From positions 1,054,001-1,118,000 of the forward strand of contig NW_002476212.1 in assembly GCF_000189635.1 (NCBI RefSeq): a stretch of DNA of 64,000 nucleotides, written 5' to 3'. The notes under the pieces were generated by a model that saw only the letters and a program-made list of their open reading frames with translations, had not been told where the DNA came from and searched no databases. Shown in pieces: positions 1-64,000 of the stretch (positions are counted from its first letter, which is position 1; each line of letters opens with the position of its first letter). The stretch is from Tetrahymena thermophila SB210 (lineage: Eukaryota > Ciliophora > Oligohymenophorea > Hymenostomatida > Tetrahymenidae). The position numbers and the translations under genes were made by a program.

Positions 1-3000
1 GCTAATTTTATGAATTTCTTCCCACTCTATAGTTCCGCAAAATTTAATTACCACTAGTAAAATTTTTCCAAAGTACATTAAATTCTGCTTTATTGTTCTT
101 ATCATTTCTGCTCAAATTATTTTTTAGGTGTGAATAAAAAAATTTAATAAGGATTATAATTACATTTCCAACTTATTTAAAATGATGTGAACTCTACTAT
201 GTTCAATTAATTTAAAATTGACTAAATTCAGGCGAATTAAATTATGTGATTTGCAGACCATCTAACAAATCCATTCTACCTATTTTATCACCATATTTTA
301 AAGATTATAAAAAAAAAATAAATGTTTTTCTTTCAGCCTTAAAATAGCTCTTAACTTGATTACATCGGACCCCTTCCAAATAGATTTGGGAGTAAAATTA
401 ATTATTGTATTGTATTGTTGGATATGCCAATATCTATCTATCTATCTAATTAGCGTTAGGGTATTTGTCATAAATAAAAAAATTAATTCTTTGGATATTC
501 TTAACAATTTCATTTTATTGTTGGTCTTTATTTCTTACATTTTACCTTCCTATAAAAATAAGGTATATTTTATTTTAGTTTTCCAATTTGCAAGTTCAAA
601 TATTATTATGGCCATCCATCTTAACTAAAATATTTTATGCTAATAAATTGAAAGAATAGTAAGAGTCCCCTTCTTAAATAGTGAAAAGAAAATTAATTGT
701 ATTTCTTAATAACCACAGTTATTTGAATGAAGTTCTCACTTATTCTTTCTTATATTTAAAAGCAGTTTGTTGGTAAAAATAGAAAGCAAAAAACCCCACA
801 ATTTATTATTTGATTATATTGATAAATAGAATGAAGATTACTTTTTTTGAAAAAATGTAGGGGAAAATTAAGTAAATTGCTTTACTTGGGGGAAGCTAAA
901 AGAGGAGAAAGAATTATCTAAGCAAGGTCAGATATTTGTATAAAATATCTACTGGATATGAAAGGCTACTTAAAATGTGCGTATGATTATGATTAAATCA
1001 ATTTATAGATTAATTTTGATAATGAATGGCAAAATTGAACCTTTTGAAAAAAGTCTTAGTGCCAATTAGGAGTTATTGAAAGGATTTTAACATTTTAATT
1101 TGTAATCTAAGAAATTTATTAATCAACTTTTATTTTCTGATGGGAAAATCAAGAAATATTAATTTTCAATCAATTTTCTTTACAAATTTAAATAAATTTT
1201 ATATTAGCTGCCTCTTAAGGATTTCCCTTTTCTATGTTAACAAATAATACATTTCAAATTAATTTTAGCCTTTCCACCCACCAATCGATTATTAACGTCC
1301 ATGGACGACGAACATCTTAAAAATATAAAATAAAATAAATTTAAAAACATGAATCGTTTTTTGTTTCAAGTTATTACTTGTGGATTTTTGAAATTTTCTA
1401 AACTATTAGAAAATGAAAAATTCACTGTTCGTTCAATCAAAATATTAAATTTCCTCAGAAAATTTACTAGCCCGCTGACTCAAATATAAAATATTTGTAA
1501 AACTTGTCGAATATTAACTATCTTTGCTTACAGATACAAACATAATCAAAAACTTATGATTATAATTAAAGAAAGATTTTTGTTTTCAAAGAAACACATA
1601 AAAGAGAAAAATTCAATCTTCAATTAATTTTGATTCTAAAATGCTCCTTTTAATTAAGATTTGAGCTAAAGCCCTATAAATTCTATTTAAATAGACATTT
1701 CAGTATAGATTGGTGTTAAATTCCTTTTCTTACACTGAAAGACATAAGTGAACGGTGTTTTTAAAGCGCTTGAACAAATAATTCAAAAAGATTTCCAACC
1801 AATAATTTAAATTTAATTGACCTAGTTTGCATTTAAATTAATATTCGAAATACAATCTTTGCCACAATCTATTTTAATAAAAACAAACATAAACAAGCCA
1901 GCTTTAGAAAATATAATTTATTAACCACTCACTACTTAATAATAGTAAAAATAAAATTTAGGATTTTAATTATTAATTTGGATATTTTTATCTTTTAAAA
2001 TTTATTTAGGAATGTAGTTAGTAAGGATATATTTATTTTTTTATCCTATCCACCCATTTTTCATTTCGATTAGTCATAACGCAAATAATTTCGCTCTTTG
2101 ATTTAATTTTTATTGATTTTTGATAATAATCTGTAAATTTTTAGTATAATTACTTTACATAATTTATAATATCTCAGTAAGTTGAAATAAAAAATTGTTT
2201 CTTGATTAATACTTTCTTAAATCTTACACTTCTTACAAATAAAGAAATATTTTAAAATTCATGAAAGCCAAAGTTATAAAGAAGAATTTAACCATGATAA
2301 CAACAATAATTTAAAAATAAAAATACATCTTTTAACTTTAATAAATTACGATACGTGATTTAATTATTCTTTTATATTAGAAACTTTACTTTTAATACAC
2401 TCAAATTGACGCATTTTATTTTAAAATTACAACTTTTTCTATTAATTAAAGCATCATAATCAATGCTCTATATACCAACACATCATCCATCATATATAAA
2501 TATTTTTTTTAATGTTTGAAGTAGAACTTCTATTTTTAAAAATTTATATTTTAAAGGATAAAGTGATTTCTAACTGTAATAAATACGTGGAAAAAAGAAT
2601 CAAAATACAAATTTTCAACTTATTATATTCTAATCAAAAAAATAAATTAATGACTAAATATTATAAATAAATAAATAAAAACTATCCTTTTATGAAATAC
2701 ATTTAATTAATTATTCAAATAAATAATTAATAAAGAAATTAAATTTTTATAATTTTATCTAAACATTAAATAAATGCTTTTTTATTTACTTCATTTTTCT
2801 TGAATTAAATAACAATAATTTATAAAATTTAATATTGAAGTTTGGAGTAACACAGAAACTACAAGAAAAATTTCCTAATTTTTTAGAGCAATTTAAAAAT
2901 TTATTATATATATCCTTGTTTGGAATTTTTTTTAACATTAGCTTAAAGCTTGTTTGACTATTATAGAACGAATATATGCTATAATTTTAAACCACAAAAG

Positions 3001-5084
3001 CTTAGTAGTTAATTTTATTATAATCGATTTGATTTAGTTTATTCTTAATGGCCTTAAGAATTTAGAAATTGAATGAAATAATAAGAAAATAAGATAGGAA
3101 GATTCTGAATAAATTGGATCCAAATATTTCAAAACAAAGCCCCAATTAAATTTGAACTCATAAATGCGTCAGCATTATCGAAAGTATAAAATTATTAAAC
3201 AAGCTATTAGACCTTACTATGAATTCAAAGAACTATTGCATGCGAATAACTATTAGAGGCAAATTTATGTTACAGTTAAATATTTTTTAATTAATAAAAA
3301 ATTTGTTTACCTTTAAAAAGAAAAAGGATTATTAATAACAAATAAGCACTAATTTGATTACTAAAGTCTAATAAAATATATTGTTTGTTTTTTATAAATA
3401 CTAGTGCAGATTCCATACCCCATATCAAATAAAAAAAACAAATTTTTGCTTTCAATCTATAAGTTAGCAAGCAACAAATTGTAAACTTGCAAAAGCGGTT
3501 AAAAGACAAATTTATAAGCCAATATTAACCATTTGCTTTTTATAAACAGCTTTCACTAATTATTTGTTTATTAAATAGTATCAATAATATTTTTTTAATG
3601 TTAGAAAACCTGAATAAAAATTGAAAAGAAAATATTATATGAATCAAACTAATAAGATATTTATATAAATCAAAGTGTAGAATATACTAGTTTATACATA
3701 AAAATGAGTTTTTCATTTTCTTACAGATTGGCAGCAAAAAATTAAATTAAAAAAGTTGAATTTGGTTTATTGTAATTAAATTTATTGGATTTTTTTATTG
3801 TAATTAAATAAATTAAAAATATATTGATTGGCAAAGCCATAAATATTACTGTTCAATTTGTTATTAAATTTCTTTAATAACTAGTTACCTATTGTTAAAT
3901 TTATGGATTTATCTCGATTTATACAATACGCTTATTTTTTAATAGGAGTAAAATGGTAAAAAGAAATTGATAGTGAGATAAATTTATAATCTATTTTGCT
4001 GATTTTTAATACAAAAAAATAAAAAAATGAATAAAAATTATTTCATTTTATTAGTTTAATTTTATTCTAATTTTAAGAAAAAAAGTTTTTTCTCACTTAA
4101 CTTTCATTTTTTAAATATACTAAGGTTAAAAATAAGCAAAAATTATTTTAGCCATGTATATCCTCACTTAGAATATTGTTGCTCTGTTTAAAAAGCAAAA
4201 ATGTTATAAAATTAATTTAAATATTTGAATTTTTAATATGTAAATTAAATTGATAGTGAATTACTTAGATAGATTTTTTCAAAACTTATCAGAAAATATG
4301 ATAGTAATAGTCAAGAATGAATTGATAAAAAAAATTTTTTTTCTACTGTGTAATTTACACACTTAAAATTCTAAAAAATTTCCTTTATTATTCTGGAACG
4401 AATTAAATAATATAAACTAAAATGGTTTAAAGTCCTATAAAAGCTAATAATGAAATAAGAGTTAAGCTTTTATTTTATCAAATCAATTTTTAATTTACAT
4501 ATTACTCTTCTATTTTACAAAATACTTGTTATTCTTTTTTATTTACATTAGTTATTTCTTATTATAAAAAATGATTAAACCAGCCTAATTTTACTATTCA
4601 GAGTAATTTACCTAATCAGTTTCTATAAATATATTTTATGTTTTAATAAGCTAGTAAGTAAGTCTTTAAAAATTAGTGGTTAGGATTTTATAAAATTTGT
4701 ACTCTTTTTTAGTAAATATAAATCTAATGATTTAGAAAATTTTATTATATTTAAAAAACCACGTATTTTTAATTAAAATATCATTTTTTTAGCTAATAAT
4801 TCGAGTGTTACTTCTAAATCATATACTTTATTAAGGTATAGTTCTATCAGCAATATTTTTGAAAAAAATATTAATTTCTATTTTCTTTTTTTACACAAAA
4901 AAATTGTAAATTCCATGGAGCTAAATAAATTTTTTAGTAAAAATTAATCAATGAATAGTGTTTTATAATAAATAATATTTAAAGGTTTTATAAAGGCTAA
5001 AAGAATGAATATTTTATCATATTAAATTATTTTTATTTGAATTTTATTTTTAGAAATAAACTTATTTCATATTTTATTTTGGAG

Positions 5085-5236
5085 TTAAGAAAAAAATTTG
5101 ATCTTAAATGCGTTAAGAATAAATAAATAAAATTAAAAGTTGGCTTTAACGCTCCAAAATAAATTAAATTTAGCTTTTTAATTCTTAAATTTAATTTAAG
5201 AAAAAATATTTTCAGCTTTAAAATATTTATTTCTAG
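5085..5236 (+). repeat. Diverged direct repeat, copy 1 (GCGTTAA/TTAACGC element)
   Basis: A segment of about 150 bp resembles 5540-5705. Both copies contain GCGTTAAGAA followed about 30 bases later by TTTAACGCTC, so GCGTTAA and TTAACGC can pair as a stem. Both continue with a similar AAATTAAATTTA...CTTTTTAATT stretch. The order, spacing and inverted arms are shared although the loops have diverged. It could be a small dispersed element or a local duplication. Confidence 0.5.
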
Positions 5237-5539
5237 AGTTTTGTTATAAAAAAAGCTCATTTAATTGTTATTAAATTATCAGGTGAATTTTTAATCGTAC
5301 TAGCTATACTTTTTTTCAACCTTTAATTGAGTTTTATTGATTTGCTTTTAATTGATAGGTAGTAACTTAATTGTTTATTCTTTAAAAAATTTTTTTCTTA
5401 CTGTAATTTATTAATTTTCTGATAAATCTATTTTTGGGATGTAATCAACACAAAGTAAATATATAAAATACAATAAAATAATTGTTTTATGCCAATTTTT
5501 TTCATACTTTGACGTATCTTCCAAATTGTAACCAAATTT

Positions 5540-5705
5540 AAGAAAAAAAATTAATCTGATCTTGTTTACTTTTAAAATAAGTATTTTTATCTATTGCGTT
5601 AAGAAAAAGAAAATTAATTATGGGTTTAACGCTCAAGAGTAGATTAAATTTATCTTTTTAATTGGGTTTTAAGGAAAAATTATTTCAGAAATTTCAATAT
5701 GTATC
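5540..5705 (+). repeat. Diverged direct repeat, copy 2
   Basis: This is the partner of the segment at 5085-5236. It has the same GCGTTAAG...TTTAACGCTC inverted arms and the same order of AT-rich blocks after them. No coding frame is shared between the two copies. Confidence 0.5.
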
Positions 5706-6839
5706 TATAAACACACACTATTTTTTACGGTAACAGCACAATTTTATTTATTAACTCTTTAAATCGAGCAAATAAATAAAAAATTAAATAAACTAACAAG
5801 CATTATTGATCTTTTACTTGTATAAAAGAAATATTTATTGTTCATACTTTTAGAAAAGAATAATAATTATATTTTTAAGTCTTTGAATACAAAATAAATT
5901 TTTATTTTCCTTCAAACTAAGCCTTTAATTTTTTTTTCTTTTTTAAAAATTATATTCCAAATATATCTATTTTCTTGAAATTCTCTCATTTTGATAAATT
6001 TTCTTCAATCCATTTGTTAAGAAAATTTAATTATACTATTTAAAAATACACTTCTAAAAGTTTAAATAGATACTTCGATTTTTTTTTCAAAAATGCTCAT
6101 TATAGATTTCTTCTAATTTTATAATACTAAACAATTTAACCCTTTTACAAATTTTAAATATACCATTTAAAGATATTCTAAAAAAAGTATATGAAGATTT
6201 CATTTTCAAAATAATCCTTACTAGATATTTTTCTTTTAATATAAAATTTAGTTTTTTAATTGTTAAAATAAAACAGTTATCAATTTTAAATTTAAAAAAT
6301 ATAAATTTATAATAATTTATTAAACAAAGAGGAAAAAGATGAGTTTTTAGTTTATAAATTTGCTTAAATAAGAATATAAATAAAATTTTATCTCACCACA
6401 GATAGAGTGATAAACTATTACTTAATTAAATAAAAAAATTAATTATAAAAGAAACCTATCTAAAGTGGGCACTACAGGGATAAAATTTTAACCAAAATAT
6501 ACATGTATCCAGATTAAAGATTGATTTTACAGTGAAAAAATTAAGTTTGGGATAAAGCTTTTAATCATCTTTAACTAGTGCTTAATTTAAAAGGGAACCT
6601 AATTTAATAGATTTTAGTTTATGACACTATTTTAAATAATTTTTTATTCCTTTCAAATAATTTGATATTTTGTATATCCAAATAATTTATTTGAAAATTT
6701 TCATTATTATATTTTTTAAATTAAAAACAAACAAATATTTTATTTGATTAGATAAAGTTCTTAAAAATATTTATTTTACTAAAGATAACTGATAGGTAGG
6801 TAAAATATTAATAAACTAAATATTTTAATTGACTTTAGA

Positions 6840-7235
6840 GGCATATGTTATTGAGATTTTAAGAAATGACAAAATATTTTTTATTAATTAATAAAGCTGA
6901 ATTGATTCAATTTATAAGTAATTTCAAAAGATATTTTAAGATTAAAAATAAAATATTTAAAAGACTCAAATAAAATTTAAGTTAAAAATAAAGGAAAAAA
7001 CAGTTTACTAAGCTCATAAACTATAAAATAAATTTAGATATCCTTTCTAAAAATAGTACTAATTTAATTAAATTAGGAATTACTACTAATAGATACTCAA
7101 ATATTAATTCAGATTGAAATATTTTAAATATTTAAACGAATAACAACTAATATATTTATTATTAATCCTTTATTAATATCTCAAGATGTTTTAATCAAAG
7201 ACATCTGTTCAAATAAAAAAAATTAAACTTAACTT
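6840..7235 (+). pseudogene. Decayed 3' remnant of an ULK-like kinase gene
   Basis: The segment aligns by eye with the last third of the intact kinase gene at 17348-19361. Recognisable blocks are AATAAAGCTGAATTGATTCA near 6890, TCCTTTCTAAAAATAGTACT near 7040, TTAGGAATTACTACTAATAG near 7073, and AATCCTTTATTAATATCTCA near 7165. Frames are broken by many small indels and the kinase domain is absent. It lies just upstream of GST-A1, as a shorter remnant at 14868 lies upstream of GST-A2, so a kinase-GST order may have been repeated before the present duplication. Assignment rests on local similarity only. Confidence 0.6.
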
Positions 7236-7563
7236 AACTTTCTTAACTTAATTTTTTTTTTTAATTTAATAATTAAACTGATTTAAAATATAATTAATTT
7301 TGTTAATATAAAAATATATTTAATTAAGAAAAAATATATCTTATTTAATTATAATTAAAAGTTATTATTAATTTCTTTTTATTTCATAAAATCTCATTTT
7401 AATTTTACTTTTCAAAGAATAATTGCCATGGCCATGGAAATTATTTTTAGTTTTAAATTTCTTTATTATTTAAAATTTTATTTGAATTTCTACAATTAAA
7501 AATTTTTTTCTTTATATTTGCTAATGTAAAAAAAAATTGTATCTTATTTTAGGTTTTAATATA

Positions 7564-7688
7564 CCGTAGTTTCTCATATATTAAGGACATATTCAGATAA
7601 AAACTTTTTACCAAATTTAATCCTTAATTCATAGTTTATTGAAAAAAGTCCTTAATATATGGCTTCCTTAATATATAAGAAACTACGG
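7564..7688. mobile_element. 125-bp MITE with long terminal inverted repeats and TA target duplication
   Basis: The left end CCGTAGTTTCTCATATATTA and the inverse of the right end CCGTAGTTTCTTATATATTA match over about 22 bases with one difference. TA flanks both ends (7562-7563 and 7689-7690), as expected for Tc1/mariner-type insertion. The duplicated unit 2 has the equivalent spot near 15250 without the insertion: its flank reads GGTTTTAATG and runs straight into the sequence found to the right of the element here. There is no room for a transposase, so it would be a non-autonomous element inserted after the duplication. Confidence 0.8.
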
Positions 7689-8366
7689 TATATGATTATG
7701 ATAAAAATAATTGTTCAAAGAATAAGCTAATTTTCTTTTTTAAAATTAAATATAATAATTGATAACAAATTATATATAATAATTGGTATTTAACAACTAA
7801 AATTGAAAAAAATGTAAGAATTTCAATAATTCTTCTTTTAATTTATATGTGATATTGATAGATTATTCATAAATAGATAGTAATTGAATTATACTTAAAA
7901 TTTGTATCAATTTTTTTAGTATTGTAACAAAAGAAAAACGAACATTTTTGGACTAATTTCTTATTAAACTTTATAATTTTCTTTTTGAAATATTTTGAAT
8001 TTCTGGATTCTGTAAATAAATATTTGGTTTAAATTAATCAAATGAATTATTAATATAATATGATGCTTTAAAATTATATTAAATATTTGCAATTTAGATT
8101 ACAGAATAAATTAAGCAATCATAATTGCTTTTGTAACCCTATAAAAAAGAATGTTTTCCGAAATTTTTGATAAAAATTGTTTAATAAAAGATATTCAAAT
8201 TTAAATAAATTAGAAGATTTCTAGAATAATAGTATATAATTAATTACAGTTTCATATTGATATTAATTTTAAAATTTTTTATTTAAAACCAAAAATTATC
8301 ATTCTATCAAATAATATTAAATAAATAAACAAATAAAAAATTAAGTGACTATTATAAAAATTTAAA

Positions 8367-8975
8367 ATGTCAGATAAAATTATCCTTGGTTATTGGAATA
8401 CACCTGGCAAAGCTCAACCTTCAAGATACTTACTTGAACTATCGGGAGTTAAATATGAAGAAGTGAGATACTCTTATCCTGCTGCAGAATGGTTTGGTAG
8501 AGACAAATATGCTTTGGGATTACCTTTTCCTAATTTGCCTTATCTCTTAGATGGGGAAGTAAAAATCACTGAGAGTGAAACCATTTTTGACTATTTAATT
8601 TAAAGATTAAATAAAGTTGAGCTTTTAGGTTAGGGAAACGATAAATACATTGTTGATAATCTTAAAAACCTGTTTTCTGATATTGGAACAAGAATGTACA
8701 TTTATAGCTAGAAGGAGGGAGAAGAATAAACTAAATTCTTAAGTGAGTAAATCCTTCCTAAAATAAGAGACATTCATAAATTTTTAGGATAAAAAGAGTA
8801 CTTACTAGGATATTTTACAGCTGCTGATTTGTATTTTTTATGCTTTGCAAAAGGTTTTAAAAATACTCTTCCTGATTCTTACAATGAATTTGCTGCAACT
8901 TTTAATCCATTGATATAAAGACTTGAGAATATCCCCTAAATTGCCAAGTATATTTCTGAAGGTCGTCATCCATGA
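8367..8975 (+). CDS. Glutathione S-transferase, mu-class-like (copy A1)
   Basis: It encodes 202 residues and ends at TGA; several internal TAA/TAG codons are read as Gln. The protein would conjugate glutathione to electrophiles in the cytosol. The start matches mu-class GST: LGYW (residues 7-10) carries the catalytic-type Tyr, followed by PGKAQPSRYLLE. FPNLPYLLDG near residue 54 has the thioredoxin-fold cis-proline region and ITESET the glutathione-binding turn. A C-terminal helical domain follows, with [14 protein letters not shown] typical of the family. Length fits (about 200-220). No intron is needed. It ends in GRHP, close to the KRHP of the B copies. It is more AT-rich than GST-B1, hinting at lower expression or weaker constraint. 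GST class is fairly sure; the exact substrate is unknown. Confidence 0.92.
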
Positions 8976-9879
8976 TTTAAAACATTTTTAATATTTATTA
9001 GTATTATTTAATGTAAAGACTTTTTATAAAATTCTTTTGTATTTTGAAATTAACTTTAAGGCGAATTTACTAATGAAATAACTTAATTAAAATATTTTCA
9101 TGATCAAAAGAAATTTTTTTGAATTAAATTTTAATTTTTCTAATATTGATTCAAAAATAAAAACTTTCTTTTGAAATAATTAATAATTTTTTATCTAATT
9201 TTATTTGTTTAAAATATAGTTGATTCATTTATAAAATAATAGAACCTATTTTATTTTTAGGAATTTAATTTTGTAAATAGTTTTGATTTTGCATATTACA
9301 AAATCTTTCAATTATTTAAAATCTTTAGAAATTTATTTTATCTAATTTCAAAAATGTTTCTATTTTATTCATTATTTTTAGTTAAAATTATAATTTAAAA
9401 ATAACAAAATATTTTTTAGATATTTATTTTCTTTGATAATTTATTTATAACTAGATATTTTTTAAAGATATTTTACTCTATTATATATATAAGCCAATCA
9501 AATCAATATTTTTATTTTAATGTTTTTTTTTATACTATTATTTTTTAAACTTCATTTTTTATTATCAAATATTTAGGCATAAATTTAATGAAAATATCAG
9601 TTATTTATTTTTGGTACTTTTAAAAACTAATTTTTAGGTTTTTATTAATAATTTATTGTAAATTCGGTTTTAATTCACAATAATAACTCTAAAAAATACA
9701 AGAAGTTATATTTAAATTTTTTTATATTTGCTTTATTTTTATTTCATTTTAAACCATCATTAAATAAATAATAAACGAATTCATCAAATATTTCTGAATT
9801 TTTGAGAATTTTAAATTTCTTAAAAAATTATTAATTAAAGTAGAGAAGAATAACCAAGTTTATTTATTTAGAAGAAGAA
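8976..9879. other. Spacer between GST-A1 and kinase remnant
   Basis: AT-rich non-coding sequence. Most of it aligns with 16354-17347 in unit 2 (for example the block before AAAGTAGAGAAGAATAA), so it belongs to the duplicated segment. No gene seen. Confidence 0.6.
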
Positions 9880-10422
9880 ATGAATTTAGAAAACATTATT
9901 GAATTTTAACCTGGCAAGTTGCTTAATAAGAGTCTCAAATATTAGAGAATTCTTAAAAAATGATTATAACTTTTTTAAAATTCAAAGATTTAAAGAATTT
10001 TTAAAAGTACCTTTTATTAATAAATAAAAGCCATGCTAATTCAATCTGAAAATAAATTTTAATATTTAAAAATCGTTTGCAAGTAAGAGATTTAGGAGAT
10101 ACTGTTAAACTTATGAGCAGAATAATAGCAAAAAGAAAGATTAATTAAGATCACCATTGAGGAAATAAATTAAAAATACCTTTCTAAAAACATCCCCAAT
10201 TTAATTAAGTTAGGAATTGCTAATAGTTATTCACAAATATCAATTCAGAAATCATTTATATTGATTTCAAAAAGCTTAAAATAAGAATCCTGTTGAAATA
10301 AGAAGACTTTAACTTAGGCTAGTTAGTATATATCAAACACTAAAAAGCTAAGTTTAGAAGAATCCAAAAAATATTATAATGAATTCATAAATGAGCTAAA
10401 TATTAAATAAATTAAATTGTGA
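9880..10422 (+). pseudogene. ULK-like kinase gene gutted by a 1.4-kb internal deletion
   Basis: The first about 50 bases (MNLENIIEFQPGKLLN when translated) match the start of the intact kinase at 17348. At about 9929/9930 the sequence jumps to the part equivalent to about 18826 (CTCAAATATTAG), so the whole catalytic domain and all introns are missing. Downstream similarity continues to a TGA at 10420 through several frameshifts. A second deletion of about 50 bases sits near 10245, where the intact copy has the block around 19142-19190. No functional product is expected. It occupies the same slot between GST-A and GST-B as the intact kinase in unit 2. Confidence 0.85.
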
Positions 10423-11611
10423 CGTGCACATTTTATTTATTGTTTTTTATATTTTTTTAGATTTAATCCAATAAATAAATTCATTCATTTCAATTTTTTT
10501 CATAAATGTTAAAAATATTAGATTATCAAAACTTGAACTCTCTATAACGTTGTTTTTAATTTAATATATATTATAACTAGCTGTAGCATATAGCCTCTCA
10601 TATAGAACATATTTTAGATGATAAGATAAAAAATTTATGCTTAAACTAAAGTTCACATTTCAATTTTTAAAAAATCTGTATGATAATATTGTTAAAGTTC
10701 CACAAATATTTTTCAATTTATTTCGATAGATAAACTTATATTTTAATTAATTTTAACTTTATTATTTTATTCTTATCAGATAAGTTCACTAATATGATCA
10801 TTTGTTTGATTAATTTTTACAAAAGTTAATGAATTCAAAAAATATATTTTCAATAAATAATCATTTTATATGATTTTTAAAAACAAGGATCAATATAAAA
10901 TAAATTCACAATAGAATGGTAGTTTTTTTTTGAAAGATTTTGTTCTTGAATAAAACCTTCTTTTAGATATTTTTTTATTTTATTTATTTTTAAAATCTTC
11001 TATTGATATGAGGTATTTAGATAGGTTTTAATTTTTTCTATCTTTGTAAAAAAAGAAATAGCAGAGAATAATTAGGTTTGATTTAATATCTAAATCTTTT
11101 GTTTAAAATTTATCATAAATAAGGTTCATTTCATAGCATGTCTTATTTTTTCTATTTTCTATAGTAAGTGATTAGTATAAAACCTGGTAAAACCTAAAAA
11201 TCTTAAATAAAAGTATTATAGATCTAGCTGAAAGAGAATTAGTCCAGAATATTGTGAGAAGTAAATTAAATTTGACTCTTTTGAAATCTGATTAATCTGC
11301 TACGTTAACAATTAAATTTAAAAATAAGAACTTTTATAGAATAGTTAAATAAATAAAAAGAGAGAATGTATAGAACATATTCGAATAAATTCCATGAACA
11401 GAGAATCTAATTTGAAATGAATCAAGAAAGAAGATCTTCTAGAAAAATTGAGATTATAACAATTTACATAAAAATAATACGATTTAATTATCTAAATCAT
11501 GACTGATCATTATAAATACTCCACCAAAAAGATATTAGATTAGTCAATAATAAATAAAACAAAACAAAATAAATTAAATAACAAATAAAACACACTAATC
11601 TTTAAAATAAA
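10423..11611. other. Spacer upstream of GST-B1
   Basis: AT-rich sequence, alignable with the spacer upstream of GST-B2 in unit 2. Here the block containing GATTTGATTTAATAT occurs once (about 10920-11270), while unit 2 has it twice. The last 100 bases before the GST start are closely conserved between units (ATAAATACTCCA, AAAAAGATATTAGA, CTAATCTTTAAAATAAAATGGC), which may include the promoter and 5' leader. Confidence 0.55.
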
Positions 11612-12217
11612 ATGGCTGATAAAATTGTTCTTGGTTATTGGGCTGGTCCTGGTAAGGCTCAACCTTCCAGATATTTACTTGAAATCTCAGGAGTTAAATA
11701 CGAAGAAGTCAGATACACTAATCCTGCTGATTGGTTTGGAAAAGACAAGTATGCCTTAGGATTATCTTTCCCTAACTTACCTTACCTTTTAGATGGAGAT
11801 GTAAAAATCACTGAAAGTGAAACTATCTTTGATTACTTGATCCACAGACTCAACAAAACAGAACTTTTAGGCAAGGATAATGATAAGTACACTGTAGATA
11901 CTCTCAGAAACCTCTTTTCTGATATTGGCACCAGATTGTACATGCTTACTTAAAAGGAAGGTGATGACAAAACTAAATTCTTAAACGAATAAGTTCTTCC
12001 TAAGATTAAAGATATCCACAAATTCTTAGGACATAAGGAATATCTTTTAGGATATTTCACTGCTGCTGACCTTTACTTCTTAAGTTTCGCTAGAGGTTTT
12101 AAGGCTAATCTCCCTGAAGCTTACAAAGAATTTGCTGCAACCTTCGATCCTTTGGTAACTAGACTTGAAGCCATTCCTTAAATTGCTGCTTATATTTCAG
12201 AAAAGCGTCATCCTTGA
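11612..12217 (+). CDS. Glutathione S-transferase, mu-class-like (copy B1)
   Basis: It encodes 201 residues, TGA-terminated, with no intron. The organisation is the same as GST-A1: LGYW with the catalytic-type Tyr, AQPSRYLLE, FPNLPYLLDG, ITESET, then the helical C-terminal domain with [14 protein letters not shown] and a KRHP end. Expected role is cytosolic glutathione conjugation, probably as a dimer. It uses clearly more C-ending codons (AAG, CTC, GTC, TTC) than GST-A1 and the pseudogene, the pattern expected for a well-expressed ciliate gene, so it may be the main active copy. It lacks one residue of A1 in the loop before the WFG motif. The next gene, START-1, is convergent. Confidence 0.93.
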
Positions 12218-12596
12218 TTAATAATATATCTATATAATAGAATAAATGTGAAGTATTTCATAGTTTTCATGTTTAAAATTGTATTTGCTAATTTTTTAAA
12301 AGGATTTTTAAACAATTATTTCCTTCATGCATTCATTTTAATTCACTCCTCAAATCAAAGGATTACCCCCCTTTTAAATATACTTAATAGATAATAAAAC
12401 AAGTAAAAGAAATTTAAAATAAAGCTTGCCCAAAAAAGAAATATAAATCGATGTCAATTAAAATAAAGTATGAATACAATAAAGTGAATTATTCAAAAAT
12501 ATATTTATTTACCAAAGTATTTTATTTCTATAAAAAAGATCTTAATTAATTAAATAAAATACGTTTTTCAGTCATAATGCTTTAAATTTAGAAATA

Positions 12597-12641
<45 letters not shown>
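12597..12641. repeat. (TATC)n microsatellite
   Basis: About eleven tandem TATC units lie in the spacer between GST-B1 and START-1. The equivalent place in unit 2 (about 22617-22635) has only two or three units, so the array expanded or shrank after duplication. Confidence 0.95.
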
Positions 12642-12643
<2 letters not shown>

Positions 12644-13018
12644 TAATTGCAATATTGTGCAATACTTCTAAATCAGAATTTCTGATAATTGCCCAATATA
12701 TTATCAATTTTTAATTCTTGCTATATAATAGAATTCCTACTTCGATATAAAATTAAATCAAATCATATTTTATCGTCTATTTCAAATTCATTTAAAAATA
12801 AATAAATAGACAAGACAAATAGATTTATCAATGAAAATAATGGTTTTAACTATCTTAAGAATTAATTTTATTTCACAAATAAAAAAAAATATTAACAAAT
12901 CTTGAATAAATCAAAGAATGTTATTTGCTTTAAGTTAGCAAAACCTATTTTAGAATCAATCAACATTTTAAACATAAAAATAACTATAAAAATATTCTCT
13001 GATTATATTTATGTAAAC

Positions 13019-13633
13019 TCACAATTAAGAGATTATTGGAATATCTCTTTCATATTCATCTAGTTATTCTTTTACTGTGCTATTTACAAAGGAATCAGGA
13101 ATACTACCTTTAGGATCTACAAGCAAGTATGTCTCCATTTTAGTTTAGTTATCTGATATTTTTTCAAAAAATTAAATATTGATTACAGCTTTAGCTCTAA
13201 CACATCCTTTAACTGTTTGAGCCTTAGGATGATTGTCAATATCAACACAAACTATGACTGATAGATTTTAATTTAGCTATTCTTAATGTTATTGATATAA
13301 TAAATCTCTTGCACTCACTAAAAACATTGATTTATTCTTGTAATAAACTACGCAATTATCATTATCAATAGTTTCAACGAGCTAGAGGATGTCAATTGAA
13401 GGTCTTACCTTTTTTTGAGATTCAAAATCTTCTTAGTAGTATTTTCTGACCTTTTCAACATTCTAATTTATTATTCCTTAAATTTTGACAAGTTTCAAAG
13501 AGTAATCTTTGTATTTGATGGTCTCTAAAGAAAAAACTTTTCCATTACTTTCTTTTTTCCATCCTTGTAAATCTCTAAGATTTAATCCTTCTTAGATCTT
13601 CTATTAAATTTATTAAGTAGTAGAATTTATCAT
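13019..13633 (-). CDS. START-domain protein, copy 1
   Basis: It encodes 204 residues on the minus strand from ATG (13633) to TGA (13019-13021), with no intron. The profile fits a small StAR-related lipid-transfer domain: an N-terminal GWKKES stretch, a VRKYY helix region, then SARDLLYQ, the CVRAKAVINIQFFEKI strand and the C-terminal YLLVDPKGSIPDSFVN, equivalent to the D-PKGxIP motif and last helix of START domains. It would bind a lipid or sterol in the cytosol; no membrane segment or signal peptide is seen. It converges on GST-B1. A near-identical paralogue lies at 23028-23642. The family call is from motif pattern and length; the ligand is unknown. Confidence 0.75.
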
Positions 13634-14867
13634 TCAAAGGCTTTGTGAATTTTATCAGAATATTTTTATTTTTTAAAAACTTTATTATTAAATTTTGAGA
13701 ATGCATAAAATGCTTATTTAATAATACAAATACGATACATTTCTAATAAAATTTGTCCTATAAATAAATGTAATTTACTTTGTTATATTTATTTTTACAT
13801 TTTAATAGATTCAATTACTATTTATTGTTTATGAATATAATTTATTCAAAGTGTTTATTTAAATGTTAAATTACCTACCACTTTCTAACTTTATTATCAA
13901 ATGAAATTTATTTAATAAATTAAATTAAAGATAATTTCTAAAAATATTATATTTTAAAATATTTGCAATAAATATAAACACTATCTTTAAATTAGCAAAA
14001 AGAAATTTTTAAAAAATTTCTTTTTTAATCTGTGTCAAAGTGAAATAAAATAAATGTGAGGATATTATCTAGAATTTAAAGTTAGAAAGTAATAGGGATA
14101 AAGGTTGCTTATATTAAATAGATTTATAGCTAAATTAAAATGCTTGTTTATAATTTTATTAAATTAATTTTTATTGTTAAATTTTTAAGCTAAGGATTTA
14201 TTAGATTAAAAATAACAACTTTTAATAAAATTTTAACAAAATAGCTGATATTTGTTTTAAAAATTGGTTTATAGAAAATCAATATAGCACATTTATTTAA
14301 TTCCTATTTAAACTATGAATTTAATCAAAATATTCGACTGAAACTTCTTTCATTACTTAAAAATTAAATTTACAATTTAAAATTTTATTTTTTTTTACCA
14401 AAGCTTTATTTTTTATGAAAAATATTATTAATTTTTTTGAATTAAAGTTTAATTGATTTAAAAAGCATAGAATATTTATAATTTATAATAGTTTTTGAAA
14501 TATTTCAAATTTAAAATTGATATATCAGCTTGGGTTTCAATCTAAAATTTGAAATTTATAGAAATTTCTTAAATTTAATTTCAAAAAAAATTTTAATTCA
14601 ATTATTAATCAAATTCAATATTTATTTTCTTTTTTTAAGAATAATTAAGAAAAATTTCAAAAAATTAAAATTTGCAATCAGATAAATTTTCAAAATTATT
14701 TTCTTTTTTGAAAAATTAAAATTTCTTTAAAAATATTAATCAATAACTTAATGATAATTTAATATTAAAAATTATCTATTGCTATTCATGAAATTGAAAT
14801 ATGATTATCAGAAGTAAATGAGGATGTGGATGAAACATATTTTAAATGAATTATTGCCATTTGCAGT
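13634..14867. other. Spacer ending unit 1 and joining unit 2
   Basis: The first about 370 bases upstream of START-1 are conserved with the region upstream of START-2 up to the block ACACTATCTTTAAATTA; beyond it the two units diverge, marking one end of the duplication near 14.0 kb. From 14.0 to 14.87 kb I see only AT-rich unique sequence, no gene. Confidence 0.6.
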
Positions 14868-14965
14868 TTTTTTTTATTAATCCTTTATTAATCTCTCAAG
14901 GTACCTTAATCAAAGACATCTGTTCAAATAAAAAAAATTAAACTTAACTTAATTTATTTTTAAAA
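14868..14965 (+). pseudogene. Short kinase-tail remnant upstream of GST-A2
   Basis: ATTAATCCTTTATTAATCTC and CATCTGTTCAAATAAAA closely match 7160-7235 in unit 1, and more loosely the kinase 3' region near 19190-19250. Only the last part of the kinase tail survives. It marks the start of unit 2. Confidence 0.5.
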
Positions 14966-15736
14966 CTTAATAATTAAGCTGATTTAAAAAATAATTTAAT
15001 CAATTCATTGTGTTAATACAAAAATATTTTAATTAAGAAAATATATATCTTATTTAATTATAATTAAAAGTTATTATTAATTTCATTTTATTTCATAAAA
15101 TCTCATTTTTATATTTATTTTTCAAAGAATAATTGTTATGGTAATTATTTTTATTAGGATTAAATTACTTTATTTTTATTTAATTAAAATTTTTTTTTTT
15201 GCTTGTTTATGTAAAAAATAAAATTGTATCTTATCTTTCGGTTTTAATGTATTTGTGATTAAAATTATTTGTTTATTGAATAAGCTAATTTTCTTTTTTT
15301 AAATTAAATAAAAAAAAATTTCAAAATATCAATAATAATAGGTATTTTTTAACAACTAAAAATTGAAAAAAAATGTAACAATTTCAATTGTTTTTCTTTT
15401 ATTTTATTTGTGATATTGATAGATTATTCTTAAGTAGATAATAATTGAATTATATTTAAAATTTGTATGAATTTTTTTAGTATTGTAACAAAAAAAACGA
15501 ACATTTTTAAATTAATTTCTTAATAAAATTTATAATTTTCTTTTTCAAATATTTTGAATTTCTGGATTCTATAAATAAATATTTGGTTTAAATTAATCAA
15601 ATGAAATAGTAATAAATTATGCAATACACTTATATTAAATATTTACAATTTAGATTACAAAATAAATTAAGTATGATTACTTTTTTTAACCCTAAAAAAA
15701 AGAATGTTAAGTGACTATTATAAAAACTTTTTAAAA

Positions 15737-16353
15737 ATGTCAGAAAAAATTACCCTTGGCTGTTGGAATACACTTGGCAAAGCTCAACCTTCAAGATACT
15801 TACTTGAACTATCGGGAGTTAAATATGAAGAATTTAGATACTCTTATCCTGCTGTAGAATGATTTGGTAGAGACAAATATGTTTTGGGATTACCTTTTCC
15901 TAATTTACCTTATCTCTTAGATGGGGAAGTAATAATCACTGAGAGTGAAACCACTTTTGACTATTTAATTTAAAGATTAAATAAAGTTGAGCTTTTAGGT
16001 TAGGGAAACGATATATACATTGTTGATAAGCTTAAAAATATGTTTTCTGATATTGGAACGAGAATGTACAATTATAGCTAGAAGGAGGGAGAAGAATAAA
16101 CTAAATTCTTAAGTGAGTAAATCCTTCCTAAAATAAGAGACATTCATAAAATTTTAGGTAAAAAAGAGTACTTACTTAGATATTTTACAGCTGCTGATTT
16201 GTATTTCTTATGCTTTGCAAAAGGATTTAAAAATACTCTTCCTGATTCTTACAATGAATTTGCTGTAACTTTTAATTCATTGATATCAAGACTTGAGAAT
16301 ATCCCCTAAATTGAATGCTAAGTATATTTCAGAAGGTCATCCATCATCCATGA
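15737..16353 (+). pseudogene. Glutathione S-transferase pseudogene (copy A2)
   Basis: The sequence is close to GST-A1 along its whole length but carries two lesions. Codon 42, TGG (Trp) in GST-A1, is TGA here (15860-15862), a stop in this code. Near 16314, a four-base insertion (ATTGAATGCTAAG against ATTGCCAAG) shifts the frame and destroys the conserved end. Other changes hit conserved positions, such as Tyr to Cys in the LGYW motif (TGTTGG) and Gly to Arg near LLGYF. The MITE of unit 1 is absent upstream. A partial 41-residue product would not be an enzyme. Confidence 0.92.
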
Positions 16354-17347
16354 ATTAAAATACTTTTTATATTTAATAGTATTATTTAATTTAAAAACTT
16401 TTTATAAAATTCTTTTGTATTTAGAAATTAGCTTTAAGGTGAATTTACAAATATAATAACTTAATTAAAATATGTTCATGATCTAAAGAAATTAATTTGA
16501 ATTAAATTCTAATTTTAATTATTCATAAATTTTTATCTAATTTGATTTGTTTGTTAAAAATATAGTTGATTCACTTATAAAATTATAGAAATTATTTTAT
16601 TTTTAGGATTTTAATTATCAAATAGTTTTTATTTTGAATATAACAAAATCTTTCAACTATTTAAGGTCATTTTAAATTTATTTTGTTTAATTTCAATAGT
16701 ATTTCTATTTTATTCAATTTTTTTCAGTTAAATTTATTTTATAAAAATAACAAAATATTTTTTAGAGCTTTTTTTATTCTTTTTTGATAATTTATTTATA
16801 ATAAGATATATTTCAAAGATTTATAATTCAATTAATAAATTAAACCCTTCAAATCAATATATTTTATTTTAATGTTTTTTTGTTTATGCTTTTACTTTTT
16901 AAACTTCTTTTTTTATTATCAAATATATGAGGATAAATTTAAAGAAAATAGCAATTATTTATATTTAGTACAATAAAAAAGTATTTATTTGGTTTCTTTA
17001 TTGTAAATTCATGACAAATAATCTAAAAATATAAGGGGTTATATATAAATATTTATTGTTTACTTAACTTATGAAATTTTAAATGACGTAGTAAATTTAA
17101 ACCTTGTGAGAAATAGTTATTAGCTTAAATGCTTATAATACGTATTACCTCAAAAATAAAAAAAGAGAATTACTTTTAAATTATTGTTATGAATATATTT
17201 TTATTTGCTTTCTTTTTGTTTCATTTAAAACGATTCTAAAGTTGTAAACGGACTCATCGAATTTCTAAATTTTTGAGATTTTTTAAATTTCTTAAAAAAT
17301 TATTAATTAAAGTAGAGAAGAATAATCAAGTTTATTTAGAAGAAGAA
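16354..17347. other. Spacer between GST-A2 pseudogene and kinase
   Basis: AT-rich, colinear with 8976-9879 of unit 1 with indels; an extra stretch near 17080-17170 (TAAATGACGTAGTAAATTTA region) has no obvious partner there. The 60 bases before the kinase ATG are nearly identical in both units. No gene seen. Confidence 0.55.
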
Positions 17348-19361
17348 ATGTATTTTTAAAACGTTATTGAATTTTAACCTGGTAAGTTGCTTAATAACAG
17401 ATATTTTATAGATAAAAAACTTGGCGAGGGTTCTTTTGGGCGTGTGTATAAGGCTTTAGATTAAAAATCTAATGAGGTAGTTGCAATAAAGTAATACCTT
17501 ATTAAAGGTTTTATAGATAATCCTAAGTTACAATAGCTTTTTAATCAAGAGTTAAAAATACTGAAGTAACTTAATAGCAAGCATGTAATAAGATACATAG
17601 ATGATTTTTCTAATAGCGATTCTCACTTCTTAGTTTTAGAGTACTGTAATTAGGGAGACCTTGGTTAACTTTTAACTAGAAAAAAAGATAAAAAGGAAAA
17701 TATTTCAGAATAAGAAGTTATTGGTTACTTTAAGTAGATATTAAGCGGTCTTTAAGAACTTCACAAGCATTTAGTGGTGCATAGAGAGTAAAAATTATCA
17801 TAATAGCATTGTGTTTTATCTATAATTTTAAAATAAAACTAGCCTTAAGTTAGATAACATTCTTATATCCTAAAATTGTTTAAAGATTGCTGATTTTGGT
17901 TTTGCTAAAAGCTTTGATAATACAAAAGAAGTAACTCTAACTACTTTAGGAACTTAAACAAATATGGCTCCTGAAGTTTTGGAAGAGAAACCCTATGGTA
18001 TGGAAGTTGATGTTTACAGGTTTGTGTTTTATTTATTTATTTATTTTCTCTTTTATTTCAATAAATTGTTAAACCTAAATAAAAAATAATTATTTGCATA
18101 TAAAGTTTAGGGGTGTTGTTGTATTAGCTTTTATATGGATATCTTCCTTATAGATGTGATAATTATGATGATCTTAAAAGGAACATAAAAAAAAGTATTT
18201 AGAATATTAATTTTGATGATCCTAGTGTTAAAATTTCCAAAGAAATGAGAAATCTTCTCTAAAGAATGATTTGCTATGATAGAAGATAGCGTATTAGATG
18301 GGATTAAATATATTAGCATGAATTATTATAGTAAGATTCTTAAGCAAACAGCATAGTTCTACCAGGAAGTATTATGTAAATGCCTAACCATAAGTAAGAG
18401 GCTATAGATCTTTACCGAAAATTTAAAAACTTGATGATAACAGATGAAAATACTGAATTAAAAGAAGTTGATGCAAAGTAATATCAAAAAGATCTAAATT
18501 TATCTACTATAAGTGAAGTTAGCTCATCAAGATCTGACGATTCCAACGATTATTAATAATTAAAAAAGAAAATCGAAGAGCAAGAATAAACAGCTAAATG
18601 TATTGAAGATACTATATAAAAATATGAGCAATATAAATTAGTAAAATTTTAAAAAATTAAATTAAAATATTTTTTTTATTTCTTAAAATATTTTTAAACA
18701 CTTATAAAAATTAAAATAGAAGCTAATATAGATATTTTAGACTTTTATGCACAACTGCTAAATAGTAAAAACAATAAGAAATAGAATTATACAATTGGCT
18801 TTAGCTAAACAAGCATATATGATGGCCTCAAATATTAGTAAAAGCTTAAAAAATGATTAAAACTTCTTTAAAGTTCAATACTTTGAAGAATTTTTAAAAC
18901 TACCTTTTTATTAGTAAATAAAAGCTGAACTTATTCAATCTGAAATGGATTTTGAAAGATTATACTTAGCTTGCAAGCAAGAGATTTAACAGACTCTGTA
19001 AAACTTATGTGTAGAATAATAGAAAAAAGAAAAATTAATTATGGTTATCAACGAGGAAATAAATTAAAAAAACCTTTCTAACAACATCCCCGATTTAATT
19101 AATTTAGGAATTGCTAATAGCTACTCCAATATAAATTCAGATTTAGATACTTTAAAAAATTTAAACTCCAACTTATTAGCTGTTTATTATTAATCATTTA
19201 TACTGGTTTCAGGATGCTTAAAGTAAGAATCCCTGTTTAAATAAGAAGATTTTAACTTAAGTTATTACATATTAAACATTAAAAAGCTAAGTTTAGAAGA
19301 ATCCAAAAAACAATTTGATGAATTAATAAATGAGCTCAATATTAAATAAATTAAATTATGA
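17348..19361 (+). CDS. ULK/ATG1-like serine/threonine kinase
   Basis: The model has exons 17348-17787, 17843-18019, 18106-18640 and 18720-19361 (597 residues). The N-terminal kinase domain (about 20-275) shows GEGSFGRVYKA, VAIK, the helix-C Glu in FNQELKIL, HRDLKLDN (the first intron splits its Asp codon), DFG, MAPEVL and DVYSLGVLLYQLL, so catalytic residues are complete. A Ser-rich linker and coiled coil precede a helical C-terminal region containing AKQAYMMASN, as in ULK/ATG1-type tails. Likely role is an autophagy-initiation or related signalling kinase; ciliates have many ULK-like genes. An apparent frameshift near 18640-18720 disappears if a 79-base GTAAAA...AAATAG intron is removed. It is the only intact copy among three decayed relatives here. 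Confidence 0.87.
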
Positions 19362-20039
19362 AATTGCACATTCTATTAGTTATTTTTTTATATTTTTTAA
19401 ATTTAATCTAATAATTAAATTCATTCATTTCATTTATTTTCAAAACAATATTTTTTGATTAAGCCTTAATTAATTATCTCAAAATTAATTTAACTTTTTT
19501 TTCTTGATGGTCTTAAATTTTATTTTATTTAAAAATATTACATTATTAATACTTAAACTATCTAACCTTGTCCTTAATTTAATATATATGATACCAGCTT
19601 TAGCAAATGCCCTCTCATATAGAATATTAGTTTGCTGATATCATAAAAATGTATGCACATTTACACTAGAGTTAGCATTCGAATTTATTCTAAATGCCTA
19701 TACTAATATTGAATATGATAAATGAATTTATTGTTTATATATGGAATTGTATTTCAAAATATATATCTTTTTCTTCATATTTTATGCCATGAAAGATAAA
19801 AAAAATTCCACTAAAATTTTTCAATTTATTTCATTAGATAAACTAATATTTTAAATAATTTTAACTTTATTATTATATTTTTATTAGATAAATTCACTAT
19901 TAAATTTTTTTTGATTATATTTTTACAAAAGTTAGTTAATTTTAAAAATATATATTCAATTCATTATCATTTAATATGATTTTTAATTTAAAACAATTAT
20001 CAATAAAAAATAAATTCTCAAAATAAAAATTTTAGTTAT
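19362..20039. other. Spacer downstream of kinase
   Basis: AT-rich sequence colinear with about 10423-10900 in unit 1. No gene or RNA seen. Confidence 0.55.
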
Positions 20040-20815
20040 TTTTGTAGATTTTGTACTTTAATTAAAATCTTCTTTTAGATATTTTTTATTTTATTTTTAC
20101 AATTATTTGTTGTTATGAGGTTTTTAGTTAAGTTTTAATTTTTTTATATTTGCAAGGTTAAAATAGATTTGATTTAATATATAAATCATTTGCTTAAAGT
20201 TTATCATAAGTTTCATTTCATAGATTATTTTATTTTTTCTATTCTTGATTGTAAGATATTTTTAAAAAAGTGTAGATTCTAGTAAAACATAAACATTTAA
20301 AATAAATTTTTGATTGATTTAGCCGATATAGAATTAGTCCAGAATATTCATCAATAATTTGTGTTTTAGCCTCAGGCATAAATAATTGCTTGAAGTATTG
20401 AGTAAATTAATTTTTAAACTTTTAAAATATAGATGGTTAATTTGCTACATTTATAATTAAATTTAAAATAGATTTTCAAAATAATAGTTATTTTTGTAGG
20501 ATTTATTTTATTCTTTTATTAAAATCTTCTTTTTGATATTTTTTATTTTATTTTTACAATCATCCCTTGATATGAGATGTTTAGTTAGGCTTTAATTTTT
20601 TCTATATTTGCAAGGTAAAAATAGATTTGATTTAATATATAAATATTTTGCTTAAAGTCTATAAAAAGTTTCATTTCATAGATTGACTTATTTTTTCAGT
20701 TTTTGATAGTAAGGTATTTTTAAAAAAGTGAAGGTTCTAGTAAAATCTAAACATTTATAATAAAAGTTGTATTGATTTAGCAGACATAGAATAAGTCCAG
20801 AATATTGAGAGAAGT
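20040..20815 (+). repeat. Tandem duplication in the spacer upstream of GST-B2
   Basis: A block of about 300 bases at about 20040-20355 recurs at about 20495-20815 with roughly 455-base spacing. Shared landmarks are GATTTTGTACTTTAATTAAA or its variant, TTGCAAGGT(T)AAAATAGATTTG, TTTAATATATAAAT, TTTCATTTCATAGATT and AATTAGTCCAGAATATT (AATAAGTCC in copy 2). Unit 1 has the block once. It lies 330-1100 bases upstream of GST-B2. Confidence 0.75.
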
Positions 20816-21141
20816 AAATTAATTTTTATTCTTTTGAAATCTGGTTAATAATTTAATTCAAAAATAAGTAATTTAAGTATTATAAATGAAAGAATCTATC
20901 AAAAATTTTCCAATAAATTCTATTAATAGAGTATCATATTTGAAATAAATCAAGAAAGAAAGAAACAAGATCTTCTAGAAAAAATGAGATTTTAACAATT
21001 TACATTCAGATAATCCTATTTAATTATCAAAATCATTACTGATCATTATAAATACTCCAACAAAAAGATATTAGAATAGTTAATAATAAATAAAACAAAA
21101 TAAATTAAATAAAAATAAAACACTCTAATCTTTAAAATAAA

Positions 21142-21747
21142 ATGGCTTATAAAATTGTTCTTGGTTATTGGGCTGGTCCTGGTAAGGCTCAACCTGCTAG
21201 ATATTTACTTGAAATCTCAGGAGTTAAATACTAAGATGTCAGATATTCTAAACCTGCTGATTGGTTTGGAAAAGATAAGTATGCCTTAGGATTACCTTTC
21301 CCCAACTTACCTTACCTTATAGATGGAGATGTAAAAATCACTGAAAGTGAAACTATCTTTGATTACTTGATTCATAAACTCAACAAAACATAACTTTTAG
21401 GCTAGGATAATGATAAGTACACTGTAGATACTCTCAGAAATCTTATTGGTGATATTGGTACTAGATTGTAAATGCTTACTTAAAAGGAAGGAGATGACAA
21501 AACTAAATTCTTAAATGAATAAGTTCTTCCTAAGATTAAAGATATCCACAAATTCTTAGGACATAAGGAATATCTTTTAGGATATTTCACTGCTGCTGAC
21601 CTTTACTTCTTAAGTTTCGCTAGAAATCTAAAGAAATTTTACCCTGAGACTTACTAAGAATTTGCTCTAACCTTTGATGGTTTGGTAACTAGACTTGAAG
21701 CCATTCCTTAAATCGCTGCTTACATTTCAGAAAAGCGTCATCCTTGA
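21142..21747 (+). CDS. Glutathione S-transferase, mu-class-like (copy B2)
   Basis: It encodes 201 residues with the same length and motifs as GST-B1: [29 protein letters not shown] and [14 protein letters not shown], ending KRHP. It has more TAA/TAG Gln codons than B1, including positions where B1 has other residues (KYQDV for KYEEV, TRLQML for TRLYML), and several C-terminal replacements ([13 protein letters not shown]). The frame is open to TGA, so it is probably functional, but it is changing faster than B1. Expected role is cytosolic glutathione conjugation. Confidence 0.9.
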
Positions 21748-22029
21748 TTAATAATATATCTTCCTATCTATACTGTAGAATAAATGTGAAGTATTTTTTA
21801 ATTTTCATGTTTAAAATTGTATTTTTTAATTTTTTTAAAGCATATCTTTAAAGATTATTTCTTTCATGCATTAATTTTAAATCAATCAACAAATCAAAGG
21901 ATTATCCCATTTAAATATTATTTTATATTCTATTCAATTTTTATAATTTTAAAATTTATATTTTTTTTAGATTTTTCTTCATTTTAATTAAATCATCTTA
22001 CCAATCTTAAAAAAGAGGCCTTCCATATC

Positions 22030-22467
22030 TCAGCTTGATGACAAAAGAAATTTTATTTTTTCATCATTATTCAATTACGAAGTATCTGTTTTCGTATCCT
22101 GTATTGATTAGTAGCGTGAACATGTATCTCTATCCTTCTCTTGAACTTTCTTTAATATTTTTGTTTTAATCAAAATTATACCTATGCATTCTTTGTTTTT
22201 ATTTCCTAAAGAATCCTAATCGGCCATCATTGATTGATAAGTTAAAAAGATTTTCGATTTTCAATTTTTCTAGTAATTTGATTTGCTTGTTTTTGATTAC
22301 TTATTTAATTCTAAAAATTCCTATTTTTATTTTTTACCTCTGTAATCAACGTCTGTTGGTCCTTTCCAGTTTGATTATATAATGTAATTTACCTCCTGTT
22401 CTGATGTGTTCGTTCTCTTTGATTACAATTTATTTTTACTCAAAATTTGACAAAAGGTTTTCAATTT
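22030..22467 (-). pseudogene. Fossil reading frame with one in-frame TGA, unknown protein
   Basis: On the minus strand one frame stays coding-like for 146 codons from 22467 to a TGA at 22030-22032, broken only by a TGA at 22261-22263. Before the break it reads EQEVNYIIQSNWKGPTDVDYR; after it MMADQDSLGNKNKECIGIIL and RDTCSRYQSIQDTKTDTS. Cys, Trp, Gly, Asp and Pro use and GC content are well above the spacers. The segment sits between GST-B2 and START-2, and I could not find it at the same place in unit 1. Alternatively it is two small genes (the second with its own ATG at 22227 or 22230). I do not recognise the protein. Confidence 0.5.
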
Positions 22468-23027
22468 TCAAAAAAATTTTTCAAAATTTAATAAAAATAG
22501 GCTGATAAAAAAAATTAAAAAATAGAAAGTGTAAAATTAGCTTTAAATCATAAAAGTTAAATGAAATATCACGATCTGTACCTACTCAGTTAGTGGTATT
22601 TTAATTACAGGATTAGCTATATATCTATCTATTTATTAATTAAATATAATATTATCCAATTTCATCTAAATCAGAATTTATGATTATTGTCGAATATATT
22701 ATCTATTTTTAATTCTTGCTATAAAATAGAATTCCTACTTCAATATAAAATTAATTCAAATCAAGGTAAAATGTTTTATCAGTTACTTCAAATTGATTTA
22801 ATAATAAATAAATAGACAAGAAAATAGATTTATCTATGAAAATAATGATTTTAAATGTTTTAAGAAGTAATTTTATTTCACAAAATAAAAAAAATATTAA
22901 CAAATTTTGAATAAATCAAAGAATATTATTTGCTTTAAGTTAGCAAAACAAACATATCTTAGAATCAATCAACATTTTAAACATAAAAATAACTATAAAA
23001 ATATTCTCTGATTATAATTTTGTAAAC

Positions 23028-23642
23028 TCACAATTAAGAGATTATTGGAATATCTCTTTCATATTCATCTAGTTATTCTTTTACTGTGCTATTTACAAAG
23101 GCATCAGGAATACTACCTTTAGGATCTACAAGCAAGTATGCCTCCATTTTAGTTGAGTTATCAGATATTTTTTCAAAAAATTAAACACTGATTACAGCTT
23201 TAGCTCTAACACATCCTTTAACTGTTTGAGCCTTAGGATGATTGTCAATATCAACACAAACTATGACTGATAGATTTTAATTTAGCTATTCTTAATGTTA
23301 TTGATATAATAAATCTCTTGCACTCACTAAAAACATTGATTTATTCTTGTAATAAACTACGCAATTATCATTATCAATAGTTTCAACGAGCTAGAGAATA
23401 TCAATTGAAGGTCTTGCCTTTTTTTGAGATTCAAAATCTTCTTAGTAGTATTTTCTGACCTTTTCAGCATTTTAATTGATTATTCCTTAAATTTTGACAA
23501 GTTTCAAAGAGTAATCTTTGTATTTGATGGTCTCTAAAGAAAAAACTTTTCCATTGCTTTCTTTTTTCCATCCTTGTATTTCTCTAAGATTTAATCCTTC
23601 TTAGATCTTTTATTTAATTTACTAAGCAGCAGAATTTAACAT
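23028..23642 (-). CDS. START-domain protein, copy 2
   Basis: It encodes 204 residues from ATG at 23642 to TGA at 23028-23030, nearly identical to START-1 with no length change. The differences are mild (for example LREIQGW for LRDLQGW, ML for MI at the start). The same START landmarks are present: SARDLLYQ, CVRAKAV, DPKGSIPD. The strong protein conservation compared with the surrounding spacer suggests both copies are under selection. Expected role is cytosolic lipid binding or transfer. It converges with GST-B2 and the fossil frame. Confidence 0.75.
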
Positions 23643-24454
23643 TCAAAGAATTTATAAATTTTATCAGAATATTTTTTTATTTTTTTAAATTTTATTATTA
23701 AATTTTGAGACCGCCTAAATGCTTATTTTATACTCCAAACACGACAAATTACTGATAAAATTTGTTCTATAAATAAATGTAATTTACTCTGTTATATTTA
23801 TTTTTACATTTTAATAGATTCGATTACTTTTTATTCTGTATGAATCTAATTTATTCAAAGTGTTTATTTAAATGTTAAATTACCTACCACTTTCTAACTT
23901 TATAATCAAATGAAATTTATTTTATAAATTAAATTAAAGATAATTTCTAAAAATATTATATTTTAAAATATTTATTATATATATATATATAAACACTATC
24001 TTTAAATTAACAAAAAAATATTTTTTAAAAATTTTATTTTTAATATAACAAAGTTTTAACTTTTTAATATTAAAATAATAAATTAACATAAAAATATAAT
24101 ATTATAACTTAAAATATTTTAATTAAAAAGTTTATATATTTTGTTTTTATAATTAAAAAAATTATTTGATGGGTATTATAGACAGACAAAGCAATTTGCA
24201 AATATAGTAGAAAATTAATCTTTATTAGATAGATAAATAACAATGTTTCAAATTACAATTGAGCAATTATTTTATTAATTAATTTTCAATAATATAAAAA
24301 AAATTAATGAAAAAAACAATTCAATTAAAATAATAGAAGTTATTTGATTTATTTATTTATCTTTATTTTATTTTATTTAAATAAATTCGGATCTTGATAT
24401 TATAATCAAATTAATTAGACTTTTAGAAATAAATAAAAAGTATTAAAGCAAATA
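23643..24454. other. Spacer ending unit 2
   Basis: Similarity to unit 1 runs to about 24010, where a short (TA)n tract (about 23975-23990) replaces unit 1 sequence. After that the DNA is unique and AT-rich, and leads into the next gene. No other feature seen. Confidence 0.6.
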
Positions 24455-26698
24455 ATGAGCACACGCGATACTTGTACTGATTATTAAGGTAGTCAATCAT
24501 AGGATTATGAATAGTTTAATGCAAAATCTTCTGATATTTAAAATAGTTCTAGCAATTAACTAGGTTTTTTAACCTAGCAAGATGAGTCAACTTAAATTAA
24601 CAGTGATGAAACCAAAAATCATTTATATTCAAATGCTCTAATTTAAGATGCCTAAGAAGGTAGCTAATTCAGTGGAGAATATGATTGCGATCTTAATTAA
24701 TCAAACAACGTATGCTAAATTTTGTAAAGTTAAAAAAATAGTGAATCAAATGAATTTACAACTCCAAATTTTTCATAAAACTCTTTCTCAGAAGCTCAAT
24801 CTAAAAATGAAGATGCTCAAAGCAATGGCAACTATAATGAACAAGATAAAAATAAATTTTAAACAGTAGATTAAATAAAAATAATATCCAATTAAAACCA
24901 AAATTCTACTATCTAATAAAATAATGATCAATCTAGAATATAAAATGAAACAGCAAAATATTTGGTAACATAATTTAAAACTTCAGATGCAGAAATCTAA
25001 AATTCGTAAGAATAATTTAATGAAGATACTTCTTTTTTATATGGTGAATATGATGAACCAAGCGCTTAATTTTCATAAAATTTGACCTCTAGAGCTACTT
25101 AAAATAATAACTACATCAGCTCAGATGGCAATACATTTTAAGAAGGAAATTAATAGAATAATTTACAACAAGAATGCTAGCAATAAATTGAAATATCTAA
25201 TGAATCACAAAATCATAAAAACAGATAAATTTATCGTAATTCTTAAAAAAATTAAAATGAATAACCAACCATTTATAATAATGAAAATAGTAACATATAA
25301 AAATAAATCTAAAATTAATAAAATTATACAAATGCAAATGTATATACAAACAATTATTCTTATGAATATGATTCCAATAAATATTAAAATTCTTTTTAAG
25401 AAGGAAATTAGTTGAATAATTTACAGAAAGAAAGCTAGCAAGAAAATTAAGCATCCAACCAATACGAAAATCATGAAATTGAAATCGAATAAATTAATGA
25501 TAATTCTTCTAATGAAAATAAATAATAAAAGGCTACAAATTTTTTATAAAATTAGTCCTTTAATTATTCTAGTATTGGAATTACTTAAAACAGTATCGAA
25601 TTTAACAAATAAATTAATGATAATTAATTATAAGAAGAAAATTAGTAGAATTATTTACAGCAAGAAAGCTATCAAGAAAATCAAACATCATTCCAACACC
25701 AAAATCATGAAACGAAATAAAATAATTATTATTTTTCAAAAAATATAAATGAACCAATAATAATTTTGATTAATGAAAATAGTAACTAATAAAACGATTT
25801 CTAAAATTAGTAATATTAAACAAATGCAAATGAATTTATAAAGGATTCTTCTCATGAAAATAATAAATCATACTCTCCTTCATAAAATTAATCCTTTATT
25901 TATTCTGCTGGTAGTGGAATTACTTAAAACAGTATCGAAATTATCAAATAAGATGATAATTAAATTTAAGAAGGAAATTAGTAGAATAATTTTCAGTAGA
26001 ATTATTTACAGCAAGAAAGCTATCAAGAAAATCAAACATCATTCCAACACCAAAATCATGAAACGAAATAAAATTAATATGATTTTTCAAAAAATTTAAA
26101 TGAACCAATAATAATTTTGATTAATGAAAATAGTAACTAATAAAACGATTTCTAAAATTAGCAATTTTAAACAAATGCAAATGAATTTATAAACGACTCT
26201 TCTCATGAAAATAATTAATCAAACTCTCCTTCATAAAATTAATCCTTTATTTATCCTGCTGGTAGTGGAATTACTTAAAACAGTATCGAAATTATCAAAT
26301 AAGATGATAATTAAATTTAAGAAGGAAATTAGTAGAATAATTTTCAGCAAGAAAGCTAGAATACATCCAACCAACAACAAAATCCTAAAATCAAATTTAT
26401 TTATGATGTTTCTTCTTTAAATCAAAATGTATTTTTCTTATTTTTAAACTTTAAATAAACTGAATTTTCTTATTAAATCTTGGAAACCTAAACGTATAGA
26501 GAAACAAATGAAAATAATATTACTTTAGAGGAAAATGAGAAAAAAAAGGATAAAAGTTTATGTAGAAATGTTGGCAAATCATATAGTCATAACTTAGACA
26601 ACATTAATCAAGATAATAAATGTACCATAATAGGTAATGATGATTAGTATTTTATATATTTGACTAATGGAATCATTGAAGATAACGAATAATTTTGA
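24455..26698 (+). CDS. Asn/Gln-rich protein with long internal repeats
   Basis: The open frame has 747 codons in the ciliate code and no obvious intron. Composition is dominated by Asn, Gln, Ser and Glu, many Gln being TAA/TAG. Residues from about 365 carry repeats of roughly 117 codons, containing SPSQNQSFIYSAGSGITQNS, QEGNQQNNFQQ and NEPIIILINENSNQQNDFQN. The second and third copies are 351 bases apart. The C-terminal 100 residues are less repetitive (NVGKSYSHNLDNI, DDQYFIYLTNGI). No signal peptide, membrane segment or known domain. It could be a prion-like or scaffold protein; function unknown. An intron of about 70 bases near 26428 is conceivable but would put a TGA in frame, so I kept one exon. 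Confidence 0.7.
25545..26400 (+). repeat. About 340-350-base repeats inside the Asn/Gln-rich gene
   Basis: Copies begin near 25545, 25879 and 26230, the third incomplete. Copies 2 and 3 are nearly identical in their first 120 bases; copies 1 and 2 share the block ATTCCAACACCAAAATCATG. An 18-base insertion (TTTCAGTAGAATTATTTACAG area) distinguishes copy 2. All differences keep the frame. An older, weaker version of the QEGNQ-NNLQQ motif occurs near 25136 and 25395. Confidence 0.85.
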
Positions 26699-26988
26699 AG
26701 TAAAAAAAAAGAAAACAAAAAACACAATTTATAATATCTTAGTATATTCTCAACAACAACAGAAATATATATATTATCTCAAGAACAAAATAATTTCTTA
26801 AAGATAAAATAGCACTAGTTATAACAAAATTAAAAAGAGATAAAAGCCAAATCTTCATTAATTTAAAATCAAATTGAATTATTTTCTCATTTCATAATGA
26901 GTTAGTTTATTCTTTAATATAAATTAATTATTACTTAATATTTCTTAAAAGGTTAAAAATACTAATTTAATAACTCACTCATATTAAT

Positions 26989-27039
<51 letters not shown>

Positions 27040-27765
27040 TTAACTAATTAACTTACTTACTAAAAAAGTATAAAGTAATAGATTTTTTTAATAAAATTAT
27101 TCTGGTAATTTAACTCATTTGAAAAAACTTATATAAAAATTTACTTAAAATAAATATATAAAAAAACATTTATAATTAATATAAATAAAAAAACCTAATT
27201 AACTACTTTATGATAAATATTCTTCTAAATACATTATATATAAAAACTAACTTTTTACATGTATTCAAAAATTTATATTTTATATTCTTAATATTATTAT
27301 AATTAATTTATATCTTACAGATAAGTTAGCATTTAATTTAAAAAATTAAAACTTTTCTTGATAAAGATAAAATGTAATTATTTGTAATAAATTTATGATA
27401 TTTAATTATGTTAGAATATCAATATGTATGTTTAACTCTCACTTTTAAAATTAATCAAAAATTTTTATTTTCATATATTTTTTCTAATAGATAAGAGATT
27501 AGCTTATTTTTTAATGTCAATTATACTTGTAATAAAAAAAAAAACAATTAAATAAAACCCTTTTATTTAGAATTATATATAAACAGATGACGAAATATTT
27601 AAAATAGATCATTTTTAAATTTATAATACTAATCTCAGTATCTGGATTTATTATATATATTCTTTTGGTTAAGGAATAAAAGCGTGTGTCAACTTTTTCT
27701 ATTTTTAATATTTGATATAAAGAAATTAAAGTTGAAAAAAAACAAATAATAAAAAAATAAAAAAA
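26699..27765. other. Spacer with (CTAA)n microsatellite
   Basis: It holds a tetranucleotide array of about 15 units at about 26990-27055. From about 27290 on it resembles 30200-30659, the flank of the next paralogue, so the duplication includes upstream DNA. No gene seen. Confidence 0.65.
26990..27055. repeat. (ACTA)n / (CTAA)n microsatellite
   Basis: An uninterrupted run of ACTA units, degenerating at the right end into TTAACTAATTAACTTACTTAC. Confidence 0.95.
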
Positions 27766-29106
27766 ATGGCAAACATCTACTAATAAGAAAATATGCTTAC
27801 AACCAAAAATTTACTGATTGATGATAATCTTTAATATAATGACAGTTCCTATTATTCTTAACTTGGAACTTTGACTTCTACTTAAACAAATGATCATAGT
27901 TATCTAAAAAATTCTGATACATCAGAATGCTCCACTAAGAAACTTTTAGTAGATAAGTAAGATGAAAATAAAAACGAAATGAATGATTAATACTTAAAAA
28001 TTCTGGCTATTCCTGATATATTTTCATTTTAAAATGATGATAGCTTCGAAGAATAATTTAAAGCTTACTAAGAAGATCAACTGCTGCAAAAAAAAGAAAC
28101 AAACATTTTCACTGATAATAATAACTATAATTAATATCAACAAATTCATGAAAGCCCGCTCTTCGATGAGGAAGAAAGCATTAAATTTTAAAAGAATGAG
28201 TAATTTTAAATGAATTAATATACTTATCAAGCTTAATAATTTGAAAATAATTCTTTTTATCCTCAATGCGCCAATTAATAATACCAAGTTAAATAATAAA
28301 AATATTCAAACTATTTTGACAATTATATTTATACAGAAAATGATTTTGAAGAATAGGAAGGTCTATTTAATTAAGAATCTTCTTAATAATAAAATTATAG
28401 TCAATTTGAAATTTATTAACAGATGAATTAAAAAATGTTTAACAATAACAACTTTATTCCTATTAACTTTACATAAACATAAGAATAAACAGTAACTTTA
28501 TAACCATTAATTAATGGCTAAAATACTCGAAATAACTGTTAAATTGAATAAATTAAACCTATACAACTTAATTAGCTTGAAGATAATTAATAATAATTAG
28601 AATAATAATAAGAAATTCAAAACGATCTCTAAAAATTTGATGTTTCAATTGAGAATAAAACAATAGTTTCAATTGAGAATAAAACAATAGTTTCAATTGA
28701 GAATAAAACAATAAAAAAAAGAAACAGAAAAAGAAAGCAAAACTTAGTAGGAGAAGATTAGTGCTAAGAAACTAAAAATATAGCAAATAACATTTTCATA
28801 TTTTTATTTGAATAGATAAAAGAATATGGTTATGAAATAAAATAAACTTAAAAAGGCTACATATCTATAAGCAACTTTAATAAAATTTTGACTGAAGAGT
28901 TGAAAAAATAACCTGATTTAAAGAAAATTTTATTAGATATTGTAAATTCAAGCTTAATAAAAAAAGCAACAAATACTAATAACTACAAAACAATGTTCAA
29001 AGTTATTAAATATAAAGCAGGTCTAGAAGTCATGATACAGAATCCTGGCAAATTTAGATCAATAAAAGAAGCTACTAATTATGCTTTTTAAAAATAATAA
29101 AAATGA
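27766..29106 (+). CDS. Unknown protein with conserved C-terminal domain, paralogue 1
   Basis: The product is 446 residues, without introns. The N-terminal two thirds are acidic and Asn/Gln-rich with weak conservation. It then has a basic stretch KKRNRKRKQ near residue 320, which could be a nuclear localisation signal. A C-terminal domain of about 120 residues follows with normal composition: CQETKNIANNIFIFLF, KEYGYEIK, FNKILTEEL, NSSLIKKATN-NNYKTMFKVIKYKAG and MIQNPGKFRSIKEA. This domain is the best-conserved part against the paralogue at 30660. Just before the basic patch an 8-residue unit, VSIENKTI, is repeated three times as perfect 24-base repeats. I do not recognise the family. A DNA-linked role is only suggested by the basic patch. 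Confidence 0.75.
28642..28713 (+). repeat. Three perfect 24-base tandem repeats in coding sequence
   Basis: GTTTCAATTGAGAATAAAAC followed by AATA occurs three times without change and adds 8 codons per unit. The paralogue at 30660 has a single related stretch (APIEKQIKKKR), so the expansion is recent. Confidence 0.95.
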
Positions 29107-30659
29107 TAATTAATTAATTAATATAATAATTTAACTTATTTTAATGTTGTTTATTTTTCTTTTAAATTTATTTTAATTTTATTCATTCTTTTTCTTCCCA
29201 AAAGTAAGTTAATTTTTTTATTATGTAAATAAATAAATAAATAAATACAATCAATATTTATTTTTTCGTCAATTCATAAAATACAAGTAAATTTTTAATC
29301 CTATACTTGATACTATTATTTTTTTCACCTGTGGTTTTAGGAAATATTTCTTTTTTCTAAGTGGATTAGTTTAAATAAGTATTAATTACAATGCTGGTAA
29401 AGTGTCAATTTTTTTTATAAGCACCAGATTAAAAAAAAATTTCTCAAGTTCTTGAAAGTAGACTATTTACAAAATCTGATCATATTTTGAATCAAAATAA
29501 GTTTATTTTATATAATCTTCAAATAAAAAATATTATTATAAACATTAATTAAGTTAAACAATCAAAATTTTTAAAAGATTAAGAGTAAATTTTACAATTT
29601 CAAAAAAATAAAAATACTCCTTAATATAAAAATAAAAGCTTAATTATGAAATTACATAGTAAGTATGTAAATACTTTAAATTTATTTTAAATTGAAAATA
29701 AATTAATAAAATTATTGATAAATAAAATATAATATGTAATAGTTAAAAGTGAATTTTACTTTTTTAATAATTTCTAATTTATTCTGATCAAAAAAATTTA
29801 GAGCCTATTTTGATTTAATTAAAAAGCATCTATATCAAAAACTAAAAGAAAAATTAAGTATCTATCTTTCTTTTCTAATAGTTTATCTATATCATTAATC
29901 ATTATTTGCTGTTTGTATCTTTAGTATTAGATCCACTAATTAATTTATTTATAAATATCTAAATGCTAGTTATGTGAACTATCTATTATTTGTAAAAAAT
30001 GAAGTATAAAACTTTAGTTATAAGTTTAAAGTTAGTTTTTATGATTTTGTTTCATTCATCTTAATAATTCTACATTAGATTAAAGCTTTCAAGAGAAAAG
30101 AATTATTTTTAAAATAGTTTAATTTATTAATTAATTTATATATATATATAACTAAATATTTCACTGTATTCTAAAAATTTTATCTATCTTTTAAATTTTC
30201 AGTATATTAACTCTACCAGCAACCAAATTTTTATAAATTAAGAATTCTTTACAGATGGCATAGCATCTAATTTATAAATGAAAGCTTTTCTTGAAAAATA
30301 AATAATATAATTTAATGAAATAAATTTATAGTATTTAATTATCCTAGACTATCATAATGTTTAACTCTTACAAATTGTACATTTATTTATATGAAATATA
30401 AGAAATTAGCTTATTTTTTCTTTATATCAATTAAATTTGAAATAAAAAAAAATAATTAATAAATAATCCTTTTATTTTTATTATAAATAAATGACGAAAT
30501 ATCGAAATAAATCAGATTAGATTGTATGCAATATTTAAATTAATATTAGCAATTCCAAAAATATCTTGATTTATAATTTTTTTGGCTGTGAACTTTTTTT
30601 GTTTTCAATATTTCATAAAGAAATTAAAGTTAAAAAAAAACAAAAATAAAATCTAAAAA
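29107..30659. other. Spacer between the two paralogues
   Basis: AT-rich. Its first part (about 29107-29570) matches 31878-32320 downstream of paralogue 2, and its last part (about 30200-30659) matches 27290-27765. The duplicated segment is therefore about 2.3 kb and includes both flanks. No separate gene. Confidence 0.65.
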
Positions 30660-31877
30660 ATGCAAAACATCAACTAAACAGAAATAATGTTGACAACAAA
30701 AAATTATTTGATTGATGGTCATCAAGATAATGAAAGTTTAGATTATTCCTAACTTAGAACTATGACTTCTACTTAAACACACGACCATAATAATCTAAAT
30801 AACTTTAATGGATCAGAAAACTCTACTTAGAAGCTAAGAGTTGATAAACAAGATGAAAATAAAAGAGAAATTCATAATGAATACTTAAATCTTTTAGCTG
30901 TTACTGATAATTATTTTAATGATGATAGCTTCGAAGAATAAATTAAAGCTTACTAGGAAGATCTATCTTTGCAAAAAAATGATATAAATTTTTTCTTTGA
31001 TAATACTAACTACAATAAATATCAACAAACTCATGAAAACCTGTTCTTGAGTGAGGAAGAAAACCTAAACATTCAAAATAATGATTAATTTTAAATGTAA
31101 TAAAATACTTTCTTGAATGATGAAGAAAAACTGTTCGTGAATAACGATGAAAACCTTTTCTAGGAAGATCAAGAAAACCTAAAGATTTAATTGAATGGTT
31201 AATTTTAAATTTAATAAAATAATAATCCAGCTAAATAATTAGAATATAACCCTTTTTATCCACAATACGCAAATTAATAATTAAATTATTTAAACTACCC
31301 AATTAACGCAGAAAATGATTTTGAATAGTAAGAATGTCTATTTAATTAAGAATCTTCTGAAGATTAAAATGAACTTTAAATTTATTAACGGATGGATTTC
31401 AACTACTAAAATGAATAAAATATAGAAACTCCCCCTAAATGTGCTGCTCCAATTGAGAAATAAATCAAAAAAAAAAGAAACAGAATTAAAAAATAAAATT
31501 AACTAGGCGGAGATAAGTGCTAAGAAACAAAAAATTTAGCAAATATCATTTTCAGATTTTTATTTCAAAGAGTAGAAGAATTTGGTTATAAAATAGAATA
31601 TAGTGGAAAAGGAAGCATTGGATTTACTAAATTTAATAATATTTTAATTGAAGAATTGAACAAATTATCAAATGATGATTAACAAAATTTAATAAACGTT
31701 TTCATACAAATTGTCAATACAAGCTTAATAAAAAAAGCCATAAATTCTAAAAATTACAAAACTATGTACGAAATTATTAAATATAAAGAAGGACTATAAG
31801 TTATGATATAGAATCCTGGCAAATTTAATTCAATAAAAAGAGCTAATGATTACGCAATTAAATAATATTAAAAATGA
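30660..31877 (+). CDS. Unknown protein with conserved C-terminal domain, paralogue 2
   Basis: The product is 405 residues without introns, 41 shorter than paralogue 1. The shared order is an N-terminal MxTTKN-LID-D start, acidic Asn/Gln-rich middle, FNQESSEDQ-type patch, basic KKKRNRIKK patch, then the conserved domain with KCQETKNLANIIFRFLF, EEFGYKIE, NNILIEELNK, SLIKKAINSKNYKTMYEIIK and NPGKFNSIKRA. Two or three copies of a DEEKLFVNNDENLF-type motif in the middle replace sequence missing from paralogue 1. Function unknown. Conservation concentrated in the last 120 residues suggests that this is the working part. Confidence 0.75.
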
Positions 31878-32328
31878 TATTTAATATAATAATATAACTT
31901 ATTTCAATGTTGTTTATTTTTATATAAAATTTATTTTAAATTAATTTATCATATAACTAAAAGTTAATTTCTATGATTATGTAAGTAAATAAATAAATAA
32001 ACACAATACAATATTTATTATTTGGTTAATTCAGAAAATTAATTTAAATTTTTAATCCTTTATTTGATTCTATAATTTTTTTCACCAGTGGTTATAGGAA
32101 AAATTTCTTTTTGTTTAGGGGATTAGTTTAAATAAGTATTAATTACAGTGCTGTTAAAGTGTCAATATTTTATAAACTCATCAGTGGTTAAAAAATTTTT
32201 ATAATTTCTCATGCCATTTAAATTACATTAAATCAAAATAAATTTATTTTAAAGAATTTTCCAATAAAAACTTTTATTATTTTCATTAATAAAATTAAAC
32301 AATCTAAATTTTTAAGAAATTAGTATTC

Positions 32329-32454
32329 GTGTATGTAGCCTTGAAAAAAGGCAGTACCTTAGGGTACTATATATATATAATATTTTAAATAAGGATTAAA
32401 TTATGTAACTCTAAAAGGTATATTCTTAAATAGTGTAATTGAAAATACATACAC
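32329..32454. other. Candidate structured element or small MITE with 9-bp inverted ends
   Basis: GTGTATGTA (32329-32337) can pair with TACATACAC (32446-32454). Between them lie two small perfect hairpins, CCTT-GAAAA-AAGG and AGTACC-TTAG-GGTACT, in a local GC-richer patch. The matching flank of paralogue 1 (after about 29570) lacks this sequence. It could be a small RNA gene or a short inverted-repeat insertion; nothing identifies a known RNA family. Confidence 0.35.
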
Positions 32455-32837
32455 TTTAGAATTACTATTTCGATACAAAAACAAACTTTAAATTTAAAAA
32501 AAGGTTCAAATAAATTAAAAAAAATATAAAAATAAAGCAACAAATTTTATAATATGAGAAAATTATATTATTTGATATTTATTAATTTATTGTAAAAATC
32601 AATCAAGTTTGTAAAAAGTTATTTTAATTTTTGATAGATTTTGTTATCACAAATGTCCAACTCTTAAAATCTCTTTTTAATTTTCCTTCTTATTTTGTCT
32701 TTTTGAGGCAAAATATATTTTAAAATCAGAAAAAATTTGAAAAACATAAATAGAAATGGTTAGAAAAATATAGGAATGATATATCTTAATGAAATTTGCT
32801 CACTTAAACAACTAAAACAGATTCGTGTGAGTATTTA

Positions 32838-32839
32838 TG

Positions 32840-32907
<68 letters not shown>
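32838..32907. repeat. (ATCT)n microsatellite
   Basis: About 17 units of ATCT lie about 115 bases upstream of the PDI-like gene start, possibly near or in its promoter. Confidence 0.95.
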
Positions 32908-33020
32908 AAATAATGATTTGTTAGTGATTTGATTAAAAAGAAATTTTGCTATGAATATTTTTATATTAATTAAAATATAAAAAAATTAATTCAATACAAT
33001 TCAAAAAAAAGAAAGAAAAA

Positions 33021-33929
33021 ATGTAAAAGTTAGTTATCGTTTTAGGTTTATTAGCTGTTTTATGTGCAGCCCACTCCTTCAAGCAAGGAGGTGCAGTTAA
33101 GTAATTAACTGTTGACGATTTCACCGCTGTTACTGGTATTGGTTCTGGAAAACTTACAAAGAATACTTTCGGTATGTTCTACGCTCCTTGGTGCGGTCAC
33201 TGCAAGAAACTTATTCCTACTTATGATGAATTCGCTGAAAAGGCTACTGATATCAATGTTGTTGCTGTTGACTGGTAAATATTTAGCTTAGAATAAATTA
33301 AAAAGACCTAAAATTTTATCTTTAACTAGAGTTTACCTTTTTGATTAGTGATTTTCGATAAATTTGGATGTTGAAGATAACATATTTACTTTTTTAACAA
33401 TTTAATTTTATTATATAATTAGAGGTGTTGGCATAATAAATTATATATTTTTTTTTGATATTATAAATAGCACAACCAACAGAGCCATCTGCGATTAATT
33501 AGATGTTAAGGGATATCCCACTTTACTTTACTTCACCACTGAAAACAAGCAAATTAAGTTTAATAAGCCTAGAACTCTCGAATCTCTCTAAAGTTTCGTT
33601 TCTAATGATTACAAGTAAGAAACTGGTGTTGATATCACTTTCTAGACCGTTTCTGGTGGCAGTTCTGCTCCTAGCTCTGGTATTTCTGCTTAAGTTCATA
33701 AATTCATTGACTCAGTTGGTGGTCCCGTAAGATTTTTAGAAATAAATTATTATTTTAATTAAATTGCATTCAATAAAAATAGACTGTTTTCGGTGTTGGT
33801 GTTCTTGGTGCCTTCGTCCTCTTGGCTGTTGTTTTAAGTTTCATGTGTGGTGGTTCTGATGATAAGAAAGAATAAACCACCCGTTAATCTGACGAAGATA
33901 ATGCTAAGAAATCCAAGAAAAGAGAATGA
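33021..33929 (+). CDS. Transmembrane thioredoxin/PDI-like protein
   Basis: The exons are 33021-33274, 33471-33726 and 33783-33929 (218 residues). An N-terminal signal peptide (about 1-18, [14 protein letters not shown]) precedes one thioredoxin domain. Its active site WCGHCKK lies near residue 63, and GYPTLLYF holds the cis-proline. A Ser/Gly-rich linker leads to one membrane segment ([19 protein letters not shown]) and a charged tail ending KKRE, which fits a KKXX ER-retrieval signal. It would catalyse disulfide formation or exchange in the ER lumen, like the TMX group of PDI proteins. Codon use is rich in C-ending codons, suggesting good expression. Both introns are AT-rich with GT-AG ends; the first splits a Cys codon (TG|C). 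Confidence 0.9.
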
Positions 33930-35612
33930 TCAATTTAATTTTCATTCTATTAAATAAATATTTAGTTTTTGCAACAAAAGTAAATATTTTTATTTTTGAT
34001 AGCAGTTTATGTAAAGCAATAAGCTTACGTGTGATATTTTTTTTATCCAAAAATTTATTATTCACTCAAAATATAATTAATAATCATTTTCAACAATATC
34101 TATTTAAAAGATATATTTGATTTTATCTGATAATTTAAAAATTGATAAATTTTCTCAGTATCTTTATTTAATCCTATAAATTTCTTAACTCTATATTCCA
34201 TCTGTCAAATATTAGTAAAAATAAGTAAATAAAAAAGTAATTATTAAAATAAATAAATAATTAAATAAATAATCATCAGCATTTCTAGCAAGTTTGTTTA
34301 ATCACGTTTTGATTTCAAATTCATACATAGATAAATAGATAATTTAGTTTATTTAAAAATATTTAACAAGCTAGATTAATATTTTATATTAAAATATAAA
34401 ACTATTAAATTATAATTAAATTTAAATATAAAAATATAAATATAAATATAAATAATACTTTTACATTAATACATTTTAATATTCTATAAACAATATATAA
34501 ATAACTAACTATTAAGTTTTATTTATTAAAATTTACATTTTTTTGAATTTTTTTTAGCTTTTTAGAAATAAAGTTAAATAAATGGATATAGATTGAAAAT
34601 AAAATTCTTTCTTAAATTTTAACAGTTAATATATTATATTAAGCATCATCTGTAATTATTTATATATATTATAATAAATAATAGTTACCATTCCTATATT
34701 CTAATTATTGAAACAGTAAGTAGTTCATAAACTATTAGTAAACAACATTAAAATATATATATGCTTCTGTCTTTAAACTTTTTAGAAATTTAGAAATTAA
34801 AATTATATTTAAATGGAAAATAAATCCTCTTTTAAAATGTAATATTGATTAGTATTAGTAATAATAATAAATTTAGAATAATTGAAACTGAACTGACAAA
34901 TTATTTAACCTAAGAACTTGGGTAATAAATACTTATTGATTAAATTAAAAAATATTATTTTAAATTGTTCGGTTTGATAATTAATAAAACCTTTAATTAT
35001 TAACTTAAAAGTTAAGAATAAGTTAAAAATAGAAGTTTTGAGGAGAAATAAAAAACAAACATAAAAAAAATGATTCTGTTTTTAAACTTTTAAGAAATTT
35101 ATAAATTAAAATTGTTTTTAAAAATTCAAATGGAAAATCCTCTTTAAAAATGTAATATCATTTATTATTTTAACAGTTATATTGGTTAGCATTAGTAATA
35201 ATAATAAATTTATTTAGAATAATTAAAATTGTAACTGACAAATTATTAACTAAGAACTTGAGTAATAAATACTTATTGATTAAATTAAAAAATATTATTT
35301 TAAATTGTTTGATTTGATAATTAATAAAACCTTTAATTATTTAACTTAAATGTTATGAATAAGTTAAAAATAGAAGTTTTGAGAAGAAATAAAATAAATA
35401 AATAATAAAAATAATTTGCCTTGATATAATTGTTTTAATTTGAACGACTATTTTACATCAATATTAAAGAAATAGATTCCAATTTTATAATTATTTTGTT
35501 AATGACAAATTTATATAAAAAATACAAAAATAGATTTGTAATAGTTATTTATAACTAATATATTTGTTAAAACAATCTTTTTAGGTTAAATTATAAAAAT
35601 TTAAAAAAATAG
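33930..35612. other. Spacer with a tandem duplication
   Basis: AT-rich non-coding DNA. It contains a direct repeat pair (34775-35062 and 35072-35400). A weaker, possibly third copy begins near 34545. No gene seen. Confidence 0.6.
34775..35400 (+). repeat. Two tandem copies of an about 300-base spacer sequence
   Basis: The copies at about 34775-35062 and 35072-35400 share long blocks: AATAATAATAAATTTA, CTGACAAATTATT, TAAGAACTTG(G/A)GTAATAAAT, TTATTTTAAATTGTT, TAATTAATAAAACCTTTAAT and AAAATAGAAGTTTTGAG. No reading frame is conserved, so this is a non-coding duplication. Confidence 0.85.
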
Positions 35613-38080
35613 ATGCAATTTTTAACATTACTTCAATTACTGTACAAATTGATAAGAGTATTTATTCCTTTTAATTTTGTCAAAAATCTGTTGACTTTAA
35701 TTTATTACTCTAAAAATTAAGGTGTATTTAATCTTGCAAAAGAATCAATCAATCAATCAATAAAATATATATCGAATAATAATAATTAACCGCGCTCCCT
35801 TTTTGACATAAAGAATTTAAAGTCTACAAATATTGATATAGGTTATTTTATGTAATAATAAGCTAAGAAAGATAGCATTTATAGTTATAAACATGAGCTC
35901 GATTAGAATTTTGAGAATTTGTTGTAGGAAAATTTTAAACATAAAACTCCCAGCGAATATTGGTTGTACACAGTCTATCATATAATGATTATCTTGATTA
36001 TAGCTTCAAGCAAAGAGAATGAAGTTATTGATTTGATTATTGGGATTATATTTTTAGTAGTTTATATCTTTTTAAATTTTATGCTGCAAAAGCATAGCTC
36101 GAAGAATTCTATTAAATACAACATAGTCTTCTTGATTTTGTTTATAGTGATATGCGTACTAACATACAACACTTTCACACTTCTTAAAATGTTTATAACA
36201 AGCTCATCAGAAAATTCTTTCAAAGTTGTATTGTAAATTGCCTTCCACTCATATATTACTGCCATTTTTTCTGGGTTGGCACCATAATTTCGAAGTATTG
36301 GAAGGCTAGACTTGTATTATCTATCAGTTTTAGTTGCAAATTTTATTTATATTGCAATAATTATTTACTAAAAGTATTCTTAATAAATAGATGTTAGCAT
36401 CTAAAACTGTGTTTTAGACGTGTTAGCTGGATTAAGTAACTTATTTCTAAACTATTGCCTCTACTTTAACTAAACATATAACTTAAATTTTAGTAAATTT
36501 CTCTCTTACTAAAAAGATTTAAATGAACAAAAGTTTAAAAAGCTGGAATTTTTTATAGCCTCTTTAGACAATTAAGAAATAATTCTAGTTAAGCACAAAT
36601 AATCTGATGCAAGTAATATTTTTACATTTCAAAGCTTTAATAAATAGTATAAGCGATTTTTTTGTTTTATTACATTCAAAATTAATCAAAAAATACTTTT
36701 TTAAAAATATATAAAAATATCATGCTTTTTATTATATGAAAACTTTAGAAAATAAAATTTCATAGCATTATTGTAGGTTAAAATCAAATATTTTATGAAT
36801 TTAAAATTAATTCAATGCTTGCTTATTTATTTTATTTATTCATAAACTAAAAAATAGATCAGAGCAAATAAATTTTAGATAATGAGCTTATTAATGCTAA
36901 TCAAAATGCTAAAGAACACTTAAATTAGATGCAAAGAGTTTTTTTTAATATTTAGAATTACGAGACAGAAGAGGACAAAAAAAAATTTATAGATATATTG
37001 TAAAACAAATCTAGAAGAGAAATTTAGAAGAATCCTAAAATGTTCACTTTTAAATTGAAATAAGGATTTTAAGAATCTTTTTCAGCTAACTTTATTAGCT
37101 TTTAGGACTTTTAAGCAAGATACAAAAACAATCAAATAGATTTGGACAAATCTGTAAATTATTATGCAATTTAGATAGTATAAAATGACCGGCTTTTTCT
37201 GAAAATAAGTAGAAAATTTATAATTCTGCAATATTTTATCAACATTATCAGAAATTTCGCAAAAGGCGATCCTTAAAGAATTAAAATAATAAATGTTTAT
37301 GAAGATTATTGTCATATAATATAAAATGAGTTAGATTTGTATCGTATCCTGACATATCCAAAAGAGAAGATAATAGAAACTAGCTATGATGATGAACAAT
37401 AAAATAATTAGCAAATCAAATACACAGTTTAATTGATTGAAAAGAATATGACTACCTTTTTTTAGCTCTACAAAGAATAAAAGAAACTTAAGGATCATTT
37501 TCTTTCAATAAATTTTTAAAAAAACTCTATACTCACAAAAGAAATCTACTTGACAAGTATCCACATAATTATTAACACAATTATATCTTTTATAAATTAC
37601 TACCAAAAGATAAATGTTGAGTTTAAGGAAGAAACATAAAAATTACGTTTAACTATTAGCATATAAAAGTCAGACGAACATAACGTTAATGATCAAATAT
37701 TGAACAACAACAATAAAAGTATCGAAGAATCTTTCGAGAACATAATTAATAAAGTAAAAAAGGTGAAAAATTCTGAAAACGAATAATATAATTATTCCAA
37801 GCAGTCATAAAAAAATAATTTAATTTATAATTTTTACATTACAATATAGTCAAAGAAAGATTAAAATAGTAACTCAATCATTGAAAATAACTTAATCAAT
37901 AATATCAGCAATTAAGACAGCTCTTTTCTTTTTAAAAACAGTAAATATCCCTCCTCTTAAAATTAAAGTGATGGTAAATAATAATAAAGATAAAATGAAT
38001 AATTCCATAGAAAAAATTAGAAAGATTATACTTTTGCAGAAGTTCAACCAACAAACTAAACTTATTTAAATTTAATATGA
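35613..38080 (+). CDS. Multi-pass membrane protein, unknown function
   Basis: The model is ATG 35613, exons 35613-36776 and 36863-38080 (793 residues). About 110 N-terminal residues (LIRVFIPFNFVKNLL, PRSLFDIKNLKS, YSYKHELDQNF) lead into five or six hydrophobic helices between about residues 115 and 310 (for example TVYHIMIILIIA, LIIGIIFLVVYIFLNF, NIVFLILFIVICVL, LSVLVANFIYIAIII). A large hydrophilic C-terminal half follows with MFTFKLKQGFQESFSANF, LFLKISRKFIILQYF and KDHFLSIN...IHIIINTIISFINYYQ, then a Ser/Asn/Lys-rich tail. The layout resembles ciliate membrane-bound sensor proteins, and the IHIIINTIISF helix might be a degenerate histidine-kinase H-box, but the catalytic motifs are missing. 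The intron is chosen because it keeps the frame; other introns near 36650 are possible. Confidence 0.65.
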
Positions 38081-38713
38081 AAAAATGTTAAAAATGTACA
38101 AAAAAAAATAAATTATTTAAACTGAAATATAAAAATTAAAAATAATTTAATGTAAATAGAATCTATCTATATAAATGCAATCAATCTGTATTATATTTAG
38201 CCTTAAATTTATTTAGAGACTTTTGTTTAAATTATTTTAATAACATAAGACAAGTAATTAATCAATTTTCAGCTTTATTTATTGCAAAAGTTTGTTTTTA
38301 TAAAATATTCTCATGATTTGTATGATCAATATCTTTAATAAGCTTTGTTAAAAAGATAAAGTGGACATGTTTTTTAAATAAAGAACCATTAAATCTTTGC
38401 CTTTTAGAGCTTATAAAATAATTAAATAAATAGCTGTTATTATTTGCATTGAAATCAGATTAGTTTTTTAATGAGTTTTTAATTTATTTGTATAACTTCT
38501 TGATTTTGGGCATTCAAGATTATTTGTAATTAATTAATTAATTTATTTATTTATTTTGTTTATTGAATATTAATTAGCTAATACTTTATAATTTTTATTA
38601 AAATTCTATTGATTTTTTGTATTAATTATTTCTTTTAATTTGATTAAGATATATAATTAATTATTCTTTTGAAAACAATATTCAATATTAATAGTAGTTA
38701 GTTATATTGATTG
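38081..38713. other. Spacer before the AK7 gene
   Basis: AT-rich, with ATTA/ATTT runs near 38530. No gene or structured RNA seen. Confidence 0.6.
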
Positions 38714-41700
38714 ATGTCCAAAAGATATTTTATTAATAATCATGACTCCATAATAGGTTAGCAGATCTTGAAGGAGCTTACAAAAGAAGAAACTGAAGAC
38801 CCTGTTCATATGGTAACCTACATGGACCAGTCTAAAAGAGATCGTCCAAAAGGAGTCAAAAAAGTTTTAAATAGACATGCAAAGCCTAAATTAATGAGAA
38901 AAAAAATGCTTGAAGAATGCGATGTTTACATTTATGATCTTCATTTTGGCGATTTAGATGATGTTTTATTTGGAGGAAATATTTTAGATAAGGCAACATT
39001 GGAAGAATAAAAAGTAGTTCATTTATAGAATTCAAAGATTAATTTCATCTCTTAAAAAATAAATTGATTGATTGACTGATTGATTGATTTATGTCTGATC
39101 AATATTTTAGATTTGCATTATTAATATTTGCATAAATGAAGATTAGCAATATTTTCTGAGAGAATTAAGATTTTTAAATTGGAACAATAATTACAATTAC
39201 ATTTTATTTATTATAATAGACTTTAATAATAATATCGGATGTAATGGTTTGGAATTAAACACCAAAAAAAATTAAAGAAAAAGTAGCTGTTGTGCCTGAA
39301 GAAGGTGAAGAAGGCGAGAATGCTGAGTAAGAAAAACCCTAAGAAGAGGAATAATAGGAAGAAGAGAACGAAGAACAAAATGAAAACTCATAAGCAGCTA
39401 GTGAAAAAAATTCTTCATAGGCAGGAGACTTTGATAATTAAAAGCAAGTAATAATAAATTATATAAATTTCATATGCAAAAAATTGCAAATAATTTGAAA
39501 CTTTAAATCTGAAACGATAATAAATTGTAATTTATTTAGTTTTTTAATATTTATAAAATAAAAATAAATAGGAAGATGAAGTTTAATAAGAAGAAGAAGA
39601 ACCTATTGAATATACTTCCTACAATGAGGCTGATTACAAAAAGAGAAAGTGTTCTGAAAAATATAAAAAAATGAAAATTATGGAAGACTTAATGCTAAGA
39701 TTAAATAAAGAAAACTTGAAAGTTATTGTTGTATGTTCAGGTATACTTTACGGATTAGGTGAACTTGCCTTTAGAAATCACTTCAAAGCAGCCTGGCTTT
39801 AGAATCCACAAGCTCTTCCCTATGTTGGAGAAGGAGAAAATTTGATTCCAACAATCCACATCAGTGATTTAGCTAAATTTGTCATTAAAGTAGCTGAAAA
39901 TCCTCCTGAAAACAATTATTTGTTTGCCATAGATAATACAAAGGATAGAAGATAGAAAGCAATTATTTAAAGTATTTCAGATGGAGTTGGCTCCAAATAA
40001 ATTGTATAAGATGATTCCACTAATTTGATTGATGAACATACAATTGATATATTTAATTTAGATGTTGATATGACACCATCTCCTCTTCTTGTTGGAGATG
40101 AGGAAAATCCAGTTGAATTTGATTGGACTTGTGAGGTATCATGATCTTTATATTGAAAATAAAATATTTAATTAATAATTATTTATTTATTTTATTTTAA
40201 TTAACAGAAAGGATTAACTGATCCTATTAACAATGCTAAAGTACTCTAAGAGTTTTAAAGGGAACATAGTAATATTATTAGTTTTAATTTATATAATGTC
40301 AAATGTACCAAAAATAATAGAGCTAAGACCTATAAAAGTTATTATGTTTACCCCTGAAAATGAAAGATAAGATTTAAGATTCGATTAATGTGTTGAAGAG
40401 TAAATTTTTTTATTTTAAATTGAAATGAGTAAGATAAAATTTTTTTAGAATCTCCTAGCATTACAGAATACCTGTGATTAAAATCAGAGAGGTTGTCGAA
40501 TGGGTGAAATAGAATATCGTAAGTAGCTTTGATGTTTTAATAAAAATCTAAAATATTTGTAATTATTACTGATAGTCCAAAGAACAAGATATTCTTGGAG
40601 AAGATTTAAGAGAAGAGTATGGCAAGATTATAGAATATTTAGACTCAAAATAAGTAGCTAATTAATTTCTTTATTATATTAATTTCATTTCAATTTTGTA
40701 TTAAAAGCCAAGAAAATTAGATGAGACTTTGAAAGTATTGTACAGAGTAATTAGATGGAGATTGAGCTAAAATGATTGTTTCAATAGAGGATATATTCTT
40801 GATAACTATCCTCTCTTTGGTGAAGAGGCGGGCTTCATCTTTTATCCATGTAAAATATATTCATGAAAAAGAAAAATCAAATAATTTTATATCAAATAAT
40901 TCTATTAAATATTTAGAAAAAAAGAAATTGGATAGGGTAAGACCAAAGCCAAAGAAAATAAAGAAAAAGAAAGCAAAGAAATAAGATGATGAAGATAATT
41001 AAGCTCAAGAATAATAAGAACAACAAAAAAAAGTCAGTGAAGAAAAAAGCCAGGGAGAATAGGAAAATGAAGATGAGGAAGAAGATGAAGGAGAAGAGGG
41101 ATAAGAAGAAAATGAAAACAATAATAATTAAGTACTCCCAAAAGAGGAATAGCCTGAAGCAGAAGAAGAGGAAGAGGAGGAAGAGGAAGAAGAAGAAGAA
41201 TAACCACCTGAAGAAGAAGAATAACCTCCTGAAGAAGAAGAGGAAGAAGAAGATCCAGATAACCCAAAACCAAAAGTAGAACCTTATCATCCAGAATCAA
41301 TCATCTTCATAAAAAGTAAAAAGAGACTTTTAAATGAAAATAGGTTAACATCAAAATAAATAAATAAATAAAATAGGAATAGTATAAAATAGAGAAATTG
41401 TATTGAATAATTCGAAATGTGAGATAATAGACTACTTCTCTAAGAATGATGTAGAAGCATATATCACTGACACAACTGGCAAGACATTATTTGAAGCTTT
41501 TGAATCCTAAAGAATTTATATTGAAAGAGTAAACTTTGATTTATTTTATGAAATTTTAGTGTGCTTTTTTTAACAAAATTTTTGATTAATTTACAGTAAG
41601 GAAGACCATATAACTATTTAGTAGATGAGTCCGAGTTAGTTAAAAAGCATCAAGGTTACTACGATGATGTAAATAAAAGAAATGAAGAATAAAAATTAAT

Positions 41701-42065
41701 AAAGAAAGAAGAGTATGAATTTATTTTTCAATTTATGGATTTTAATTTAAATTATTTTAAAGAGAATAAAAAGTAGTCTTAAAGCAAAAACAAGATAGAG
41801 AAGATCTTGCATAAGAATAAATAAATTATATCATTAAAAATGAGCTAGAAATCGATAAGATTAAGAATCTCCCTTTCAGAAACTACCTTATGGAGTATAT
41901 AGTTCCAGAATTAAATGAGGGTTTGTTAGAAGTCAGTAATATGCTTCCTGATGATCCAATTGAATTTTTGGTAAACTTTTATACAAAATTAATAAAAATA
42001 AATAAACAATTAATTTTTTTAAAAATAATAAGGCTGAATATTTATACTCAAAGAGTTATGAGTGA
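38714..42065 (+). CDS. Adenylate kinase 7 homologue (ciliary), P-loop degenerate
   Basis: Thirteen exons: 38714-39013, 39220-39447, 39572-40135, 40208-40268, 40321-40399, 40449-40518, 40576-40653, 40708-40849, 40917-41315, 41395-41528, 41597-41712, 41763-41970, 42033-42065 (803 residues). Domain order follows AK7: an NAD-epimerase-like N-terminal part (CDVYIYDLHFGDLDDVLFGG, SDVMVWNQTP, VCSGILYGLGE, HFKAAWL, LIPTIHISDLAKFV), an adenylate-kinase-like part (LRPIKVIMF, HYRIPVIKIREVV, RGYILDNYP), and a DPY-30 motif at the end (LPFRNYLMEYIVPELNEGL, DDPIEFL-AEYLYS). AK7 works in motile cilia. Where a P-loop is expected the exon reads KVIMFTPENERQ, and a Glu-rich insert of about 100 residues follows RGYILDNYP, so catalysis is doubtful. 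Acidic runs also separate exons 2 and 3. Confidence 0.9.
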
Positions 42066-43690
42066 CTAAATTTTCAAAATAAAGTTAATTAATAAAGAAC
42101 TAATAATTAAAGTATTTTTAAATTCAAATTTATGTCAATCGATGTCAATCCTTTTCTAATATAACTTTAAAATTTTAAATATCTATTTATTTAAATTAAA
42201 ATATTTAGTAAAAAATTTGTTGGATCAATTTATCAATAAAAAAATATCAAATAATTAATTAATAAGAAATACATACTACATGTTTTTCGAAAAACTCTCA
42301 AAAAATCAAAAAAGAAGTTAGAAAATTAGTATAAAGTATGAAAGGATAATTAATATTTTGATCATTTTTAATTTTTGGATTTTTTTAACAAATATTTTTG
42401 TAGTTTTTTTAAGTTATTGTATACCTAGTACTCACTATTTGTTTTAGCTATTTATGCAGTTGCTAATAACAAAATATCTGATGCATATATTTAATATTTA
42501 AAACAGATAAAATAAATTAAAAGAATGAATTAATTTAGCATAATGATATTAATGTTTAAATCAAAATTTATAAAAATTTTCAATACAAATAAGAATAATT
42601 TAATTTTTTTATGATAATTTATTATATTTTAATGTTTATTAGTATTAATATGATAAAGTTTTATGTTTATTTTCTTATAATTTGTTAGATTTCTTTAAAT
42701 TTTTAATTGAACTTTTACAGTAATTTTAGTAATTCTAATTAGTTAAATTTATTGAATACTTTGTTAATATTTTTAATAATTTAATTAATCCATCTATGTA
42801 GATTTCGCTATGTTTATACTACTCATTCATTTGTTGTTTATGTGAGAATATATTGCGAATCCATTTAAAACTAAGAATATTATTATTATAAATACAATAA
42901 TAACTGCAAATTTATTTTAGTTTATTATTAATTATTTTTTCATGAATTCTGCTTTCTTCTTTTCGTTAGCTTTATTTGCTATATCAGATAACCTGTTTAT
43001 AATAGTAAATTATTTAAATTTCTAATAATATTTATTTCGCTTAAAATTATAATAAAATAATTATTAATCTTAAAACTATTAATTATTTCAATTTATTTAC
43101 TTCTTTTTTTCACTTTCTTCATCTTCTATATGATTTTTGCTATCTTCACTTTAGTTAATTGATTTCCTTAAGAGGGATTCTTTCATTTTCTTTATATTTC
43201 TTTTTTAATTAATAAGTAGAATAACTCTTTTGAGTAAGTAATTTTTTTAGAAAGAGATGGATAATATGTCTTGAAACTCTAAAAAAATTAATTAATCCAG
43301 AATCTTAATTTTGCTTGTGAATAAAAAATATTTATTATTCAATATAATATCTGAACAGATATTAATTAATTAGTATTTTAAGGTAATATTAATTATTGTT
43401 AAACATTTGGTGTTATTAAAGAATTAATTTATATCAAAATATCTTTTTATTTTTAGGTAAAAAACATATGAATTTTATTTGATTCGCGTATCTTCTTATT
43501 TAATTAATTATTAATCAATTTGTTTATTGATTGATTCTTTGACTGATCATCAGAAAAGCTATTGTTTGTTTTCATTTGTTAATAAGAAAAGTGGTGATAC
43601 AAAAAATAAAATTTTACTAAATAAAAAAATATAGTATTATTAATCAAATACATTTGTTAAATACAAAAATATCTACTAAGATTTTTATTA
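42066..43690. other. Spacer between AK7 and CAP genes
   Basis: 1.6 kb of AT-rich DNA. Both strands were read for coding texture; none was found. A short TTGATTGATTCTTTGACTGA stretch near 43520 is a decayed GATT repeat. Confidence 0.6.
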
Positions 43691-46600
43691 ATGTCTTAAA
43701 TAGTTCAAATCTAAGAATTAATTGAATAGCTAGTTTCAGTTAGTCAAAAGTAGCACCTTTAACCAGAGCTCAATGTCATCATAGAACAGTTATCATAGAC
43801 TGTATTACACCGCTCTTAGCAAAGGCGTAAAAAATCAGTTTGCTATTCTTTTGCTGATATGATCGAATTCGATAGGGCTCTTGTCAATTTTGAGGCTGTT
43901 TCCGAGTAACTAGGTGACTTAGATGTTGCAAAATTAGTAATTCTTATTTATTTACAACTCAAAAAATGACTAATTCATTTTATATTTTTGTATTATAAAG
44001 ACTTAAACCACATTGATAATCTTTGAGATGATGAAAATGATTATGGAATAAGCTGCTACTACTAAAAAGCCCTTCCAAAATTAAGTTTAGAGTGTTAACT
44101 AAATTCTAAATAACAAAATCTAATCTATCTCCAAGAATTTCCCTAATCACTTAGCTCATACTAAGACAATATAAGATGGTCTCTCATCAGTATACTGGGT
44201 TTTTAGTGTAATATTGATTATATTTATATAATTATTACTTATTTTTAATAATATTTGTAATTTGAAAAATAAAAATATTTTAGGAAAATCCTAAGACTAG
44301 CATAGATACTGCTATTGAAAATACTGCTTACGGATATAACAAATTGAAATAACATGGTAACGAGCTTCTTTCCTAATGGGGAGCATACTTTAACAAAGCA
44401 CTTAAAGCTCTCAGTGGTAAATATTTATTTACACTTTTCATAAAAAAGCTCAAAAGAAATATAATAATTTAATATCTTTGCATAATTAAAATAATTTTTA
44501 ATATTAATTGTTTCTTAAATCATATTAAAAAATAAATATGGTCAAAATTATTTTAGAATATTATTAAAATATATTATTAGATGTTAATTTTTCGTATTAT
44601 TTTCATTTAATAATTCATTCTAAAATTAATTAGATTATGTTCAATAACATTATGCTCATGGTTTAATCTGGAACAGTAAGGGTGAAGGAGACTTCTCAGA
44701 GTTAGTTAGCCATTTGAGAGCAGAAATTAGAGTTACATTAGATAGATAATTAGTAGATTTATCATAAAATCCAGACACAGTTACTCCTCTTTAATAGAAA
44801 CCTTCATAAAGCTAACCAACTTAGGTTAAAGAAACAAGCCAATAAACTTAAGTGTAAGCTTAGACTCAACTCCCTCCTCCTCCGTAACCTGTTCAATAAT
44901 AGCAACCAACTGTAGTAGAACCAGTTATTTAATAATAATAGCAACCCTAAGCACCAGTATAAGTTTAAGCACCCGTAATATAATAAACTTAAGCTCCTTC
45001 TGTGTAGCCTTAAGTTCATGCATAAAAGTAATAATTCTAATCTCACTACCCTACAATGACAGAATTTGACCAACATGTGAAAGACTACCTATCTGCAGGA
45101 GAAAAATTGGATTCTGAGCTCTAAGAATTAACATAACTCACTGTAAAAGCTTTTGAGTAGATGAAGATTGTCATGCAATTTTCAAAATATCTCAAAAAAC
45201 CATAACAAGATAACATAAAATAAATTTCAAGTATCTTAAATGATAAAGTTTTTAAGCCAATCAACTCTGCAAAGGCAGGAATTAAATATCCTAACCACTT
45301 AAAAACTGTAATTTAAGGTATCTCTGCTGTTAACTGGGTCATTTGTGTAAGTTTCATTTTTTTTAAAACTTGAAAAATTAATTAAAATTTAAAAAAATAA
45401 GGACACTCCTAAAATATATATTGACAACGGTATAGAATCTTCAGAATTCTATGGAAACAAAATTTTGCTCATGAAAGTACCAGAGCACACTGCTTGGAAT
45501 AATGCTTTTAAGGCAGTATTAAAGTCTCTTTTACGTAAGAATAAAATTTACAAACTAATTAAATTTAATTTAACTAATTTTATGAATTAGCATATGTTTT
45601 AACTAACTACTCTACTGGTTTACTATGGAATTTCCAAGGAACTGATGATTACTCTGAATTATATTCAGTTTTAAAAGGTGAAAAATAGTTAGAAGATGTT
45701 ATTGCTTCTAAGAGCGGAGCTCAATAAACACAATCTCATGTACCCGTTTTATAAAGTGCACCTTAACCTTAATCAGATGCTTATCCTCCTATGACTGAAT
45801 TTGAAAAACATTTATCTGATTTCAAGGCTGCCTATCAAAATTTAGACCCTTTAATTAAGGAATTATCAGATTTTATTGTCTAATCTTTTGAATCTATGTA
45901 AACAGTTATGACTTTTGCTAAAAAACTCAAAAAGCCATAACCAGAAAATGTTAAACAAATATAAACAATTTTAAATGATAAAATATTTAAACCTATGAAT
46001 GCCAGTAAAGCAGGAATTTCATTCCCTAACCACTTTAAAACTGCACTTTAAGGTATTTCAGCTGTCCTTTGGGTCATTAGTGTAAATAAATTATAAAATT
46101 ATTTTTTAATTAACTATATTACATAAATCAAAGGAAACACCTAAGCTTTCATTGGATAATGGTATTGAATCATCAGAATTCTATGGAAATAAAATCCTAC
46201 TTATGAAACAACCTGAGCACACAGCTTGGTATAACACTTTTAAGGCTTCTCTTAAATCTCTCGTTCGTATAATAATCACTTTGCAATATTTTGCTTTATT
46301 AATATATTTTTTAAAAAAAAGCATATGTTTTAATGAATTTCAGTACTGGTCTATTGTGGAATTTCCATGGTACAGATGATTACAGCGAGTTGTACTCAAT
46401 TCTTAAAGGTGAAAAAAAAGTTGAATAACCTACTTAAGTTACTAACATACCTCCTCCTCCTATTGGCATGCCACCACCTCCCCCTCCTCCTATGCTTAAT
46501 ATTGAACAAATTAAATTAGAAGATTTCAAAGGCTCTAACGAAGAATCAGGTGAATCAAGAACTGCTCTTTTAAGTGCTCTTAATGTAGGAGAAGATGCTA

Positions 46601-47488
46601 TTAAAGCTCGTAATTGACCAAATAAATATTTTATAAAAATTATTATTAAAACTAATTTTTCTATAAATAAAGATTTGAAGCATGTTAAAAAAGGTGAAAA
46701 GTATGAAAAGAAATCTACATAAGCTCCAACTAATGCAGCTCCTAGCTCTAACACAATAAAGAAAGAAACATAATAATAAGTAAAAGAACCTAAAAAATAT
46801 CAAAAAGATAACTGGTTTGTGGTAAGCATTAAGTTTTCTTTTGTTAAATAAATATATTTATTATTCTAAAACTAGGAAAATTATGTAAATGAAAGAATTT
46901 AATTTGATGAAGGAGAAATTTCTCTTAAATAATCTTTGTTTATTGAAGGCTGCAATAATTCCACAATTATTGTGAAGGGCAAGGTTAAATCTGTTTTCGT
47001 TAATAAATGCAAGAAAACAAAAGTTTTGGTTACTGTAATTATTATATATTAATATAGAAGCATTATAATAAACATTATAATTTAAATTAAAAGAATGCAG
47101 TATCTGGTGTTGAAACAGTTGATTGCTAATCTTGTGAAGTTTATATTGCTGAAGGGTATGAAATTAAAAAGATATTTTTAGATTAATTAACTTATTGTAA
47201 TAAAAATAGAGTTCCTTCTATATAAATTGACAAGAGTGACACAATCCGTGTTATCTTTTTAAAGAGCAAGATTTGCGATATTGTCACTTCAAAGAGTAGC
47301 GGTATTAATGTTACTTATGCTCTTAATGAAGAAGGAGATATGGAGGTAATTTAAAAATAATTTTTTGATTTAAATTAAAATTCGTTTAAAATAAAAAGAA
47401 AGACACACCTATACCTGAATAATTCATAACAAAATGGGACAGCGATAAAAATACTTTTGTTACTGTAACTTTAGACACATTCCTATGA
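43691..47488 (+). CDS. Cyclase-associated protein (CAP/Srv2) with three N-terminal helical domains
   Basis: Twelve exons: 43691-43936, 44001-44207, 44284-44416, 44634-45346, 45402-45534, 45591-46081, 46134-46266, 46322-46609, 46673-46821, 46876-47034, 47094-47345, 47399-47488 (997 residues; usual CAPs are about 475-530). CAP recycles actin: the helical domain acts on cofilin-bound filament ends, the WH2 and CARP domains on ADP-actin. Three CAP-N-type helical domains occur, near residues 85-225, 340-505 and 545-715. Repeats 2 and 3 share LKKPQ, LNDKVFKP/LNDKIFKP, QGISAV-WVI, NGIESSEFYGNKILLMK, PEHTAW and TGLLWNF. Pro/Gln linkers separate them. Then come PPPPIGMPPPPPPP, a WH2-like ALLSALNVGEDAIKARHLKHV and a CARP beta-helix (FIEGCNNSTIIVKGKVKSV, VTSKSSGINV, PIPEQF). 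The start is the first ATG of the open frame. Confidence 0.94.
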
Positions 47489-48809
47489 TTAAAATATATT
47501 ATATAATTTAAAATATTAAAATAAGAATTTAGTATGTTTCCATTTTAAATTTTATAGTAGCTGCTTTTTATTGTAAAAATCAATATTAATCTAATTAATT
47601 ATTCTATAAATAATATAAAATTTTCATTTAATAATAAGACTTTCATCAAAATATTTCATAAAATTCATCAATTTAATTAAAATATTATTTTTTTAATTAA
47701 ATATATATTTATAAAAGTACATATTAAAATTTTATCACTTAAGAAAGAAAAAATAAAAATATAACTATGCAGTTTAATTTGCACAAGTTTGGCTATTACT
47801 TGGTTTATTATCTATACAAAATAAAACATAATAAAATTTAAAATTATTCTTTTAAAAAAAAGAAATATATAAAAACACTAAATTTTTTTGAATCTGGATT
47901 TGGATATTTATTATAAAAATTATCTAAAATAACTTTAAACTCAATTAATTGCTTTTTTTTTGGGTTAAAATATGTGTTTAGAATTTGTTTTACTAAAAAT
48001 AAATCCATATTTTTGAAGTTTTCTTTTTCATTAAAATTTAATTTTTCAAACTTATTAATTAAAAATAATAGAATAGGTAAAGAAGTATAAAGAAAATTTT
48101 GTTTTGATCACCTAATATTCAGTATTAAAAAAATATGAAATGAACTGAAATTTAATGCCTTGATTCTTTAAAAATAGTTCAGTTCAAAATTAATCTCTGA
48201 TTTATTATATTAAATGTATTATATAATGTTATAACCTTTAAAAATATTTTTTAATATTAACCAAAAATTATCCCATATGATTATATTTACTACCTTCATT
48301 CTCTGAATTTTAAAAGGAATAGTGAGTAAAGTATTGTACTCTATTTATTAAAAAGTTATTTTAGTAAATATAAATGCATTTATTTGGTGGATGCAATATA
48401 TACACCTAAATAACTTGTGCTTGCAAAAGAACAAATAGGATTAGAGAATAATTAAAGATATTATTAATATTCTTATAATTAATTACTGAGCTAAAACAGA
48501 AAAATATACTTATCAAAATTATTTTTATAAAATTTAAGAAAATTAATTAATTAATTACTAGAGTTATTTCAAATATGACTAACTAACTTCCCATCTCTAA
48601 TTTCTACTATATTTTTAAGTATTATTTTAAAATAAAAATATTAAGACTAAATAGTTAATGTTAAATTAATTTTTCTGAGATATCTCTTCTTAAAAGCAAA
48701 TTTATAAATTAATGTTTGATAATTAATTATTATATTCTTTTTTATCCATTATTTATTAATTAAATTCTTTTGATTAAATTACTATTCAGTATTTTTGAAA
48801 AAAAAATAA
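47489..48809. other. Spacer between CAP and the LRR gene
   Basis: 1.3 kb of AT-rich DNA with no coding texture on either strand. Confidence 0.6.
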
Positions 48810-51800
48810 ATGATATAATAGATTAAAAAATATTACAAATTCGAAGAAGTAAATATTTATTTTTTTATTATTATCCTTTTCATTTATTTTTATTAATAAA
48901 AAAAGTTTTTAAACTCTTCATTTTTATCTCATTAGGTTCTTCATATTGATCTATAGTATATTTAATTTATAAATATAATTTTTACTATTATTAATATTTT
49001 TTGTTTATTTAACTTTCAATTTATTTAAAAAAATAATTTCTAATAGAAATTCTCAAAATTTTTTAGCTATTTTAACTTAATTTAAATTTCTATTTTTAAT
49101 TATTTATCATTCCTTTTTTATTATTTTATATTATATTTTGTATTTACACTTACACTTGATCAAAACAGGTTTATTTGTTTTCGAATATAATATTTTGAAT
49201 TATAAAAGTTAATTTAAAATATTAAAGCTCATTTATTTTATTTTCCTTTTCTTTTTATTTTGTTTTGATTTTTTTTCATTTTTTTGTTAATTTAACTATC
49301 ATTTTATTTTCAAATTTTGCTTTTATTATTAATTAATCTTATTATTTCATATTTTTTCTTCATTTTTTCCTTCTAATTAATTATTTAATTAAATATTTTT
49401 TCTTCAAAATTTAAGCAATATCAAAAAATTTGATGAAGGAGGTGCAAGCTTAGGTACTGCTTTAGCAAATTGCATTAATCTCTCAAATTTGACACTTTAC
49501 CTTCCGTAAAAACAGTTTATTTGTTTTGGATTGTGATATTTTTAAATATAAAAACTAATTTAAAACAATAAAGCTATTTTTTCTTTTTCTTTTTATTGTG
49601 CTTGCTTGCTTTTTTTTCTTCTTTTTTTAGTAATTTAACTCATCATTTAATTTTCAACTTTTGCTTTTATTATTAATTAATTTATCTTATTATTTCATTT
49701 TTTTATTCTTCATTGTTTAAAATTAACTATTTAATGATATATGTTTTCTTAAATACTTAAAAAGTTGCAATTATATTGGTGACGAAGGTGCATCAGGCTT
49801 AGGTTCTTCTTTAGTAAATTGCATTAATCTCACAAATTTGACACTTCACCTTGAGTAAAAACAGTTTATTTATTTTGAATTATGATATTTTTGAATATAA
49901 AAACTAATATAAAAAAATAAAGCTCTTTTTTCTTTTTATTTATTGTGCTTGTTTGCTTTTTTTTCTTCTTTCTTTGTTAATTTAAGGGGGGGAGGCTTAA
50001 AAAAAGTTTCCCTAAAAAAAATCGTAACTTAGTAAATTGATTTTTAATAGTTCTTTGAAATAAAAATATTTGTATATCCCCCCCCCCCCCTTAAGTCATC
50101 ATTTTATTTTCAACTTTTGCTTTTATTATTAATTAATCTTATTATTTCATTTTTTTTCTTCATTTTTTATAATTAACTATTTAATAATATATTTTTTATT
50201 CAATATTTAAAAAGTCGCAATTAAATTAGTGTAATGGGTGCATTAGGCTTAGGTTCTGCTTTAGCAAATTGCATCAATCTCTCAAATTTGACACTTTACC
50301 TTTCGTAAAAACAGTTTATTTGTTTTGGGTTGTGATATTTTTAAATATAAAAATTAATTTAAAACAATAAAGTTATTTTTTCTTTTTATTTTTATTGTGC
50401 TTGTTTGTTTTTTTATTCTTTTTTTGTTAATTTAACTCATCATTTAATTTTCAACTTTTAGTTTTATTATTAATTAATTAATCTTATTATTTCATATTTT
50501 TTCTTCATTTTTTCATTCTATTTAAATATTTAATTATTTATTTTTTCCTCAATATTTAAAAAGTGAAAATTAAATAGGTGCAGAAGGTGCATCAGGCTTA
50601 GGTTCTGCATTAGCAAATTGCATTAATCTTTCAAATTTGACACTTAACCTAGAGTAAAAATAGTTTATTTGTTTTGAATTGTGATATTTTTAAATATAAA
50701 AACTAATTTAAAACAATAAAGCTTTTTTTTCTTTTTATTAAGCTTGTTTGCTTTTTTTTTTTTCATTCTTTGTTAATTTAATTCATCATTTTATATTCAA
50801 CTTTTGCTTTTATTATTACTTAATATTATTTCATATTATTTCTTCATTTTTTTCTTCATATTTCTTTATAATTAACTAATTAATTATATATTTTTTCTTC
50901 AATATTTAAAAAGTCGCAATTAAATTGGTGTAATAGGGGCATCAGGCTTAGGTTCTGCTTTAGCAAATTGTATTAATCTCTCAAATTTGTCACTTTATCT
51001 GAAGTAAAAACAATTTATTTGTTTTGGATTGTGATATTTTTAAATATAAAAATTAATTTAAAACAATAAAGTTATTTTTACTTTTTCTTTTTATTGTGCT
51101 TGCTTGCTTTTTTTTATCCTTTTTTTGTTAATTTAACTAATATTGTTTCTTCATTTTTTCATTCTATTTGAATTTTTAATAAAATATTTTTTCTTCAATA
51201 TTTAAAAAGTGAAAATTAAATGGGTGCAAAAGGTGCATCAGGCTTAGGTTCTACATTAGCAAATTGCATTAATCTCTCAAATTTGGCACTTTACCTTTCG
51301 TAAAAACAGTTTGTTTGTTTTGAATTGAGAAATTTTTAAATATAAAAACTGATTTAAAACAATAAAGCTTTTTTTTCTTTTTCTATTTATTGTACTTGTT
51401 TTTTTTTTACTTCATTCTTTTTTAATTTAATTGATTATTTATTTTCAAATTTTGCTTTTATTATTAATAAATTAATCTTATTATTTCATGTTTTTTCTTC
51501 ATTTTTTCCTTCTAATTAAATATTTAATTATATACTTTTTCTTCAATATTTAAAAAGTCGCAATTAAATGGGCGCAAAGGGTGCATCAGGCTTATGTTCT
51601 GCTTTAGCAAATTTCATTAATCTCCCAAATTTGACACTTGATCTTAGGTAAAAACAGTTTATTTTTTTTGGATTGTGATATTTTTAAATACAAAAACTGA
51701 TTTAAAACAACAAAACTATTTTTTCTGTTTTCTTTTTATTGTGCTTGCTTGCTGTTTTTTTTCTTTTTTTGTTAATTTAACTATCATTTTATTTTCAACT

Positions 51801-53349
51801 TTTACTTTTATTATTAATTAATTAATCTTATTATTTTGTATTTTTTCTTCATTTTTTCCTTCTAATTAAATATTTAATTATATATTTTTTCTTCAATATT
51901 TAAAAAGTCGCAATTAAATAGGTGCAAAGGGTGTATCTGGCTTAGGTTGTGCTTTAGCAAATTGCATTAATCTCTCAAATTTGACACTTAACTTAGAGTA
52001 AAAACAGTTTATTTTTTTTTGGATTGTGATATTTTTAAATATAAAAACTAATTTAAAACAATAAAGCTTTTTTTTGTTCTGATTGTGCTTTCTTGCTTTT
52101 TTTATTCTTTCTTTGTTAATTTAATTCATCTTTATATTTACAACTTTTGCTTTTATTATTAATTAATTAATCTTATTATTTCATATTTTTTCTTCATTAT
52201 TTATTTCTAATTAACTATTTAATTATATATTTTTTCTTCAATATTTAAAAAGTCAGAATTAAATTGATAATGAAGTTTCATAAAGCTTAGGTCCTGTTTT
52301 AGCAAATTGCTCTAATCTCTCAAGTTTGACACTTGATCTTAGGTAAAAACAGTTTATTTGTTTTGGATTGTGATATTTTTATAATTATAAAAACTAATAT
52401 AAAACAATAAAGCTCTTTTTCCTTTTTCTTTTTATTGTGCTTGTTTTTTTTCTTCTTCTTTCTGTTAATTTTATTCATCATTTTATTTTCAACTTTAGCT
52501 TTTATTTTTAATTAATATTTTTTCATATTATTTCTTCATTTTTTCCTTCTATTCTAATTAACTATTTAATAATATATTTTTTCTTAAATTTTAAAAAGTC
52601 AAAATTAAATTGGCAACAAAGGTGCATCAGGCTTAGGTTCTGATTTAGCAAATTGTATTAATCTCTCAAATTTGACCCTTAACCTTTAGTAAAAACTGTT
52701 TATTTGTTTTTGATTTTGAAATTTTTTAATTATAAAACTAAATTAAAAAAAACTAACTCATTTGATTTATTTATTTGTTTATTATCTTATTATTTTTTAT
52801 TTTACATGTATTTTTTCTTTTCTTTTTGTTAATTTAATTCATTTTTACATTTTTAACTCTTGCTTTTATTATTAATTAATCCATTTCTTATTATTTCATA
52901 TTATTTCTTCATTTTTTCCTTCTAACTCACTAATTTTTTGTTCAATATTTAAAAAGGGAAAATAAAATTGGTGTTGAAGGTGCATTAGGCTTAGGTTCTG
53001 CTTTAGCAAATTGCTGTAATCTCTCAAATTTGAAACTTAACCTTTAAAGACAATTTTTTTAATTGTAATATTTTTAATTATAAAAACTAATTTAAAACAA
53101 TAAATATCTTTTAATTTTATTTTATTTATTTTTCTTTATCTTTTTTATTCTTCTAATTTTTTTTATTTATTAATTTAAGAAATAATTATTAACTAAAAAT
53201 TAATTTTATTTCATATTTATTTGAAATTTACACTAATTTTTAATAAAAGTCATAAGCCAGCATTAATGAATAAATCATAAAAGTTCAAAGTAATAAGCAA
53301 ATGTCTTAAATCAAAAAGATTAGTTATCTTTCAAATATAATTCGACTGA
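48810..53349 (+). CDS. Leucine-rich-repeat protein, one 90-bp exon per repeat
   Basis: Exons: 48810-48848, 48936-48955, ten of 90 bases (49416-49505, 49765-49854, 50215-50304, 50564-50653, 50914-51003, 51210-51299, 51558-51647, 51908-51997, 52253-52342, 52599-52688), 52957-53064 and 53250-53349 (388 residues). It starts MIQQIKKYYKFEE, passes a 20-base exon coding VLHIDL, then carries eleven RNI-like repeats with consensus NQIG-GASGLGSALANCINLSNLTL. The tail is MNKSQKFKVISKCLKSKRLV. All 90-base exons start in phase 2 and keep the frame. Likely a protein-binding solenoid; partner unknown. The middle is certain; the first two exons and the last splice are inferred, since repeat 11 lacks the usual GTAAAAAC donor and a GTAATA 18 bases later is used in the model. 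It could be a partly decayed gene. Confidence 0.75.
49145..49165 (+). pseudogene. Vestige of an extra LRR exon
   Basis: TTTACACTTACACTTGATCA followed by AAACAGGTTTATTTG matches the 3' end of the LRR exons and the start of their introns, but GTAAAAAC is changed to CAAAAC and the rest of the exon is missing. It sits inside the second intron of the model, so an earlier repeat was lost. Confidence 0.5.
49986..50090. mobile_element. 105-bp insertion flanked by TTAA with G7/C13 ends, in an LRR intron
   Basis: The intron between LRR repeats 2 and 3 is about 100 bases longer than its homologous neighbours. The extra DNA begins with seven G, ends with thirteen C, and TTAA stands on both sides (49982-49985, 50091-50094). 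The other introns have a single TTAA at the equivalent place (TTAATTTAACTCATCATTTA). A TTAA duplication is the hallmark of piggyBac-type insertion, although the homopolymer ends are not a classical terminal repeat. No coding capacity. Confidence 0.65.
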
Positions 53350-54213
53350 TAATAAATAAGTGGCGAAAAAAGGATGATTAAATATTTGAATAATAGAATT
53401 TAATATGTTTTATTATATATTTTTTTGAAAAAGCATTTTTAACCTAAAATATAGATACCTAAATAGATAGATAGATTTTATTATTGTTTTTTATATTTTT
53501 ATAAATAAAACCATATAAATTAATAAATAATTTACAAAAAACAAAAAAATTAAATTTACTTTAATAAATTAATATCATATTAAGGAATTTATTTTTTATT
53601 TATCTTGATTAATTAGATGAAATTTTTAATGATAATATGTTTGTTGAAAAATTGAATTTTTAAGGACTATTCATGTAAAATTTATTGTAGGTTGAATAGG
53701 ATACGACACATCTTTATAAAGGATTTAATGTCATTACATTTACAGCTTATGGTGGGTAAGTAAAATTTTTAATTAATATTAGTTGTTTTTTAACTAAAAA
53801 TGGAGGTTTCCTTTTCAAATTTAGCAAAAAATTAAAATTTCTTTTTCAAACATTTTTTTAAAATGAATCTAATTCTCAAAGTTATTGAAGTTTATAATAC
53901 CTACCTACAACTAATATTTTTCTCTATCTATTTTTTAAATATTAAATTTTAATCTTTAAATTGTTGATATTTATTTATCTACGAGAATAAAATAGAAATA
54001 ATAATTTTAACAGGACTTGAATAAAAAAGTTATTATAAAAAGAATTTAATATTTCAGTATTTATAAAATTTAAAGTTATTATTAATTAAAAAGTGCTTTA
54101 ATTATCCCGATAATTGGAAAGATCTTTTAAATTTCAAATCTTAAAATATTAAAAAAAAGAGTGGGAAAATAAAGAGGTAGAAACAATTTATAGAGTAACA
54201 CAATATTGAAAAA
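53350..54213. other. Spacer with weak coding hint
   Basis: Mostly AT-rich. A short stretch near 53690-53760 (TATGGTGGGTAAGTAAAA) has a splice-donor-like end but no start or partner exon that I could support. Confidence 0.45.
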
Positions 54214-55929
54214 ATGCCAGGCAATGATGATGATGATGGATTTGATGACTTCATTAATTAATTGAAGGAAAAAAAGGAGCATTTAAAAGTGAAATTATAG
54301 GGAGGAAGCGAAGAAATTCGCAAGCCCAAAAAGCCATTAACTATCTTTTTAAGATTCCACATGGAGAAGTTTAATTAAATAAAAATGAAAAATCAAGATT
54401 GGACACCTAATATGATAACTCAATATTTAAAGAAGCAATGGGAGAGCATGAGTGAGGCTTAAAAAGAAAGATATATCTAGACCTACGAATAGGATTTTAA
54501 AAAGTATAATAAGTTAATTGACCTTTACAACAAGCTCACTCTTAAACCTAAGAAACCTATTACTCCTTATTTTTAATTTTTTTCTGAAAATATTGAAGTA
54601 TATTTAAAGAATTACCCTGAAAAATCGCATAATGAAATCACTAAATTGATTGGAGATGATTGGAATAATTTTGATTCCAAAAAAAAAAGTGAGATGAAAA
54701 AAGATTATGAAAAATAGAAGCAACTTTATGAAGTCTAGTTACAAAAATTTAAGTAAAGAGAAAATAACTATATAAAATATGATGACTATAATCAAAAACT
54801 AGAAGATTATGAAAAGGAGTTAGAAGAAGAATTAGATAATATCCGTTCTAAATTCCCAAAAGTTGCATCAACCATTCCAAAAAAGAAAAATTAGAAATAG
54901 AATTCAAAAGATAAATAAAATTTAAAGGATGAAAAACAACAATAGAAGGATGAAAGCGAACAAGAATAGGAAGATCTTGAAGTGAAAATTGAAGAAGAAG
55001 ACGAACAAGGTTTAGATAAAGAAGATGAGGATGAAGGATAAGAAGAAGAAGAAAATTTATCAAATGAAAGTGATTAAAAAAGAAATAAAAGCAAATCAAA
55101 AAGTAAGAAAGTTTAAAAGGAGACCTAAAAAGCTTCAAATAATAAAAGAGAGTAAAAAGAGTAAAAGTTAAAAGAAAAATCAGATAATAAAATAGATAAA
55201 GCCATTAAAGCAGCATAAGAAGAGGGCAGATCAGGATTAAGAAAGAGGGAAGCAACTAAATAAACTAAAACTTAAGAAAATGAAAATAAATAAGTAGAAA
55301 GAAGTGTATCTAAATCCTTAAAAACAAGATCATCTTCTAAAAAAGCATAAGAGCATACTAAAATGAAAAGATCAAGATCTTAAATTGCACTTAAACAGTA
55401 ATAAGAAAAAGAGGAATCAAGTAAATAAGTGCCATAAGTAGCTAAAAGATCATCATCTTAATAGTCTTAAAATGTTACTTCTAAAGATAGTTAACAAAAA
55501 AAAACAAAGAATTAGGAAGCATCCAGATCTTCAACTAGAATTAAAGAGTAGAAGCTCAATGTAAAGAAAGAAGCATCAAAAAAGGTTGAAAATGATAAAA
55601 AGAAAGATGAAAAGAAAAAAGAAGTTTAAAGAGAAAGTTTAAAAAATATAAAAATCTTAAAAAGAAAGAATAAAGATAGAGATGCACAAGATGATGAAGT
55701 AGAAGAAGATATCGAAGAGACTGTTCAAAAAAAATAAAAACTTGTTCAAGAAAAAATTATCACACACATATTAGGAATGAGAGAATATAGAGGCAAAGTT
55801 AAATATTTATTAAGATTGAAAAATGATGAGTAATACTGGGCTAAGAGAGATGATCCTATTTTTAACGAAAATAAAAACCAATAAAAGTTGTCTGTATTCT
55901 TAAAGTAAATTAAAAAACAAAAAAAGTGA
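54214..55929 (+). CDS. Two-HMG-box protein with chromodomain-like C-terminus
   Basis: It encodes 571 residues in one exon. The acidic start PGNDDDDGFDD is followed by HMG box A (about 40-103: KPLTIFLRFHMEKF, DWTPNMITQYLKKQWESM, KERYIQTYEQDFKKY) and HMG box B (about 113-178: KPITPYFQFFSENI, YPEKSHNEITKLIGDDW, KKDYEKQKQLY). Then comes a coiled coil, an acidic patch (EEEDEQGLDKEDEDEG), a long Lys/Ser-rich basic region, and a C-terminal module EKIITHILGMREYRGKVKYL-LRLKNDEQYWAKRDDP that looks like a chromodomain. A nuclear DNA-bending and chromatin-binding role is expected. Box A keeps the conserved Trp/aromatic core. The HMG part is firm; the chromodomain call rests on the GKVKYLLRLK strand and following W. 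Confidence 0.86.
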
Positions 55930-56973
55930 AACAACCTTCGTTCCTTATTCAAAAAAAAAAATCTAGCAATAAATTAATAAATTCTAAGAACTACTTATTG
56001 ATTGACTTTTCTAAAGAGATATTTTAGAAAAGAATATTTAATATAATATTGATATAGGTAATTTATCATAAATAAATAAAATAAGTAAGGAATGTATAAA
56101 TCAATCAATAAGTTCATGTAAATAAATCTATGGTTTATAAATTTCAATTATATTTAGCAATTTTATTTCATTTACAATTAAATTTCTACATTTAAAAAAT
56201 TTTAATACCAAAAATGAATTTGGAAAATATAAAATATATTTATGTTCTCCTAAAAATCTATCTTATTTTATTTTTTAAATTGCTTTTTAATAATATATTA
56301 TTAAAATAAAATTTAATTATTCAGCAAATTCAAATATTAGATTTTATTATTTATTAGAGATTTATTTATTTTTTAAAATTTACTCATTCAAAAATCTTTC
56401 ATATTTTTTTTTTGCTAACTTTAATTAGATTATAAGATTAAAATTTAATTTTAGGCAAATATTAAATCAAATCAAATGAAAATATAATTAATTACTTTTA
56501 TCTTTATTTTATTTTATTTTATTTAAAATTTAAATTAATTCATGAAATATAAAATTTATTTTTGTTTAATTATTAAAATATATCGCATTTTTTTTAATTA
56601 AATATTTTTATTTGACTTACAAAATTAAAATTTTATTTTAAGCATTCAATTATTTCTTTAAAAAATAATTATTTTATTTATTATTTTTGTAATAATTTTA
56701 TTTTTAATAAGAAAGAATTATTAAAATAAATTACAGAATTTATAGAGAAAATGTAAAGATTAAACAATTTTAATAGATAAATTTCAAAGTAGATTAAAAA
56801 TATAATTAAATAATTTGAGAGGGTTTTGAATTTAGAAATTATGAATAGGAAAATGAGAATACAATACAATTTTACATAGATTTTTATTGATGATAGGAAT
56901 AATTAAGATAGTTAATTTAGTATTTGTTAGGAAAAATGTTACAATTATTAGATTAAAGAATATGATTGATTAG
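55930..56973. other. Spacer between convergent genes
   Basis: About 1 kb of AT-rich DNA lies between the HMG gene and the minus-strand glycosyltransferase-like gene. It should hold both 3' ends. No gene seen. Confidence 0.6.
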
Positions 56974-58409
56974 TCAGAGAAGGAATTTATTAAAATATTT
57001 TATTTCATCTTTAGATTCTTTACTATCATTATTTCTTAAATGAATTTACCCTTAAGAATCCATATATAAATTCTATATTTAACGATTCAAAATTTATATT
57101 GAAGCAAGAATATTTTAAGTTTAATTTTCTTAGTTTAGAGATTCAACTTAAATTTAGCAATTTATATATGATTATTAATTATCAGATTTAAAATAAATTT
57201 ATTCAATTTTTTTAAAAATTCTAATTGATTCTTCACTAAGATAACTAGAAAATAAATTTGTGAATTAGCCGTATAAACAGAGAGATAAAAACGTTTCTTC
57301 AAAACCTGTAACAAAAATATCTACTAAATTATTGTATTCAGTAAAAAAATCTTTTCTAAAAGCCCAAGCTTTGCCTCCTTCAAAGTATTGCTAAAATTAT
57401 TATAGATCAATTTGCTAGCCATTATGGATATTCTCAAAATAATTTACTATTCCATACTTGTAAGATAATTACCGACTATTTGACGTTATTTCTTTGCAAG
57501 TATCAAATAGTTAAATTATCTTACTTTATCTTAAACAATCCTAAGCTTTTTCTACCCATTTATCATCTAGAAATTAAACATTATAGTCAACTATGCCTAT
57601 CCATTCCCATGACTCAGGGAGTTTTTTCAAAACCTTTTTTAAATAAATACATTTCATTTGTTTATTAATTAATTTATTTTAAAATGTATAAACTAAAATA
57701 TAAATTCAGTTGATTCAAATAATAAGTTCTATTTATTCTAAATAATATTATTTACTTAATTTAAGACATTAAATCTAATGAAGATAGGGTCTTCAAGTCT
57801 TACTTAGAAATTATATGGTTAGAAGTTCTCTTCTGTTACTAAAAAAGGTGATGAAATAGATGCAAATTCAATAGTAATAATTCTGCATCCAGACAATTCC
57901 ATCTTTTAAACAAACTAATTATACAAGTCAATTTTTTGACTACTCATAGTCGGTGTGTATATGCTAGTTATGATATAAAAATTTTTCATAGAAGATCTTA
58001 ACAAGTTGCTTTCTTTGGAGAATCTAGATCTCCCAACAAAATCACCTATACTCTCATGTTATTATTACATCTTTTGAATTATATCTTTTTCTTTATATGG
58101 GACTAGCCCAGAAATAAAGCTGTTGCATTCAGTAACATTGTTCTTAGAACCTGAAAGAAAGCCTATTTCATGCGGAGAAGACCCACTTTAAGCAGGAGTT
58201 GATGCTAAACTATTTCTATTTGTTTAAGGCTGTGTTAGGCCATTCATATTAATAAAATTGTTTTGATTTTTGCTTTAAGTCATTTTGCTATAATTAGGAT
58301 CTACAAGTGAATTTTTTTTAGAATCTTAAGGGATTGGAGCAGGAATATTTAAACCTATTCTCTCCAATTCAGAATCTCTCGTATTCTCATTTTGGCAGCA
58401 GTTTCCCAT
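56974..58409 (-). CDS. Putative glycosyltransferase-like protein with N-terminal MGNCC
   Basis: The minus-strand exons are 58409-57756 and 57633-56974 (437 residues, one 122-base intron). It starts MGNCCQN, a typical N-myristoylation (Gly2) plus palmitoylation (Cys4, Cys5) signal, so it would sit on the cytosolic face of a membrane. After a Ser/Asn-rich region, residues about 165-420 look like a GT-A-type fold: FYIITSIYTPTMSSQKIDLY, CRIITIEFASI, LPESWEWIGIVDYNVQFLDDKW (usual acidic D-x-D site reads DYN here), FEGGKAWAFRKDFF, VDIFVTGFEETFLSL and a late IHLRN. The family is a judgement from pattern order; loss of the second Asp of D-x-D makes activity uncertain. Confidence 0.55.
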
Positions 58410-59757
58410 AAAAATATTTTAGTATTACTTAAATTTTTAGCTTAAAATAAATAAATGATGTTCCAAACAAATTGTTGTTATTTTCTATCTCTCTATCAAA
58501 TCAAAAGTTTTAATCAAATTTAAACAAAATTTATTATGACTAATTTTTTTGCAAATCTAAATGCCAAATTTTAAAAATAATTCATGAAAATTGTTAGTTG
58601 AAATAGCTAAAAAGATAAAAAGTGTACAGTGTAACAGGATTATGATATTATTTATCAAAAATCAATGATAATAAGGTTAAATTTACAATATTCCTTAAAC
58701 CTTTTGTTTAATTACATGTAACTAACTGATACAGCAACTACTTATTTTGAAATTGGTTTTTGAGATATGTAGAATTTAGTAAAAGTAAGTTTTAAAATAC
58801 AATTAAAATTAAATTATCATTTATTTTTAGCTTAGAAGTATATTGTTTAAAAAATTAATAAAGTAAAGTTGTTTTTGTTTTCTTTCTTTAAAAAAAGCTA
58901 TCAAAAAATTAAGTCAAATACATCAAAAATAATTTCAATAGCTATCATTTATTTTACTATTGTTTGGTATAAATCAAATTTTTGATGCTTAAAAATTCAC
59001 AAATAAAAATGGAAAATTAAAATTAATGTAATATATTTTAAAAATATAAAAAGAATTTTTTATTCACTATTAAATTAACCAAATTTGAAGAAAAATTATT
59101 TATTGCATCGAAAAAGTTTATTCTTAAAATGTTTTAAGAGTTGCTAAATCAAAAAAAAATGCCATAATTGAAATTTAATGGCTTATTTTAGTAATGATTT
59201 GAATATTTAATTAAATTTAATAAAAAAGGAAACAAATTTTTAGAAAATAAATATTTTATTTATTAGAAAGAGGGAATTTTATATTAATATTGGATTTAAT
59301 TTTATTTAGGATTTACAAATTATCTAAAAAAAGTTTTTCACATTTAAAAATATTTAAAACTAAATCTTATAATAAAAATATTATTGTTAAGAATTTATTT
59401 TACTTCCAATTTTATTTATTGTCAACCATATTCAAATCAACAAAATAATATTTATTTGAATTATTAAGTTCATTTTAGTTTACAACAATCTCTTTACAAA
59501 ATTTTTAATTTAAAAAAAAATGTATTTGCTTAAAAAATTTCAAAAATTTCATTTAAAACCATTGTAAAATATAACATTATCGTTGGTTGCTTAGAAAAAA
59601 AAGATATTGTTATCACTTTAATAAAATTTAATAATTTATTTTCACATAAAATAAGTAAAAAAATATAATTTAAAATTTATTTTAAAAATTGATCAAATTA
59701 TAAATAATTATTCATTTTTTATGAAAGAATTTGTTTAGTTAGTTAGTGATTTTTTAA
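58410..59757. other. Spacer between two minus-strand genes
   Basis: AT-rich, with no coding texture. It should contain the promoter of the glycosyltransferase-like gene (right of 58409) and the 3' end of the next gene. Confidence 0.6.
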
Positions 59758-61553
59758 TCATTTTACTGATAGATTTTAATTATGTAAACGATCATTTTAC
59801 TGATTTTAATTTCCAAAGTTTTTACTCTTGAAAAAGTTGACTCTTTCAGGGAGAGTATAATATACTTTATGATTACTATCATTATCAGATTTTTGAGAAA
59901 GATTTCTTTGATGAACTTACTTCAAAATAATTTTACTACCTGGTAATTGATTCTAAATAATCATTTCTCTATCAGATATCAAAGCCTATTATTTAAACCC
60001 TTGTTAATTGCTAAGTTGAGCCTTTATTTTTTAAGTTTGAATTTTTTCTAAATCTTTCATAAGCATATTAGATTTGTAAAAGTGATTGAAGCCATCTGAT
60101 TTTGTCTTATTTAAATACTGTGTTGAACCTTAATAATTTAGATGACTTAAATTAGATCTATTACTTAGACACTGCATGTTTAAGTCACTGCCTACTATTT
60201 CATTTTAAATCATTTAATCATTACTTTCTTAATGATTTACTTAATTTAATTATTATTGATAGTTGCTATAATTTTTATAATTAGTATAGGCCATTAGCTA
60301 TTCGAAATTGCTCTTTGACTAGTTTTTATCTGGGACGTCCATTTATAAATTATTGTGGATTTCTCTTTCTTGTAATTGTTATTATTCAGAACTTGGCATT
60401 TAAGAAAATAATTTTGAAGTGGTTTTTCTAAATTGCTTCCATCCATTTGTCTACATCATTTCTTCATTAACAAGACTAGATTTGGACTGAGAGTTACCAA
60501 TACGATTCTACCAAGACTACCTTAATCTATTATTTGCATGAATCACGTTAGGTTATTAAGTATATTCATTGATCTAAGCCTTTAAAAATCCCATTGTGTA
60601 GGTCTTAGATTTTTCTGTGTATGGTTTTTTTACAAACGGAGGATTTATTTTTAGAGGCGTAAACAATCTTAATTAAGGATTTTCAAGATTTTTCAATTCT
60701 AACTTGCTAGGAATCTTGAGTGCAAATTTTTCTTATATTAATAGATTCTCCCTCTTTTGATAGACAGAGGGCGTTTTTGTAAAGTTATTTTTATTGGTTG
60801 ATGAATAAATCAAAGCTTAGTTTTCATTTGATTATGTTGAAATGTTTTTAGTCTAATCATCTTAGTGTTTATATTAGCAAAATTTATCCTATTATGCGTT
60901 TATTGGTGCTTTGTATTAAAATTAGCTATCATTAGTATTTAAAAAATCACTTTCTATCTGCTAGCATTAGTTTGAATTTTAGTACATTAAGAAGTTGTCT
61001 TCCAATTCTTACTAACATTTTTATTGTTTTAAAGTTGATTTTTGTATTAATTTTTTAACTCTTGAATCTACAGGACTCCAATAATCTTGCTATATCTAGA
61101 TTGGCCTTTTGATTATATTGTTTTTCAAAGAGTTTGCATTGAGAGTGTATTTAGAGCTCTTCTGCTAAATTTCATTTTATCTTTACTAATTATTTTCTAA
61201 ATTATTCATTCCAAAATTAGTAGTTTTCAACATTATGTTTGCTTCTTTACCAAGATATTGTATAGATTATGAGTAACTAAGAGGAGTTTACTAAACTTTT
61301 TGTTCACTCTTTTGCTTCAATATGTCTTGATAGCATTTAAATTAAATCAAATCCAAGCTTTCAGCCATATCTACTTGAGATGGGCTCTAAACTAAATTTT
61401 TAATCTCATCTTGTATACCATTAAAAAATCTATTTTTTAAAATACAAATCTAAACATATATCTAATCATTTTTTTAAATAAATTTGAATATTTTAAAATT
61501 AAAATCAAGCTTTACGGCCTATTTTGGCTGTGTTTAGGTTGGGAATAGTACAT
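59758..61553 (-). CDS. Gln/Asn/Ser-rich hypothetical protein
   Basis: The minus-strand exons are 61553-61516 and 61429-59758 (569 residues, one 86-base intron). A short first exon (MYYSQPKHSQNR) joins FFNGIQDEIKNLVQSPSQVD, which reads well through the splice and completes a Pro codon. The rest is mostly disordered in composition, with some denser patches: DYWSPVDSRVKKLIQK, LRLFTPLKINPPFVKKPYT, SYKTYTMGF-type sequence and NGWKQFRKTTSKLF. Many Gln are TAA/TAG. No domain, signal peptide or membrane segment recognised. If the first exon is wrong, the next in-frame ATG is at 61368 (MAESLDLIQ). Function unknown. Confidence 0.68.
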
Positions 61554-63243
61554 TTTTCTTTTATTTATTCAGTAAACTTTAATTTGAATAAGCTTTACTT
61601 TAGGCTAATTTATGATGCTTCTTTAATTTCTACTTAAAATTTAATTAAGAATATAATAAAATTATGAATTAAAATACATTAAATAAATACATACAGTCAT
61701 TCTAAAGATCATTCTAAAGTGTGATGTAAATTCCTATTATTTTTTATAGGATAATGAAAATAGTATATTTTTAATAATTTTTTTAATCCTACTCTTATAG
61801 CTAGATACTAATTATTAGTACATTGTAGAAAATTAGCAATAATTTATATATAAAAGCAATAAAATTGGTTTTAGGGTGAATAAAAAAATATGAAAAGAAG
61901 TCTACAAAAGCAAATAAAAAGAATAATAAAAAATAAAAATTTTAAGAAAATCATTTTTTTTAATTTTATAAAAAATTATTATTTTTTAAATTTAGGATTA
62001 ATTACAATTAAAATTAAAAAATATTAATTTACATTTAAGCTTATATATTTTAGATTTCCATTAACTACATATTTAATTTGAACAAAATCAGAATATTTTA
62101 AAGTTAGATTTATAATAAAATTTTAATTAAATTATTGAATAAAAGATATTATTTAAAATTTAAAACTTTTTACTTTATTTATAAAAAAATATTCAGTAAA
62201 TTAAATAATTATTAAATATAAAATTTTAAAATAAAATATCAAACAGATAAAATATTTTTAAATCCAAAACAACATCAATAAAATATAATTGTTTGAATTA
62301 AAAATTAATAAATAATTTTTAAATTTTAACTTGTAAATGAATAGAAAATAATCAATTTTATAAATATTTTTAATTTTATATAAAAACTGTAAGTAGAAAG
62401 CAGTATTTTTTCACTAATACATATATTTACTTTATTTTTATTAATGTAAATAAATAAATCAAAAGCAAATGTAAATTCTAAATATGCAATATTTTAAAAT
62501 TAAAGTATTTTTTTTATTTTGCTTATTTAGAAAATGTTTTTTTATCGGTTTTCCAATATATTAATGTTTGAATTGATAAATGCCAATTTAAATATTTTAA
62601 ATAAGATTAAAAAGGGTATAAATATTAAATTAGTAAATTTGTTTTGAAGATACTTTGCTTGAGGTTAGATGAATGAAATATATGAATAAAATGGTAAAAT
62701 AAATGAATGAATTAATTAATGAATAAGTATTTCAATAAAAATGAAGTAATTCTTACATGTATTTATGAATGAATGAATATGTATATCTGTTTCTGCATGT
62801 CTGCATTATTAATTAAGTATATCTTAATGATAAATATTATAATTTAATTTGAAAGCAAACATAAATAAATAAATAAAAAAGGAATAAAGCAAGATATTTT
62901 AATTGAAATGAATAGGAAATAAATGTATTTATGTATGTATGTATGAATTGAATAATGAGATGTGAAGATTATTTATTATTTTTTGATTTATTTAGGCTAA
63001 ATGACTTTATTGATTTATTTAATATGATTTCTTCTTTCTAATGTTGCCTTTCTTAAATAAATTTCCTTGCAAATTAATATGGAAGGATAATGCTAATTCA
63101 TTTTAACATGAAATTTATTTGATCATAATTAAATTATTGATTTGCTTTTTAGGATTAGATTCTTTTTTTTAATAAAAAATATTAGTACAAAGCTAATTAA
63201 ATAAAAAGAGAAAGAAGAAGAAGAAAAAAGTATCATTCTTACA
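61554..63243. other. Spacer between divergent genes
   Basis: AT-rich, with GAATGAAT-type short repeats near 62690-62780 and ATGTATGT near 62930. It should contain two divergent promoters. No gene or RNA seen. Confidence 0.6.
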
Positions 63244-64000
63244 ATGAGTTCTGCTGTTGAAAAGAAAGATCTCCCTGCTGACTACGGCAAAATGCCCGCT
63301 GGATACAATTTCCTCACTAGAGGTAAAACAAATTTAGTTAATCACAATAAATAGATTAGTAAAGTCTTGTCCTCCTCTATTCTTATAGCTTTTTAGCAGC
63401 GATTTCAATCCTAAAATTTAGTGAATTTTGAAGGAAGCTAGTTATCATTTTTTATAGCCGAAATTTAGAAATTAAAATAAGCCAAAATGAAAGAAATATA
63501 AAATTTAGGAAGCAATTATATCATAAAACCTAATTTCTAGCTGAATAAATGAATTATTTAGACAGAGGAGGAAGACTTCCCATGGATGTTATTTAAAATA
63601 ATTTTAATAAATGTAGGTAAGGACTGGAGAGAATACGACAAAGATTTTATCTTAAGAACTGATGCAGTTTGGGAAAAGTTTTAATTAGAACACTTCTTCA
63701 GAAACTATATGAAGGCAAGCAGTTTTTTTTTTTAAATTATTATGAAAAGGACTAGTGTTCCAATTTAGATAGTTAGAAAGTTTATTGAAATCGTTTTTGT
63801 TTAAAAAATAGTGTTTCTTCTTTGACCATGGTCTTAAAAAGTATTAAATGTTTGAACCTGAAGATATGTACACTGTTGTCTTTGAAGGATGTAATTATGC
63901 AAATTAAAAATATTAGCTTGTAATGTTAAACTGATCTTTCGTATTTTAACTATAATAGGGGCTTTGGATGATTTGATTACTTTCCCCGGTTTTACTCCTA
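63244..64000 (+). CDS. Unidentified gene, 5' part, cut by window end
   Basis: Exons are 63244-63322, 63617-63714, 63812-63890 and 63959 onward past 64000. The start reads MSSAVEKKDLPADYGKMPAG, followed by GYNFLTRGKDWREYDKDFIL, then WEKFQLEHFFRNYMK, CFFFDHGLKKYQMF and EGWALDDLITFPGFTP. Codon use is C-rich and regular, so it is probably well expressed. There is no N-terminal hydrophobic signal. The second intron needs a GC donor (AAG|GCAAGC) with a normal AG acceptor; a GT alternative four bases later leads to TGA. I do not recognise the family; a small mitochondrial or housekeeping protein is only a guess. Confidence 0.7.

What the first reader, a model, noticed from the sequence alone, without database searches (positions are those of the whole stretch)
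43691..46440. Cyclase-associated protein with a triplicated helical domain
The predicted 997-residue CAP has three tandem CAP-N domains instead of one. CAP normally oligomerises to bring several such domains to filament ends; three in one chain would give the same avidity in a single polypeptide. I know of no described CAP with this layout.
Basis: partly seen in the sequence, partly recalled or inferred. Interest (0 to 1): 0.85.

Follow-up and report, generated by a model that had tools for sequence, protein, structure and literature searches.

The report
Actin-recycling protein with tripled end-binding domain
A ciliate of the genus Tetrahymena encodes an actin-recycling protein (CAP) that carries three copies of the domain that grips filament ends, two of them with the known actin-gripping residues, where well-studied CAPs have one copy and gather several by clustering.

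Summary
A spliced gene in ciliate code (12 exons, window 43691-47488) encodes 997 residues: three CAP-N helical folded domains (HFDs; residues 57-219, 337-501, 545-709), polyproline, a WH2 motif and CARP. Each HFD alone passes Pfam's CAP_N cut-off (54.8, 87.8, 75.2 bits against 27). Two introns recur at the same places and phases in all three, around exons of 133 nt: an old DNA-level duplication. HFD2/HFD3 are 67% identical, dS 1.57, dN 0.23: not an assembly tripling. The genome's TERT piece equals a PDB TERT 93/93 (Tetrahymena thermophila by recall).

The three are not equal. HFD2 and HFD3 keep the Phe-Tyr pair needed for actin binding in mouse CAP1; HFD1 has Tyr-Gly and a shorter loop. Best reading: HFD2 and HFD3, 43 residues apart, supply in one chain the two HFDs that published work places on the two terminal actins; CARP dimerisation could bring six. 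Loss of N-terminal oligomerisation is not shown. Ten paper searches showed no description of this layout. New variant of a known kind; other ciliates untested.

The parts
43691..47488 (+). CAP gene, 12 exons: 43691-43936, 44001-44207, 44284-44416, 44634-45346, 45402-45534, 45591-46081, 46134-46266, 46322-46609, 46673-46821, 46876-47034, 47094-47345, 47399-47488 (TGA stop)
   Evidence: 11 introns of 52-217 nt, sites picked by hand as GT-AG in frame, 997 aa with code 6
43691..43747 (+). residues 1-19, possible N-terminal oligomerisation helix
   Evidence: resembles human CAP1 residues 1-20 (4 identities, Met1 among them; 336 of 20000 shuffles reach the score); Pfam PF01213 not hit; inconclusive
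43859..44704 (+). HFD1, residues 57-219 (exons 1-4)
   Evidence: PF21938 54.8 bits; Tyr-Gly at the Phe162-Tyr163 site
44705..45055 (+). Q/P-rich linker HFD1-HFD2, residues 220-336 (117 aa)
45056..45661 (+). HFD2, residues 337-501 (exons 4-6)
   Evidence: PF21938 87.8 bits; 1S0P E 1.9e-14, 6RSQ 1.9e-08; Phe-Tyr kept
45662..45790 (+). short linker HFD2-HFD3, residues 502-544 (43 aa)
45791..46392 (+). HFD3, residues 545-709 (exons 6-8)
   Evidence: PF21938 75.2 bits; 1S0P E 6.3e-10; Phe-Tyr kept
44284..44416 (+). exon 3, 133 nt, phase 0 in / phase 1 out (HFD1)
45402..45534 (+). exon 5, 133 nt, same phases (HFD2)
46134..46266 (+). exon 7, 133 nt, same phases (HFD3)
46450..46491 (+). polyproline tract, residues 729-742
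46558..46686 (+). WH2 motif, residues 765-786, ending in LKHV as mouse CAP1 270-273; split by intron 8
   Evidence: mouse letters from a passage of PMC5951797
46792..47467 (+). CARP / CAP_C domain, residues 822-991 (exons 9-12)
   Evidence: PF08603 114.6 bits (cut-off 23.8); 2B0R, 6FM2, 1K8F

Best explanation
This is the only CAP gene found in this genome, with its HFD module triplicated in tandem inside the gene. It most likely works as an actin-filament end depolymerase and monomer recharger in which the two HFDs wanted at a filament's pointed end are supplied in cis: HFD2 and HFD3, 43 residues apart, grip the D-loops of the two terminal cofilin-bound actins and loosen the last subunit; WH2 and CARP then exchange its ADP for ATP, and profilin is recruited by the polyproline tract. 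CARP dimerisation would give a two-chain particle with six HFDs, four of them with the Phe-Tyr pair, equal in number to the six of a CAP hexamer. HFD1 is a diverged copy, probably auxiliary (spacer, weaker or altered binding). Shown by sequence: the layout, the shared intron positions, constraint on HFD2 and HFD3, the Phe-Tyr pair in HFD2/3, conservation of the actin residues contacted. Inferred: actin binding, pointed-end action, CARP dimerisation, the division of labour between the HFDs.
For: Layout. One gene: CAP_C over the cut-off at this locus only (2 of 3 matches at E up to 1; the third, on C214, is below the cut-off and was not followed up); CAP_N matches only here and in a 734-nt copy beside an assembly gap. 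HFD2/HFD3 dN 0.226, dS 1.574 over 165 codons. Phe162-Tyr163, whose mutation disrupts HFD binding to cofilin-actin (PMC6876575, passage), is F-Y in HFD2 and HFD3. The best actin match in the genome keeps the contacted Met47, Lys50 and Glu57 (read; numbering recalled). A cofilin match of 98 bits and two profilin exons just over the cut-off (26.4 and 26.2 bits against 25) are present. Published: pointed-end depolymerisation is proposed to need two HFDs on the two terminal actins, and a GST-dimerised HFD acts at much lower concentration than the monomer (PMC6876575, passages); tetramers and trimers of N-CAP beat dimers, and dimers beat monomers (PMC6888645, passages); CAP is reported as hexamer or tetramer (PMC7543520 section 15).
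Against: The Arg118/Glu119 ion pair of the mouse HFD is kept in none of the three (Asn/Ser, Asn/Ala, gap), although its partners on actin are. Of ten CARP residues mutated in mouse CAP1 groups 5, 6, 7 and 9 I read three as kept (Lys347, Lys365, Asp446) and seven as changed (Tyr351, Tyr353, Asn367, Asp372, Tyr418, Phe447, Glu449) from the alignment, with mouse numbering taken as human minus one. PDB entry 9q7o is titled 'One CAP-1 Bound to the Pointed End of F-actin', so a single HFD at an end can be seen. HFD3 matches the mouse HFD only weakly by sequence (E 0.0014) and HFD1 matched no mouse chain. Linker reach and geometry were not modelled. No transcript or protein data. A structure prediction of the first four helices of HFD2 was of low confidence and no PDB match was significant.
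Confidence: 0.5

Rival explanations
1. The extra HFDs add a different function: side-binding or crosslinking of filaments, or docking of another partner (HFD1 in particular, by its changed contact site), with end depolymerisation done by one HFD as usual.
For: HFD1 differs at the contact site and loop yet still matches CAP_N over profile positions 6-159 of 159; the first linker is long and Q/P-rich (117 aa). N-CAP is said to bind filament sides as well as pointed ends (PMC10638096, passage).
Against: HFD2 and HFD3 are constrained and keep the same contact pair, which points to the same ligand for both.
Confidence: 0.25
2. The extra copies are a tolerated duplication with no distinct mechanism; the protein oligomerises through an N-terminal helix and CARP like any CAP, so the count of HFDs per particle is simply higher than needed.
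For: Residues 1-20 resemble the human CAP1 helix (4 identities, Met1 among them; 336 of 20000 shuffles reach the score).
Against: dN/dS near 0.14 between HFD2 and HFD3 (dS near saturation) argues that both have been kept by selection; Pfam's PF01213 coiled-coil model did not match at E up to 1, and a heptad score of residues 3-18 is no better than shuffles (10652 of 20000) while the human helix is (263 of 20000).
Confidence: 0.2
3. Gene-model or assembly error: separate genes or a tripled region wrongly read as one.
For: A 734-nt stretch of this gene occurs again, 100% identical, beside a 4743-base run of N on another contig, so this assembly holds at least one doubtful copy of part of it. No RNA evidence; splice sites picked by hand.
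Against: The three domains differ too much to be one sequence assembled thrice (37.7%, 37.7%, 67.3% identity); exons 4, 6 and 8 each join two parts without a splice; there is no run of N in the window.
Confidence: 0.04

Closest known systems
Canonical cyclase-associated protein (CAP1/CAP2, yeast Srv2, Dictyostelium CAP)
   Same: HFD, polyproline, WH2 and CARP in the same order; HFD2 matches the Dictyostelium and mouse HFD structures by sequence
   Different: One HFD per chain, gathered by an N-terminal coiled coil into tetramers or hexamers (PMC7543520 sections 5 part 1 and 15); here three HFDs per chain
Apicomplexan CAP (Plasmodium, Toxoplasma, Cryptosporidium 2B0R)
   Same: CARP domain; 2B0R is the second-best PDB match of the whole protein; apicomplexans and ciliates are both alveolates (recalled)
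   Different: Apicomplexan CAPs lack CAP_N altogether (PMC4501334, passage); this one has three
Chromera CAP (Cvel_8488.t1)
   Same: An alveolate CAP said to have both CAP_N and CAP_C (PMC4501334, passage)
   Different: The passage gives no count of CAP_N domains; its sequence was not seen here
Engineered HFD dimers and trimers (GST-HFD; artificial coiled coils)
   Same: Raise HFD number per particle and raise activity (PMC6876575 and PMC6888645, passages)
   Different: Made in the laboratory and oligomerised by association of chains; here encoded in one chain

Membership tests
CAP / Srv2 | Helical folded domain (CAP_N, PF21938) | tested here: met
   3 stretches; each alone over the cut-off of 27 bits: 54.8, 87.8, 75.2
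CAP / Srv2 | C-terminal CARP domain (CAP_C, PF08603) | tested here: met
   residues 822-991, 114.6 bits, cut-off 23.8; 2B0R and 6FM2
CAP / Srv2 | WH2 domain between HFD and CARP | tested here: met
   by motif, no profile hit: LKHV at 783-786 with upstream R..L...L, as in mouse R253, L256, I260, 270-LKHV-273
CAP / Srv2 | Polyproline tract before WH2 | tested here: met
   residues 729-742
CAP / Srv2 | N-terminal coiled-coil oligomerisation domain (PF01213) | tested here: inconclusive
   no PF01213 hit at E up to 1; ungapped similarity to human CAP1 reached by 401, 336 and 1452 of 20000 shuffles over 18, 20 and 24 residues; heptad score reached by 10652 of 20000 shuffles, human control 263 of 20000
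CAP / Srv2 | One HFD per chain (usual layout, not strictly defining) | tested here: not met
   three HFDs
CAP / Srv2 | Actin-contact residues Phe162-Tyr163 of the HFD | tested here: met
   met in HFD2 and HFD3 (F-Y), not in HFD1 (Y-G)
CAP / Srv2 | Ion pair Arg118/Glu119 of the HFD | tested here: not met
   N/S, N/A, gap in HFD2, HFD3, HFD1; a detail of the mouse interface, not a defining feature of the family
CAP / Srv2 | Binding to cofilin-actin and nucleotide exchange on actin | not testable with these tools
   needs protein

The most novel reading that the evidence does not exclude
Tetrahymena CAP moved multivalency from assembly into the chain: the HFD2-HFD3 pair occupies both terminal actins from a single molecule, so pointed-end depolymerisation no longer depends on an N-terminal coiled coil, and a CARP dimer alone reproduces the six-HFD particle.
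Probability: 0.35. Interest if true: 0.65.

Novelty: new variant of a known kind. Interest (0 to 1): 0.5.

Why it matters
Why CAP must oligomerise, and how many HFDs act at one filament end, has been approached with engineered dimers and trimers. A natural chain with two HFDs that keep the known contact pair and one that does not, in an organism with gene knock-out and expression tools (recalled), lets the question be tested by changing one domain at a time. It also sets this ciliate against its apicomplexan relatives, whose CAPs lack the HFD entirely (PMC4501334, passage).

Tried and rejected
Assembly tripling: rejected on divergence between copies. A second CAP gene: the C116 matches looked like one but are a 734-nt exact copy of window 44622-45355 (exon 4 plus 12 and 9 nt) lying against a run of N at C116:742534-747276; I take it as a misjoined contig end or a very recent partial copy, not a gene. 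A lone diverged HFD gene elsewhere could have been missed: HFD1's own exons did not ring with the Pfam family, though they did with the HFD2 protein (E 1.3e-5 and 0.0094); two bacterial controls rang below the cut-off. Pfam PF01213 as a CAP_N probe: it is now the 43-position coiled-coil model, and it rang neither in G000 nor in the 14 controls. Relatives in viral contigs and genome contigs: 117 and 69 pattern matches, none confirmed; by their descriptions these hold viral, bacterial and archaeal contigs, so this says nothing on other ciliates. Structure: helices 1-4 of HFD2 (window 45044-45346, aligned with window 45779-46081 and 44001-44207) gave four helices but mean pLDDT 66.9; Foldseek found 163 matches at E up to 10 and 0 at 0.001 or better; five CAP HFD chains (9q7o_W, 1s0p_A, 6rsq_D, 6rsw_C, 6rsq_C) are among the 50 shown, with E 1.8 to 3.2, which is not significant.

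Full report
What was checked. The region was read in NCBI code 6 (TAA and TAG as Gln, TGA stop). Splice sites were picked by hand as GT-AG in frame; alternatives were not scored. The whole protein matches Pfam CAP_N (PF21938) in 3 stretches at E 4.2e-56 and CAP_C (PF08603) at 4.4e-33; scanned apart, the three N-terminal domains score 54.8, 87.8 and 75.2 bits, all over the cut-off of 27. Against PDB sequences HFD2 reaches Dictyostelium 1S0P at 1.9e-14 and mouse 6RSQ at 1.9e-08, HFD3 reaches 1S0P at 6.3e-10 and mouse 6RSW at 0.0014, HFD1 reaches 1S0P at 2.1e-05 and no mouse chain up to E 10. Organism names of these entries are from titles or recalled.

Is it one chain? The links between domains lie inside exons. 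Exon 4 carries the end of HFD1, the whole 117-residue linker and the first part of HFD2; exon 6 the end of HFD2, the 43-residue linker and the first part of HFD3; exon 8 the end of HFD3, the polyproline tract and most of WH2. None has a TGA in the coding frame, while the other two frames hold 1 to 9 each. The open frames alone are modest evidence (179, 597 and 1945 of 10000 mononucleotide shuffles are also free of TGA); the conserved domains on both sides make them strong. There is no run of N in the window.

How it arose. In each HFD one intron falls after a W-V-F/I-S/C stretch in phase 0 and a second splits, in phase 1, the codon before Y-V, and the exon between them is 133 nt in all three (exons 3, 5, 7). 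So a DNA segment with both introns was copied within the gene. HFD2 and HFD3 are 67.3% identical (111 of 165), HFD1 is 37.7% identical to each (60 of 159); by protein identity the copy that gave HFD2 and HFD3 is the younger, but a faster-changing HFD1 would look the same. Between HFD2 and HFD3 pS is 0.658 and pN 0.195 over 165 codons (dS 1.574, dN 0.226): old, and under purifying selection. For the other two pairs dS is without limit (HFD1-HFD2) and 1.455 (HFD1-HFD3), so synonymous sites cannot order the events.

Whose genome. G000 has 101,022,631 bases in 445 contigs and the window is C288:1054001-1118000. A 93-residue piece of its telomerase reverse transcriptase is identical, 93 of 93, to PDB 2R4G; the listing names the molecule only, and that 2R4G comes from Tetrahymena thermophila is recalled. 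CAP_C matches over the cut-off lie at this gene only (two exons; a third match on C214, below the cut-off, was not followed up). CAP_N matches lie here and in an exact 734-nt copy of exon 4 on C116 that lies against a 4743-base run of N. One cofilin match of 98 bits, two profilin exons on C81 just over the cut-off and an actin gene (460 bits) are present, so partners of a CAP are encoded. Such genome searches score the best candidates only and go exon by exon.

Which HFDs can bind actin. In the mouse HFD-actin structure Phe162 and Tyr163 hold the D-loop region, mutating them disrupts binding, Arg118 and Glu119 pair with actin Glu57 and Lys50, and actin Met47 sits in a cavity of the HFD (PMC6876575, passages; one figure legend there writes Tyr162 and Phe163). 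In a five-sequence alignment (three domains, Dictyostelium 1S0P, mouse 6RSQ) HFD2 and HFD3 have Phe-Tyr, HFD1 has Tyr-Gly, has eight residues fewer than mouse (six fewer than HFD2) in the loop before the conserved Asn-His, and three more after it; the ion pair is absent from all three. The best actin match reads MPGIMVGMDQKECYVGEEAQ at the D-loop, which keeps Met47, Lys50 and Glu57 by recalled numbering. So the main aromatic contact is predicted for two domains, and part of the mammalian interface is not carried over.

C-terminal half. The WH2 motif ends in LKHV, the same letters as mouse 270-273, whose replacement abolished ATP-actin binding and nucleotide exchange (PMC5951797, Table 1 passage). 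CARP is clear by profile, but of ten residues in mouse mutant groups 5, 6, 7 and 9 I read three as kept (Lys347, Lys365, Asp446) and seven as changed (Tyr351, Tyr353, Asn367, Asp372, Tyr418, Phe447, Glu449 to Asp) from the alignment, with mouse taken as human minus one. Exchange on actin is therefore likely from the family, not shown by residues.

Mechanism. Published work proposes that depolymerisation from pointed ends needs two HFDs on the two terminal actins, whose N-termini come within 5 nm, and that joining HFDs lowers the concentration needed (PMC6876575, passages); [quoted passage not shown] A 43-residue linker between HFD2 and HFD3 could span such distances (inference, not modelled). 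Two chains joined through CARP would hold six HFDs, the number in the reported hexamer (PMC7543520 section 15). Against this, a 2026 PDB entry is titled as one CAP-1 bound to the pointed end (title only), and the N-terminal helix may still oligomerise the protein (similarity to human CAP1 reached by 336 of 20000 shuffles over 20 residues, but a heptad score no better than shuffles).

What is known. For PMC7543520 I read section 5 (part 1 of 2) and section 15; for PMC6876575 the abstract and passages; for PMC6888645, PMC5951797, PMC10638096, PMC12713339, PMC6785269, PMC4501334 and PMC7581878 passages. PMC4501334 reports that apicomplexans lack CAP_N, that Vitrella shows a like loss, and that Chromera has both domains. 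The library holds open-licence papers only, and no other ciliate genome or general protein database could be searched, so the layout may be common in ciliates and may be listed in automatic annotation.

Verdict. It belongs to the CAP family and is a new variant of it.

Noticed in passing
G000 C116:741800-742533 (L009/L011), against N run C116:742534-747276: A 734-nt stretch 100% identical to window 44622-45355 (exon 4 plus 12 and 9 nt of intron) on another contig, ending at a 4743-base run of N: misjoin or very recent partial copy.
   Followed up: partly
window 27736-29106 and 30570-31877, + strand: Two neighbouring Q/N-rich open frames with alike starts (MLTTKNLLID, MLTTKNYLID) and alike ends (VMIQNPGKF), so probably a tandem gene pair; the first had no Pfam match at E 0.001, the second was not scanned.
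   Followed up: partly
window 53968-55929, + strand: Open frame with two HMG-box stretches (PF00505, 1.6e-16) and a long charged tail.
   Followed up: no
window 15863-16930, + strand: Open frame with a weak glutathione S-transferase C-terminal match (22.6 bits, cut-off 21.6).
   Followed up: no
window 44417-44633: Intron 3 of the CAP gene is 217 nt, about four times its counterparts in HFD2 and HFD3 (56 and 55 nt).
   Followed up: no
window 46792-47467: The CARP domain carries an insertion of about 18 residues relative to human CAP1 (alignment).
   Followed up: no
G000 C214:509501-509677 (L022): A CAP_C-like match of 20.8 bits, below the cut-off of 23.8; could be a distant CARP-type domain of another protein.
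   Followed up: no
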